A DNA stretch of 64,000 nt, taken from positions 5,084,001 to 5,148,000 of the forward strand of contig BSYQ01000001.1 of the NCBI GenBank assembly GCA_030272585.1. The letters run 5' to 3'. Shown here in pieces: positions 1 through 64,000 of this stretch (the first letter of the stretch is position 1; every line of letters starts with the position of its first letter). Below the pieces are notes generated by a model. That model was not told where the DNA came from, did not search any database, and worked only from the letters and a program-made list of their open reading frames with translations. Origin of the DNA: Bryopsis sp. KO-2023 (taxonomy: Eukaryota > Chlorophyta > Ulvophyceae > Bryopsidales > Bryopsidaceae). Both the position numbers and the translations under genes were made by a program.

Positions 1-1400
1 TATTTCTTGGCTGAGCACTATTTGAAAACAAGAGCTCTACATGAGCCCTCAAAATTTTGAAAAAAGCGTATTCTTCATGGTCACAAACCTACAGTTGCAA
101 TTCATTGTTACAAATCTATAATTGCAAGTGCTCTTACAATTCGCATTAGGGGTTTAATTTTCCTTATCGAGCTTCTTCGGGTGGTCTGCTTCAGTGTTCA
201 ACATTCAACACCATAGAAAACTCGAAATCCAATCCAAAAATGCCATATCCTTACAAACACCAAAAATTTAAACACAGAAGACGGCCCATACATTCAATGA
301 CCACCTGGCTCATCGAGTTGACCAATATCGCCGCCGCGTCCTTGAGCGCCACCATGACTTCCACCGCCGAAAGTATGGTGTGAAAAAAGACGTTGGTATG
401 ATTGCATATGCGAACAGGGGAAACAGGCATGTATGGTTTCAGGCTTCGTTCAACAAGGCTGACACTGTCGGCCCAACACCTTGTTTCCCTTTTTTCCCAG
501 TTTCGCAGTCACTTCGGCCTCCAAATTTTGCGACGATGGAATTATCAAAAGAAAAAAAAGGGGGAAATGAGCAGGTCGGGGGAAGGAGAATCAAATCACG
601 CAACTTACTTATCCGTGATCATCCGCGTGATAGTTGCTCGGCTGATTTTGTACATTATTCTTCTACAATATCAAGTGTACATCACTGTACGTTACCAATT
701 TTTACCCCAAAAGCGTCGCCAAGTCTTGTTTCTATTTTCCCCACATTCTTCCCTCGTTCTTGCTTCCCTCATTCTTACTTGTTTCATTAGTCTCAGGAGT
801 GATGATATGTTGCCTATGTACCTGTTGTAAACGACTATATCGCTCATTCTCAGACCAGTTTTCGGTGCTGTCGACTGACCGGATTACCCACCCCGTATGT
901 CTATGGCTCGAAGAGAAAATATGAATCAAAGAGACCGATATTATCAGCAAGACGGATCAGGGCAACGGTGAATACTTCACATCCGATGAGAAGAAGAGGA
1001 CTATCTTGCTGAAGGACAAGAGTACCGCAACTATGGAGAAGTTCTTAGCCGCAACGATATTTGGTTCATTGACACCGGTGGATTAGGGAGGTGATGGAGA
1101 TATGGTGTACGTTGATCACATTGGCCTTCCAAATCATGAGTTGTGGATTACACCTACACTCGATGAGATAAGAACGATACGGATGGACAAAACCAACCAC
1201 GATGGATGATGTTGTAATAGAGTGCCGAATCAATGTAAGTAGAGAACATCAAAGCAGGAACACCTCCAGATAAAGCAACGATGGAGGATTCACGACACAA
1301 GGTTCCGTTTATAGTGTCAACTATCTTTGTTGTGGCATACCTAAGGATATCATTGGCCACGTTGTGTATGCCTTGAAATACATTTTTCGCGTCAAGATAA
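1..1400. other. AT-rich intergenic DNA, no gene recognised
   Basis: No convincing exon on either strand. Short open frames at 380-830 and near 1154-1570 have no recognisable domain, and the latter runs into the repeat arm of the adjacent element. The stretch at 960-1150 looks vaguely like decayed coding DNA but cannot be assigned. Confidence 0.5.
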
Positions 1401-1408
1401 TTACTGAT

Positions 1409-2795
1409 CAGAGTTGTGCGCCGTTGCAACGGCTCCGTTAATAACGGCGCCGTTAACGGTAACGGGCCGTTGCCGTTCCGTTGTCGCGAGCGTTGTGCAA
1501 ACCCGTTGAAACCCGTTAATTGACCGTTAACGATCACACAGCCGTTATTAACGGCACCTGCCGTTGCCATCGATTACAACGGTCAATGTTACTAAACTAA
1601 GAGTAATGGAATGAACAATCCACCCCGTCCCGTTCCTATCTCGCTCGTTTCGCGGGCGAGGAAAGTAGTGAACCCGTTTGGGGATAAAACCAAACGAAAG
1701 ATGAGAACTTTTCGAGCACGACGCACTTTATCGCGTGCGAAACGAGCAAGAAACGAGGGAGATATCCCAGTTTCTGTGGAAAATACAGAAACTGGGATAT
1801 CTCCCTCGTTTCTTGCTCGTTTCGCACGCGACAAAGTGCGTCGTGCTCGGAAAACGTTTTTCTATAGTCTTGTCACGTTCACACGTCAAAAACGACCTCT
1901 TGGAAGGGAAGTTCCGGTTCTGTAAGTCGAGATCTAATAAGATCTATTTTTAGGGTTATGGATAGTTCCGTCGTTGTGCTTTCTAGTTCCGCCAAAGTTC
2001 CGCGAAAGGCGAAACTTCCACGGGTCTCTTCACGAAGAAGAGGGCGAGAGAGAGCAAGTTCCGCCTTTTCCAAATGCTATTTTCAGAATTAGAACCAACT
2101 GAAATAAAAAATTTAAGGAGGTATTTGGAAAAGGCGGAACTTGCTCTCTCTCGCCCTCTTCTTCGTGAAGAGACCCGTGGAAGTTTCGCCTTTTGCGGAA
2201 CTTTGGCGGAACTAGAAAGCACAACGACGGAACTATCAATAACCCTAAAAATAGATCTTATTAGATCTCGACTTACAGAACCGGAACTTCCCTTCCAAGA
2301 GGTCGTTTTTGACGTGTGAACAAGACAAGACTATAGAAAAACGTTTTCCGAGCACAACGCACTTTGTCGCGTGCGAAACAAGCAAGAAACGAGGGAGATA
2401 TCCCAGTTTCTGTATTTTCCACAGAAACTGGGATATCTCCCTCGTTTCTTGCTCGTTTCGCACGCGACAAAGTGCGTCGTGCTCGAAACAACTTCTTCTT
2501 CCCATTGGCTATACTTTCTAACGCCTTAATTCCCTTTCTCACTCGCGAAACGAGCGAGAACGAGGAAGGGATGGTGGATTCTATACTAATCATACTTTTA
2601 CTAAGGCTTTCAAGTACACACAAAGCGACGTTAACGGTGGCCGTTGCAACGGCCGTTAAACGACCGTTAACGGCCGTTAAACCGTTGTGCAACAACGGAA
2701 CGACAACGGTTTTCACGGCAATTAACGGCCGTTAATTGCCGTTGCCGTTGCCGTTCCGTTGTCGTTAAGGAAAATCGGCCTGGCGCACAACTCTG
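1409..2795. mobile_element. Non-autonomous hAT-type element, AACGGCCGTT-repeat family (F5)
   Basis: Terminal inverted repeats CAGAGTTGTGCGCC at 1409 and GGCGCACAACTCTG ending at 2795. They are flanked by an exact 8-bp direct repeat TTACTGAT (1401-1408 and 2796-2803), as expected of a hAT insertion. Both subterminal regions (about 1420-1580 and 2635-2770) consist of degenerate copies of GTTAACGGCCGTTGC, which is self-complementary. No transposase is encoded. The interior is a separate large foldback structure. Confidence 0.85.
1622..2575. repeat. Nested foldback: two 460-bp inverted arms inside F5
   Basis: The sequence from about 1625 to 2090 reappears as reverse complement at about 2110-2575, with a short AT-rich loop near 2100. 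Each arm also contains its own palindrome (about 1764-1806 and 2395-2440, a GAGATATCCCAG core either side of a short spacer) and repeated CGAAACGAGC/GCTCGTTTCG units. Open frames in both arms are mirror images of each other, so they are products of the palindrome and not genes. Confidence 0.8.
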
Positions 2796-2803
2796 TTACT
2801 GAT

Positions 2804-4062
2804 GAGACTTGATCAATAATATTGAAGGATAATTACTACTGGTGGAAGGGCAATCATCCAAACCCTCAAGATAAATTATTGCAAATTTCCACAACTTGTA
2901 TCGCTTCCTTCTTCATCGCCTAATGGCTAACCACAAACGTGCAAGGACTGATATCTTCAATCAAAAAATTACGGGAAGAATTCTCAAGGTTGCACAAAAA
3001 GAACGTCAACCTCCTACGGAAACAAACTCGAGACTTGGTTTAGAGCGAAGGTGCGGACCGTATAATCATAATCCCTTGGAACAAGTTGGTACGAAAAGGT
3101 TGCAACGTAGGCTGACAAATCACTTGTCTTGGACTGCTAATCTGTCTTCTGATCAACCACTCCTAATCTAGTGGATAAACCACGACTTGTTTGACCAGAG
3201 GTCCACGTGCCCACGTATGGTGCTACGATCTGGCAGAGAGCTCGGGGAGTTTCATATCATTGACAAGAAAATTATCCATATTGGATGTTCCACTCGCGCA
3301 TGAATATATTTTCCATGCCTGGGATAACGACTTAATAATTCTTGCAAGTTCAACGCCTACATTACATGAAGTAAGGAGAGGCAAGATCTGGCATTCTAGA
3401 CTTGGAGGATTGCAGAGGGGACCGTGCTGCAGGCTTTGGCAATTAACTTATTGTAATATCTAACCTTTTTGGAAATGTTTGGGGTTAGTGACGAGTGCGT
3501 AAAAAGGTAAGAAGATGTAAAATGTAAAAAGCAAGGATAGCGATACTAAATTAGCATACTATCTCTTCAAAAGAACATGCACAAAGTTGATTCCTAGTTC
3601 TCCCAACGACTCCACAAAATATGCAAAAGGGACCTCGATGAAGAAGAATTGACACAGGAATGCGTGGAGATGTTGGAGATGGGACTCACATCTCCTCCCA
3701 GTAGTGGGAGTCCGAGTCTAAAGAATATCGCTAGGAGGACTAAAGGACATCTACGGCAGGATTGTCTCAATATTTTGACGAGAAAGACTTCTGGCTGAAA
3801 GGGGTTTCTAAGAGTAAAAGGAGTGCGATATGGGACTAACCACCTATTAGTAACAAGCGCAAACCCAGCAAAGCGTTCATGATAGAAATTCAGCTCGAGG
3901 ATTGTAGACAAAAAATGTAATATACTTTTCGTACATTGAGTGAGAAGTAAGTAAGGGCCTCTGGAATTGAAGGAAGACAACCATTGAGGAGGTTACACCA
4001 AAACAATACTATGGAACCCTGAAATTCCATGGTTTTTTTAAATGATTGTGTGTTTGATTAAC
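2804..4062. other. Intergenic, no feature recognised
   Basis: Short open frames only (for example 2896-3171 and 3191-3463 on the plus strand, 3594-3980 on the minus strand). None has a recognisable motif or credible splice context. Confidence 0.4.
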
Positions 4063-4175
4063 CGTTGCAACGGCGCACAACTCTGGCTTCAAGTGACGCT
4101 CCCCATCGCCAATCAGCTCGTCGACGCTCGTGCGTTTGAGATATTACAATCACATCTCATTATTGGAAAATGTGT

Positions 4176-4287
4176 CAGAGTCGTGCCCACGTCGTTTTTG
4201 CGACTGCGACAACGACAACGGTCGTTAACCATTAACGCCGTTAACGGCCGTTGTCGTTGTCGCAAAAACGACTTCGGCACAACTCTG
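4176..4287. repeat. 112-bp hairpin MITE-like relative of F5
   Basis: Begins CAGAGTCGTGCC and ends GGCACAACTCTG. The interior is almost perfectly self-complementary (CGTTTTTGCGAC at the left, GTCGCAAAAACG at the right) around GTTAACGGCCGTT. An isolated right end of the same family lies at 4063-4085. The 8-bp flanks do not match, so intact insertion is not shown. Confidence 0.5.
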
Positions 4288-6132
4288 GTGTTAATTAAAG
4301 ATGCTAACAAAGGGGTTGCTCCTATGGACTGGCGTATGTAACTTTCAAAAATTTTTACTTCAATACATATTTGGCTGAGGATATTGAAGATTAATCGAAT
4401 CCATAATATATGATTGGTATTTCTCCTCTGGTGCTCGAGTGTGGTACGTTGTAAGTGTTGTGTAATACTTTCACTCAAATTTTTATTCTCCACCTTCCAA
4501 AAAGAGAATGTTTCTTGGGCAAAAAATTTCGAATTAATTAATTTAATTTAATTAATTCAATCCAATGAGAAGGTGGTGTTCACACAAATTGTTCTTCTGC
4601 GTATGTAAAATAAAATATTGAGAATATCCGAAATATCATGCGATACGAGATCGAATTGTAGGAAATGTTATATCATTTCTTGGGAACCAAAGATCTTGTT
4701 CTAAAGGGAACTAGCTTCGGAGGGGGAAAGCAATCAATTAAAGGTTTGGTGAGCTCCTGGGATGCTAGATCCTTCGTAAGAAGTCTAGTGTCCTTGATGA
4801 TTGAAAGTTTGCTCGAAAGGTTGCTCATGATCCAAGGGGTTTAGTGTATCGAGTTAGGATTGTAAAATCACCTAATAACAAATTATTATCCAATCACAAG
4901 AGGGTTGGACGTCGAGGGCACGAAATTCCGAGGGTAGGAAAAGATTAATGTGTATGTTTTGGTCAAAGCACATATTATCCACGAAGTTGGGAAAGCAACA
5001 CACAAGATTCGCCAAGCTCCTACACCTCGCATAATAAGGATATTGTTCGAAGCACGAACTATTGTAATGCGTAGAAGTGGAAAGTGGTATACAAACAATA
5101 GGATTTTCTCAAAAGTACTAAGGGTCTACCCAATAAACCTTCTTCGTTTGTGTTGTGTCCATTCTTAAGGGCCCTATGCTATCGAGGATTACGTCTACTA
5201 GATTTATCCAAACCCCATAGTATTGCAACCTCTCATATGTCACAAAAATTTACTCCAGGTGCCGGCGGCTATGAGTATATGCTTCCACTTCAAAGAACAC
5301 AATACAATTTATGAAAATCTATCAAACATGTACACCACGTACATCAATTCGTATTCTCAGCCCATGACGTGATAGAAAATCCGAAGAGGATTACTTGGCT
5401 TCAAGACTTTCACCACCATGAATTGTCTCAAATGATACGATCTACAAGTTTTTGTATTGTACATAAACTACATACGAAACAGATTGATTTGCACCTTGCA
5501 CAGTGTCAAGAGATGCTCATCCTTAATCAACGGAAAGAAGTAATATAGGTAATATCTCTAAAGTATGTTTCGAACGCTGGGGAGACTATTGAATTCTACA
5601 GACGTCATAGGGGTTGTAAAAGCATTTTCTTGCACTTCATAACCTTTTCGTACACGTCTATCTCTTCCACACAAGGACACAAATTAATATAAGTCTACTA
5701 CCTACACATGATAAAAATCTACCACGACTGTTGCAACCAACACCATTTAAGTTTGTTGATCGAGAACGCTACCATCTGTCCTTGTATTCTTTGCAATAGA
5801 CATATCCTTTTGGTGTCCCAAGTGGGGACTTATCTAAAGTCTCCCCAAAATTGCCAAGGTGGTAGCTTGTTTTGAAGTTTTATCTTATTTATGATAGAAT
5901 TAGGGTGACGACGAAAGACGACCAGAAGTTATTTTTCGAATCGTATTCTAAATATGATAGTCTATCAATTTCCACAATAGATAGATTAATGTGGAACATC
6001 TAAATCAATGTCTCTAATTTTTTACGAAAGCATATGTTGCACACATAGAGGGAACCAAGTCTATATTCTCAAAACATCCTTACCTAAAAAACCGCCTTGC
6101 TAAAAAATGAGAGTCCTCCCAAACAACCGGAA
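4288..6132. other. AT-rich intergenic DNA, nothing recognised
   Basis: No long open frame, no clear splice-site series and no repeat structure was found on either strand. Confidence 0.45.
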
Positions 6133-8636
6133 TCAAAATGTCCTTTTTGATGCTTGGAGGTCGGCCACGACTCTAGTATTGACCAGCTGACTTTCGAACA
6201 ACAATTTTTCCCCTTGCATGAGAAAAAATAATAACACAATGTAGATCGGCACCACTTGAATCCAAGCCATCCTTAGCATATGAAGTGGCGGCGGCCTGTA
6301 GTGAAGAAAGGGCAAAAAACATCAAAATAAAATATTTATCATCAATTCCAAATTGAAAAAGTCTAAAACAGTGGTGTTCGATAAGGCAATGAGCAAACTT
6401 ATATATTGTAGCGCAATGTTCATCAGAATTGCAATAATCAGCACTTGCACAATGTTGTGTTACAATGCAATTGTAGGAAGAGAAGTGAAGAAGCGTACCT
6501 CAAAAGAATTGTCACGATTTGGGGAAATCGCACTTTCATATCCAGGAGAAAATCCTCAGCCGACCCTGCCTGCATTTCATCGCCGAAAACAAACATCATG
6601 CATTTCTTGACATGAGTAAACTTAATTAACTCGCACACCCTCCACACACCACATTCCGGAGTTACCTTCCATACGGGCAAGTAATTATACAAAGTGGTTT
6701 CGTTTCGGTCCAAATAGCTGGATATCAACTTCTCCATTTGAAGCTGGGAAGATGCCTGTGTGCAAAACGAAAGACACAACCAAGTGATTCCTTGCCCAAA
6801 AAAATAATAAAAATAATAAATTATGAAACAAATATGGTTAGTGGACTACTTGTACGGATAGCACCTATGAGGAGAGCATCAGACCAGTCCTACAACATGT
6901 ACAAAACAGGTTGAGAAAAAAAAAGGAGGTGAAATTAAACCGTGGGTTGAAGATTTTATCACCTCCAGTATGGAGCCATTGATTCCAGAAGACTTCAACA
7001 GAGGCTCATCATAGTGTCGATATCTTCCAGTTTTCATCAAAGGCTGTTTTTGTCTGAAGTGCAGCTGCAAAACACAATCAGGGTTAACGTGCGTTTAAAA
7101 CATATGCAAAAACTGCACATCAGGGAAATCAATCATGCCTAAAAAATATAATCGATTTTGCCTTCATCTGGTGGCCTGGATATTGCCCACGAGTACAATC
7201 CGAAATCAGCGAAAAGGATGCCAAGGAATTTATAAGACAAAAAATTATGTCGAAAGGGTGGTTTTCCCGCCTTACTGCCAACGAGTTCCGAAATGAATAA
7301 ATAGATAAAATTATGGTGTCACATTTCGGCCCCCTTTTCCGACCTGATAATTCATCTCACCTCACCATCCACATGAAGGGATGCTCCAGGCACAGCTGCA
7401 GAGTGATGAACATATCCAAGACTGTACATGCGAAGATCGACCGCTCCCTGAGCGCCACAAACACTATCAAACGAGAAGAAAAAAAGACAGGCTGCTGAGG
7501 TTCCACTAGTTATCCACAACCAATCCAAAAGAACCCATTTCCCCAGTATTTTAGCCAGATTTGGGTTTTGCACATTGACAACTCACCTCGATTTGATATC
7601 GGAATTGCATGAGCAGTTTTACACTGTGGACATTTCCCACTCCAAAGCACTGTGCTTTGAACACCACAGAGTCATGCACTCCATCAAAGTTATGATCTTC
7701 GTTGGCCACCTGTCCAGAAAAACACACATACTATTTCCATACCGTACACGCACTTGAACGAAGGTACTCTTTGTCTGTTCTTTTGAACTTAAGAGATGAG
7801 GGAAATAATATAAGATATAGGGCTTTTCGAACACCTCTGCACAGTGGGACTGACCGTCCATCCTTCCACCAACTAAACAGGATGCTCTACAACTGTGTAA
7901 CTGATGTCAGGAACAAATATTTTCTGTCGCTTTGGCCACCATGGCATGTATCAACTGAATCCCAAGGACGGCTTTTCTTTTGCCGGTGTTGTTCCGTTCG
8001 AAGGAGAAGCAGAACGAGTTGAGAGTTGGGGTTTCGTTTCAGGGATTTACTCACTTGCACGTTCACAGAGGCCGCCTTGCCTCCGACGAGATCGTTCAAC
8101 TCCGGAAAAGAGCTCCATACCTTCTCCTCACCTGGAGAGCTTCCCTACAAAAGCGGGGTGATACTTGAGTGGAAAACTGCAAGTCCAATTGCTTAATTTC
8201 GCCTCTCCCCGGAACGGTTAGGGGTAGTTTTTTGGTGTTCGAAAGTTGAACTAAAGAAATCCCCCCCAAAAAATAACACTTCCGAGAATAAGCCACGAGG
8301 AACGAGGTGAATGTGTGGCGACCTGGATTCACGCATTACCTCGAGAACCAGTAGGGCATCATACGTAAAAGCTACTTTCGGTCGCTCAACTTCAAAGACA
8401 GTCTTCGTCCAGAAACCTCCGGTGTTGTAGGCGATCACGAAGGAAAGCACAAGGGTCCCCAGATGGCCGATCACTCGCGTGCAGTACGCACACGAAGTCC
8501 GTCTGGAGTAGTGTCGACGCAAGTACGGCTCCGCGTATACCTAGAAATTCAACCCAAGTGAAGGAAGCCACGGGTTTTCGTTGAGGAACCAACTGCTCGG
8601 TGGGTCGATCGAGGGGTGGGGGTTCACCTGGACCAT
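6133..8636 (-). CDS. TMEM231: TMEM231 homologue (ciliary transition-zone membrane protein)
   Basis: Nine exons with GT-AG introns and consistent phases: 8636-8628, 8540-8340, 8144-8055, 7709-7587, 7447-7361, 7064-6963, 6755-6666, 6569-6499, 6295-6133. Together they give 311 codons plus stop, close to the usual length of the family (about 316). Recognised from the order of family motifs: NTGGFWTKTVFEVERP after a first membrane segment (residues about 26-41), SSFPELNDL, HSVKLLMQFRYQIE, AAVPGASLHVDGE, LHFRQKQPL, then a second membrane segment (about 268-284, WIQVVPIYIVLLFF) and ESQLVNTRVV near the C-terminus. TMEM231 is a two-pass protein of the MKS/B9 complex at the ciliary transition zone, where it helps gate ciliary membrane entry. 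The start is a three-codon first exon (MVQ) that matches the short N-terminus of the family. The segment normally preceding the second membrane helix looks shortened, so a microexon in the last intron may have been missed. Confidence 0.85.
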
Positions 8637-9176
8637 GGCAAATGTTTGAATGAAAACCAAAAGCGCATGTGGAAATCCTGCGGTTTCATTAGGGTGCCAG
8701 AAACTGCCAGAATCGCCACAAGGTAACGCATTATGATTTTGTCTGCTGGTGGAATTCCCCGCCCCCCCCCTTGCTTGCTTGCCTCGACAGGTCCGAAAAG
8801 CCGAGGTTTGTTTTGTTGGGCGGAGGGGGGTTCGAACATTGGGCCAACTTGGGTGTCGTACAATTTGTCAGAATTTTCCCGAAAAGGAAGCGTGTACGTA
8901 TTTGATTTTTTGCCTGACAGTTTTGACGTAAAGACGAACCCTCTGAACAGCTCCTGGACAGTATTTCCCTGTTGGTGTAGTTTTCCTGCAAAGGAACTGG
9001 TGTGCTGGACAAACGACAGCTGTTCAGTTGCATCTGCACAGAAACCGCCAGCAGTGCTCGGCGCATGTTTCAATTCCTTGGTTGATTTTCGTTGTCGGCA
9101 CCCGTTCGGATTTTTTTTTGCGCGACGGTTGCTGGACGGTCTCTGGTGAAATTCCTTTCTAACCCCCCCCTCCAGA
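8637..9176. promoter_or_regulatory. Shared upstream region of divergent TMEM231 and UBX genes
   Basis: The two start codons point away from each other and are 540 bp apart with no other gene between. This stretch must hold both 5' leaders and probably a bidirectional promoter. I see no clear TATA box. A C8 run (near 8762) and a C7 run just before the UBX start codon are present. Open frames across it on both strands are GC-rich shadows. Confidence 0.5.
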
Positions 9177-12100
9177 ATGAGCGAAACCAACGGGCAGGGG
9201 GCCCCAGCTTCTGTGAACGACGCCGTCGCGCGGTTCGTTTCTGTGACTGGAGCTGATGAACAACACGCGCAGTTTTGCATAGAAGCTTGCGGAGGAAACG
9301 TGGAGAGGGCGTTGCAAATGTTCTATGGCTCAGAGGGTATGCCCAACCATGTGCCAGTTTGTTTCAGTTTTGTTGGTCTGCCTCAACACATAATTTCACT
9401 TCCGTCTGGGACTTTCAGTAATTCTTTCTGTTCCATGGATGGAAGAAAGAATTGGCCTCCCTTACTGCAAGTGGTTTTTTCTTACAGAAATAAAAAAAGA
9501 AACAATTGCTTTTTTTTAGAAAAATACCTAATGGAATTGCACCAGTTGTTAAAGATGAACGATGTACCAGTCTTTTCACAAAAAAATATACACATGAATT
9601 TCGAAAAATGAATTCACTGTCTCTCTCTCTCTTCTCCTTTGTCCTTTTCCCCCATGGCATGGTTTGTTGCAAATTTTTTCACACAAAATTCTTTTATGTC
9701 AGACATGGGAATGGGTCCTGCTCCACTGGCACCCACCGCCCCCGTGAACAATCCACAAAACAATGGTGGGCACGTTGCAAATCAAGGCGGAAATCGAGGG
9801 GGAAATCGAGGCGGCAATAACGGAGGCTTTATTGGAGGGATGGCTGCTGTGGTGGGCCACATAGTGAGGCTCCCAGTCAACGTTCTCCAAACAAGTTTCG
9901 GAGTTTTGGGTGGATTTTTGTCCTTCAGTCTCGGCGCCGCGGCGTCCCTGGTGCTGCCACAGAGAGTTCGAGGTGATTGCAAACTATTTTGAACGCTGTT
10001 TTTTTTCTTTTTTTTCGTACTTTTGAAGTGCGTTTTTGAAATACTTGCATGCAATGGAAACAGAAAAATAGGATGCAGAGCTGTTCAAAATTTGGACGAT
10101 CGAAACTTATCAAAGCTCCAGGAAAGTGTCCCATTATTCTGTTTTTTCAAACAATCGAATTTGCGTAGTTTTGTTGTCGATATTCTTGGAAGTGCACTCA
10201 TAATGTATTGGAACCTAAATAAGTTTTTTTCGCATAAAAGATACCATCGCAAAGAGTGTGGAGCATTTTGAAAAATCTCAAACAAACGTTCGTACAACTC
10301 GTTTTTCGCCTGATGTGAAACGTCAAGCTCTGAATACGTTGATCGAATCGAGTTCATTGAATACACCCAATATCAAAATCAAAATCAGAATCAGAATTCT
10401 CCACTCCACAGAGTTGGTGCATTTTTAGGGATGGATTGATGTCTTGTAGATGCATACCAGCAGACGAACGCTGAAATGGACCCGATCCGCCAAGCGCGCG
10501 AATTCCTGTTAGGATTTGAGGATGCATACGGCTCCAATCATCCAGAATTCTTCGAAGATGGCTGGAAGGAGGCCGCCGCCCAAGCACACAGAGATTGCAA
10601 ATTTTTGTGGGTGTACATACACTCGCCGGACCACGAGGTGCTTTCCAGATGCAACGCTGGTTTATAATATATATGAAAAAATTCTTCCACTTCCCAAGAC
10701 ATTTTTCAAACAGTTTTTCGAGGGGAATAGAAAGGAGGGATGACCGCATGTGAAACTGAGTGAAAATCGCTTGCTCTTCTTGCCTTTTCTGGTTTTGTTT
10801 TTTTTACCTTGGTGTGTTGTTTCGCAGGATTCGGAAGCATTCTGTAGAGATGTCTTGTGCTCTGCTGAAGTGATTCAATTTTTGAACTCGAAGTTTTTGT
10901 GCTGGGGTGGCGATGTACGAAGAAGTCAAGCTTTCGCCGTGAGTGGGAAATCCATCCAGTTTTCGTTCGCTCGCAAATTGAATTCTTCCATGGTTAGCGT
11001 ATGGACCCCCTTTTATTTGGTTTTTCCCTCCCTTTCTGCCCCATCCTCTTTTCAGCCCAAGAAAACATCGCATCACTGAATATATATATATATATATTTG
11101 ATGTAATTCAGGTGGACCTGAAAGGTGAAAGCCAACCCCTTTGTTGCATTGGGTTTTATTATATATATTTATATATGTATTTTTTATATGTTTAGATTTG
11201 ACGTGTTGCTGTGTGTTGTGATGGGGTGGGGGGAAAAAAAACAGTTGTCTTCGAGGCTTGGAGCTACGACATTCCCTTACATGTGTTTATTGGCGTTTTC
11301 TGGAGCTAGACTGCAACTGGTTTCTTCGGCACAAGGAAAATTGACAGCTGCAGATGTTTTGAGGGTGCTGGAGCAAGCTGTCGAAGAGCAAGGGCCACTC
11401 ATGGTTGCCGAGCAAACAGAGAGAAATCAGATGGTAAAAAAGATGGAGCGGGGGAAAAACAATAAGAGGAAGGGGGGGGGGGGAGTGTGGCATGAAGAAT
11501 CTAAATAAGAAACACTTGATCGCTGCAAGATTGGGAGAAGTTCTTAGCTTGATTTATGGACTCGATAAGTGCAAATCTGTGTGTGAAGTTGTATTTTCCG
11601 AAAGGAAATGACAATACTTGTACGGGTGGGTTGATTTTTTTTTTTCTGAGTTTGGGTTTTTATCTTGATTTGTTTCGCCTTTTTTTTTAATTGTTATTTT
11701 TTGGCAGGAAATGGATCGAAGGCTTCGAGAGGAACAGGATAGGGAATATAGGGCTGCCCAGGAGATGGATTTGGAGCGAGATCGTCAAAGGCAGCTCCAA
11801 GAGAAGGAAAGGGAGGAAAAAGCGGCCTTGGAAAGGGAAGCACAGGAGAAACAAAGGTGGGGTTATCGCTCCAACACCAGTTCATTGTTTGAGGGGGCAG
11901 TTCCGCTTGATGTATCAAGCTGAGTGGAGGTCTGGCAGGCGGAACTCCTCTGCAACAATCAGTCATTCTTGCCTCAAGTGCTCATCGTGACTGCTTCACA
12001 GATCAGAATGAATTTTCACATCCTGTGCCGAACAAAAAAAAAAACTCCAGAAATTTGAATGGGTAAAGGGAAGAGTAAACTGAAGGTGGATTTTTTTGGC

Positions 12101-12895
12101 GCGTTATCTTGGAATTCCAGGCAGGAGGAAGAAGCGGAGGCGAAAAGACTGGCTGATCATGTGGCGGCCGTCGCTCGGCGCAAAGAGGAGAAGCGAAGTT
12201 TGCTGCCGGAGGAGCCAGCAGCCGGTGCTGGAGTGTCGCAACTCAGGATCAGATTGCCCGATGGCAGCACTCACAACCGTCGATTTCTGTACACAGCGAC
12301 GGTAAGGCTCCTTTTTGCAACTGTCCCTCTTCCAAACTCCAGCCCCTTCGATGCAATTCCTTTTTTGCGGAAATGATTACAGCAGGATAGTAGAGTAGGG
12401 AACAGAAGCAAATCATTTGCTGGGGCTGGAATACCAGGAAAAGAAATGCTAGCTGGAATGCATGGCTGCGTTGACATCAATTGATCTCATTTCATATAAT
12501 AGAAGCATATTAATCGCGGGTTTGGTGGGGGGTTGTAGTTGGGGGGGTGGATGCCGTAACTCTGAACTATGTTGGTAATATTATCGACCTCCAGAAATTC
12601 GTCACCACCCCAGCATCCTTGGAATCCTTGTCCTTCCCAGAATGTGTTTCTTCTTTTCTCGACATGAATTTCTTTTCGGTAGTTAGGGGAATTAGCCAGT
12701 TGCGTTTTTGATCATGTACAGGTGCAAGACGTTTATAATTTTGTCGATTCGGTGGAGAACCTCTCGTGTTTGGATTACACCCTGGTCACCGGCTTCCCTC
12801 GAACCTTCCTGGACCCCGGCAAGTTGAAACAAGATCTCCAATCCGCAGGGTTGGTCCCTGGCGGAACGCTCATGGTTCAATCAAATGATGACTAA
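9177..12895 (+). CDS. PUX10: FAF2/UBXD8/PUX10-type UBX protein
   Basis: Eight exons: 9177-9336, 9703-9972, 10450-10637, 10828-10938, 11245-11433, 11708-11856, 12121-12301, 12722-12895. All junctions are GT-AG and in phase, giving 473 codons plus stop. Domain order: UBA (about 1-52, binds ubiquitin); a glycine/asparagine spacer with GGNRGG repeats; a hydrophobic hairpin (about 96-137, GVLGGFLSFSLGAAASLVL); UAS thioredoxin-like domain (about 150-290, FLLGFEDAYGSNHPEFFEDG and FCRDVLCSAEVIQFL); a charged coiled coil (about 300-365); and a C-terminal UBX domain (about 390-473, binds CDC48/p97). This is the architecture of proteins that recruit CDC48 to the ER or lipid droplets to extract ubiquitinated proteins; plant PUX10 does so on lipid droplets. 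The hairpin is what distinguishes it from soluble UBX proteins. Exon-3 acceptor choice (10450) is the least certain boundary. The plant name is assigned by architecture. Confidence 0.88.
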
Positions 12896-13530
12896 TAAGG
12901 ATGCAGAGAAAAAAGTGAAAGTGGGGAGAAAAAGAGTGAGAAAATCACAAAAAGAAGTGAGCTAAAGAGTGAGAAAACGACAAAAAGAAGAAGCGAGCAA
13001 GAAGGAGCCAGTCAGGCGCATTAGCATTTTAAATATTTTTTTTCTTCGTGGTTTCTTTCGTTTGTTGGGGAGAAGGGGGGGGTGGGGGGGGGATTAGTAA
13101 TGGGGGTGACACGTTTTCCAAATGAATCGCTGATGGCACTTCGAGGAGTATGAGTAATGTCTGCAGGTGGGGTTTCTAAGTTGTGAAGGAGATCTTGTGG
13201 TGTTTTTGGAAAAGAAACAAGTTGGAGGAATCGGGAGGAAAAAAAAACAGAAAAAAAACAGAAAAAGGAGTGAGAAAAGGGGTGGGTTGTATTGTGATGT
13301 AACAAATTCAAACAGTTCTGGTTGCAAACTGCTGGGAGGGGGGTTTTCGGGTTTTCGGTTTGATTTACCTCTGTAATATGATTGCTCTCCTTGTGGCGAC
13401 ACTCCTGGTGTGATTTTTTGTGTAGCAGAGCTATGTTGGAATCTGAAATATTTTTACACTTGAGTAGGTCGCTATGGCTGTACAGGTGGGGTCTGTTTCA
13501 AGTCTCAATCAATGAGCTGTTCATGGGCAC
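12896..13530. other. 3' flank of the UBX gene, purine-rich low complexity
   Basis: AAGAAGTGAG-type purine repeats (12900-13020), then G-rich and A-rich runs to about 13380. No polyadenylation site can be fixed and no gene is seen. Confidence 0.4.
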
Positions 13531-13996
13531 CAGAGATAGGACTTTCCGGTTACGGTACCGTAAACCGTACCGTAACCCCACTCCGGTCACTTACGGTTAC
13601 GGTAGTTACGGTCCGGACCGGAGTGGTTTTCGTGCTCGGAACCGGACCACCGTACCACTCCGTACTGCTCCGGTACCGGACCGTACCGACCGTAACCACC
13701 GTACCAACCGTAAACCGTAAATAGTAACCCCCGCAGGGTCCCGAGAACCCAAAGGAACCCAAGGGGATTCGAACCCACGACCTTACAGACTACAGCCTAA
13801 CGCTTTAGCACTGAACCACACTACTTCACGATGATTTAGGGGCTACCGTAGCTATACCGTACCTGTTCCGTACCGTAAAAACAACATATTACTCCGGTTA
13901 CGGTACGGAGTTACGGCCGTAATACGGAACCGTAAACCGACCGTAACCGGACCGGACCGTAGCCGGACCAAAAATTTGGCCCAAGTCCTATCTCTG
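13531..13996. mobile_element. hAT-type MITE, TTACGGTCCGG-repeat family (F4), copy A
   Basis: Ends CAGAGATAGGACTT and AAGTCCTATCTCTG, the same termini as the copies at 38693-39022 and 41483-41946. Both arms are degenerate TACGGT/ACCGTA and CCGGAC repeats. The centre holds a tRNA-like module. The flanks (ATGGGCAC on the left, CCCATTGGGCAC on the right) only approximate a duplication, so this copy has decayed or its border has shifted. Confidence 0.75.
13725..13830 (-). repeat. tRNA-like (SINE-type) module inside F4 copy A
   Basis: On the minus strand, box A-like TGGTTCAGTGC (13818-13808) is followed about 32 bp later by a perfect box B GGTTCGAATCC (13775-13765). Then comes a tail reading GGGTTC...GGGACCCTGCGGGGGTTACT. 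The tail is shared with the modules in F4 copy C and in the hAT-1 family element. No complete cloverleaf or anticodon arm is evident, so this is tRNA-derived and not a tRNA gene. Confidence 0.65.
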
Positions 13997-14308
13997 CCCA
14001 TTGGGCACCATCATTCTCATACCCATCCTCATAATCCCTCCCTATGGCCCTTGATCCATAGACTTTGGGCTTGCACGCAAAAATCTGATCATGAAAATGC
14101 TGTGCCAGCAGAACCACGATGGTCACCCAAGACTCGATAATGTTTTAGAGGCATGATAAGTGGGTTATACGTCGTGCACTACGTTTCGGCGGGTCCATGC
14201 CTACGCGACCGGCGAGCCGGCCCTGCGGTTGGTGTTCCTTCTTGTGGGTGATGGGTTTTGAAATGTGGGTGTAGAGTGTTTGGATGGATATATTGTGTAG
14301 GTGTTGGT
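13997..14308. other. Spacer between MITE and hAT-1
   Basis: No open frame or repeat of note. It ends with GTGTTGGT, the 8 bp next to the left terminus of hAT-1. Confidence 0.4.
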
Positions 14309-14720
14309 CAGAGCTGGGCTGTACCGTAACGACCCCCTACGGTACGGTACGACACGTTACATACCGTACCGTACCGTAAGGGGTCGTTACGGTACGGTAC
14401 GGTACCGGATATTTTCACGTTACGGTACAACATCGGTACCGGGTCGGTACAATACGTTGTCGCCAACGGGCGCCACCCGTGTAACGGTCGTTGTTGCAAC
14501 GTTCCACACACGTTGCTGCACCGACACACACGGTTCCAATAACGATGTTCGTTACAACAACGTATTGACGTTGCAGTAACGACATGGCGGTACTACAACG
14601 TGTGGGGACGTTACAGCAACGATGCCGCCACTCCTTGTCGTTTTCATGTGTACCGCGTTTGTGTGACCGGTTTAAGCTAGGTTTCTGCCGTCGGTTTTTT
14701 TCCTGTTGCACGTTACGGTA
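14309..14720. repeat. hAT-1 5' subterminal repeats
   Basis: Degenerate TACCGTAACG, ACGTTACAACAACG and related inverted units, likely transposase-binding sites by analogy with subterminal repeats of other hAT elements. They end shortly before the transposase ATG at 14780. Confidence 0.65.
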
Positions 14721-15084
14721 GACTTCAACGGTATCGAAAAAGAGGGCAAAAACAACGGAAAGAAAATCAAAAAAACACTATGGACTCCGGAGCGCCTGTG
14801 AGTGGAAGTGGGGCGGGGGGCGATCGCCCAGAGGAGAGACCAGTGCAGGAGCCCGCGCATGGCAAGGGGCCGAGGGTGGAAGAGCGTTCAGGGTTGGAGG
14901 TGGTGATGGAGCAGGCGGAGAGAACTGGGGGTGGTGGCGGCAGCAGTGGGGGGCCTAGCACGGCGGCGTCGTCGAAGAAGAGGGCGGCGGAGGCTAGAAA
15001 GGGTGGCGATGTCAAAAAAAGGAAGGCATCAAAGCACGCTTGGGTGAAAGCGTTGTTTTCCATCGGGGGGGTCCTTCAGGTGAG

Positions 15085-15225
15085 AAAAAACGTCATCCGG
15101 TGCAGCACCGGTTTTTTTGCGTTACGAACACCGATCAAAGACGGTACCGCAACGCCATAGGCGGTGCAGTAACGCACACATCGGTGCAGTAACGCATTGA
15201 TGTCGGTATTGATAACGAATGCAAC
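15085..15225. repeat. hAT-1 family repeats inside transposase intron 1
   Basis: GGTGCAGTAACGC and CGTTAC-type units like those at the element ends, confined to the intron between exons 1 and 2. Confidence 0.6.
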
Positions 15226-16294
15226 ATTTGATTTGTTTTTGTGTTTTCTTTTTTTTTCTATTCACAGGTGGAAGCACCCACACCTGGGGCCAAGTTTCTA
15301 CGGTGCCAGCTTTGCGACAAGTTGGTGTCGTACTCCAACTCTTCCCTGACCACGCCCTTAGGCCATGCAAAGTCCCACGGGATCACCAGCGAGGATGCTC
15401 TAAAAGCACGCCTCCAGCAAACAGAGTAAGTTCTTCATCAACTGGGTTTGATCTCAAATCTGCTGATATCATATAATTTCATGTTGTCTGTTTTTTTTTC
15501 TTTTGTGCCTGATTAATTGTGGTTACCTGCAGCCCCTCGCAGCGCGATACCCAGCTGGAGCAGTTTGTGCAGGCCAAGGCCTGGCCCCCACAATCCCCAA
15601 TGTGGAAAAATGCTGCACAGGGAGTGGCCCTTTGGATTGCGTGTGAGGGGCTGCCGTTAAGTGTGGCTGACTCGCCTGGCTGGGCTGAGATGATCAAGCT
15701 GTTCAACCCGCGGGCCCCCAAGTTTTCACGTCGCACCATCACCCGGAAGGTAAGGGATTTTTCTGGTTTGGGTTTTTCTTTTTTGTGTTTTGTGTTTTGT
15801 TTTGTTTTGTTTTGTTTGTTTTGTTTTGTTTTGTTTTCTACTGTTTTTAATATTATTTTTCTGATGTGGTGCAGGTCCAAGAACTCTTTCAAGAGGGATT
15901 GGGCAAGCTGAAGGAGAAGATGGGGGCCTACCAAGAGGCAGCCATCAAGCCCGCCCTCACATGTGACGCGTGGACGAGCAGGGCAGGGGACAAGTACCTG
16001 TCCCTCACCATCCACACTGTGGTGACGCCCTGGGTGGCTGGGGGAGCTGTGAAGGAGGGTGAGGCCTGGCGTTTGGCGACATACAGCATGGGATCAATTC
16101 CGGTGGAGGAGGAGTCCGTGACGGCGCAAGGTAATTGGGGTTGGGCTTGTGATTGTGTGAATGAGGGAAAGAAACAAAAATATAAAAAGTTATTATATTG
16201 TTTTTTTAAACTTGATGATCAGCAGTCAATTTGGAAGTCAGTTGTTTGTGGGGGTTTGGGTTTTTTTTTACTATGGGTGGGAAAAAAAAGAAGT

Positions 16295-16505
16295 CGTTAT
16301 GCGTAACGACCCGACGGTGTTGTAACGAAACACAGTCGTTGTAAGCACCGTCCCTATGTCGGTGCAAATACCGTGTAAGCGTTGTTGTAACGTCTACACG
16401 GTGCTGTAACGACTTGATGCGTTGTTGTAACGGTTTCAGACGGTACCAGTACCGACCGAAGACGTTACAACAACGCATCAAGTCGCTCCTCATAACGGTC
16501 TCCTG
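16295..16505. repeat. hAT-1 family repeats inside transposase intron 4
   Basis: Dense GTTGTTGTAACG and GTCGTTACAGCACCG units in both orientations. One arm, TTGATGCGTTGTTGTAACG, recurs inverted 40 bp later, forming a hairpin. Confidence 0.65.
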
Positions 16506-16882
16506 TAATCAATGTTTCTTACCTCTGTGTTGTTTCCTGTGTTGCAGTTATCAAGGACCATGTCCTGCAGGCTGCCGGACAAGTCGGGCTGACCTACTAC
16601 AGGCCCACAATAGTCACAGACTGTGGGTCCAATGTAGTCAGCTGCTTCGACCGACTTCTCTTCTGGGACTGGCAACCATGTGTGTTGCACCTGCTGCAGA
16701 CCGCTGTGCGGAAATGGCTGGCTGGGCTGGGGGGCACCAGCCCTAATCTGAAGAAGGCCCTCGACAAGGCCACCGCCTTTGTATCGCATGTGTCGAGGTA
16801 AATTCCATTTGCTGATTTCTGTTCACTTATGTATCATTCTTGTTTGTGGTGTTTGTTTTGTTTTTTGTTTTTTCTGTGTGCT

Positions 16883-17112
16883 TGATACGAGGTGACGAGG
16901 TTAGTGTCTAGATGTCCCATCGGTGAGTGGGTGTGTCACTGTAGAGTAAGGGGTTAGTGTGTTGTGGACGGTACTTAAAGGGTTGTATTTTTGACATTGT
17001 GTAACCTTTGGGGCTGGGTTTGCTATTGTGTTGTGTTCCCACGTTCTACCCTCCTCCACTTGGAGGAGGGCCCCTATCTACCCTTCCCCCTCTGGGGGAA
17101 GGGCCCCTATCA
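16883..17112 (+). repeat. 5' LTR of the non-coding element
   Basis: 230 bp. Its 3' quarter contains two consecutive hairpins (CCTCCACTTGGAGG and CCTTCCCCCTCTGGGGGAAGG), each followed by GGGCCCCTATC. They may act in transcript 3'-end formation or RNA dimerisation; that role is inference. Confidence 0.9.
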
Positions 17113-17115
17113 TTT

Positions 17116-17127
17116 TGGTTTCGGAGC
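17116..17127 (+). promoter_or_regulatory. Primer-binding site TGGTTTCGGAGC
   Basis: Lies 3 bp after the 5' LTR. The same 12 bases follow the 5' LTRs of both Ty3 elements in the window (36618-36607 on the minus strand, and 56670-56681). It resembles the plant initiator-tRNA-Met site TGGTATCAGAGC with two differences. Confidence 0.8.
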
Positions 17128-17389
17128 TTGGGCGTCCCTAAACGACGAGGACGGACGACCCTGTAGGAGGAGCCACCTGACGACGAAAAAGTCAGTGGCT
17201 AGGTTAAGTGCCTATCAAGAGGGGATGGGCAAGGAGTGATGGCACCAAAGGGGGTGGTGCTAGGTGGGATCGAAGGAGTGCGAGTGCACGCGACGAGTTC
17301 GTGAGCACCAGGACGGTTAGGGTAGAGGCGAGCCGGAAGTGCAGCAGACGAGCCAAAGTCAGACAGCGAATGGAAAAGGCCAGAGTCTG

Positions 17390-20300
17390 ACAGCGGACAA
17401 AATGGCGCAGCGGACAAAATAGGTGGCGGAAAAAGGGAGCGGACAGAACTCCGAGGTAGTTCGCCAGAGCCGGAAAAACGAAGTCCACCAAAGCGGTTAA
17501 ACAGAAACGGCGGAGAGTGAGAGCGGACAGAGGCAGAAGGCGGGCAAAGTGGCCCAGTGACCCGCTGCCCTTACACTCTGCTGGGTGGACTCTGATATTC
17601 CAACTCGGAGGAAGAATAGGCGGTGTTGTTGTGAGCTAAAGCGGTTGAGCTTGGAGGAGCACCAGCGGACACACAACACGGAATATCAGCGGACTATCGA
17701 GGCTAGAACTACGGTAGTTTCGCGATCGCGTTGGAGGCGGATTTTAATACATCAAGAGTTGGAGGCGGTCATGAAACAGAAGCTGGAGGTTGTGTTACAC
17801 GGCAGGAGCAGAAACGAGTCTGTATCAACGCACAAACCGCCTGGGCTGATCACCCAGCGGATTAGCAACCGCAAAAGAGCGGATTTTCAGTGCGAAGAGA
17901 AGAAGACGAAGATCTTAAGACTTTATACTGCCAAGAGTTGGACCATAGCGGAAGAATGTAAGCACAACTAGCGACAAGAAGACAAAGAGAGAAAAGAAGT
18001 CGCCAGGCTAATAGAGAGCGGAGGAGCGGCCTGCCAGTTACCTACAAACCGAGTTCAAGCGATAGTGGAGTTCAACGCACCCAAGAGGGAGATTAAACCG
18101 CCTGCAAAGCTGCTAAGTACGCAGGGCGGAAGAGAAGGAATCGTCTGCTAAGCTATTAAGTATGCAGAATGATTTGTTGCAGAAGGAGCTGTTGGAGAGT
18201 ATAGTTCGTTTGGAATGGACTTTCAATAAGCCAAGACCTCACACAAGCGGATATAAGACGAGCGGATTAAATGTAGCTTGCCGCGAGCTATCGAGCATTC
18301 TCGAGAGCTTGAATCTGATTAAGGAGCACGCAATAGCAGTGCCACATTGGATGTTTGTGACTTAATGTTATGAACGGGCAAGTGAAGCTCTGAGCGGATA
18401 TCTTGTGGGTAAACTTTGAGGTCTAATGGATGTGGTAGCGGATTGTGATATTCCGGGCTGAGTGAAGAAGAAGAATTAGAGGTTATTGCCGTGGAAGTGT
18501 ATGGTGGTATTCTTTGGAACTAACCGAGTTGCCATGGAACCAACCGAGGATCACGAGCGGAAAAATTCATTCTCTTTTCAACAGCGGAATAGCAGAGGCG
18601 GAATAAATGAGGTCGTCAAGGCGGATTAAATTAGACCGTCAAGAACCTGAGCCAGAGCGGAAATAAAAGAGCCAACCTGGATGATCAGGTCCAAGGACTA
18701 TTGGCTGAAAGACTAAGCGGAATCATACGTCTGGTCAGGGCGGACACTACCACAAACCATTGAGCGGATATGGCTCACAATACTAGCCATACATGGAAGT
18801 CTAGCGCCAAGAACAACACCCAAAAGTCTAAGGAGTATTCATCGACCAAATTACAGCCGTCAGACTATTGCACTAAGCGGACTAAAAGCTAAGGCAAAGG
18901 CGGACTGTCAGAGCGAACTGCTGAGGCAGAATGCAAAGGCGATGAGGGGGTGTGTCTTGAGCGGAAATTCCAATGCAGCAAAGGTGCAAGCGGACTAAGT
19001 GACAGACGATATATCATATGGAGCATTCAAATTGATCACCGACAAGCGTGTTCTGTCAAATGGAGCGCGAGCAAAGAGTCAGCGGATTTTTGTCACAAGC
19101 AAGAGAACAAGCGGATTATCAAGTGGATTGGAAGTAAGGGCGGATTATACTCGTATTAGCCAGTGTAAGGCATTGAGTTAACCGAACCTGAAGAGCGGAA
19201 AAAGCTACCAAGCGGATAAGGAGTGCTACTGACAAAATAATTTAAAGGAAAAGCGCAAACTCAAGGATCAGCGGAAAAAGCTATGTGTCTGGGAGAGTTG
19301 AGCGCTGAAGAATGGATTCTACTGCTGACAAGCGGACAAAATTATGGAAGATCCTGCAAATGACAAAGCATGCGGAAAAAGATGCATAAGAGCATGTCGG
19401 AGTGGAGGAAACTTGTCAGAGAAGCGGATTATTTAGTGCCAGGGAGATGAGTCCTACCACAGAAGACACATTTGGATGAAGGAGCGGAATTGCATCATCA
19501 CCAAGACTTCAAGAGTTGCTGGAGGCGGAATACTACTGTCAGTTGGGGATTAAAGCGGAAATTTTGAACAAGTAGGCCGACCTAAGAAGGGCGCCACTAA
19601 ATAGAGATTTCCAGGAGCTTAATCCAAAGCTTGAAGGACCAGCAAGCGAAAGATTGACTGGAATTGGAATTGGAAAGAAGCTAACGACAGATATCCACGA
19701 CATGAGCGGATATTGCTTCAGATGGCGGAACACTAGAGTGTATAGGCGGATTACTAGCTTGAGCAGCCTATGGCGCCAGCGGATTCGACCTAAACCGGAC
19801 AATCCTGAAGCAGGCATGGAATGAATGGATCCAGCAATGATGATGGGGAGAATGGACTCCAAAGCGGACTCCAAGGCGGACTATAAGGTTCCAAACTATC
19901 CCAGAAACCGAGAAGCGAGTAAATGGGAGTTCTGAAGCTTTGTGGCCGGAAAAAGGAGTGCTTTGATTCCGCAAATTGAAGAAGTTGTCCACCATTGAGA
20001 GGATGGAAGAACCACGATCAAAGAAGCGGAATACAGCTCTTATTTGAAGCCTTAGCGGACAAATATTGACCGAGCATTGCTCAAGAGCGGATTCCAACAA
20101 ATAGTGGTCACCAAGAGCGGAAATACTACGTCTTGGTAACAAGCCTGGAAGGATGAATTAGACTGCAAAACAGGCGGATATTGCCTGATCAATGGAGGGC
20201 AAGTGGCGGAATTTAAGTGCCACTACACTTGTGTGATATATAGTTTCCTAGGCAGATAAGAAATGCTTGAGAAATAAGCGACCATTACCAGAAGAACCCA

Positions 20301-23300
20301 AAACGCGGACAAAGGAAGCAGCGAATCAATCGGACAATCGCAAGGAAGCGGGTCTGATAACGCCCACCTCAAAGAGAGTTGGGGCGGATTTCCTGAGCGG
20401 ATATTTTAAAAGAGATTTGGCTGGCTACCTGTCAAGCGGAAACAGGGGATGGGGACTTCCTGGAATGGCGAAAAGCATAGCGGAAGGCGGATTGGCTGGA
20501 GAGGAGGCAAATAAAGATTGAGCGTGGAAGCGGCGGTTATGCGTGGAGCATAATCAACAAAGAGGCGGAAATCCAGGTGTGCACGATGGATGGATGCCAG
20601 AAGGCCGGACAAATCCCAAAGACCAGGGATGGCGCAATCCACGCCGAGGCCTAACTTTGTGGAGCAACCAGAGCAGCCTAAAACGCCATACCAAGCAATG
20701 AGCACCACGTGGACAAAAAGGCTTGGGAGACTATTGAGGTGCGGTAGTTTCAACCAGTCTGGCAAGACTGTTATGGTGTATACTGAGAGACCCAAGCTAG
20801 GAGAGCTTGAACCAGGCGAAGCAATCTGGTTGAAGGTTGACAAACAAACAAATCGCGCTAGAGGTCCAAACTAGCGACCGCGAAGCATCCACTGACAGGT
20901 GGTCAGGGCGGGAAACAGAGTTTCCTTGGATGCTACACTTAAAGGCGAGTGAGCGGGCAGATTTGTTGAAGTGGAGAAATATACCAGGCGAGAGAGAAGT
21001 GGTGAACCTCTTCAAAAGGGGAAACCAAGTACCTTGGAGCTAAGAACGAAGCGTTGGAACGCACACCAGAACTCCTTAGAGTCATCTGAGTGTGGCGGAT
21101 TGTTGAAGATGTTAATAAGTTCGACAAAAAGAAGATGCTTCAAGCTCTGTCAGCGGACTGCAAATATGTGTGGAGGAAGAATTTAATTCGAGTATTGTGC
21201 ATTGACAGCCCATTCAGTGAAATGTGCAGAACCGGGTAATCCGTCGGCACCCTTGTCCATAGGGAGAACGGTCTATTCCTGGTTGTTTTGAACGCCTGTG
21301 TTAAGGTGTGTGCCTTTACTCGACATTAAACTTCCGAAGGATTCCTTATATCAGCAAAGTTCAACTTGGACAAGGAGGAACACGATAATTTGAAGTAGGA
21401 AGTCCAAGACCGCAACCTTGAGGAAGGCGGACCTGAGAAGCGGACCTGGAGGGCGGACTAAAGAGGACTAAGCCCTTAGGCGGATTAAACACCTGGAGGG
21501 CGGACTTCAAAACAAATTCCAAAGGCGGATGAAATCAGACAGCCAGAGCGGATTAACTACGACCGCTAGAGCCGGATTTTGAAGGTGAACTTGCGTGGAA
21601 CTACAAGAAGGGACGACTATGCTGATTTGGAAGGCGGATTACAAGGCTTTCGTTCAATACAAGACCACGGGCGGAAGTGCCACATATTATGCAGAAACCA
21701 GCGGACAGAAGAGGATATGAAGAGCTCAAGATTTCGGGCGAAATACCAACAGTTGAGAGGGGACTGTTTGGGCGACAAAGCGGGAACTCTGACGGGGATG
21801 TCTTGCAGCAGGAAAATGGGGGCAAGCTCCTCAACCAGTGTTCTGGAGAGCCGTGGTCAAAACACTGGCCCGCTAGTCGGTTGAGCTGGAGATTATCGTT
21901 CAGGGTACTGAAGAGAAGACGAAGGTCTTCCTCCAGAGGCAAGTCAAGCGTGAAGGAAAAGGAGGAGGACTTCCGACACTTGATGAGGCTCAAGCCGGAG
22001 CCAAAATCAAGATGTGCTAACCCGCTAAGCGGATTAGTTACGTCGGGAAGTCGCTTGTCAAGGGGCGAGCAGGGATGCACAGTTCCCCTCAGGCGGAACT
22101 GCTGTTCGAACAAGGGGTAACCCAACGGGGGTTACCTGGATACTTTCTTCTCGGGAAGGCGTGCATTGACTTCCAGCAAACTAAACCTCGCTGAAAATAG
22201 GATCAAGAGCGGATTTGCCAAGCCACAAGCGCGCAGAAGGAGGACCAAGGGGATTATCCAAAGGCGATTTAACTTTGGACGTGCAAGGTAAAAGAGAGAC
22301 AAAAACTATCGGGGAAGGTGAACACTGCCAAGTGGTACCCGAGTTATTTGTCTGAGGAGCGGAAGTCGACGGACTGACATTCCTTTAACTCTTTCTTGCG
22401 GAACTTTCTATTTAGTGGTATCTAAATGGATAGTGCGGACAAGACCGTCTTGTTGCTGGCGGACTATTTCCAAGGTTCTTTGGAAGGCGGGGGTTAAAAG
22501 GTAATCTCTGTGGCGGAAGGTATATGGAGTGTATTTCGCGTGGAAGTCAACAAGTTTGAAGTGGCGGAACTTGGGGACTAACCGAGCATTGATGAGAGCG
22601 GACTATCTGCGGTGAAAAGAATCGACTCGTGTTTGGATCTAGACAGTATCGAAGAGATAGCGGGCTCGAAAAATGAGCACACATTGCGATTCTATAGGGA
22701 TGGAGTAAGCGGAAATACTCAGTTGGTGATTTACTACCTATAGACGCAACCGTGAAACTTTGGGAAGTTTACATACAAAGCGATGCCGTGAGAAGGATCC
22801 AAAGACGACGGAGGTGGCGGCTCATGCAATGGAAAACAAAAGAAGGAATGTGCGGACATTCAAAAATTACTCTTCTCCAACGAAGGAACCTCGAGCGGAC
22901 GTGGAACTGACCGAAGGGCGGATTATCACAGAAGCCGAGCAAAGAAAGAAACCGAAATAAATCCTGAACTATGACCCGTGCAGACGGAAGACACATACAG
23001 CTGAGTGACTGAATTCGTTCGGGCGGATTAATTGTACATCAGTTGGCGGAAACAGCAACTGAAGCGGATAATGCACTTGTCAGGAAAAAAGCAACTCGAC
23101 TACGGAAGAAGCGAAGTTCTGAAGAGAACTTGAAGGGTATTCGACTGGCGGATTGTGACCAGCGGATTAAGCCTGTTGGGATATGACTGGCGGGTTAATC
23201 TTGGCGGAATCACATTGCTAGCGAATACGAAGACAAGAAGCATTTGGGCGGACAAAATCCAGTACTTAAGGCGGATATCGTGCCTGCAGAAGCGGAAATT

Positions 23301-24800
23301 GTGCTGCAGAAGCGGAATTGTGCCTGTGGAAGCGGATATTGTGCCTGAAGAAGCGACACAATTCCAGTGAGCGGAATATGAAGGCGGAATTGATGATCTC
23401 AAAGAGCCAAAGCGGGAAAAAATCAGTCAAGGCGGAAAATATCAGCCACGGCGGAATTTGAGGATCACGGTCGCACGTACAATTAGGAACGAATGAAAGG
23501 GCGTCAAAGCGAACGTTGGAGCGACCTAGCGGACAACACTAAGCGGAAGTTCTGATCAACAACCGACTTGGAGGCGTGAGGGTAGCTATGCAACGATTGA
23601 CTCAGTCACGAGCGGATTATGGATGTTCTGAAGCTGAGGATGTATTGGAGACTTATGGGGGTTTACCAAAGCATCAGAGGATTGGCCGAAGACAACAAAG
23701 AATCGCCAGGGTGGATTAAATTGGACCACCAGGGCGGATTAATTCAAACCGCCGAAGAAGGAGCGGACATTATTTGAAGACCCAAACTCGGAAAAACATT
23801 GGAGCGGACCACTGAAGACAATAGCACTGGAGCAGAAAGGACGAAGAGGTCAGGGAATGGCCGGACGCTCTGCTGCATATACTGGCTCTCGCTGCTACGT
23901 AGGGACTCTAGTAGCCAACCAGCGGATTGTGATTCGATGAGATCCTGGGGGAAATGTAGGCCTCAGACAAATCTCTATAGCAGTGGCCATACATGTTATG
24001 GATATGCTCGAGCGGCTATTGTTCTGAGGTGTTGCGGCGGAGAAACTCATGGGAGATTCGTAGGGACGTTGAAGAGAGAAGAAGCTGAGAGATCAGCCGG
24101 ACTTCTCATCGGTGTACTGGCTCTCGCTGCTAAGTGGGGACTCTAGCAGTCAACCAGCTTAGTGAGATCCTGGGGGTATCCGCATAGGATTTGGCCTCGG
24201 ACAAATCTCCACACTGATGACCGCTTATATACTAGCGGATAAACGTAACGAATGGAGTGTTGTGCCTAAGTGATATCCGACCAAGCGTTTTACCGAGCGA
24301 AGAACGAAGATGTACCGTGGAAGGAAGGAAAAATATCAGTTGTAAATGAAGAAAACGGAAGTGGAAATCTGACCAAGGAATTGCAGCGGAATTGGAATTG
24401 ACCAAAACTGCAATGGATGAAAAGCCGCAGCGGATATCAACAGCAGCGGACTACAGGAGAGTGTCTGACAAGAGCGAAGCTTATGGTTTCCGACTAAGTG
24501 AAACTGCGAAGCGAGGTAGCGAGCGGAAGTTATAATCTAAGCTTGCGCGGACTTGGAGTCTTGAACGGATAAAGCATAGCGGGCATTTCTTCATGTTCGT
24601 GTGCTGAATCACGAGCAAGAAGACATTGCAAGCAATGCTTATGCCATGTTTAACCTTCTCCTTGGCGGTACTCGTGGGCGGAATCCACATCCGCACCATA
24701 GAACCACGAGTTAGGAGAGGCTTGAGCGGGCTAGTACTAAATGCCCTGATGAAGCAAGCAGACGAAGAAGCGGGCATCCGTCCAAGCAAGAGACACAAGG
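17390..24800 (+). repeat. GCGGA-tiled interior of the non-coding LTR element
   Basis: GCGGA followed by A, T or C, usually preceded by A or G, recurs every few tens of bases on the plus strand only. Counting 18541-19145 by hand gives 15 GCGGA and no TCCGC. The surrounding bases vary, so this is not a tandem repeat. The motif is dense from about 17390 and fades near 24800, before the pyrimidine-rich 3' end. No protein-coding explanation is apparent. Confidence 0.85.
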
Positions 24801-25037
24801 TTTTTGGATTTCACAGAGTATGGGATCTGTTATGCCGTTTGAAAATCATCTTGTTTGCATGATTGTGAGGTTTGTTTTCTATTTTTCTATTTTTCTTCGT
24901 GTTTTGTTCAGTGGCTGGCCCTGTTTCTCTTTTTAGCGGCCAATCAAACTACTTATTCTTTATTTCTTTCGGGTTTTTCTTTCGCGATTACCTTTCTTGA
25001 GTGCTGAGGACACCACTCGGGGGGGGGGGGGAGTAGT

Positions 25038-25267
25038 TGATACGAGGTGACGAGGTTAGTGTCTAGATGTCCCATCGGTGAGTGGGTGTGTCACTGTAGA
25101 GTAAGGGGTTAGTGTGTTGTGGACGGTACTTAAAGGGTTGTATTTTTGACATTGTGTAACCTTTGGGGCTGGGTTTGCTATTGTGTTGTGTTCCCACGTT
25201 CTACCCTCCTCCACTTGGAGGAGGGCCCCTATCTACCCTTCCCCCTCTGGGGGAAGGGCCCCTATCA
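25038..25267 (+). repeat. 3' LTR of the non-coding element
   Basis: 230 bp, no difference found from the 5' LTR on reading. It is preceded by a G12 run and AGTAGT. Confidence 0.9.
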
Positions 25268-26424
25268 GTGCTTGTGAAATATTAATTTTATATTTGACGA
25301 TAACATTTCTGTGTCATGTGATGTTGTGTTACAGATCCACCAGGTCGAAGGCAATCCTGGATAGGCTGTAGAGGGAGGAGTTTCAACGCGCGGCGAAGGA
25401 GGGGGAGGCGGTGGACCTGTTGTCAGAGAGCGACACCGATGACGAGGGCCTCCCATGGATCACCCCCAACAGGGTCCTCACGCTGAAGGTCCCATGCGAC
25501 ACCCGCTGGAACTCCACCTTCCACATGATCGTCCGTCTTTTGGATGTGGAGGGGGCTGCGAAGAGGTGGTTCGAGGTGGAGTTCCAGCGGTACAAGTCGC
25601 CACTGGAGATTGCCGATTGGTAAGTTAATTTCCTGCTGTGCTTATTAAGTTTCTTTATTGATTTTCTGGTTTGTTTCCTGTTTTGTTTTTAATGATTTTC
25701 TGGTTTGTTTATTAAGTTTTTTTTATTGATATTTTGGTTTTCAGGGAGGCCCTCCGCCTATTGAGGACCATCCTGTTCCCGGTGGCGATGACCTCCAAGA
25801 AGCTCGAAGGGAACGATTACCCCACCGGTGGAGACATGCTAAGGATCATTCTGAGGTGTGTAATCCAAATTAAATCCAGGAAACAAAACAGAACCAATAG
25901 CAAAGTGAGGTTTTTTGTTGTTTATATATATATACATATATATATCTAATATATAAACACAGCAGAATCACAAGTACATCAGTAATCCAGGCTGAAAAGT
26001 AAAGTGGGTTTTTTACGAATCTGCCAGATTTTCTCTGTGCTCTGTGTTGATTTGTTTTTGTATGAACTTCAGGTGCTGCAAACACCTCATGAGGGGGTGC
26101 CCAGAGACGACCATCGATCACACCCCGCATCCCTCCGACATCCGGGAGGCGATGTCCGTGTTGGCATGCCACCTGTATGCCCAGATCGACGACCCAAACT
26201 GGGTGTTCGGTGCTGCATGCCTCGCGGTGATGGACCCAACGGTGAACAACAAGTTCATCAGGGAGATGTTCGATGCACCGGCGTGGGCGGAGCTTCCGAA
26301 GGTGATGGCGCAATATCTCGACGCGGACGCTTTCATGACGGAGGTAAGTGTTGCTTTTGCTTGTGTTTTTCTTTCATTGCTTGGGTGCATGTGGATCACT
26401 TAAAAAAGAAGAGAAAGAGAAAAT

Positions 26425-26625
26425 AAACAGGATCGTTACTGTACCGACCCAGATCGTTACTGTACCGACCTGGGTCGTTACTGCACCGATATTGGGTCGG
26501 TGCTGTACCGACCAGGTCGGTACAGTAACGATCCGGACGTTGTTGTAACGTGTTAAAGACGTTATGTGTACCGATGTTTGGCGTTACTGAAACCGATGTT
26601 CTACGTTGTTGTAACGATGTTGTGT
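26425..26625. repeat. hAT-1 family repeats inside transposase intron 8
   Basis: GATCGTTACTGTACCGACC-type units repeated and inverted, then GTTGTTGTAACG, just before exon 9. Confidence 0.65.
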
Positions 26626-26950
26626 TTCATTACAGGTGAGGGATGAAATAGTTTCCCTGGCTGCGCAGAAGGCCACGGACAAGAACATGTTCGGGGGGAA
26701 CAATGAGGGGGACACCGAAGGCGGGAGTGGAGACGTGGGGATGCAGCCCCAGGAGTCTTTTTTGGACGACTCTGACGATGATTCGCCTCCTGAGGCAATG
26801 CCGGCGGGGCCCACCGCCAATCTGCTGGACATTGAGGGGATGGCAAGGAGCGAGCTGACCGCATACGAGACCCTCCCTATGCAGCCCCGGGGTTCCCAGC
26901 TCAAGTTCTGGGGCACGGAAGGCAGGAATTACCCAATCCTGCAGGCTGTG

Positions 26951-27376
26951 TGATAGTGAAGCTTGTGGGTGACGCAATAGTGGTCGGCTGTGTTGATTGG
27001 ATTCGTGATAACTTGCTGGCTAACGCAAGTATACTTGTGGGGTTTGTTGGTTTAGACAACTCTCTAGCTAGCGCGGTTGTGAACGCTACTAGAGCACTTG
27101 GGTTGGGAAGTGATTGCGTCAGGCAAACACTTAACACACACACACACAAACACACACACAAGCGGGAACACACCAATCCCACGAATCCCGAGTTCTTACA
27201 AAATAAAGTGAATAAGAATGTCAAAACAACGAGTGGGCCTCTTAAGTACCCCTAAGTGTAGTACGCTGACGCATGCCCCAAACTCTGGGTCTAATCTGTC
27301 TTACTCGTGAACCCACATGCGTCAGCCACCCTCGGCTCTATCCCAAACTACCTCGTATAGCGCTAAAAGACTAACA
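26951..27376 (-). repeat. 3' LTR of Ty3-A
   Basis: 426 bp, starting TGTTAG and ending CTATCA on the minus strand. Contains a (CA)n stretch. Confidence 0.93.
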
Positions 27377-27563
27377 TACGCCCCCCCCGCAAAAAGTGGG
27401 CGCCCACGCACACCAAAACACAAAGAAAAACAAAAACACAAAAACAAAACTCACCCACTCCCATACCCACACCCAACTGTCTTGGACCTGTCTCTTGCTC
27501 TGACGTCTCTGACAGCTGCTGCACGCACACACTTGGTCGACGATAACTCCTTTTCCCTCCTCC

Positions 27564-29378
27564 TTAACGCTGTTCCTGCGCTTGCGCTTGCTGAATAGCA
27601 CGCTGCTCCTGCGCATGCGCTTGCTGCACTGCACGATACCGGACACAGGGATCAAATGCGGCAGCCACCCTCTTGGACTTTAGGAATGGCAGATCCCTTG
27701 TGATGCCGGACACCTTGAGCTGCCGCTTCACACACATGTTGCAGTGTGGCAACTTCTCGTGCTCAGCCGGGAACGGAGGGATTTCTTCGAACGTCGAGCG
27801 TGTCAGCTTCAACATATGGGCAGGTAGAGAGAATGGGGAGACGGTGGCGATGGACTTGTTGTCCACTTCCGCGACTTTTTGGACCGCCGTGACGATGCGC
27901 CCCAGCATCGAGTATGCCAACCAATGAGCATCACACACAAGGTGATATCCACAAGGAAGGACGGAATACTTCTTCTGCGTCAGCCGCTGAGCACTTGCTT
28001 GCATTGGGCTTCTCCCGCACCAAATGCACATGGGCAACTCGTGAAAGTGCCGGTTGCCGCGGTAATTTTGCAAGGCTCGGTCCCTGGGGTTAGTATATTG
28101 GACCTTCGGCCATTTCTCTGACGCAGTGATGGGGTTGCAAGCCTCCTCGATATCCTCCCGTGACAGGTTCACTTCGCTGGGTGCAGCATCCACTTTGTCC
28201 TGAGCAGCCGCCCTTAGTCTTCTGAGCTTAACCTTTTCTCGGAAAGCCCGAAGTGCTGCTTCTGTTGGAGCTAACTCCAACGGTGGATGGACCGCACGCT
28301 GAACCTCTGTCACCTGGCTTGGCCCTTCATCATTCCTTATTTCCCCGTCCTCCAGTTCAGAACTAGGACCTTCGAGCCTAGGAGGTGGACTGCCGAAGTC
28401 AATTTCTTCGTTAAAATCCAAGTCCAAAAGCTCCTCCTCTCTCATGTCGAATAAGTCCTCCCCCGGTGCTATTGCGGTAGCCTCATCTCCGGGAGTCTGA
28501 ACTGTTGGCGCTGGTTGTGAGGGTGCTGGAGTCTTTAATGCGGCAGCCTTTAACTTGAGTAACAAGTTGGCTCTTGCTGCATCTCCAGGCATACGATCCC
28601 TCGGTGGCTCACCACCTTCATCGTCACCGTCCTCTCGCCTTCTCTTTCCGTGTGGATCTTCATCCCTACACGGCGAGCTTGGGCGTTTGTTTTTCCCTTT
28701 CCCCTTGCCCTTGCTTGAGCCTCCCGCATCATCGTCCTTGGACGGTTCCAGATCAAGTGTTGCGTTTGACAACAGAACTTGGACTTGGCGATCCAGTTCT
28801 TCGCGTACCCGTGGTGCTGGTACCGCCGGGTTCAAACGCAGCATCTTGTCCGTTGTTTCGCTCTGCACTTGAAGTTTTTCAGAGCCGTCTCTGAGGGACT
28901 CTCCCAGCAAATCGATCTGCAGCTCTTGTTCTGCCAATTCCTTCTTAAGGTTGTTGGCTGCTGCACTCCACGCGGTTGCTACAGCTCGCTGCAGCGTTTC
29001 CTCTACCGCGGTAAATCGATCCACCATTCCCCCGAGAGCTTGCTTGCGGAGGTCATTCTCACGATGGTTAGCCATCATGTGAGATTGGAACCGCTGCTTC
29101 TTCAGCTTCATGGCTTCCAATTTTTCTTCCAAGACCTTGGTCTTGTCCTCCGCTTCTTTCTTTTCCGCCTCCGCCTTATCCTTGGCTTTCTCCGCTGCCT
29201 CCTTCGCAGCCTCAGCTGCTTTCGTCCGGTCACTCAACTCTGCGAGCTGCCGGGTTAAGGCCTCATTGTTCTGCAGCACCTCCTCTGCGGTCGTAACAAA
29301 GTGCTGCAGCTCCTCTTCTTTTTGAGCTACCTCCGCTTCCAACCTCGCAATAATTGCGGCGGGTGTGTCGGCAGCCAT
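27564..29378 (-). CDS. Ty3-A ORF3, sense ORF downstream of pol
   Basis: 604 codons from the ATG at 29378 (upstream GTG-started extension is less likely). It lies between the pol stop (29829) and the 3' LTR in the same orientation as gag-pol. Residues about 10-110 and 140-190 are strongly predicted coiled coil (alternating K/E/A heptads such as KAAEAAKEAAEKAKDKAEAE). A charged, low-complexity middle follows, with a basic GKGKGKNKRP nuclear-signal-like stretch near residue 245. The C-terminal third is cysteine/histidine-bearing (CIWCGRSP, CGYHLVCDAHW, CNMCVKR), suggesting a zinc-binding fold. The end is a Q/A repeat. I do not recognise the family. Ty3-C has an ORF with a similar coiled-coil start in the same place, which argues that it is a real component. 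A spliced or internally promoted RNA would be needed to express it. Confidence 0.7.
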   Translation of the reverse strand: MAADTPAAIIARLEAEVAQKEEELQHFVTTAEEVLQNNEALTRQLAELSDRTKAAEAAKEAAEKAKDKAEAEKKEAEDKTKVLEEKLEAMKLKKQRFQSHMMANHRENDLRKQALGGMVDRFTAVEETLQRAVATAWSAAANNLKKELAEQELQIDLLGESLRDGSEKLQVQSETTDKMLRLNPAVPAPRVREELDRQVQVLLSNATLDLEPSKDDDAGGSSKGKGKGKNKRPSSPCRDEDPHGKRRREDGDDEGGEPPRDRMPGDAARANLLLKLKAAALKTPAPSQPAPTVQTPGDEATAIAPGEDLFDMREEELLDLDFNEEIDFGSPPPRLEGPSSELEDGEIRNDEGPSQVTEVQRAVHPPLELAPTEAALRAFREKVKLRRLRAAAQDKVDAAPSEVNLSREDIEEACNPITASEKWPKVQYTNPRDRALQNYRGNRHFHELPMCIWCGRSPMQASAQRLTQKKYSVLPCGYHLVCDAHWLAYSMLGRIVTAVQKVAEVDNKSIATVSPFSLPAHMLKLTRSTFEEIPPFPAEHEKLPHCNMCVKRQLKVSGITRDLPFLKSKRVAAAFDPCVRYRAVQQAHAQEQRAIQQAQAQEQR

Positions 29379-29828
29379 TATGTTTGTCGGAAAGAAAGAT
29401 ATAAACAACGGTTTGTGCGTCTTTAGACTCTTTTTCACTCAGGAGCTCGCTCCGTTTACACAAACACTAGGGCAAAATGGTTCGAGGGCTGCGCTTATAA
29501 GGCTGGGTGACTCGTACACTTTCCTCGTTGAGTTATTGGGGTGAGACACCAACGTTTCGCTCGGTTGGAGTCTCGTCAAGACCACCTCAACACGTCACTT
29601 GATAGGGGTTTTCTCGGAACAACCACACTATCTCGAATGTGACATCGTTTGCCCGGTTTCTAAAGTACTACTGAAGCTACACTTACTGCGCCAGCCAAAT
29701 AACTTAGGCACCTAACGCATTAAAGATAAAGAGTTGGTTTGGAAGTCGACAGAGTTTTTCTAAGGTATCCTTTTTCGCGCCCCCTTGCTATAAGGAGTTC
29801 CACCTTAGCCATCAAACACTCTGTTTCC

Positions 29829-32800
29829 CTATTCTCTTCCTTTCTGCAACTCTTTTCTTTCTTTCTCTTTAAATGCGCGAAGTATATCTGGTGCGTTAAC
29901 CAGATTAGCTTCAGGTTCCCAAGTAGCGTCAAGTAGATCGTATCCTTTCCACAGCACTAGGTATTCACGATTGCGTTTACCTCTAGCCCTTAGGATATTT
30001 TCGACCTCATACTCTACTTCGCTACCAATCAACTCTCCTTCTGGAGGTTGTATTTGCCTGCTGTTATCACTCGAGGCGTGATAACGCTTGAACTTAGAAA
30101 CATGAAACACTGGGTGAATGAGCCATGTTTCCGGAAGTTGAACTCTGTAAGCCACCTTTGATATTTTCTCCACAATTTCAAAGGGACCCACAAATCGACG
30201 GCGCAGTTTGGGACTTACTTTGTTCAAAGCAGCCAACGGAATAAAACGGCTTTTTATCAGGACTTTATCCCCTTTTTCAAAAGCAATATCTTTCCTCTTC
30301 TTGTTTGCACTCACACACATTCTGTGTTGTGCTCTAGAGTAATATGCTTTTGCGGTATCTAAGTCCTGTGCCATCCGTGCTACCATAGTCTTAACTGCTT
30401 CCACTTGAAATTGCGTTGCCGTCCCACCAATGTTTGGTGTTTCTGGATGGTACCCATACATCAAGTATGCAGGTGCGAACCCTGTACTCGCATTCACTGC
30501 ATTGTTTGCTGCAAACTCTGCTGTAGGTAAATACTCAACCCACTTATGGGGATACCTCTCAGCATATGGCCTTAAGAAATTTTCCAGAGTACGTATGGTA
30601 ACCTCACTCTGCCCATCCGTTTGAGGGTGGTAAGCTGTACTCATACGAATCTCTGTACCCAGAGCTTTAAAAAGCGTCTGCCAGAACTTGCTGGTAAAGC
30701 GAGGGTCTCTATCAGACACAATCACTTTAGGTAGGCCATGGTTGCGGTAAACATGTTCGATAAAAAGTTGGGCGTATCCTGCAGCGGTAATCTCTTTAGT
30801 ACATGGGGCGAAATGCACAAACTTGGTAAGTCTATCGACAAAGACAGCTACAGCACTAAACCCATTGGATGCTGGTAGATCTGTCACCAAGTCAGTGGTA
30901 ATCTGCTCCCACTTCCGCTCAGGTATTGGCAGGGGTTGAAGTAAGCCCATAGGCTTCTGTGTGTCAGCCTTTATTTGTTGGCACACAGGGCATTCGCGCA
31001 CAAATGCCTTCAACTCATTCATCCACCCCTTCCACCAATATCGCCGCGCGAGGATTTCTCCTGTTCGCGCTGGTCCTGTATGGCCTGCTGAAGGTGTCTC
31101 ATGGCACTCCTTCATGATCTTATTGCGCTGGCCTTTAGGAACCACCACTTTCTCGACTAATCCTCTCTTTGGGACCGTCCAGAGTATTCCCTCTCTGAGG
31201 AAATATCCCTCAACTTCCTCGCCACTCTCAAGCTTTCGCAATATCTTCACCAAGGAGTTATCAGCTTGGAGGGCTTGTTTCCACTCGTCTTGGCTTGCTT
31301 GATGCACTTGCCAAGTGGAAATGTTCATCGCAGTTTCCACGGGCTTAGGAACACTGCGGGAGAGAGCATCTGCTAACACATTAGCCTTGCCTTTGATATA
31401 GGAGATCTTGGGGTTGATCGAAGTCAGGTACCCCGCCTCAAGCCATCTTGCTTGGGTTCTAGAAAGGTTCCTCTGCGACAGAATATGCGTCAGAGGTTGG
31501 TGGTCAGTGAACACTGTTACTCCACCCGCACAACCTTCTAGATAATGTCTCCACTGCACCATCGCATAACATATTGCACACAACTCTTTGTCGTATGGTG
31601 CATAGTTAAGCTCGGCAGGCTTGAATCTACGTGAGAGGTAAGCTATTGGCTGTAGCCCCTCTCCGTGATCCTGTGTTAACACGGCACCGATGGCCTCATT
31701 CGACGCATCAGTGATCACAGTGTAAGGCAGTGACGCATCTGGAAAAATAAGGACGGGAGCTTGACTTAAACGCTTTTTCAGCTCATTGAATGCGCCACGC
31801 TCAACCTGTCCCCATCTCCAGGGATGGTCTTTTTTCACTAAGTCATGGAGTGGTCCAGCAACATGTGCAAACTGGGGAATGAATTTCCTGTAGTATGAAA
31901 CCATTCCAAGGAAACTACGTACATCACTAACACTCTGTAGTTCCTTCCACTCCTTCATTGCCTTCACTTTTTGTTCCTGTGGTTTTAACCCACTTCCGCT
32001 AATGCGGTAGCCAAGATAGTCTACTGTTGCGACAGCCAGCTCACTTTTACTTGCCTTAGCAAAAAGCTGATATTCTGCTAGTCGCGACAGGACTTTCTCT
32101 AAGTGTTCGGCATGCTGTTCCATGTTTTCAGAGAAGATGAGTATGTCATCGATAAAGACAACAACAAAATCATCTAAAAACTCTGCGAGTAGGTCTTGCA
32201 CTAGAGTTTGGAATTGCGCTGGGCAATTGGTTAGCCCAAAAGGCGCTACCAAAAACTCAAAGTGACCGTATCTCGTGCGGAACGCTGTTTTATCTGTATC
32301 AGATGGCCTTACTGGAAATTGCCAATAGCCTGATCGCAGATCTAACTTTGAGAACACTTTGGCTTTGAACACTCTATCCATCAATTCTTCTGGCAGGGGT
32401 AAAGGATATCGGTTTTTCACCGTCACCTTATTGATCCACCTGTAATCCACACACATCCTTAAGCCTCCATCCTTTTTCGGTACAAACAGGATTGGCGCGC
32501 CCCAAGGGGACTCGGATGGTTTGATTTTCTTCTGTTCCAGAAGGTAGTCCACTTGTGCTTTCACTTCATCCAGCTCTGCTGGTGAAAGCTTGTATATTGG
32601 ACGATGGATAGGTGTTGGATCCTCCAGGTCTATCTTAAACTCATGACCTTTTCTCTTCGGAGGGATCCCTGGGGGTAAATCACGAGGGAACACACCACGG
32701 TGTGTTTCTACCACCTTTTTAATTTCGGCAGGGGTGTCTGAACGAATAAGTTTGCCAATCTCATCCTCAGTGTTGAATGGCTGTGTTCGCTCTATTGCGT

Positions 32801-33872
32801 CAGGCAATTCATGTTGGCCTAAAGCTTTCTCTTCAGACTCTTGCACTACAACCATGAATGCTGTCTCTGTTTTGAGATGACGCATCATTCTCTTAGCTGA
32901 ACACTCAGTCACTGGCACTTCTTGCAGTATCGACTGTACTTTTCGTTCAGGTTCAATACTCTCTTGGGTTGGATGACGCAACGGGAGATGAAACACTTGG
33001 CTGTTTTTGCAAACTGAAATCTCATTCTGCTGAAAGTCTATGCGGGGGTTTTCTTTCTGCAACCAAGGCATGCCCAATATTAGGTCATAACCAAGGTCTG
33101 GGAACAGATCCGCTTTCATTTTGCACTTCAGCCCTCCTATCTTTACTCGGAGGTTGTTACAGCTGCCAGCCAGTTCTTTAATATCCCCGTTTGCCAACAT
33201 TGCTCTCTTGGAGCTTGGTGTAATCGACAACCCGAGATCACGCGCTACCTTATCATTGATATAGTTTGCGGTACTTCCACAATCAATGAATGCATAAAGG
33301 TCCGTGGTCTTGATCCGTGCTTTTACTTCGTACCCTCTCACAGGCACTTCTTGAATTTTTAACAGAGGGCATGTGTCACCCTTGGTTGACGAAGTTGATC
33401 GAACTTCTGACACATTAACTCGCTCTGTGGTAGACCGCTGGGTTGTTTCTGACCCACTATCGTCTACGTCTGCAGGCAGGGACTCCTGTAGACTACTCTG
33501 CGACTCCAATGAGCCCACAGATTCACTAACAGAGGGAAGAGATGCAGATGACGCATGAGGCGCGTCCATCTCATCCGGTGTGCTTTCCTTCTGTTCATTT
33601 TTCCAATCGCAGTTGTCATGTGCCGATTGGGTAGATGTGGAGAGTGTCTCTGTTCTCTCTTCACGCGGTGTACTAGTCCGCTCCTCAGGTTTTCCGCTGT
33701 GAGTACAAACCTTTTTCGAGGCACCTACTTTTGATCTTAGCTTCCTACGCCGCCTACGAACTCTGTTTCGCTTACGACGTTTGCGTCGGCCAGGCTCAGA
33801 CGAAGCAGTTTCCTGCCTGGCGGTCAGTTTAACATTTTTTTTACATCGGGGAGGTTTTTCACCTCCTCCAAT
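29829..33872 (-). CDS. pol: Ty3-A Pol polyprotein (protease, RT, RNase H, integrase, chromodomain)
   Basis: The frame is open from 33872 and overlaps the end of gag by about 50 nt in the -1 frame. The first Met in frame is at 33569 (1246 codons from there). From that Met: aspartic protease DCGSTANYI (about 95); reverse transcriptase with DYRWINKVTVKNRYPLP and the FIDD active site (about 470); RNase H TDASNEAIGAVL (about 620); integrase zinc motif HETPSAGHTG...CPVCQQ (about 830-880); DDE residues in TTDLVTDL, SDRDPRFTS and QSEVTIRTLENF; GPFEIVEKISKVAYRVQLP; and a C-terminal chromodomain (VEYEVENIL...LVLWKGY...ATWEPEANL, about 1185-1235). The overlap region encodes a very basic stretch, RRKRRKRNRVRRRRRK. 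All catalytic motifs are present. Confidence 0.93.
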   Translation of the reverse strand: MGGGEKPPRCKKNVKLTARQETASSEPGRRKRRKRNRVRRRRRKLRSKVGASKKVCTHSGKPEERTSTPREERTETLSTSTQSAHDNCDWKNEQKESTPDEMDAPHASSASLPSVSESVGSLESQSSLQESLPADVDDSGSETTQRSTTERVNVSEVRSTSSTKGDTCPLLKIQEVPVRGYEVKARIKTTDLYAFIDCGSTANYINDKVARDLGLSITPSSKRAMLANGDIKELAGSCNNLRVKIGGLKCKMKADLFPDLGYDLILGMPWLQKENPRIDFQQNEISVCKNSQVFHLPLRHPTQESIEPERKVQSILQEVPVTECSAKRMMRHLKTETAFMVVVQESEEKALGQHELPDAIERTQPFNTEDEIGKLIRSDTPAEIKKVVETHRGVFPRDLPPGIPPKRKGHEFKIDLEDPTPIHRPIYKLSPAELDEVKAQVDYLLEQKKIKPSESPWGAPILFVPKKDGGLRMCVDYRWINKVTVKNRYPLPLPEELMDRVFKAKVFSKLDLRSGYWQFPVRPSDTDKTAFRTRYGHFEFLVAPFGLTNCPAQFQTLVQDLLAEFLDDFVVVFIDDILIFSENMEQHAEHLEKVLSRLAEYQLFAKASKSELAVATVDYLGYRISGSGLKPQEQKVKAMKEWKELQSVSDVRSFLGMVSYYRKFIPQFAHVAGPLHDLVKKDHPWRWGQVERGAFNELKKRLSQAPVLIFPDASLPYTVITDASNEAIGAVLTQDHGEGLQPIAYLSRRFKPAELNYAPYDKELCAICYAMVQWRHYLEGCAGGVTVFTDHQPLTHILSQRNLSRTQARWLEAGYLTSINPKISYIKGKANVLADALSRSVPKPVETAMNISTWQVHQASQDEWKQALQADNSLVKILRKLESGEEVEGYFLREGILWTVPKRGLVEKVVVPKGQRNKIMKECHETPSAGHTGPARTGEILARRYWWKGWMNELKAFVRECPVCQQIKADTQKPMGLLQPLPIPERKWEQITTDLVTDLPASNGFSAVAVFVDRLTKFVHFAPCTKEITAAGYAQLFIEHVYRNHGLPKVIVSDRDPRFTSKFWQTLFKALGTEIRMSTAYHPQTDGQSEVTIRTLENFLRPYAERYPHKWVEYLPTAEFAANNAVNASTGFAPAYLMYGYHPETPNIGGTATQFQVEAVKTMVARMAQDLDTAKAYYSRAQHRMCVSANKKRKDIAFEKGDKVLIKSRFIPLAALNKVSPKLRRRFVGPFEIVEKISKVAYRVQLPETWLIHPVFHVSKFKRYHASSDNSRQIQPPEGELIGSEVEYEVENILRARGKRNREYLVLWKGYDLLDATWEPEANLVNAPDILRAFKEKERKELQKGRE
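33824..33842 (-). promoter_or_regulatory. Candidate -1 frameshift site at gag/pol overlap of Ty3-A
   Basis: The gag frame reads GTA AAA AAA ATG TTA AAC TGA. It offers two -1 slippery heptamers: A_AAA_AAA, and G_TTA_AAC directly before the stop. Either would join gag to the -1 pol frame. G_UUA_AAC is a known slippery type in arteriviruses. Confidence 0.6.
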
Positions 33873-36475
33873 CTAGGACATTGCCTCACAGGGTGACCCT
33901 TCTTTCCACAAAGATAACAATTATATCCCCCTCCCCCCTGGGGGTTCTGTCTTCCCTGATTGGCTTGTCCTCTTCCACGGTTACCACCACCGCGTCCACG
34001 TCCACCACCACCACGTCCTCCTCCTCGTCCTTGTTGCTGTTGCTGCTGCTGTTGCACTCCTGCGGCAGCTTGTGGTGGTGCTTGGGCTGGTGGTGTGGGG
34101 TTCTGCTGCTGCTGACCCTGATTCTGGCCTTTCTTTTTTCTTCCACCACGCCAGACTCCTTTCTTTTTCTGATTGGTTTGCCCTCCTTGGCCTTGTGTTC
34201 CAACTCCAAGGGCTTCCAATCGTTCGGCGGATATGATGGCGGCCTCGACATCTCGAGGTACCGTTGCCGCGACTAACTTCTGAACTTCACTTTTAAGTCC
34301 ATCCACGAAGAGCAAATACTGGTGATCCTCTTCGAGGTCTGGAATCCTCAAGACTAACCGCTGAAACTCTTTTACAAACTGCTTCACGGTTCCAGTCTGC
34401 TTGAGTTTATGGAGGTCACGCCACGCTTCATCTCGATCACTAGAGAATTCGAAAGCTGTAGCTAAGCCATCCATGAAGTCCATCCAGTCACGGAAGGGTG
34501 GTCTTTCACCTCGGTGAATTTTCAACTCTTGCATCGTTAACCAATCCGAGGCAGCTCCATAAAGGTTAGTGGCCATAATCGATTGCCACTGTGCTTCATG
34601 CACTCCGCAGGTCCTCAAATACCGCGTCATGAGCACTTGCCATTTACGGGCTTTTGGTTCTCCACTTCCGTTAAATGCGCGAGGCATTTGCAACTTGACG
34701 GTGCTAGGCAACCACTGTCCTTGCCTAGGAGGTCCTGGGCCTGCTGGTCCAGCGCCACCTCCACCTCCACCTCCACCAGGAGGTCCACCGGGAGGTCCAC
34801 CGCCTCCACCATCTCCACCGCCGCCACCACCTCCACCGCCATCAGGCGCACCTGGAATGCGGGAAGGTGGGCGGTTTCGTCTGTCGCGGTAATCATCACC
34901 GCCGTCATCATCTGGGTCGTCATCACCAGGGTCTCCAAAGTTACCTCGCATGCGAGGAACTCGACTGGGTCCACCAGTAGACTCATATGAACCAAGTGCA
35001 GCAAAGGGATTATTTTCTACCCTTGCTCCCAATGCACTTAACCCAAGTCCCAATCTTCCAGTACGTGTGGGGATCTGCATGGGTTCTTTTCCCTTCTCTT
35101 CTCTGACCTGTGCCTTAGCACGCTCAAGGTCAATTTGATATAACACTTCTGCTGAGGAGAGAACTCTTGGGTTAGTTCGTGTGGGTCTACGTGATCCATC
35201 GGCAGAGTCGGGTTCTGAGATGCGTACTCCAGGCTGAGCTCTTGTACTTGGAGGTATCAATTGAGGGAATGTGAAATCAGCGTCTGGTGCGCTATCCACT
35301 GCAGTGCATGGTGGTGCTTCTGCAGCAACAATTTCACCCTCCTCGACCTGTACTGCTGGAGGAGCCGGTATTGTTGAGGTTCCTGCCCCAACCATTCCTA
35401 CCGCGAAGCTCTGATCTAGTGGCGGCCATGATGCAGCCAACTGCTTTACTGATTTCTTCGGCAGTGGCATCCCAAAGGCTGAGTCCTCAGGCTCAGGAGA
35501 AGTTGATTCTTCACGCTCTGGCGATACTGCACGAGCATCACTTCCACTTTGGGCACTCTGACTTCCGCCACTCACATCCTCCATGCTTCGTTCCAGGCCA
35601 GATAATCTTAAGGCAACCACATCAGCTGCATCTTGCTGCTGATCCCAGGTTTTGGATGCCTTTTTCTCCAAGGCAATCAAATCTTTTTGAATTGCTACTC
35701 TGGAGCTCTGCAAACGCTTCACCTCCGCACCTTGCTTATGCAAGGACTCCCGAAACAATTCTAGAGTCCGTTCGACTTTTTCGTTGGAATCCGCAACAGT
35801 TCCTAATAAGCCTTCAATTCTCCGCCCTTGAACAAGGGATAACTCGGAGAGTTGTTTTAACTGAAGTGCTGATGCTTCAGTTGCTTCTTTTAGGTCAGCA
35901 AAACGAGAGTCCGCTAGAATGTCTGCGGCATCCATTCTCCTCGTTATTGCGTCCACAGAAGCTTTGATCTCGGCTCTTTCTTTCCTATGGTCGATATCCT
36001 GGCGTAATAGCCTCTGCTCGTATCGACTATGTTGAGCCGCTACTGAATCCAGCTTCTGCTGTTGCGACACCACCGCATGCTGTGTGGCCTCAACCTGTTG
36101 CGCATGCTGGTGCTGTGTTTCCAGCGCCTGCCCGATCACCTCTGATGCGCCAGCCAGTTGGTTCGACACAGAGGCCTCAGCATGGGCTAGCCTCTGCCCC
36201 AGTGTCTGGTCAACTTGCTGCAGGTGACCCCTTAGCCCGTGGGCTAAATCGTCCACACGGTCATGGACCGCATCCACATCCTCTCTTAAGGCTTCCGCAT
36301 CAGCTCCCATGTCTATGTCGACAGCTGCTTGCTGGACATTGTGGATGTTCTGGACGTTTATTTGTTGATACACAACATTGGGTGCGTCAGGCAATTCCTC
36401 ATCGAACTCAGGTTCAATCCCTGGCTCTTCAACTTGAGGCTCGCGCACTGCCAATGCGTGTTCACGGTCAGCCAT
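33824..36475 (-). CDS. gag: Ty3-A Gag
   Basis: 883 codons. The long N-terminal half is coiled coil (VHDRVDDLAHGLRGHLQQVD and following, about 60-290), followed by an acidic/proline linker. A Gly/Pro-rich tract (about 535-580) precedes the retrotransposon Gag core (about 600-760, VKLQMPRAFNGSGEPKARKW, YLRTCGVHEAQWQ, FRDWMDFMDGLATAFEF). A Q-rich and RGG-rich region then leads to one CX2CX4HX4C zinc knuckle (CYLCGKKGHPVRQC) at the C-terminus. It starts about 145 nt downstream of the 5' LTR. At 883 residues it is much longer than a minimal Ty3 Gag, mainly because of the coiled-coil extension. Confidence 0.92.
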   Translation of the reverse strand: MADREHALAVREPQVEEPGIEPEFDEELPDAPNVVYQQINVQNIHNVQQAAVDIDMGADAEALREDVDAVHDRVDDLAHGLRGHLQQVDQTLGQRLAHAEASVSNQLAGASEVIGQALETQHQHAQQVEATQHAVVSQQQKLDSVAAQHSRYEQRLLRQDIDHRKERAEIKASVDAITRRMDAADILADSRFADLKEATEASALQLKQLSELSLVQGRRIEGLLGTVADSNEKVERTLELFRESLHKQGAEVKRLQSSRVAIQKDLIALEKKASKTWDQQQDAADVVALRLSGLERSMEDVSGGSQSAQSGSDARAVSPEREESTSPEPEDSAFGMPLPKKSVKQLAASWPPLDQSFAVGMVGAGTSTIPAPPAVQVEEGEIVAAEAPPCTAVDSAPDADFTFPQLIPPSTRAQPGVRISEPDSADGSRRPTRTNPRVLSSAEVLYQIDLERAKAQVREEKGKEPMQIPTRTGRLGLGLSALGARVENNPFAALGSYESTGGPSRVPRMRGNFGDPGDDDPDDDGGDDYRDRRNRPPSRIPGAPDGGGGGGGGGDGGGGGPPGGPPGGGGGGGGAGPAGPGPPRQGQWLPSTVKLQMPRAFNGSGEPKARKWQVLMTRYLRTCGVHEAQWQSIMATNLYGAASDWLTMQELKIHRGERPPFRDWMDFMDGLATAFEFSSDRDEAWRDLHKLKQTGTVKQFVKEFQRLVLRIPDLEEDHQYLLFVDGLKSEVQKLVAATVPRDVEAAIISAERLEALGVGTQGQGGQTNQKKKGVWRGGRKKKGQNQGQQQQNPTPPAQAPPQAAAGVQQQQQQQQGRGGGRGGGGRGRGGGNRGRGQANQGRQNPQGGGGYNCYLCGKKGHPVRQCPRLEEVKNLPDVKKMLN

Positions 36476-36606
36476 GGTCTCTCAGCCACTATTTGGGAGT
36501 ACTCAACAACCACGGTTGGAGTTTCTCTCTACCAAACAAACAAACAAAAACGTTTGTTGCGCCACGTTCACAAGTTTCGATCTCAAGAACTTAAAGTTCT
36601 TGCCCC

Positions 36607-36618
36607 GCTCCGAAACCA
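36607..36618 (-). promoter_or_regulatory. Primer-binding site of Ty3-A
   Basis: TGGTTTCGGAGC on the minus strand, two bases after the 5' LTR end. Confidence 0.8.
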
Positions 36619-36620
36619 AT

Positions 36621-37046
36621 TGATAGTGAAGCTTGTGGGTGACGCAATAGTGGTCGGCTGTGTTGATTGGATTCGTGATAACTTGCTGGCTAACGCAAGT
36701 ATACTTGTGGGGTTTGTTGGTTTAGACAACTCTCTAGCTAGCGCGGTTGTGAACGCTACTAGAGCACTTGGGTTGGGAAGTGATTGCGTCAGGCAAACAC
36801 TTAACACACACACACACAAACACACACACAAGCGGGAACACACCAATCCCACGAATCCCGAGTTCTTACAAAATAAAGTGAATAAGAATGTCAAAACAAC
36901 GAGTGGGCCTCTTAAGTACCCCTAAGTGTAGTACGCTGACGCATGCCCCAAACTCTGGGTCTAATCTGTCTTACTCGTGAACCCACATGCGTCAGCCACC
37001 CTCGGCTCTATCCCAAACTACCTCGTATAGCGCTAAAAGACTAACA
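36621..37046 (-). repeat. 5' LTR of Ty3-A
   Basis: 426 bp, matching the 3' LTR at every base compared. Confidence 0.93.
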
Positions 37047-37249
37047 CTGTGGCTGTCGACTTCCTGGTTGTCCCCGCTTCCTCTGCCGAATCAGAGAGAT
37101 CATTCAGCCAATCGGGAGCCCTGGTTCGTGCCCGCCGTGCTTCCCTCAGCCCAGACAACGTCCAAGCCCTGAGTTTCATAAAACACAACAAGGGCCTTTT
37201 TAGGAACTAGTGTTTTTTTGGGGGGCAGAGAGGGGGTGGATTGTGTTTC

Positions 37250-37445
37250 TTTTGCTTGACTGGGTTTCTTTTGCTTGACTGGGTTTTATTAGTGAACTGG
37301 GTTTTATTTGCTTGACTGGGTTTTATTCGCTTGACTGGGTTTTATTTGTGAACTGGGTTTTATTTGCTTGACTGGGTTTTATTTGCTTGACTGGGTTTTA
37401 TTTGCGAGCTGGGTTTTATTTGTGAACTGGGTTTTTTTTATCAAC
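37250..37445 (+). repeat. Tandem repeat in hAT-1 3' untranslated region
   Basis: About ten copies of a roughly 20-bp unit, GACTGGGTTTTATTTGCTT with variants, directly after the transposase stop (37208-37210). Confidence 0.8.
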
Positions 37446-37614
37446 TGCTTTGTTATCATGATATGATTGTGTACGTTTGCCATGTTGCACTCTTAACTTC
37501 AATATAAGCCCCCAGGGGGATCCCCTGCTGAATGGGTTTTGGACTGGGAAAGTTCAAGAAAGAACACCCAATCAGTTAGCCACACTCATGGCAAGGTAGA
37601 GTGAAAAGGAAATC

Positions 37615-38106
37615 AGGATCGGTACAACACCGACCAACGATCGGTGCGCGTAACGCGATCGATCGTTGTTGTAACGTCTTCTCTCGGTACAGACGTTATA
37701 GGAGCCGGTGTAGACGTTACTGATAACGTACTGCGTTACAACAACGCTTTGGCGTTACAGTAACGTCGGATCGTTGTTGTACCGACCTGGCCGTTGTTGT
37801 AACGTGTTATCGTTACATGTAACGCAACCGATCGTTGTTGTAACGTCTTGCCTCGGTGCGGACGTTATAGCAGCCGGCGTAGACGTTACTGATAACGTAC
37901 TGCGTTACAACAACGCTTTGGCGTTACAGTAACGTCGGATCGTTGTTGTACCGGACTTGGACGTTGTTGTACCGACTGGGTCGTTGTTGTAACGTGTGCA
38001 ACGTGTTGTAACGTCCGGTCGGTGCGTGCACCGACCGGACACGTTACTGTACCGACCCTGTGCGTTACGGTACGGTGCGTTACAAACGGGTTACTGCCCA
38101 GCTCTG
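37615..38106. repeat. hAT-1 3' subterminal repeats with 170-bp tandem duplication
   Basis: Dense GTTGTTGTAACG, GTTACTGATAACGTACTGCG and CGGTCGGTGCG units. A block at about 37650-37788 is repeated with small changes at about 37820-37957. The terminal 340 bp are nearly the same as 54360-54699. Confidence 0.8.
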
Positions 38107-40715
38107 CTCGCAAGCTGGCATCGGTGGTGTTCTAATGCAGCGGACAGAAAAAGGATTACACCCTGTGTGTTTCGAGTCGCACAAGTTCACGGAGGCAGAA
38201 CAGAACTATCCTGTTCACGAGCAGGAGCTCCTTGCGATTGTGCACTGCCTAAAAAAATGGCGCACATATCTGGAGGGGCGGCACTTCGTTTTGCGAACGG
38301 ATAATGCGAGTTTGGTGTGGCTCGACACTCAGAAAGGATTAACGCGACGACAGGTGCGATGGACGCAGTTCCTAGCACCGTTTGACTTCGACACTGTGCA
38401 CATAAAAGGGACGGACAACGTTGTGGCCGACGCCTTGAGTAGGTGTCCTCAACCCAATCGGAGTTCTGGATTGAGTTCAGGAGGGGATGAGGAGTCGTCA
38501 GCCCAACAGAAGTCGTCAGGCAAAGTGATTGAGTTGTGGAAAGATGAATGTGTTGATCGGAAAGTTGCAGGAACAACGAACAGACAAATGCTGAAGGAGA
38601 ATAGGACAAATGGAAATCAAGCTGAAAAAGGACAACAGAACCAGAAATTAATGGAACAGGAGGGGGAACTTGGTTCTCTCCAAACACCCAACCAGAGATA
38701 GGACTTGGGCCGATTTTTTGGTCCGCCTCCGGTCCGGTCCGGTTACGGTCGGGTTACGGTCACCGTAATACGGCCGTAAAAAGGTCCCGTAACCGTAAAT
38801 TTTTACTAATTTACGGTCATTTACGGTCATTTACGGAAATTTACGGTCATTTACGGAAATTTACGGTCATTTACGGATTTTTACGGAAATTTACGGATTT
38901 TTACGGAATTTTACGGAATTTTACGGTCAATTACGGTCAGAGTAAATTTGTACTCCGGTTACGGTCCGGTTACGGTGGTTACGGTCCGGTACGGTGACCG
39001 TAACCGTAAAGTCCTATCTCTGCACCCAACAGAGAACAAGAACAGAATGGCAACCAAACTGAACAAGAGAGTCTGATTAAGAAGCAAACTGGGGATATGC
39101 TATCACAGACTGAAATAAACAAACTGCTAGAAACATCTGGTGCTGGGGATAGCACAGGTGTAAGGAAGCCTTCAGGGCTACCACTGGAACAAAAGAACAA
39201 AGGAAGTGGAGGGGAAGAGGAAGAAAACACCCCTGGCACAGGCAAACCAGTAGAGACTGGAATTTCGACTGATGAGTTGAATGAAGGTCCAGTGGCAGCT
39301 CTAAAACCACCTAAGAGTGAGGGAAAGTCCAAGAAAGAAGTGAGGATTAATCCACAAGCAACTGAGTTGAAATGTTGGTCTTCTGGAGAGGAATCTGATG
39401 GGATCCCTGAGAAGTTAAGACCACTTGGACAGCGACTGGTAAATGATGCAGACAGTTGCAGAATGGAGGCAAAAATGGCACAGAATCAAACTATGGATGG
39501 AGGAGCCCCATCCCTGAATGTGTTGACAAGAAGTCAAGTGGAACAAGTGAAGATACCAAGAGAAAAGATCAGAACTGAGCAAGGAAAAGATGGATACTGC
39601 ATCAACATCAAGGAACTACTGGAGAAACAGGATGCAAATGTCATCAAACAATTCAAGTTACAGGAAGGAACTCTCATGAGGAAAACTGGGCAATTAGTCA
39701 TCCCCACATCCATCAGACATGATGTCTTGAAAGAGGCACATGACTCAGCTATAGCAGGCCATAAGGGCAGAGAGAGGACTCTTGATCTAATCAAGAGATA
39801 CTTCTATTGGAGAAGATTGGATAAGGATGTGGCTGAATATTGCAGAACTTGTCCTAAATGCCAGAAATCAAAATCAGAAGCGAAGCTTCCAGCTGGGAAG
39901 CTACAGCCGCCTCCGATACCGGAACGACGCTGGGAGTTGGTCAGTCTCGACTTGATTGTGCAGCTTCCGGAAACAGAAAGAGGGCATTCGGCAATTGTGG
40001 TGTTCGTCGACAGGATGAGCAAAATGACGCACTTCATACCAACGTCGACGAGCGCGTCTGCCAGGGATTTGGCTGATATATTCTTCAGAGAGGTGTGGCG
40101 ACACCACGGGATGCCGACGAGTTTGGTGTCGGACCGCGACAGTCGGTTCGTCTCGGCATTCTGGCGACGACTCATGGAGCTGAGCGGGACGTCTCTGAAG
40201 ATGAGTTCGGCGTTCCACCCTCAGACCGACGGCCAAACAGAAAGGATGAACCGCGTGCTGGAGGAGACATTACGCTGCTATGTCGACGCGCGACGGCGCG
40301 ACTGGGACGAAAGACTTCCGGCCGCCGAGTTCGCGTATAACAATGGAAAACATGCGTCGACAGGCCATACACCGTTCTATTTGAACTCAGGGGAGCATCC
40401 GTTAGTGCCGATGGCGCTTATCGGAGGTCGACGCGTCGAGAGCGAGATTCGCGGCGTGCACGACATTCTGTCGAATATGAAGAATGACTTGGATTTGGCA
40501 AAACAACTGTGGAAACAAGCTCAGGAGAGGCAACGGAAGTATGCCGACAAGTCGCGACGTGAAGAAGAGTTCGCGGTTGGAGATCGAGTTTTGCTGACGA
40601 CCCAGAATCTGTCATTTGCTGGCAGCGGGATTTCGCCGAAGCTCGGACCACGTTTCGTGGGACCGTTTGAAGTGGTCGCAAGAGTCGGAAAGGTTGCGTA
40701 TAAGCTGAAGTCTGT
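38107..40715 (+). pseudogene. pol: Ty3-B fragment: RNase H and integrase, interrupted by MITE B
   Basis: The open frame starts inside RNase H directly at the hAT-1 terminus (SQAGIGGVLMQ) and continues with YPVHEQELLAIVHCL and VADALSRCP. A long low-complexity linker is cut by the MITE at 38693-39022. Removing 338 bp (MITE plus one 8-bp duplication) returns both parts to one frame. The second part has the integrase zinc motif (HDSAIAGHKG...CPKCQKSK), DDE regions (SLDLIVQLP, VSDRDSRFVSAFW, TDGQTERMNRVLEE) and the GPY/F region (PRFVGPFEVVARVGKVAYKLK). It then ends abruptly near 40715, where a minus-strand chromodomain begins. The protease, reverse transcriptase and LTRs are absent. Codon composition shifts from A-rich in the linker to GC-rich in the integrase. 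Confidence 0.85.
38693..39022. mobile_element. F4 MITE copy B, 330 bp, in a Ty3 pol frame
   Basis: Ends CAGAGATAGGACTT and AAGTCCTATCTCTG, with the exact 8-bp duplication CACCCAAC (38685-38692, 39023-39030). The interior is repeats of TTTACGGTCAT, TTTACGGAAA and TCCGGTTACGG. No tRNA-like module is seen in this copy. Confidence 0.92.
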
Positions 40716-41269
40716 AGGTATTCCGGTCGTCCTTCGCCTCGATCGTCGTAAAGTCGTCACCACCAATCACGTCCGCCCCCGAAGGATAGCTTCTTCCTTC
40801 GTAGGCTGGATTCCGACCAGTTGGTGGTATGCCGCCACCCTTTCTGACGCGTTAACCAAGTGCTTCCACGGCTCCCAGGAATCGTGTTCGATCCCATAGC
40901 CGACCCAGCGAATCAGATATCTCCTTGTCACCATACTATGGATCCGATCACGATCTAATCGGTCGTGGATTGATCGGTCCGACCGATTAAATCGTGATCG
41001 GGTTTTTCCGATCAGATCGATCGCCGATCAAATCGGTTTGGCCGATCATCGATGGAGATCGGCCGATCACCAATCTGATCGGCTGACCGATTTAATCGGC
41101 CAACTTTGATCGGCCGATCACGATCAAACCGATCAACGTCAGCCGATCAAGTGCCGACAGGTCGCGGCGCTTGATCGGGATCGGGATCGGGATCGGAGAT
41201 GCCGATTAGATCGGATCATGATCGGTCAATTGATCGGTCCATCACAAATGCCGAGAAATCACCACCCGC

Positions 41270-41350
41270 AGGTGTTTCTGGGGTGCAGGGATTCGAACCT
41301 GGGACCTAACAGACTAGAGACAGACGCATTAACGCTTGGACCACTCGGAG
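41270..41350 (-). repeat. tRNA-like module, left arm of F3
   Basis: On the minus strand GTGGTCCAAGCG (box A-like) precedes a perfect box B GGTTCGAATCC (41299-41289). The GAGTGGTCCAAGCG D-arm resembles class II tRNAs (Leu/Ser), but the folded arms are degenerate. Confidence 0.6.
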
Positions 41351-41435
41351 CCACGGTCATTAGGTCATCCGTGTCATTATATACCTCAGTTTGTCGGACT
41401 GACAGATCACGTATATAATGACACGGATGACCTAC

Positions 41436-41990
41436 AAACCGTGGCTCCGAGTGGTCCAAGCGTTAGTGAGTATGCTTCTAATCAGTGATAGGACTTTACG
41501 GTTACGGTCACCGTAACCGTACCGTAACGCCGTAACCGGACCGTAACCGGAGTACAATTTTCGTCGGAAAATCGTACTTTTACGGCCGTAACCGTAGCTC
41601 CGTACCGCTCCGTACCGCTCCGTACCGGACCGTAATGACCGTAACGGCCGTACCAACCGTAAACCGTAGAAAGTGACCCCCGCGGGGTCCCACGATTCCA
41701 AAGGAACCCAGGGGGATTCGAACCTGCGACCCTACAGACTGCAGCCTAACGCTTTAGCACTGAACCACACTACTTCACGATGATTTAGGGCCTGCCGTAG
41801 CTATACCGTACCTGTTCCGTACCGTAAAAACAGCATATTACTCCGGTTACGGTACGGAATTACGGCCGTAGTACGGTGACCGTAACCCGACCGTAACCGG
41901 ACCGGACCGGAGCCGGACCAAAAAATCGGCCCAAGTCCTATCTCTGCTTCTAATCCGTTAGGTACCCGGTTCGAATCCTTCTACCTCAGA
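41436..41990 (+). repeat. tRNA-like module, right arm of F3, split by MITE C
   Basis: The inverted partner of the previous module. GGCTCCGAGTGGTCCAAGCG starts at 41442 and box B GGTTCGAATCC lies at 41968-41978. MITE C sits between them, at the position corresponding to the anticodon loop. Confidence 0.65.
41483..41946. mobile_element. F4 MITE copy C, 464 bp, inside F3
   Basis: Ends CAGTGATAGGACTT and AAGTCCTATCTCTG, with the exact 8-bp duplication CTTCTAAT (41475-41482, 41947-41954). The centre carries the same minus-strand tRNA-like module as copy A (box B 41724-41714, box A-like 41767-41757). Confidence 0.92.
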
Positions 41991-42650
41991 AACACCTGCG
42001 GGTGGTGACTTGTCGGCATTTTCGCGAGACCGATCAATTCATCGATCAAATGATCAATACCGATCATGATCGGATGCAGGTCCGATCACGATCGGCCGAT
42101 CACGATCACACCGATCAAGGTCAGCCGATGAAGTGCCGACAGGTCGCGGCGCTTGATCGTGATCGGGATCGTGATCGGAACAACCGATCAGATCGGTGAT
42201 CGGCGAACCGATCACGATCACGATCAACATGTGATCGGACGATCAAGAGCACGATCAACATTTGATCGGCCGATCACGATCACGATCACCGATCAGCCAA
42301 AAATGAAAAAAAAAAAAAAAAAAACCGATCATTGCTAAAATCGGTTCTAGGACGCAGTTATGATGTCGGATTACTGCTGTGACCTAATATTACCTTAGTT
42401 TTGGAAGATCGATCAGATCCATAGTATGCTTGTCACCTTCCGTCCACGTTTTGTTTCCTTGTGATCCAGCACTCTCTCGACTTCGTATTCGAGTTCCTGT
42501 TCATTAATCACCGGTGCTGGCGGTTCTGGTTCAGGTCGTCGAAAGTCTGACGACTCCTTAAATCTCCGCAATCTCACAATACGGAAAACGTCGTGAATTT
42601 TCCACGTCTCCGGTAACTTCCGCGAGGGAGCGGTTATCGGATTGCGTGAT

Positions 42651-44933
42651 GGGTATTACCGCTAGGCGACCGCAGACTGCTTTGGGTAAGTCGCTGGAAA
42701 CCGATCGAAGTCGAAGTGGAAGTTTTTAGAAAAGAAGATTCGAAAAGGAAGTAAAAAGGAAATCGAATTTGGGTAGCCTGGGAAGAGGCTAGAGTTTTGG
42801 AAATCGAATGACCTGATTGTTTATTGACTGGGGATTTCTTATTTTACTGGAACATTTGGGATTCTAGGGACTGGATTCCTGTGTTTTGATTTTTCTGTAC
42901 TCCCTAGCACTTCCTGGACTTTTGATGTTTTGATTATATTTCTGGAGGGGAGTTTGCTAGAGTGCTGGCTGTGAACTGTTTATTTGCTAGCTGGGAGTCA
43001 GTGGGACATTGATTGATTGACTGTTTATTGAATTGACTTGGGCTGGATTCGAACTCGAGTGGGCTAGAATGAAATGAGCTGAGCTTTGCCTTTTGGGATT
43101 GGCTCGCTTGAGAGAACGAGATAGTGGGACGTTTTTCTTTCTATTCTCGGATTGATTCGGATTCGGACTTTTGACGGACTTTGGACTGAATTATTTTCGG
43201 TGAACGATCCTGAGGTGTCCTTTGGAATTTGATTGATGTGACCTCACTCGCCTGACTGGAGTTTAGTCGGTGAGGTGGAGGGGATTGTAGTCGGGTTATT
43301 GATTTTCGGGCTAGTTAGAGCCACGTGATTGACTTTCTCGGTGTCCGACATAGAGTTAGGATAAAGGGCACTATTGGGATTGTATCGAGGACCGTATTTT
43401 GACCTGTGTAAGACATTGACGCTCGATAGAGCTTGTGACTCCGACCACTCCTCCCACACGACCTGACTCCCTCTCATAAACAACGTGACCCTCTACATTC
43501 CACCCTGGTTTCCTAACCGTTTCCAAAACGCTTCCCGTGGAATCGATGGGAAACCTTTTGGAAACGATCGTTTCAGCACTCATTTCCGCGGAAACGAGAC
43601 GTGGAAACGTATCGGAAACGAAAAGGGAAACAGTGAAACATTCCGACGCTCCGGGAAGTGTGCGGAGTTGACCTAGGTGTTCGGAACTTTATAACATCGC
43701 TCAAAGTGGTCGGATTTCGAAAAGCAACTGCCACTTTTTGTTTTTGGTATTCCCCCAAGCTCGTCATTAAGGCTTTTTTCATTTGGAGGATCGTGAATAG
43801 TGTTGTGTAAAGTTTGAACTGTACACGATAATAGAACAAAACGTTCGCAGACGAAGTTACTCCGTAAACTCAAAACAAATAAGGCATCTCTTACAACAGC
43901 AACAGCCCCTATAAGTATCGCCCCTTTCACTTTCCGACCACAAACGTTCAACACACCACAACAACAAGTTCCTCCCGTCATCACAACTCGGCCATTCAGC
44001 CGCAAACACCCACGCGTCTCATTTCGTCCCATTTCCCCTTCTCATCTAACTATCGACTCTCCTTTTTCACCACAATAGTCGAGCTGTCCATGTCGGTTGG
44101 TACTTTGGTGGATGTGATGCTGAACGCAGGATCAGTACAAAAAGTGTTGCAATCCCACAAATTGCCTTCAGTAAGAAAGTTCATCACACAACTAAACAAT
44201 CAATCAATTATAGCAAAAAGAGGCCATCACCCCCCATAATGCCAGAGTAATACAAAGTAAGAACAACAAAAAAACCCACCCAAAAGAAAGCTCTCTTTTA
44301 GCTCAAAGAAAAAAATGATTGAGCTAAAAGAGATTGTCGACGTTTATACATTGAAAACAAAATAGAAGCCAAAAGCCTACTAGACAACTAAACACAAAAT
44401 GGGAGGATGAAGGTGCCTGTCGTTCTGTCTTGACCTTTTTTCTGAAGTGATGTTCGTGTCTACAACATAGGAAAGTGTGTTGTGTTGAGCTCTGTTTTGA
44501 TTGCGAGCATCAACACTCCTGTGCCATCCGAGTATGTGATTTCGATTCTATGAACTTGCCATTGATGAAAGGAGAGGGCTCCAATTATTCAACTTCGCGG
44601 ACACCTTGGTGTGTTTATGAGGACGGCCGAGATCAAAATCAATCTGTGAGGGAGCCATGATTCTGTCAAAAAGCAGTGGACCAGCAATCTCTATAAGTGT
44701 TTCATCGAAACCTCCCAACAAAAGTGCGAACTACAAGATGGCACCAGTTCGGCCCGCACATCCCAGCTGTTTTTCATGCATTCAAGAAAAAAAACCCTTC
44801 CTGTGCATGTCAGGTCGCACACACAGACTATTCCTATCCACATCCCAATCCTGGCAAAATGATACAAAAGCATGGTGACTAAAGATACATGGATGGCATT
44901 CATTGCCACCAAAACTGCTGGACCAAAACAATA
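42651..44933. other. Intergenic, one GGAAACG-rich patch
   Basis: No gene can be supported. 43490-43640 is dense in GGAAACG/CGTTTCC units in both orientations and may be another degenerate-repeat element, but I could not find its ends. A possible isolated first exon (ATG at 44091, donor GTAAGA near 44170) has no recognisable continuation. Confidence 0.4.
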
Positions 44934-46480
44934 TTAATTTTCGAGGAGGGTTCTGAACATGTCGATCGGCTTCAGGTCGGGCAGGAGAGAAGAGAGCTCT
45001 TTTTCATTCCGCATTTCCTACAAAAATCAAACCTCGTTCTCGTTAAAAAGGATAAAGAATAACATTGTAGGAGAAAAATAAGTGGTTTTCGGATGGCCCC
45101 AAAAAGACACCATAAGAAAAAGGAGACAGAAAAGGGCCCGTCCCGGGCAATTTTTTTTGCAATGTTGGTGATGGCGAGTGAGTCTTGAAAAAAGTCTCTC
45201 CCCCCCCCCCCCCCTGGTGATATTGCCAAAGACATAAGACATACCAGCAGTTTTGTCGATGCTTCTGTAGCATGGACTCTTGCAGCATCGGTACGCTCTT
45301 TTAAGTTGGCCAATTCAATCTCCTGTGGAAATTTACCCCCCCAAAAAAACAAAACCGTGTTCAGAAAAATCCCACGCTCGCCGTGCCAAGCCAGAGACAC
45401 CCCCAGAAGCAACCGTGCAACAAAGCTGCTCAACCATGCATCTCTGCCTTCTTCCCCAATTTGATAAAAAAAAGCAATATGCTAGAATAAGTGTAATGTC
45501 ACATCATGCTCACACCTTGTATTTCACTTCTTGACCCATTTCGGCCAGCCTTTCGAAAATCCCCATGCTGTCGCTTTTACTGGATACCCTCTCTGACCTC
45601 CCAGTTCCTCCCCCTGTGCACCCCGGCTCCCCATCAGCCAACACCGCCACCAAATCACTTCCGCTTTCAGCCAATCGTGCCCAAGCAGCAGCTTCCTTTT
45701 TCAACGCCACCAGCTCCGAATTCAATTCGCTGTGTCCGGCAGGGGGCTTGAGAAACGCGAGGGTGTTTTTGAGATGGCTTTTCAATTCTTCCGGGGTATT
45801 GATTTTGTCATGGCTGGGTTGAGACGATTGGACGTGGATAGCACCGCTGCTGATTCGCTTTTCTAAGGCCGATTGAAATGCATCCAGCACGTTGGATGTG
45901 GCGGTGTCCCCATTCAGCGAGAAGACTGCCTTGGACACCAGACTGTGCACAATTTCCTCCAGCCCATGCCTGAGGGTTGCCCCCTCCTGCAGAGTCTAGC
46001 ACCACACATTGGTCAGGCAAACCAAAAAGAATTAAAAAATTGCAGTTTTTTGTACATTCGAAACTTTAGGGGGACACTGCCACTATGTTTTATATTATGA
46101 TACACTTTTCGTAACCGGTCTACGCAAGTGGAGGTGATGAAAAGGGCAAATGTAAAAAACTGACATCACACACACACACACACACACACACAATGGTAAG
46201 GCGAAAACCAGGATGTATGTATACATACATATATATATATATATATTTCCTCGCAATTTTATTTTCCAAAGGGTGTATGTAAAGTGGGTTGAATCACAGA
46301 AATCTCTCCAAAGCTCGTTCAACCTACCTCCTGTGGGTCCCTGACGGTCGCTTTCGCGTGAAGAGGTCCCGTGAGGTTCGGAGCGGTTCCATTCCTCGAA
46401 GAAAGTCTTGGTCGTTTCGGGGAAGCTTCTTTCGGGTCGTCGATGCTTTGTGGCAGCGCTCGCTTCTTGCGCAAGTAATA
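44934..46480 (-). CDS. Uncharacterised coiled-coil protein, C-terminal exons
   Basis: Supported exons, all phase 0 with GT-AG junctions: about 46480-46328, 45986-45516, 45322-45245, 45017-44934. The first carries a basic nuclear-signal-like segment (KKRA, then SPKRPRLSS). The second is 157 codons, helical, with FQSALEKRISSG, then a KEEAAAWARLAE-like helix and FERLAEMGQEV. The third is a pure heptad helix (EIELANLKERTDAARVH). The last ends ELSSLLPDLKPIDMFRTLLEN. Exons upstream of about 46480 could not be resolved. I considered a kinetochore (Mis12-complex) subunit because of the size and helical layout, but I see no diagnostic motif and make no claim. Confidence 0.6.
46167..46246. repeat. Microsatellites (CA)n and (TA)n
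   Basis: A (CA)13-like run at 46167-46192 and a TA-rich run at about 46213-46246, in an intron of the minus-strand gene. Confidence 0.9.
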
Positions 46481-47576
46481 TATTCCGTTACACTTCAGGC
46501 GTTCGGCCCCTGGAGCGTGAACAGCAACTACCCTTCATCCGCTGGACGTCGTAACAATTCACGACGTCCAAATTCGCCGTGCGGACCTGGGGTCGAGAAC
46601 AGAAACGCGAGGTGGTGCGCGTGGACATACCTTCGCAAGACGTTCTGGCCATCTTCCCGTGGGCCTGTAAGATTCCCAACGATTTTTGAGCAAGACTGCG
46701 AGATTGGACGGAGTCACCATCACACGCGCGACCTTCGCCTGCCCCTATCATAATCCCTACTCGATGAAAAACCCGAAAGGTTTTCAGGTCGCAGACTGAA
46801 ACGATAAGCCGTTCAGTGGAAAGCGTTTTGGAGTGCGTTAGGACTGTCAGAGAGTTAACTTTCTCCTCGCATCCCCTTGGACAAATCGAATTGGGTTTCC
46901 TCGGCGCAAAAAAAAGCAAGGGCCGACATGACATCTTGATAGGTCAGACATGGAGCCAAATGACCGAAAGTACAGAAACTTGACATGGAAGACGGAACAC
47001 CGCGATTCGAACCGCGATGCGAAGACCCGTCGACAAGGTAGCCATTTCTCTTTCCCTCACCGACAAGGAAGTCGAGGTAACGAAACGCACGAGGAAACCG
47101 TTGAGGGACACGTCGGTCCGCGAAAACGATGTTTAAGTTTGTATAAAACACCAAGGTTTTTGAATAGTAACGAGTAGACCCTTCTAGCTCTTCTCTTCTC
47201 TTCTCTTCTCCTCTTTTTTTTTTTTATATTCGAAAAAGACAAACACTAGGAACAACATCCTTATTTGACAGAAAAAAGAACAGGTTTGGGAAAAGATGGT
47301 ATGGTTTGAGCATCTCAAACCGTGGCCGGGCCGGATATTTCGTTTCCCATCGTTTTCTTGCCTAGGTTTATTATCCTCGAAAACGTAAACCCTCTTACTA
47401 ATTTCAAGCGGAAGTGAAAACCAGTACAAAAGAGCATCATTCTCCTGCTTTTTTGTTTGTGCCCTTCGTGTCCTAGTGGAGCACGGCGGATAAAAATCTA
47501 CAAGTTATGTCTTGGGACCCGGGATTTGTTAGGGTAAGTCCGGGGTGAGGATTACTAATGATATATTGTTTGGTGC
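46481..47576. other. Probable upstream exons of the coiled-coil gene, unresolved
   Basis: The minus strand has several short open stretches bounded by plausible splice sites (for example about 46618-46695), but no phase-consistent chain could be built. A box B-like sequence on the minus strand near 47000-47015 lacks the rest of a tRNA. Confidence 0.35.
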
Positions 47577-50500
47577 ATGAAGGAGGATCTGAAAGAGCTT
47601 GGGTTTTCGTCGGAACAAATACGAGCAAAGATGAAGTCAAGAAAAGAGCCCGAGCCCGGTAAAGATTGTAAAAAATGTCGAACGGAAAAAGAAAAAAAAA
47701 AGACATCTCGAGTATTGAACGTTTGGTGCTTCTATTTTCCTCCATGGCTCAATATTTACTTGATAGGCCTCAATCTTGTATTTGTTCATGGTAGAACAAG
47801 TAAGCTCAACATAGAAATTTTATTTTTATATTTTTAGATTAAAATCTCCTTATTTTTTCACTACAACTCGATATTTTCAAGATATATACATTCCTTAACC
47901 CAAAAATATTTTTACTCCCGAAGAGATCCAAGCAAAGGAAAATTATTCTGAATTTTTATGGTTGTATTTTTTTTTTCTAGCGGGTTAAAAAATCAAAAAA
48001 TTCCTGCACATTTAATGAGACAAAATGGATTTGATCATCGCAATACGGTGCACGGCGATAAAACTATTTTTTTTTCAGCGTTTCTGAACACTATATTCTA
48101 GTAGTGCAACCTAGTGACTAGGATCCACTCTTAACCTTCTCCAATAGGGGAAAAAAAGCAAGAAAAAAAGAGAGTCAAATCAGACCCCAACAGAACTCAA
48201 TTTCTTCTTCAACTTTTTCTTTGTAACTTTTTATTTTCTACATATTGTTTTTTTTTTTGATTTTTTTTTTTGGGGGGGGGTCCCACAGAGGAGTACGAGG
48301 TTGAAGAACTTATCGATGTGCGAGAAAGAAATGGACAGTCCGAAAGAGAGTTCTTGGTTTCTTGGGTGGGGTGGGACAAGAAGTATGATCAATGGACTCC
48401 AGAAAGCGACCTGTGTGCCGATATCAACACGTTCAAGCACAGCCAAAAACTGAAAAAAAAACTGAAAGGTGGGCTCACATACTCATTCACCGGGTATCTG
48501 TTGATTTTGATTTCAGCCCTCCAAAAATAAACATGATTTTATACCTGGAAATCATGTAGAGAAACAAGCGAGCAAAAATATCCGGGTCATTTTGTTTTAA
48601 TTTTTTTAGTTTTTCTTTTTCGAAGATTGTTCTGTTTTAGGTTGTTCAAAAAATTTTGTTGTGTGTGTGTGTGTGTGTTTTTCCCCTCCCACACAGAGGA
48701 AGAGTCCAAAAAGGCATCCAGCCAGCTCACCCCACCACCCAACAGGACACCACGCAGAGGTAATTGAAATCGAATCTCGCTGTTCAGTGTGTTCATCGAT
48801 TGGATACCCACTATGCCTATGATATTTTTGCTGAAGCGCTTAGAATTTGTCGCAGCCTGGTATTCCCAGCTTGCCAGTCTGACATCGACCATGCTGGGCT
48901 GGAACAGTGAAAAAAGTGAGAAACATAGTGTTTGTTTTTCTGTCTGTGTTCCCCATTCCAAAGGAATATCATAAGTGTCACCCCTTCAGTTTATCGAAAC
49001 ACCACCATTGGGACTTCTAGAAACTCTATGAAACAGATTTGGAATTTCTTCTCCGTTCCCCCCTCATTCAGTTTCGATATTCTGGAGCTGATGTTCGACT
49101 GCGTATCATTCAAAAGAATACCTGGAAGGTTTCTATTTTTCTGTCGCTCGTTCTCTCTCCTTTCAGCTGTGTTGCAAAAGAGTCATATTGTTCTTTCGAT
49201 GAATCGAATTTTTTTTTTTTTTTCTTCTGGGATCGGGTAGAGATATCTCCAACCACCCCGAAAATTTTCATATTTTTCCAGGATTTTTCCTGCATCCATA
49301 ATTGTTCCACTGAACACGGAGGAACTCAGCCCCCAAAAACCCTGTTTTGTCTGTTTCTCATCTTTGTTGTTTTGTCCTTTTGTTTTTTGAACTAATTCTG
49401 GGGAGGGGCTCTTCTTGTTGTCAATAGGAAGGAGAGTGTCGGCAGCCGAGCTTGCAAAAAGCGCCCCTCCAGTGGAGGTGACCCCAAGAAAGTCTGAACG
49501 AATTACGGGGAAACGATCAGCTGCTACGACACCTGCAAAAAGAGCACTGCCGGCCGAAGAAACCCCCAAAAGAGCTCTGAGGAGCGGGGGGCAATCGGCA
49601 AAGAAGCCAGAGAAAAAAGAAGAATCCAAGGCTAAGACAGAACCTCAGAAAGAAAGCGGTATGTCCCTTTCTTGGGGGGTGCAAGTGAAAGATTTGGGCC
49701 CTGCGCATTCAAGGAAAAAACAGTAGTTGTCTTGTAGTTGCGACCGTCAGTATGTTTTTCGATGGCCTAAGCTACTCCGCACCCCCCCCCCCCATATTGG
49801 CAATCAAGGCAAGGTGGCAGAACAGATGAATGCACCGGTTTTGAAAACTTCAGAATGATACATCGCTGATTGCCATGCTTTTCTTTCTTCTATTTGAGTT
49901 TCTTGGGTTTCGTTCTTATTGTGGGTGGAGCTAGTCTCTCGATTGTAATAGCTAGGATCCAGTCCGAAGAGGCCAAAAAAACATGTCACATCTTGCGATT
50001 TGAGTTTTTCCACAGACACTTTTTTCTTCTTAAATTATTCCGCTACCCGGCTCAACATTGTTTCCATTGAATCTTTTGGTCATTCTGTTCAATGCATGAC
50101 TGAACCCCCCATCGGCCCAATGAAAATGACAGCAGGCTGCTCTAAGTCCTAATTTTTTTGATATCTTATCAGATGAAGAAGAATACGAGGTGGAGAAGTT
50201 GCTGGACGTTCGCAACGGGAAGAAAGGGAGAGAATTCCTGATCTCATGGGTGGGTTATTCCAGGGAGTGTGATGACTGGGAGGCCGAGGAGAGCCTTATG
50301 TCAGACCTTGAGGTGTATCCCATGACCGCGAAAGTGAGAGATTTCCTCTCAGCAGCAGGTCAGCGGCTCTCAGACCCCTGTCTGTCATGGAAAAAAGGAT
50401 TAAGTGTTGATCAGCAGTCACAAAGATGCGTCTCTTGATTTTGAAGAATATGGGGTGTCAGTCAGCGTTGGTAAAACCTCTGGGGATTTTCCAGAGCTTT

Positions 50501-51303
50501 TCCTGAGCCATAGTTCTGGCAGAATTTGGTTTTTTCGTGGCCTTAGCTCTCGGACCTCTTTTCTCTTGAGTAATGAAAACAGCACCTGTGATTCTTCCTA
50601 CGGAAGGCATTTTCTGTTTTCCATCATGTGAGGTGTCTACCCCCTCCTCCCCCCAAAACGAAACATAAAACCGGTCTGTGCAATTTCAGACCGACAACAC
50701 TCGAGCTGTTTTCTGTCTTGGATTTTTTTTTTCGGGACACACAACAGTACATTGAACAGTCTATGAGCCAGTGCTGTGGATATTGTGTCTCGTGACGAAT
50801 TAGTTTCGAATGAAATGGTTGAGAAACCTTTGTGTGTGATAGGTGTTGCCGGGCCATCATCCCCAGCCAGACGAAGGAGAAGAACCCAGGCACAGTCTGA
50901 CGAATCCAAGACTGAAACCTCGGACGAAGGTAATCCATTGTTTCTCTCTTTGCAGAGTGTTGACTTTGTAGATGCTCCTCTTGAAATGAAATGATGGCAG
51001 CCACTGGCAGGGCCTCCAGGGCTCTGACATCAGCCATGGGTACTTCACACATATCGTGGTTTTCATTGCGGGGTGTGTGTGTGTACGTGTGCAGACAAGG
51101 AGTATGAGGTGGTCGAGTTGGTTGATGTGAAGACCGTTTCCAAGAAGAGGTTTTTCCAAGTGCGATGGAAAAACTACGACGAGCTCACCTGGGAAGCCGA
51201 AGATTTCCTCACCTGTGACTTCTCTGATTACAACCTGTCCGCCAGTGTGATTGCAAAGCTTGGGACTTCTGCGAAAAGGCCCAAGAGGGAACACCGTACC
51301 TAG
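47577..51303 (+). CDS. Protein with three chromodomains
   Basis: Seven exons: 47577-47658 (tentative), 48289-48468, 48697-48759, 49428-49658, 50173-50358, 50843-50929, 51095-51303. Every intron is phase 1 and the joined frame gives about 345 codons. Chromodomains are encoded by single exons: EEYEVEELIDVRE...FLVSWVGW (exon 2), EEYEVEKLLDVRNG...FLISWVGYSRECDDWEAEE (exon 5) and KEYEVVELVDVKTV...FQVRWKNYDELTWEAED (exon 7). Aromatic residues at the methyl-lysine cage positions are kept in all three. Linker exons are basic, S/T/P-rich, with SPARRRRRT and TPRKSERITGKR. The first exon (MKEDLKELGFSSEQIRAKMKSRKEPEP) is a short helical segment that fits in phase but is the weakest call. A role in binding methylated histone tails is expected of chromodomains. 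It is unlike cpSRP43 because no ankyrin repeats lie between the chromodomains. Confidence 0.75.
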
Positions 51304-52167
51304 ATTTATTTTTGTTCTTGCCAAGGGGTTTGAGGGGGGTCTTCGTTTTGATTCGATCTCGGTGAAGGGGATTTGGCAAGCGGTACAAAGTGTGAAAAGG
51401 GGTTGGAAACAGGAAAATACCTGACTGTCCAAATTTGCTTGAGTGCGCCAGGACTTATGTGCCATTTTTGTTTTCCATTTGGTGGAGAACAACTTCAGTG
51501 TGTTATCAGCAATCCGAAACACTAAATATTCATAGAAGTTTCTTCGTGAAGGATATTAAATTCCTCTCATATAATTTCAACAAAATTAAAAAAAAAAAAT
51601 CAAAAAGATCTTAGAAACAAACTATGCCGCCCGGCATCTATGTGCATAAAGTACAACACAATGTAGTTTGCAAGATCAAGTCAAAAGAATTTGACAACGA
51701 GCCAAAGATAAGCCTCTAAGAAAAGTAGCTACCCGTTTCTGATAATGATGAGGAACAAATGGATGGAAAATCATATCCGGAGAATAGAGATGTGCGCCAG
51801 CCCAAAAACTGTGGTGAAAAAGAGAGAGTCAGGAATAGATGGGAAAGTTTGATTAGAGAAAATGAGATTGATTGGGACGCGAGGGTGTTTGCGGCTGAAT
51901 GGCCGGGTTGTGATGACGGGAAAAACTTGTGGTGGATATGTGTTGAGGAATTGTGGCTGAAAATTCGAGAAGGAAAGAGAGAACGATACTTAGAGGAATT
52001 GTTGTTGTTGTAAAGACGCCTTATTTGTTCTACGTTAACGGAGCGACTTGTCTGCGAACGTTTTATTCTGTTATTTCACTACAGTCTCAAATTTTACTCC
52101 ACATGGTTTCGGAGCGCAACCCTCTGGGGTTTTTACTCGTGCTATATGGACTTCTCTGGCTCATCAT
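51304..52167. other. Intergenic; one 85-codon open frame of unknown nature
   Basis: The plus-strand frame at 51759-52013 (RVRNRWESLIRENEIDWDAR in its middle) has coding-like composition but no recognised domain, intron structure or partner. The remainder shows nothing. Confidence 0.3.
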
Positions 52168-52194
52168 CAGACCTGGGCGCCGACAAGTTTTAAA

Positions 52195-52830
52195 GGATCG
52201 GACCGGACCGGACCGGACCGGAAAACCTTTACTAGACCGGATTTGACCTTTTTTAGACAGGTCAGACCGATCTAGACAGGTCCAATCCGGTCTAAGAAAG
52301 GTCAAATCCGGTCCGACCTGTCTGGACCGGTTGTCACCTGTCTGGACCGGTTGTCGCCTGTCTAGTACCGGTCTTATTGGTGTGACCTGTTTTAGACCGG
52401 CGCCAGGTCGGTCTGGATAGGTGGGCTGCCTGTCCCGACCGACCTGGCGCCTGTCTAGAACAGGTCACACAATTAAGCACATAACTGGGAATTAATCAAT
52501 TGGGAGCTGACTTTTTATTATTAAAGGATAAAGTTATATTATTACATGTATTTTTAGTATGATTAACGTGAGCCAAGCTCACCAACTAGAGAAAGTCGGT
52601 CGACTCAAAGGGGATTCGAACCCGGGTTGGCTAAGCCCGAGTCGAAGGCACTACGAAGCAACGGACCCCACCACAAGGACGCTCATATGGGGGCCGTTAC
52701 CTTTAAGTACCCGTTTAATTTTATTGCTAAAAATCGGTATATATATACCGGTCTAGACAGTGCAATTAGCCGGTTTTAGACAGACAAGTACCTGTCGCGG
52801 AAAGGTAAGGAACCGGTTTGGACAGGAATC
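52195..52830. repeat. hAT-2 subterminal repeats (GACCGG/GACAGG) around a tRNA-like module
   Basis: Degenerate TAGACCGGTC, GGACCGGTTGTC and GACAGGTC units at 52195-52460 and 52740-52830. Between them, on the minus strand, is box B GGTTCGAATCC (52622-52612). A matching box A is not convincing here. Confidence 0.65.
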
Positions 52831-53741
52831 AACCTCGTGCGATGTGTGAAAGTGTGAACGTCACAGCTATAAAAGGGCACCCTGCATGCGCGGAAAACCC
52901 AGCCTCATTCTGCCTACCGCAAGAGCAAACAAGCACGCACGCACGTACGCACGCACCAGGAAAGCCAACGAAAGATGTCGCCAAAAATGACGCTCCGCAA
53001 CAAGAAGACGGCCGCTGGGAAAAAGGGAGGTGGGACGGAGGGGGGAAAAGTGGACGCCGCGAAGGGAAAGGGAAAAAAGGGACCGGCGTCGAAAGCGGAA
53101 GGAGAAAAGGGACCAGCGTCAAAAGCGGGAGGACAAAAGGTGTCACAGGAAGAAAAGGTCGAACCAGAAGTTACAAGTAGTTCAGAATACAACGCCTTTT
53201 TATCCACAGAAAGACTGCGAATTGGATTGTGCCTAGAAGCTAGAACCTTGTAAATTCACTGTGAACTTGGGTTTGTGACCTACTACACGTGGTCACAAAC
53301 CCCCACGTGGCACTCTAACTCCCTTGAACCTTTTCCAAACGTGATCTAAACTTCCAGCACGTAACAAAAGGCACCGGCGGCGAAAGCGGCGAATTTGCCG
53401 CCGCCTCCACCGCCCGAGCAAGCACCCACGGTGGACATGGCGGACATAGATGTAAGGGTGTTGCAATTTTTTGTTGGTGAAAGATGTAATACCAGTGATA
53501 GTAGTTATGGCTTGGTTAGATGGTTTCTAGTGGTATCCCGTAGGTAGATGGGCTGATCGCGTTTTAGCGTGACTGTGTGTGTGATAGTGTGATGTGTACG
53601 ACCCAGGGTTACTTAGGTGGGGACAGTTCTATAGGAAAAACTTCTTGCTTGTGGTCTTTAGCCCTACCACTGGGTCGAGGGTGTTTGAGGGGGTTAAGGG
53701 TGTAATAACGAGTTCCCCCGTTCCCTTCTATGGCCTGGGAC

Positions 53742-54699
53742 CAGAGTTGGGCAGTACCGTAACGACCCCCTACGGTACGGTACGACACGTTACGCACCGT
53801 ACCGTAATGGGTCGTTACGGTACGATACGGTACGAATTTTTTTTACGGTACGGTACAACATCGGTACTGGATCGGTACGATACGTTATCGCCAACGACCA
53901 GCACCCAACATCGGGTCGTTGTTGCAACGTGTCACTGACGTTGTTGTACCGACACAGACAGTACGACGTTCGGTACAACAACGTAATGGCGTTGCAGTAA
54001 CGTCATGTGAATGACGTACGAAGTAACCCCCGCAGGGTCCCGAGAACCCAAGGGAACCCAGTGGGATTCAAACACCGTACCGCACGGTGTCGAGTCATCT
54101 ACACTAAGCGCTAAGCCAAGTGGACCACGATGACTTTGTGGCTGTGGCGATGATATACTTTAATCTGTTTGTAATTCTGTGAAATTAGGGTATATTATTG
54201 CAACAGCCACAAAGTCATCGTGGTCCACTTGGCTTAGCGCTCAGTGTAGATGACTCGACATCGTGCGGTACGGTGTTCGAATCCCACTGGGTTCCCTTGG
54301 GTTCTCGGGACCCTGCGGGGGTTACTTTGTACGTCATCCACATGACGTTACTGCAACGCCATTACGTTGTTGTACCGACCTGGCCGTTGTTGTAACGTGT
54401 TATCGTTACACGTAACGCAATCGATCGTTGTTGTAACGTCTTGCCTCGGTGCGGACGTTGTAGCAGCCGGTGTAGACGTTACTGATAACGTACTGCGTTA
54501 CAATAACGCTTTGGCGTTACAGTAACGTCGGATCGTTGTTGTACCGGACTTGGACGTTGTTGTACCGACTGGGTCGTTGTTGTAACGTGTGCAACGTGTT
54601 GTAACGTCCGGTCGGTGCGTGCACCGACCGGACACGTTACTGTACCGACCCTGTGCGTTACGGTACGGTGCGTTACAAACGGGTTACTGCCCAGCTCTG
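53742..54699. mobile_element. Non-autonomous hAT-1-family element, 958 bp
   Basis: Termini CAGAGTTGGGC and GCCCAGCTCTG, with the exact 8-bp duplication CCTGGGAC (53734-53741, 54700-54707). The right 340 bp nearly equal the right end of hAT-1. The centre is a palindrome of two tRNA-like modules about a loop near 54165. It sits in an intron of the hAT-2 transposase gene. Confidence 0.92.
54020..54330. repeat. Inverted pair of tRNA-like modules
   Basis: Plus-strand copy: box A-like TGGCTTAGCGC (54230-54240), box B GTTCGAATCCC (54274-54284), then a tail ending GGGACCCTGCGGGGGTTACT. The left copy is its inverted partner with a decayed box B (GATTCAAAC). The same tail follows the modules in F4 copies A and C. 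Confidence 0.65.
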
Positions 54700-54782
54700 C
54701 CTGGGACGTCTTCGACGCCTGGCCTTTGTCTGTTTCCTTAGGGTAGATCTTTTACCCTATCAACCAGAGAAACAATTTAAAG

Positions 54783-54911
54783 ATTTATTTTTTATCCTTG
54801 CAACTTCACATCTGGAATTTATAGTATTTATTTTTTATCGTTGCAATTTCACCTCTGGATTTTATAGTATTTATTTTTCATCCTTGCAACTTCACCTCTG
54901 GAATTTATAGT
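54783..54911 (+). repeat. Three tandem copies of a 43-bp unit
   Basis: Unit beginning TTTATTTTTTATCCTTGCAA and ending TTTATAGTA, with a few mismatches between copies. It lies in the intron just before the 54929 acceptor. Confidence 0.85.
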
Positions 54912-54991
54912 ATCTATTCTGTTACCAGGTGGACATATTTGGAGGTTCATCAGGGAACCTTCGAAAGAGGTTGAGGAATATCGCTGGGGAG

Positions 54992-55373
54992 CAGTCATGG
55001 GCTGAACAGGACAGGGTTCTGTGCGGGTTCTGTGCACCCTGTGCAGGTCTGTCCTGTGCAGCGGAATTGCACAGGACAGGACAGGACCGACTGTCTGTGC
55101 TGTGCACAGATCAGACCTGTGCTGCACAGGTGAGCAGACCTGCACAGCACAGCACAGAACTGCACAGAATCTGCACAGAACTGCACAGAAACTGCACAGA
55201 TTTTGCACAGAATCTGCACAGAACTGCACAGAAACTGCACAGATTTTGCACAGACCCTGTCTGTGCTGTGCTGTACAGGTCTGTGCACCTGTGCAGCACA
55301 GGTCTGACCCTGTGCACAGAACAGACTGTCTGTTCTGTCCTGTCCTGTGTACAGGGGTCTCAGCCCATGTCTG
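54992..55373. mobile_element. hAT-type MITE of CTGTGCACAG-repeat family (F6) within an exon
   Basis: Termini CAGTCATGGGCTGA and TCAGCCCATGTCTG, with the exact 8-bp duplication CTGGGGAG (54984-54991, 55374-55381). The interior is degenerate TGCACAGAACTGCACAG and CTGTGCACAG units, with a direct repeat at 55151-55255. Element plus duplication is 390 bp, a multiple of three, and no stop occurs in the host frame. The hAT-2 exon stays open through it. Confidence 0.9.
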
Positions 55374-55754
55374 CTGGGGAGGGGGAGGGGGAGGAGGACA
55401 TGGAGAGGATGAAGATGCCCCGGGCAACAGGAGGAGGAGATAGAGAACAAGGGAGAGGGGGGTCATTAGGAGGGTTGTATGAAGGGGAACTGGATTTCCT
55501 TGATGACAGCCCGCCCCCATTCAGGATGGGTACACCGCCACCACCCATGGAGAAACCGGGTCAAGGTTCTGCAGGAAAGGGCCCTTCAGGTTCAGAACCA
55601 TCACAGGCATCACAGGTGAGATAAAAGGAAAACATGGAAATGATAAGTTAAAGGTCGGGATGGTATGCAAACATGATCCAACCACTGCCTGGAAGTGGAT
55701 GATTTAAAAACTAAGAAGTGCTTTCCTTACCCAAAAATCCATGCCCTAGTCCTC

Positions 55755-56130
55755 AGTGTGACCTATCTAGACCGGAAAAACAACCGGTTCTGGACAAGCG
55801 TTGATGCCTGTCCAGACAGTCAATAGCCTTTCCTGGACAGGTCCAGCGCCTGTCCAGACAGGTCTATCCTGTCCAGACAGGCCTGTCCTGTCCAGACCGG
55901 GTAAATCACCGGCTCTAGACAGGTCCAGCATCTGTCCAGACAGGTATATCCTGTCCAGACAGGTATATGACCTGTCTAGGATAGGTGGATTACCTGTCCA
56001 GACCGGAAAAACAACCGGTTCTGGACAGGCGTTGTTACCTGTCCACACAGGTGTCCACCTGTTCTAGACAGGATCTAACCTGTTCCAGACAGTTCATATA
56101 CCTGTCTGGAGAGGCTAGTACCTTTCCACA
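55755..56130. repeat. hAT-2 family repeats inside its transposase intron
   Basis: CCTGTCCAGACAGGTC, CCGGTTCTGGACAGG and related units in both orientations, the same vocabulary as the subterminal repeats at 52195-52460. They fill the intron between exons 3 and 4. Confidence 0.7.
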
Positions 56131-56279
56131 CAGAATGCCTCCTTCATGCTAATTGTTCTCTGTTTCCTTGTGTCCAGGGGGTGAGGAGGAAGAGGAAAAC
56201 CTCGGCAAGCGCTTGGGTCAAGCGGCTGTTCCAAAAGCCCGACGGCACCCTCCATAAAATAGTGATTTTACTGAGGGGG

Positions 56280-56667
56280 TGATACGAACGTCCGTCGTAT
56301 GACACGCGGTTCGGCCCACTCACCCAACACGTGGTTCGGCCTGACAGTAGTCGGACCGAACCAGCTCACCATCATCATAGCCACACAATAAGGGAGAGGG
56401 CCAGGCCGCCTCTGAGGTGGCAACCCTCAGTTCGGCCTGGAGCCTCACATTCAGCTTAGGGTCCATTAGGACACGGCCAAGGGGCCATTAGGACGCTGAG
56501 TTGGATGAAAGGGTTGGACAGGCTGTCGGCCCGGTCGAATACTTATTCGGCCCGGACCACAGCCTCATTGTAACTTGGACACATTGTAAAGTTCCTTGTT
56601 TGAAGTGTATTCCGTGCTCTAGACGTAAGTCCACTCGACTAGTCTATTTGTTCCAACGTTTGTATCA
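56280..56667 (+). repeat. 5' LTR of Ty3-C
   Basis: 388 bp, starting TGATACGAACG and ending GTATCA. TTCGGCC recurs many times. It shares TGATACGA with the non-coding LTR element but little else. Confidence 0.75.
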
Positions 56668-56669
56668 AC

Positions 56670-56681
56670 TGGTTTCGGAGC
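56670..56681 (+). promoter_or_regulatory. Primer-binding site of Ty3-C
   Basis: TGGTTTCGGAGC, two bases after the LTR end; its position fixes the LTR border. Confidence 0.8.
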
Positions 56682-56712
56682 CGAAGCCGGAACCAAGACC
56701 CATACCACCCGT

Positions 56713-57192
56713 ATGTCGAACAGCCACCCTACCTCGCCCCAGTTCTCCGCCGGCACACACGAACACCCGACTTCCCGTTATCTCACGGTGCCAGAGGAGC
56801 TGGTCGCACCACATTGGAGAAGGTTTTACATCGACCAACTGGCCTTTTGCTACGGCGGCCCAAGCGTTATCGAGGGCGTACCTCCCGGACTTGAGGGACC
56901 ACCTATTCGAAGGCCGAGCCCCGTACCACCACCTACCGGGCCGAACGACAACGACGACACAGAAAGTGTCGGAAGCTGTGACTCCTGCTTCACAGAGGAG
57001 GAAAGAAACGACCCGGAGTTTCTGCGTTTCTACGCTGAAGTCCAGGAGCACCTACGCAACCGGCGGGCAAACTCGGCCGAGGAACCCCTTCGCAATCGGG
57101 ACCCACGGCTCGCACACGGAGTCCAACCATGGACCTCATACCGTACGAGCCAGCCGAAGCCATCGCCTATCCCGACGGAGTGGAGGAGATGA
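56713..57192 (+). CDS. Ty3-C possible pre-gag ORF (ORF0)
   Basis: 159 codons from the first ATG after the primer-binding site, overlapping the gag start by 64 nt, with gag in the -1 frame. The composition looks coding: proline-rich middle, then an acidic segment (DNDDTESVGSCDSCFTEEER) and DPEFLRFYAEVQEHLRNR. No known domain. Ty3-A has no equivalent, its gag starting 145 nt after the LTR. It could be an N-terminal Gag extension reached by frameshift, a small separate protein, or chance in GC-rich DNA. Confidence 0.45.
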   Translation: MSNSHPTSPQFSAGTHEHPTSRYLTVPEELVAPHWRRFYIDQLAFCYGGPSVIEGVPPGLEGPPIRRPSPVPPPTGPNDNDDTESVGSCDSCFTEEERNDPEFLRFYAEVQEHLRNRRANSAEEPLRNRDPRLAHGVQPWTSYRTSQPKPSPIPTEWRR

Positions 57193-59369
57193 GCGCTGGG
57201 GACAGTATGAGCCTGGGGACCGAAGAAGATCCCCCTCCGGTGCAAGGCGTATTTGTGCAAAACAATATCCAGCACAACGTCCAGAACGTGCACCACGTGG
57301 AGGTGAACCAAGACGAGACCTCTATCACCGTAGCCCAGCTGGCGGCCAACACCGAAGAATGGGCGGGACGTACTCAGGCCGAACTGTACCAAGCACTCAA
57401 CGAAGTGCGAGGAGAACTCCATCATACCCGCGAGGAAGCCGAAGCTCGACAATGGCAAGTGGCCAACGAACAAGCCGAAGCTATGAACACGGCCCTCGAG
57501 AACCAGAGAGCCGAACTGGAGGATCATCACTGGGAGGACCGCGTTCGGCTGGAAGAGGAGTTCATCCGACGGCTCGAGCACCTCAAAGCCGAGAACGGGC
57601 ACCTTGTGGCCGAAATGGAAGAACGAATGCACCTGGCCCAAGAACGTGCGGCCGCCAAGGCAGCTCAAGATTTCCAAGACCTTGGAGCCCGGACCGAAAG
57701 GCTCACGTTGCAAGTGGCAGACCAGCGGGCCGCTGTCGAGACGCTCGGGGTCGAAACAAAGTGTCTACGGGAAGACTACCCATCCGTGGACGAGCTCGTG
57801 AAGTTATGGTCCAAGCAAGTTCCAGCGCAGCCCCAAGTCATTCCTGTGTACATGGCCGGAGCCGGAACCCAAACTGTGACCCAAACTACACAAGCGCCAC
57901 CCGGACCACCCCCGTCTTTCAGTTTTCAAGACGCGCCCCTTGTTTCTCCTATCATCAGCAATGCACCCGCGGTACCGATTCTCGTGCCACCCAGTGGGGT
58001 GCCCAGCCAACGGCGAGCCGTACCACCACCAGGACCTGTCATTCGAGAGCCAGGTTTTGCACCAACGGGCGGGCCGAGGCCGAGCCGAAGAGACCTAGCG
58101 GCCGCCGCAAGGCCACCCAGCGGTCAGAACCAAGCCACCAATCCTACACCGCCATCCGGCCAAGGACCTCCCATAGCACCACGTCAAGAACCACCCCCTG
58201 GACCCAGTCAACCACAGGGAGTTGGAGCTGTCGGATTCAATTCGGGAACGGACCCGTTTGCGGGCCTGGGTTCCTATGCCTCAGTTGGACAGCAGGACCC
58301 CAACTCCGGATTCCGAGACGCTCCAAGAAGACGGCGGCCAGGAGGAGGAGGCGGGGACGATGGTGATGGAGGTGGTGGGCCGAATGGACCAGGAGGATCC
58401 GGTGGGCCGAATGGACCGGGAGGAGGACCAAATGGACCTGGCGGCGGGCCGAACGGACCTGGAGGTCCCGGAGGACCTGGCGGACCGGGAGGACCATTTG
58501 GACCACAATTACCCGGAGGGCCACCAGCAGCCGGAGGCAACGGATTGAGACAAGTCAAGATACCAATGCCACGAGCTTTCAACGGCACCGCGAATGTCAC
58601 GGACTGGCTGATGCGCATGGGCCGATGGTTTCGCGCCCAGGCCATTCCAGAAGAGCTATGGCTTCAGGTCATCTGTGCCAACACAGAGGGCCCTGCAGCC
58701 GAATGGATGAATTTGACCGAGCTCAAAGTAATGGAGGGCCGAAGACAGCCATTTGCCGACTGGCGCTCGTGGGCCGAGGAGGCTCGAAAACTGTTCCAGC
58801 CGACGACAACCTCTGAACACGCCCGAGTCGAGTTACGAACCCTGAGGCAGACGACCTCAGTAAAGGACTACATCAAGCGCTACAACAGCGTTTGTTTCAG
58901 GATCCCGGATATGAGTGAAGCGGAGGCATATAGCGCATTCACCGCAGGCTTGCGTGAACCGATCCGAAGTCAAGTTGTTGGCTTCATTCGTGACGACGTG
59001 CAAGCCGCTATCGAAATGGCCGAACGGCTCGATGGTATCCGTGGACTTCATAACTCGAGTGGAGGCCGGGGTGGAGGAGGTCATCAGCGTTGGAATCGAA
59101 GATCGAGAGTGAACAGTATTGGCGACAAAACCGGAGATGATCGTCTCAACTACATTGGTGGGAACCGCGGCCGGGGAGGTTCAAGCCGAGGCCGAGGCCG
59201 AGGCCGTGGCCGCAGTGGGGGAAGATTTGGAGGACGAGGAGGTGGAGGCCGATCTACCACACCAAGTGGAAGAGGAGGCCGGGGTGGAATATCATGCTAC
59301 TTGTGCGGAGGAGATCATGGGATCAGGAATTGTCCCAAGCTCTCGGCCGCAAAGCGTTCGATAAACTGA
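57129..59369 (+). CDS. gag: Ty3-C Gag
   Basis: 746 codons. N-terminal coiled coil (about 60-215, WAGRTQAELYQALNEVRGEL), P-rich linker, and a Gly/Pro tract of GPNGPGG repeats (about 400-470). Then the Gag core (about 475-640, IPMPRAFNGTANVTDWLMRM, FADWRSWAEEARKLFQPTT) and an RGG-rich tail with a zinc knuckle CYLCGGDHGIRNC. The knuckle is CX2CX3HX4C, one residue short between the second Cys and the His compared with the usual CX2CX4HX4C. The architecture matches Ty3-A Gag. Confidence 0.9.
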   Translation: MDLIPYEPAEAIAYPDGVEEMSAGDSMSLGTEEDPPPVQGVFVQNNIQHNVQNVHHVEVNQDETSITVAQLAANTEEWAGRTQAELYQALNEVRGELHHTREEAEARQWQVANEQAEAMNTALENQRAELEDHHWEDRVRLEEEFIRRLEHLKAENGHLVAEMEERMHLAQERAAAKAAQDFQDLGARTERLTLQVADQRAAVETLGVETKCLREDYPSVDELVKLWSKQVPAQPQVIPVYMAGAGTQTVTQTTQAPPGPPPSFSFQDAPLVSPIISNAPAVPILVPPSGVPSQRRAVPPPGPVIREPGFAPTGGPRPSRRDLAAAARPPSGQNQATNPTPPSGQGPPIAPRQEPPPGPSQPQGVGAVGFNSGTDPFAGLGSYASVGQQDPNSGFRDAPRRRRPGGGGGDDGDGGGGPNGPGGSGGPNGPGGGPNGPGGGPNGPGGPGGPGGPGGPFGPQLPGGPPAAGGNGLRQVKIPMPRAFNGTANVTDWLMRMGRWFRAQAIPEELWLQVICANTEGPAAEWMNLTELKVMEGRRQPFADWRSWAEEARKLFQPTTTSEHARVELRTLRQTTSVKDYIKRYNSVCFRIPDMSEAEAYSAFTAGLREPIRSQVVGFIRDDVQAAIEMAERLDGIRGLHNSSGGRGGGGHQRWNRRSRVNSIGDKTGDDRLNYIGGNRGRGGSSRGRGRGRGRSGGRFGGRGGGGRSTTPSGRGGRGGISCYLCGGDHGIRNCPKLSAAKRSIN

Positions 59370-62300
59370 AGGTCCGGGGCGCGAGGCCACCTACCCTGGA
59401 CACAAATGCGGGTGGTATCAGGGCCGAGGTTCCGGAAGATTTTGGGGAGGAGCAAGCAGAAGGAATAGATGATAGAAAAATGACCAAGAGAGTTACTTGG
59501 CCGGACAAGGCGGAAGAGCATGAAAAACGGATAGACACTAGCTCCAGCTCGCATAGTTCCAATACTGCAGCGCGAGCCGAGTCCCATGGAACAGGACTCA
59601 GTGAAGGAGCGGATGATACTGGCCACGCACGGCCTGGGGTATCATCAGGGGAACCACCATCCACTGTACAGCTCGGCCCGCAAGGCAACCGAGGGATGGA
59701 CGGTTCAAATTTTTCTCAAGTGCCGGGGGCACTCAGTCGCGCCGACTCTGCAGTGGCCGACAATTTTTCTTACATCGCCAGGACAGGAAACACCTGTTCC
59801 AAAGGGCGGTTTACTGGCTTCGAGATAGCCATTCAAGTTGGAGACCGACCGGTGAAGGCGTATGTGGATAGCGGAAGTTGGGAAAACTACATCTCAACGG
59901 CAACTCAAGCACGACTGGAATTGGAGGCAACCGGAGAGCACCGCACCCTGGTCATGGCGGATGGTTCCAAGGGCTCAACCCGGGGCCGAGCCGAACATGT
60001 TCGATTTCGATCGGGCCGAGCCACTTTTGTCGCGGATTTTCATATCTTTCCCGACATGGCATACGAGATGATTTTGGGCATCCCGTGGCTTGTGGCCGAA
60101 AACCCCGATCTCTGCTTTCGGACACGGACAATCTCGGTTCAGCGGGGGAAGACAAGGATTTCTCTCCCTCTAGCTATCTCGGGCAAGCCTCGACCCACCG
60201 AGACTATGAGCGTGGGCGACATGGAACAGACATCCGCGGCCAAGCTTTTAAAGGATGCGCGTGCTGGACAGGGAGACGTTGTGATGGTAGTGGTTACCGA
60301 AGCCGAGGCCGAACAAAACGATGAACATACCAAGGATGATATCAGCAAGTTAGTTCGGCCCGAGCTATCAAAAGCGATCACGCAGCTCTTAACGGACTAC
60401 AAGCGAGTATTCGCTTCTGACCTTCCTAAGGGACCACCACCGGTCAGGAACGGTCATGAATTCGAGATCGAACTGGAGGAAGGAACGAAGCCGATCTTTC
60501 GGCCTATGTACAAGCTCTCTCCAGCCGAACTCGCGGAGGTCCGAAAACAGCTCGACTACATGTTGGACCGGGAGCTGATTCGGCCCTCAAAGAGCCCGTG
60601 GGGCGCCCCCATCCTTTTCGCCAACAAAAAGGATGGTGGGCTTCGCTTTTGCATTGACTACCGGTGGATCAACCAGCGGACGGTCAAGAACCGCTACCCC
60701 CTCCCTCTCCCTGAAGAGTTATTGGACCGCCTCCAGGGAGCCAAAATCTTTACTCGGCTGGACCTGCGATCGGGGTATTGGCAGATGCCCATCCGGGCCG
60801 AAGATCAGGAGAAGACCGCTTTTCGGACCCGTTATGGGCACTACGAATACAAAGTAGTGCCCTTCGGCCTAACGAACGCACCCCCGCAGTTCATGGCGAT
60901 GGTGAACGACCTCTTCCGGGATTTCCACGATAAGTTTATGGTGGTCTTCCTGGACGACATCATCGTCTACAGTAAAACGGAGGAGGAACACGCGGAGCAC
61001 CTTCGGCTCGTGCTGGACAAGCTGGCCGAGCATCAGCTCTATGCGAAGGCGTCAAAGTGTTCCATCGCCGTCAAAGAACTGGATTTCGTGGGGCATTGGA
61101 TTTCGGCCGACGGCATCTCCCCTCATCGCAGCAAGACCCAAGCCATTCAAGATTGGAAACCCCTACAGTCTGTGCCGGAAGTGCGGAGTTTTCTGGGCAT
61201 GGTGTCCTACTACCGACGCTTCATCAGGGAGTTTTCACGGATTGCTGCTCCCATCCAGAAGCTCGTCAAGAAGGACCAAGCCTGGGAATGGGGTCCGGCC
61301 CAGACCTCAGCGTTTCAAGAGCTCAAGGACCGACTCACTTCGGCCCCAGTACTCTTGATCCCGGACCCGGCCAAGCCGTATGTTGTTGCCACGGATGCAT
61401 CGGACTTCGCATTAGGAGCTACCTTAATGCAGGGCAGCAAGGACGAAGGTTATCAGCCCATTGCATTTTTGAGCCGTTCCCTGAACTCAACCGAGCAGAA
61501 GTATTCGGCCTACGAAAGGGAACTATTGGGCATCTCCTATGCTCTCGCCCAATGGCGTCACTACCTGGAAGGAGCTCCTGGTGGGACTACGGTGTATACG
61601 GATCACCTCCCAGCTACCCATTTTCTACAGCAACGCGTCCTTTCACGGACTCAAACGCGTTGGTTGAAGTCTGGATCGTTCCAGTCTATCAAGCCGAAGA
61701 TTTTATATCTTCCGGGCCGAGCCAATTTTGTGGCCGATGCGCTTTCTCGCAAGCCACAACTCCGGCTCAATGCGATTTTGGGGGCCAAAATCTCGCCCGG
61801 GGAGGCACAAGACTGGCAAGCCGCCATAAAGGAGGACCCTATTCTTCGACCAATCGTGACCCAACTTGAAGAGGGACGAGCAGTGCAGGGGTACACCCTG
61901 ACCCCAGATGGACTGCTCATGTATCAAGCCAAGGACGTTGGAGCCGAGCCGAAACTCGTTGTGCCGGTTTCTAAACGCCAGGTGGTATTGCACGACCACC
62001 ACGATGTGCCGATGGCGGGACATCCAGGGAAAGCTCGGACAGCCGAGCTTGTGAGCCGAAGACATTGGTGGAGAGGCTGGCGCCGAGCCGTGAACCACTA
62101 TGTCGAATCGTGCCCCACTTGCCAGATGATGAAGACCGAGAATTCCAAGCAGAAAGGGTTGCTACACCCTCTGCCAGTTCCGGCCTACAAGTGGGAGCAG
62201 CTGACGACCGACCTCGTTACTGACTTACCGAAGTCTAACGGGTACACGGCCGTGGCTGTCTTTGTGGATCGGCTCACGAAGATGTGCAAATTCGTCCCGT

Positions 62301-63259
62301 GCACCAAGGAGGTTTCGGCGAAAGGATATGCCGAGCTCTTTCTTTCCAAAGTATTCCCCACCTCAGGGATACCGGAGGTTATCGTGTCTGATCGAGACCC
62401 AAGATTTACGAGCCAGTTCTACAAGGAGTTGTTTCGGCTCGTGGGCACCGATCTAAGGATGTCGACCGCTCACCATCCGCAATCTGATGGACAGAGCGAG
62501 GTAACAATCCGAACACTGGAGAACTTCCTTCGGCCCTACATTGAAGCAAGGCCGGAGACATGGAGCGAATACCTCAGCACGGCCGAATTTGCTGCAAACA
62601 ATTCGGTCAACGCCAGCACCAAATACACCCCTTTCTACCTGATGTATGGGCAACACCCAAGAGGCCTGGAGGCCGACCGGCCGAGTACCAACGTGGAGGC
62701 GGCCGAGGCCATGGTGAGCCGAATGAACCGAGACCTAGAAGAGGCCAAAGCAAACTACGCTTCGGCCCAGGAGACCATGTGTGAGAGCGCCAACAAAAAG
62801 AGGCGACATGTGGAATTCGCAGTGGGACAGGAGGTTTGCCTCCGAAGTGCCCACCTCCCTCTGGCCGTAACCAAGCATATTCCGGCCAAGGTCAGGCGAA
62901 GGTTCATCGGGCCGTTCAAGGTTGAGGCCGTAATATCACCAGTGGCCTATAGGCTCGACCTCCCACCAGGCTGGAGGCTTCACCCTACATTCCACGTCTC
63001 CAAGCTCAAGGAATACAAGCGGTCCGAGGAGTTCGTGCGGGATGCACCTCCCGGCCCGGCTCTCATCGATGAGCTGGATGGAGAAGAGGAATACGAAGTG
63101 GAGGCTATTGTCAGGGAGAAAGGAAAGGGAAGAGGAAAACGTTATTTGGTTTGCTGGAAAGGATACCAACCCCATGAGGCAACATGGGAGCCGAAGGAGA
63201 GTCTGACACATTGTTCAGATCTGCTGGCCGAGTTCGTTGCACGAACGGGCCGAGCATGA
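59294..63259 (+). CDS. pol: Ty3-C Pol polyprotein (protease, RT, RNase H, integrase, chromodomain)
   Basis: 1321 codons from the first Met, in the -1 frame relative to gag with 76 nt overlap. It is probably made as Gag-Pol by frameshift near the gag stop (CG ATA AAC TGA). Protease YVDSGSWENYI (about 190); RT DYRWINQRTVKNRYPLP, active site FLDD (about 552); RNase H TDASDFALGATLM (about 700); integrase zinc motif HHDVPMAGHPG...CPTCQ (about 897-940); DDE in TTDLVTDL, SDRDPRFTSQF and QSEVTIRTLENF (about 972, 1031, 1069); GPFKVEAVISPVAYRLDLP; and chromodomain EEYEVEAIVRE...YLVCWKGYQPHEATWEP (about 1264-1310). No key residue is missing. Confidence 0.93.
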   Translation: MLLVRRRSWDQELSQALGRKAFDKLKVRGARPPTLDTNAGGIRAEVPEDFGEEQAEGIDDRKMTKRVTWPDKAEEHEKRIDTSSSSHSSNTAARAESHGTGLSEGADDTGHARPGVSSGEPPSTVQLGPQGNRGMDGSNFSQVPGALSRADSAVADNFSYIARTGNTCSKGRFTGFEIAIQVGDRPVKAYVDSGSWENYISTATQARLELEATGEHRTLVMADGSKGSTRGRAEHVRFRSGRATFVADFHIFPDMAYEMILGIPWLVAENPDLCFRTRTISVQRGKTRISLPLAISGKPRPTETMSVGDMEQTSAAKLLKDARAGQGDVVMVVVTEAEAEQNDEHTKDDISKLVRPELSKAITQLLTDYKRVFASDLPKGPPPVRNGHEFEIELEEGTKPIFRPMYKLSPAELAEVRKQLDYMLDRELIRPSKSPWGAPILFANKKDGGLRFCIDYRWINQRTVKNRYPLPLPEELLDRLQGAKIFTRLDLRSGYWQMPIRAEDQEKTAFRTRYGHYEYKVVPFGLTNAPPQFMAMVNDLFRDFHDKFMVVFLDDIIVYSKTEEEHAEHLRLVLDKLAEHQLYAKASKCSIAVKELDFVGHWISADGISPHRSKTQAIQDWKPLQSVPEVRSFLGMVSYYRRFIREFSRIAAPIQKLVKKDQAWEWGPAQTSAFQELKDRLTSAPVLLIPDPAKPYVVATDASDFALGATLMQGSKDEGYQPIAFLSRSLNSTEQKYSAYERELLGISYALAQWRHYLEGAPGGTTVYTDHLPATHFLQQRVLSRTQTRWLKSGSFQSIKPKILYLPGRANFVADALSRKPQLRLNAILGAKISPGEAQDWQAAIKEDPILRPIVTQLEEGRAVQGYTLTPDGLLMYQAKDVGAEPKLVVPVSKRQVVLHDHHDVPMAGHPGKARTAELVSRRHWWRGWRRAVNHYVESCPTCQMMKTENSKQKGLLHPLPVPAYKWEQLTTDLVTDLPKSNGYTAVAVFVDRLTKMCKFVPCTKEVSAKGYAELFLSKVFPTSGIPEVIVSDRDPRFTSQFYKELFRLVGTDLRMSTAHHPQSDGQSEVTIRTLENFLRPYIEARPETWSEYLSTAEFAANNSVNASTKYTPFYLMYGQHPRGLEADRPSTNVEAAEAMVSRMNRDLEEAKANYASAQETMCESANKKRRHVEFAVGQEVCLRSAHLPLAVTKHIPAKVRRRFIGPFKVEAVISPVAYRLDLPPGWRLHPTFHVSKLKEYKRSEEFVRDAPPGPALIDELDGEEEYEVEAIVREKGKGRGKRYLVCWKGYQPHEATWEPKESLTHCSDLLAEFVARTGRA

Positions 63260-63584
63260 CTGGAGGAAGCTTCTGATGCAACTGACGAGGGTGATGGGGG
63301 AGTTGGAAGTCATGATGACGAACTGATGAGGTCAACCTCGGCCGGAATGGGACGGTACCTCAAACGAGGCGGTACCTCGGAAGTTCGGAGGAAATTCCCA
63401 TCCCTCGTCACATCAGAGTGTACCTTTCAGTTGCGCAACGTGTCTGACCGGTACCTCATCGGCGAATTTAAAGAGAAGTAACGAAGGCGCTACAGAAAGC
63501 CTTTGTCGATTTCAGTCAAGGAAAAGGAGAGAGAGCCCACACGGCCGAAAAAACAAGAAAAGAAAAGAAAAGAAAGGGGAAGCC
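63260..63584 (+). other. Pol-ORF3 spacer with GGTACCTC repeats
   Basis: Non-coding. GGTACCTC occurs at 63354, 63371 and 63450. It could contain a promoter or splice acceptor for the downstream ORF; that is inference. Confidence 0.4.
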
Positions 63585-64000
63585 ATGGATCTGACAGCAG
63601 CGAACTTGGAGCGTTTCCTGCAGGACGCGCGACAGTCTTCCGAACAAAAGAGCAAGCTCGAGGCCGAACTTGCCGAATGGCAAAATAGGGCCAACGAGGC
63701 GGAGAAGCGGGCAAAAGCCGCTGAGGAGAAAGTGGCTCAGTTGGAGGAACAGCTGAAAACGCAGCGCTTGGATGCGTTTCGACAAGCAGCAGTGTGGGGG
63801 CAGGAAAGGGAAAGGCTGGCGAAAACAGCCATGACCGAGGCTATCGACACCCTGAACCGTGGACTGCAGCGTATGGAAATGGATCAACCTCCGACCCAGG
63901 AAAAAGGAAAAGAGCGCGTGGAAACCGAGACGGTGGAGGACTCGGTACAAGAAGAACCCGTAACGGAGAGGCCACCGGAAGGACCATCGTCAACCCCACT
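63585..64000 (+). CDS. Ty3-C ORF3, sense ORF downstream of pol (partial)
   Basis: ATG at 63585, open to the window edge (138 codons visible). The N-terminus is a heptad coiled coil (EQKSKLEAELAEWQNRANEA, EKVAQLEEQLKTQR), then RLAKTAMTEAIDTLNRGLQR and a Glu/Pro-rich segment. Position, strand and domain order parallel ORF3 of Ty3-A. Whether the cysteine-rich C-terminus is present cannot be seen. Confidence 0.65.
   Translation, partial: MDLTAANLERFLQDARQSSEQKSKLEAELAEWQNRANEAEKRAKAAEEKVAQLEEQLKTQRLDAFRQAAVWGQERERLAKTAMTEAIDTLNRGLQRMEMDQPPTQEKGKERVETETVEDSVQEEPVTERPPEGPSSTP

What the first reader, a model, noticed from the sequence alone, without database searches (positions are those of the whole stretch)
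16883..25267. Recently mobile 8.4-kb LTR element that encodes nothing recognisable but is tiled with a strand-specific GCGGA motif
The LTRs (230 bp) showed no difference on reading and the 5-bp duplication is exact, so the element moved recently. Its 7.9-kb interior has no gag or pol domain. Instead GCGGA(A/T/C) recurs about every 40 bases on one strand (15 GCGGA against 0 TCCGC in 18541-19145; about 0.6 expected). The flanking bases vary, so this is not a satellite. Strand bias points to a function in the RNA, such as a distributed binding or packaging motif that lets a non-coding RNA recruit the Gag of a coding relative. That function is inference.
Basis: partly seen in the sequence, partly recalled or inferred. 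Interest (0 to 1): 0.88.

Follow-up and report, generated by a model that had tools for sequence, protein, structure and literature searches.

The report
Gene-less mobile element tiled with motif
A young jumping DNA element that carries no recognisable genes has one short sequence word about 120 times, nearly all on one strand, and the same word clusters in the control region of a different, gene-carrying mobile element of the same genome, so it may be the label by which such RNAs get packed.

Summary
The 8,385-bp element at 16883-25267 has identical 230-bp LTRs, a GTGCT duplication, a primer-binding site and a polypurine tract. It belongs to a recently active family of about 40 copies, usually about 9.1 kb; no pol relic was found. 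GCGGA occurs 117 times on the sense strand (13 in shuffles), TCCGC 3 times. The full motif is R-GCGGA-H-W (92 against 3), indifferent to reading phase, without fixed flanks or hairpins.

A genome scan for motif clusters led to a coding Ty3 element (Y) with no alignable similarity. The 606-nt leader before its gag holds 7 RGCGGAHW (0.12 expected) and no TCCGC; a relative about 80% identical holds 5. Leaders of seven other LTR lineages lack such a cluster. I read the family as a LARD-type parasite whose RNA carries a dispersed protein-binding motif, most likely for a Ty3 Gag. Binding, transcription and packaging are inferred.

Against this: the motif core is not measurably better conserved between copies than matched sites (84 changes, 93 expected), and LTR ends, primer site and AGATCT-rich leader resemble another coding family (X), not Y. 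The partner is not settled.

The parts
16878..16882 (.). 5' copy of the target-site duplication GTGCT
16883..17112 (+). 5' LTR, TGATACG...CCCCTATCA, 230 bp, identical to the 3' LTR
17116..17127 (+). primer-binding site TGGTTTCGGAGC; an 18-base stretch around it has 1025 matches (3 mismatches allowed) against 99 for the reversed control in the genome, so it is a common PBS of its LTR elements
17320..17335 (+). point where this copy lacks about 500 bp of leader (with an AGATCT array and GCGGA sites) that the 20 other fetched copies have in whole or part
17393..20569 (+). first part of the RGCGGAHW array
20580..21090 (+). longest motif-free stretch; 40 matches in the genome, 94-100% identical, read as copies of this family; the frame at 20554-20874 has no Pfam match
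21095..24682 (+). second part of the RGCGGAHW array
25019..25031 (+). polypurine tract, a run of 13 G, just before the 3' LTR
25038..25267 (+). 3' LTR
25268..25272 (.). 3' copy of the target-site duplication GTGCT

Best explanation
It is a non-autonomous LTR retrotransposon of the LARD type, without recognisable genes. Its RNA is mobilised in trans by proteins of coding Ty3 elements. The dispersed, sense-strand motif RGCGGAHW is a linear RNA-binding site, most likely for the RGG/CCHC tail of a Ty3-type Gag, and tiles the RNA so that it competes well for packaging. In the coding element Y the full motif clusters in the leader before gag, where retroviral packaging signals usually lie. Shown: the element, its recent mobility, the motif, its strand bias, its cluster in the Y leader. 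Inferred: transcription, binding, packaging, the identity of the protein.
For: GCGGA 117 against 13, TCCGC 3; RGCGGAHW 92 against 3.0, most one-mismatch words near chance. Phases equal, 40/39/38. 14 copies without large inserts each hold 110-134 GCGGA and 2-6 TCCGC in the part fetched. 15 of 17 copies examined have an exact 5-bp duplication; 15 of 17 LTR pairs are identical and 2 differ at one base, while the interiors of 16 copies differ by 0-3.9%: the family has moved recently and most differences arose in active lineages. Genome scan for three motifs close together: 933 matches against 83 for the reversed control; outside the family it led to the leader of coding element Y: 7 RGCGGAHW in 606 nt (0.12 expected), all 7 of its GCGGA in the full context, 0 TCCGC; other Y copies 5 and 6, and a lineage at about 80% identity 5. 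Y and the element have no alignable similarity. Both RNAs need packaging, only one needs translation. Y Gag ends in an RGG-rich tail and a CCHC knuckle, as do the Gags of X, A and C. Motif spacings of 12-30 are in excess, 46 against 30.6 +/- 4.2.
Against: The motif core changes about as often as trinucleotide-matched sites (84 against 93.3, P 0.27); whole-motif loss is 5.7% per site against 7.8% for NCGNN control words, P 0.44. Relative to the commonest letters there were 108 losses and 21 gains, which looks like slow decay. Y's LTR ends and the sequence before its 3' LTR differ from the element's; PBS context, LTR end, AGATCT leader array and G-run tract resemble family X, whose leader has no GCGGA. 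Leaders of seven other lineages lack a motif cluster. In the listed rows of the genome scan, matches outside the family are about as many as the reversed control predicts (11 rows in 9.7 Mb against about 9), so the Y cluster rests on its seven sites and its place. No expression or binding data.
Confidence: 0.45

Rival explanations
1. The motif is an RNA site for something other than Gag: a host RNA-binding protein (export, stability, splice suppression) or a small RNA whose seed it matches, so that the element's RNA acts as a sponge or decoy.
For: Linear motif with no flank pairing; strand bias 117:3; many sites with free flanks resembles known sponge RNAs (recalled: CDR1as, NORAD, meiRNA); the Y leader is also a place for export or stability signals.
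Against: In 145 kb of other sequence held the motif shows little strand bias (26 against 19, 0.155 per kb and strand) and one cluster, which is coding. No small-RNA data.
Confidence: 0.25
2. Neutral origin: the array is left over from old short-unit duplication or template switching in reverse transcription, seeded by a motif-bearing unit, and now decays.
For: Some local tandem units contain the motif (21-bp unit x4 at 23271-23355, 23-bp and 19-bp units). Losses exceed gains; core not significantly constrained. The Y leader has a tandem repeat beside its motifs.
Against: Flanks beyond one base before and three after are near background. One-mismatch relics are few, 50 against 37.5 by chance beside 92 intact sites. 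Does not explain the same extended motif in the unrelated Y leader.
Confidence: 0.17
3. The motif works in DNA: a binding site for a transcription or chromatin factor inside the transcribed region.
For: A cluster lies downstream of the 5' LTR in Y and, in the longer copies, near the end of the leader piece.
Against: Most DNA sites work in either orientation; here 117 of 120 are on one strand, and the array runs to 24.7 kb, far from the promoter.
Confidence: 0.08
4. The interior is a decayed coding element whose GCGGA words come from Ala-Glu/Asp codons.
For: Such in-frame GCGGA do occur in a Gag-like ORF of this genome (L038), and family X's 3' region has 9 GCGGA with 7 in one phase. Copy L024 has a 205-aa frame antisense in the interior.
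Against: Here the phases are 40/39/38; no pol match by profile HMM while most 60-aa pieces of a real pol score well, to 2.8e-37; tblastn with eight Ty3-type protein queries gives nothing below E 0.18.
Confidence: 0.03

Closest known systems
LARD (large retrotransposon derivatives)
   Same: LTRs, PBS, PPT, over 4 kb, no genes, many young copies that must be mobilised in trans (definition seen in passages of PMC6696364; the founding barley paper is cited there, not held here)
   Different: a single short strand-specific motif repeated over 100 times; I recall no LARD described so, and the listings showed none
BARE2, parasite of BARE1 Gag
   Same: an element that cannot make Gag and is packaged in another element's particles, with conserved dimerisation and packaging signals (passages of PMC3735527)
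   Different: BARE2 is recalled to keep most coding sequence; here nothing recognisable is coded and the proposed signal is dispersed
Dispersed packaging signals of RNA viruses
   Same: many sites with a shared core and varied surroundings along the RNA (passages of PMC6281560)
   Different: those described there are stem-loops in viral genomes; this motif shows no hairpin context
Sirevirus repeated motifs
   Same: high-copy short motif in non-coding parts of an LTR element (passages of PMC2829016)
   Different: those are symmetrical CGG-CCG boxes in LTRs and before env; this one is asymmetric, sense-only and internal

Membership tests
LARD | two LTRs with target-site duplication | tested here: met
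LARD | PBS and PPT present | tested here: met
LARD | length over 4 kb without coding capacity | tested here: met
   28 LTR-to-LTR spans read are 6.6-9.5 kb, median 9.1; I left out of that list longer pairs (nested inserts) and two pairs of about 4.4 kb. 14 of 20 fetched loci have no ORF of 200 aa; of the other 6, L024's is antisense in the interior (205 aa), the rest lie wholly or mainly outside the parts aligned to the family, by coordinates
LARD | mobilised by proteins of another element | not testable with these tools
   implied by mobility without recognisable genes
Ty3 (Metaviridae) | Ty3-type pol or gag | tested here: not met
   so it is not filed as a Ty3 element, though PBS and PPT layout fit
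dispersed packaging-signal system | repeated motif over the RNA far above chance | tested here: met
dispersed packaging-signal system | motif present in the leader of a coding element | tested here: met
   one lineage (Y) of eight tested
dispersed packaging-signal system | motif conserved more than its surroundings | tested here: inconclusive
   not met among copies 0-3.9% apart; number roughly kept in a Y-related leader about 80% identical, 5 against 7
dispersed packaging-signal system | binds the coat or Gag protein | not testable with these tools
   none
small-RNA sponge | complementary small RNA of the host | not tested
   no small-RNA data

The most novel reading that the evidence does not exclude
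A gene-less retrotransposon has turned nearly its whole 8-kb RNA into an array of Gag-binding sites, RGCGGAHW, and so outcompetes the coding elements it parasitises; the coding element Y clusters the same sites in its leader. The motif would be a sequence-defined, dispersed packaging code of Ty3-type elements.
Probability: 0.35. Interest if true: 0.87.

Novelty: new variant of a known kind. Interest (0 to 1): 0.68.

Why it matters
A review of Ty1 and Ty3 packaging says that the sites of Gag binding in their RNAs are not precisely defined (passages of PMC4974528). Here evolution has produced an RNA with nothing recognisable but cis-signals and one repeated word, and the word recurs in a coding element's leader. 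That gives a ready probe: one short oligonucleotide and two Gag proteins would go far to decide it. If true, it shows how a parasite without genes competes for particles.

Tried and rejected
Hairpin context: no clear pairing across the motif, predicted accessibility like control words. Coding reading and decayed pol: rejected. Captured host sequence: the three interior pieces searched match only what I read as this family. Chimeric LTR at G000:C2:124075: I first took it for a recombinant with a coding element, then saw that the coding family X has its own LTR starting there, so it is an X insertion beside or in a piece of our LTR. Motif in X's 3' region: 9 GCGGA against 2.1, but 7 of 9 in one phase, so probably a coding relic. 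GCGGA excess inside Y's genes: 37 against 20.3 in synonymous shuffles, but TCCGC is raised too, 12 against 6.0, so not strand-specific; full-context RGCGGAHW in the Y pol part is 5 against 0.92. 3' regions of six other Ty3 loci (L032-L037): no array. Rfam families in the window: none at gathering score. The species was not identified.

A GCGGA excess in L065 (5 against 1.3, P 0.01) lies in the gag frame of an element-A copy, not in its leader. L063 and L066 have frames open almost from the PBS, so they are weak tests of a leader.

First conservation test gave a core ratio of 0.76 (P 0.04) with context taken from the column majority; with the window copy's own letters it is 84 against 93.3, P 0.27. 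I rely on the second.
Full report
WHAT IS THERE. The window is a stretch of an unnamed 91-Mb genome in 28 contigs, rich in Ty3-type pol genes. The element at 16883-25267 has two identical 230-bp LTRs, GTGCT on both sides, a PBS TGGTTTCGGAGC at 17116 and a run of 13 G before the 3' LTR. The longest stop-to-stop frame inside is 176 aa, on the minus strand.

THE MOTIF. GCGGA occurs 117 times in the interior, 13.2 expected from dinucleotide shuffles with a maximum of 23 in 300; TCCGC 3 times, 3.3 expected. The base before is A or G in 95%, the base after is not G in 97%, and the next two are mostly A or T. RGCGGAHW counts 92 against 3.0; of 15 words with one core base changed, GCGGG (10 against 2.5) and CCGGA (6 against 1.6) exceed chance clearly, the rest little or not; a pyrimidine before the core gives 5 against 1.9, and a G or C at the last place 16 against 2.6. 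The three phases hold 40, 39 and 38 sites, so this is not codon use. Spacings below 12 are rare (1 against 4.8, P 0.045) and those of 12-30 in excess (46 against 30.6 +/- 4.2). Pairing across the motif is not clearly enriched (best z 2.9 of 240 position pairs) and its predicted accessibility is like that of control words.

THE FAMILY. The LTR with the interior start gives 41 matches, three interior pieces give 40-42, with identities of 89-100% apart from one short piece at 80%, and the LTR start gives 93; the tool calls such counts lower bounds. In 15 fetched pairs plus L014 and the window copy, 15 of 17 have an exact 5-bp duplication, 15 of 17 LTR pairs are identical and 2 have one mismatch. 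The window copy and 15 others differ by 0-3.9% in the aligned interior; five of the 20 fetched were left out there for low cover. So post-insertion change is slight and most differences arose while the family was moving. Fourteen copies without large inserts have 110-134 GCGGA and 2-6 TCCGC each in the part fetched. The window copy is the odd one: it lacks about 500 bp of leader that matches in all 20 fetched loci, only partly in L013 and L024.

WHAT IT IS NOT. No pol relic: a profile HMM finds nothing in the interior of the window copy or six others (best E 1.6) while most 60-aa pieces of a real pol score well, to 2.8e-37; two hits in fetched loci lie in the flanks. tblastn with eight Ty3-type queries gives nothing below 0.18. 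Five of the longer frames have no significant Pfam match. 14 of 20 fetched loci have no frame of 200 aa; among the other six, one frame, of 205 aa in L024, lies within the interior, antisense.

THE LINK TO CODING ELEMENTS. A genome scan for three motifs close together gives 489 + 444 matches against 48 + 35 for the reversed control. Of the rows listed (about 100), which reach 9.7 Mb of contig C1, 11 are outside the family: a 15-bp minisatellite (2 rows), one sequence resembling an Ala-rich coding repeat (5 rows; coding by analogy with L038, not tested) and one further sequence at two places (4 rows). That sequence is the leader of a coding Ty3 element, here Y: gag with PF03732 and pol with protease, RVT_1 and RNase H follow, and pol and a 3' LTR continue in L069. 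The 606 nt from the PBS to the gag ATG hold 7 RGCGGAHW against 0.12 and no TCCGC; gag holds 2 (0.68) and the pol part tested 5 (0.92). From the density in 145 kb of other sequence (0.155 per kb and strand), seven in 606 nt has a Poisson chance near 1e-11, about 2e-5 for the genome, if sites were independent, which repeats violate; four of the seven sites lay in the stretch that the scan selected. The Y leader has 16 full-length matches in the genome and some partial ones; two at 89-90% hold 5 and 6 sites, and one lineage at about 80% holds 5, some in the same place and others new, by eye. Leaders of seven other lineages have no such cluster: A, C and X, shown to be coding, a relative of X (L068), and L063, L064 and L066, open frames without a Pfam gag match in the 1.1 kb read. 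There is no alignable similarity between Y and the gene-less element.

WHAT DOES NOT FIT. Only the fourth base is slower (11 against 30, P 0.007); the third base is faster (36 against 23.7), as are the bases just before (30 against 16.9) and after (44 against 19.4). With over 100 redundant sites and little divergence the power is low. Also, the gene-less element looks more like X than Y at its ends: LTRs ending TATCA, the same PBS context, a G-run before the LTR and an AGATCT array in the leader: 5 in L012, 4 in X, 5 in the X relative copy L067, 4 in L068, 0 in Y. It may therefore use X-type enzymes, Y-type Gag, or neither.

MECHANISM. The RNA has no use for a translation signal, yet shares the motif with a leader. 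Functions common to both RNAs are packaging, export and reverse transcription. Strand bias speaks for RNA. Gag tails with RGG boxes and a CCHC knuckle, present in Y, X, A and C, are plausible readers; in yeast Ty3 the knuckle is critical for packaging and the binding sites are not precisely defined (passages of PMC4974528). Hence the proposal of a dispersed packaging motif, at 0.45, with other RNA readers at 0.25.

PLACE AMONG KNOWN THINGS. By structure it is a LARD (passages of PMC6696364). By lifestyle it is like BARE2 (passages of PMC3735527). By anatomy of the signal it is nearest to dispersed packaging signals (passages of PMC6281560), but linear. The searches, in a library of open papers only and judged by their listings, showed no LARD or retrotransposon with such an array; the nearest is the Sirevirus repeated motif (passages of PMC2829016).

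Noticed in passing
L012:440-1160 and leaders of X (L031, L029, L067) and its relative L068: The palindrome AGATCT is repeated in the leaders of the gene-less family and of the X group (4-5 copies; 0.2-0.6 expected in L012, L031 and L029) and not in the rest of the gene-less interior or of X: a candidate dimerisation signal.
   Followed up: partly
G000:C11:3724572-3743089 (L018, L019, L051): Two gene-less copies, with no difference in the aligned part, share a middle LTR: a tandem LTR-interior-LTR-interior-LTR array with period 9,144 bp.
   Followed up: no
L038 (G000:C3:3137300-3140000): A Gag-like ORF with a long Ala-Glu/Asp/Lys-rich stretch sits behind a piece of X-type pol; nearly all its GCGGA are in one frame and are codons.
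   Followed up: partly
window 27567-29438 (-): Element A (26951-37046) has a third ORF of 624 aa after pol, without a Pfam match; its 6 GCGGA are all in frame.
   Followed up: no
L024 (G000:C3:2851400-2860300): A copy of the family whose inner part is inverted relative to its ends.
   Followed up: no
motif sites of the family, bases -1 and +5: The two bases flanking the core change about twice as fast as matched sites, mostly A-G and C-T; the bases found there stay 93% R and 97% not-G.
   Followed up: partly
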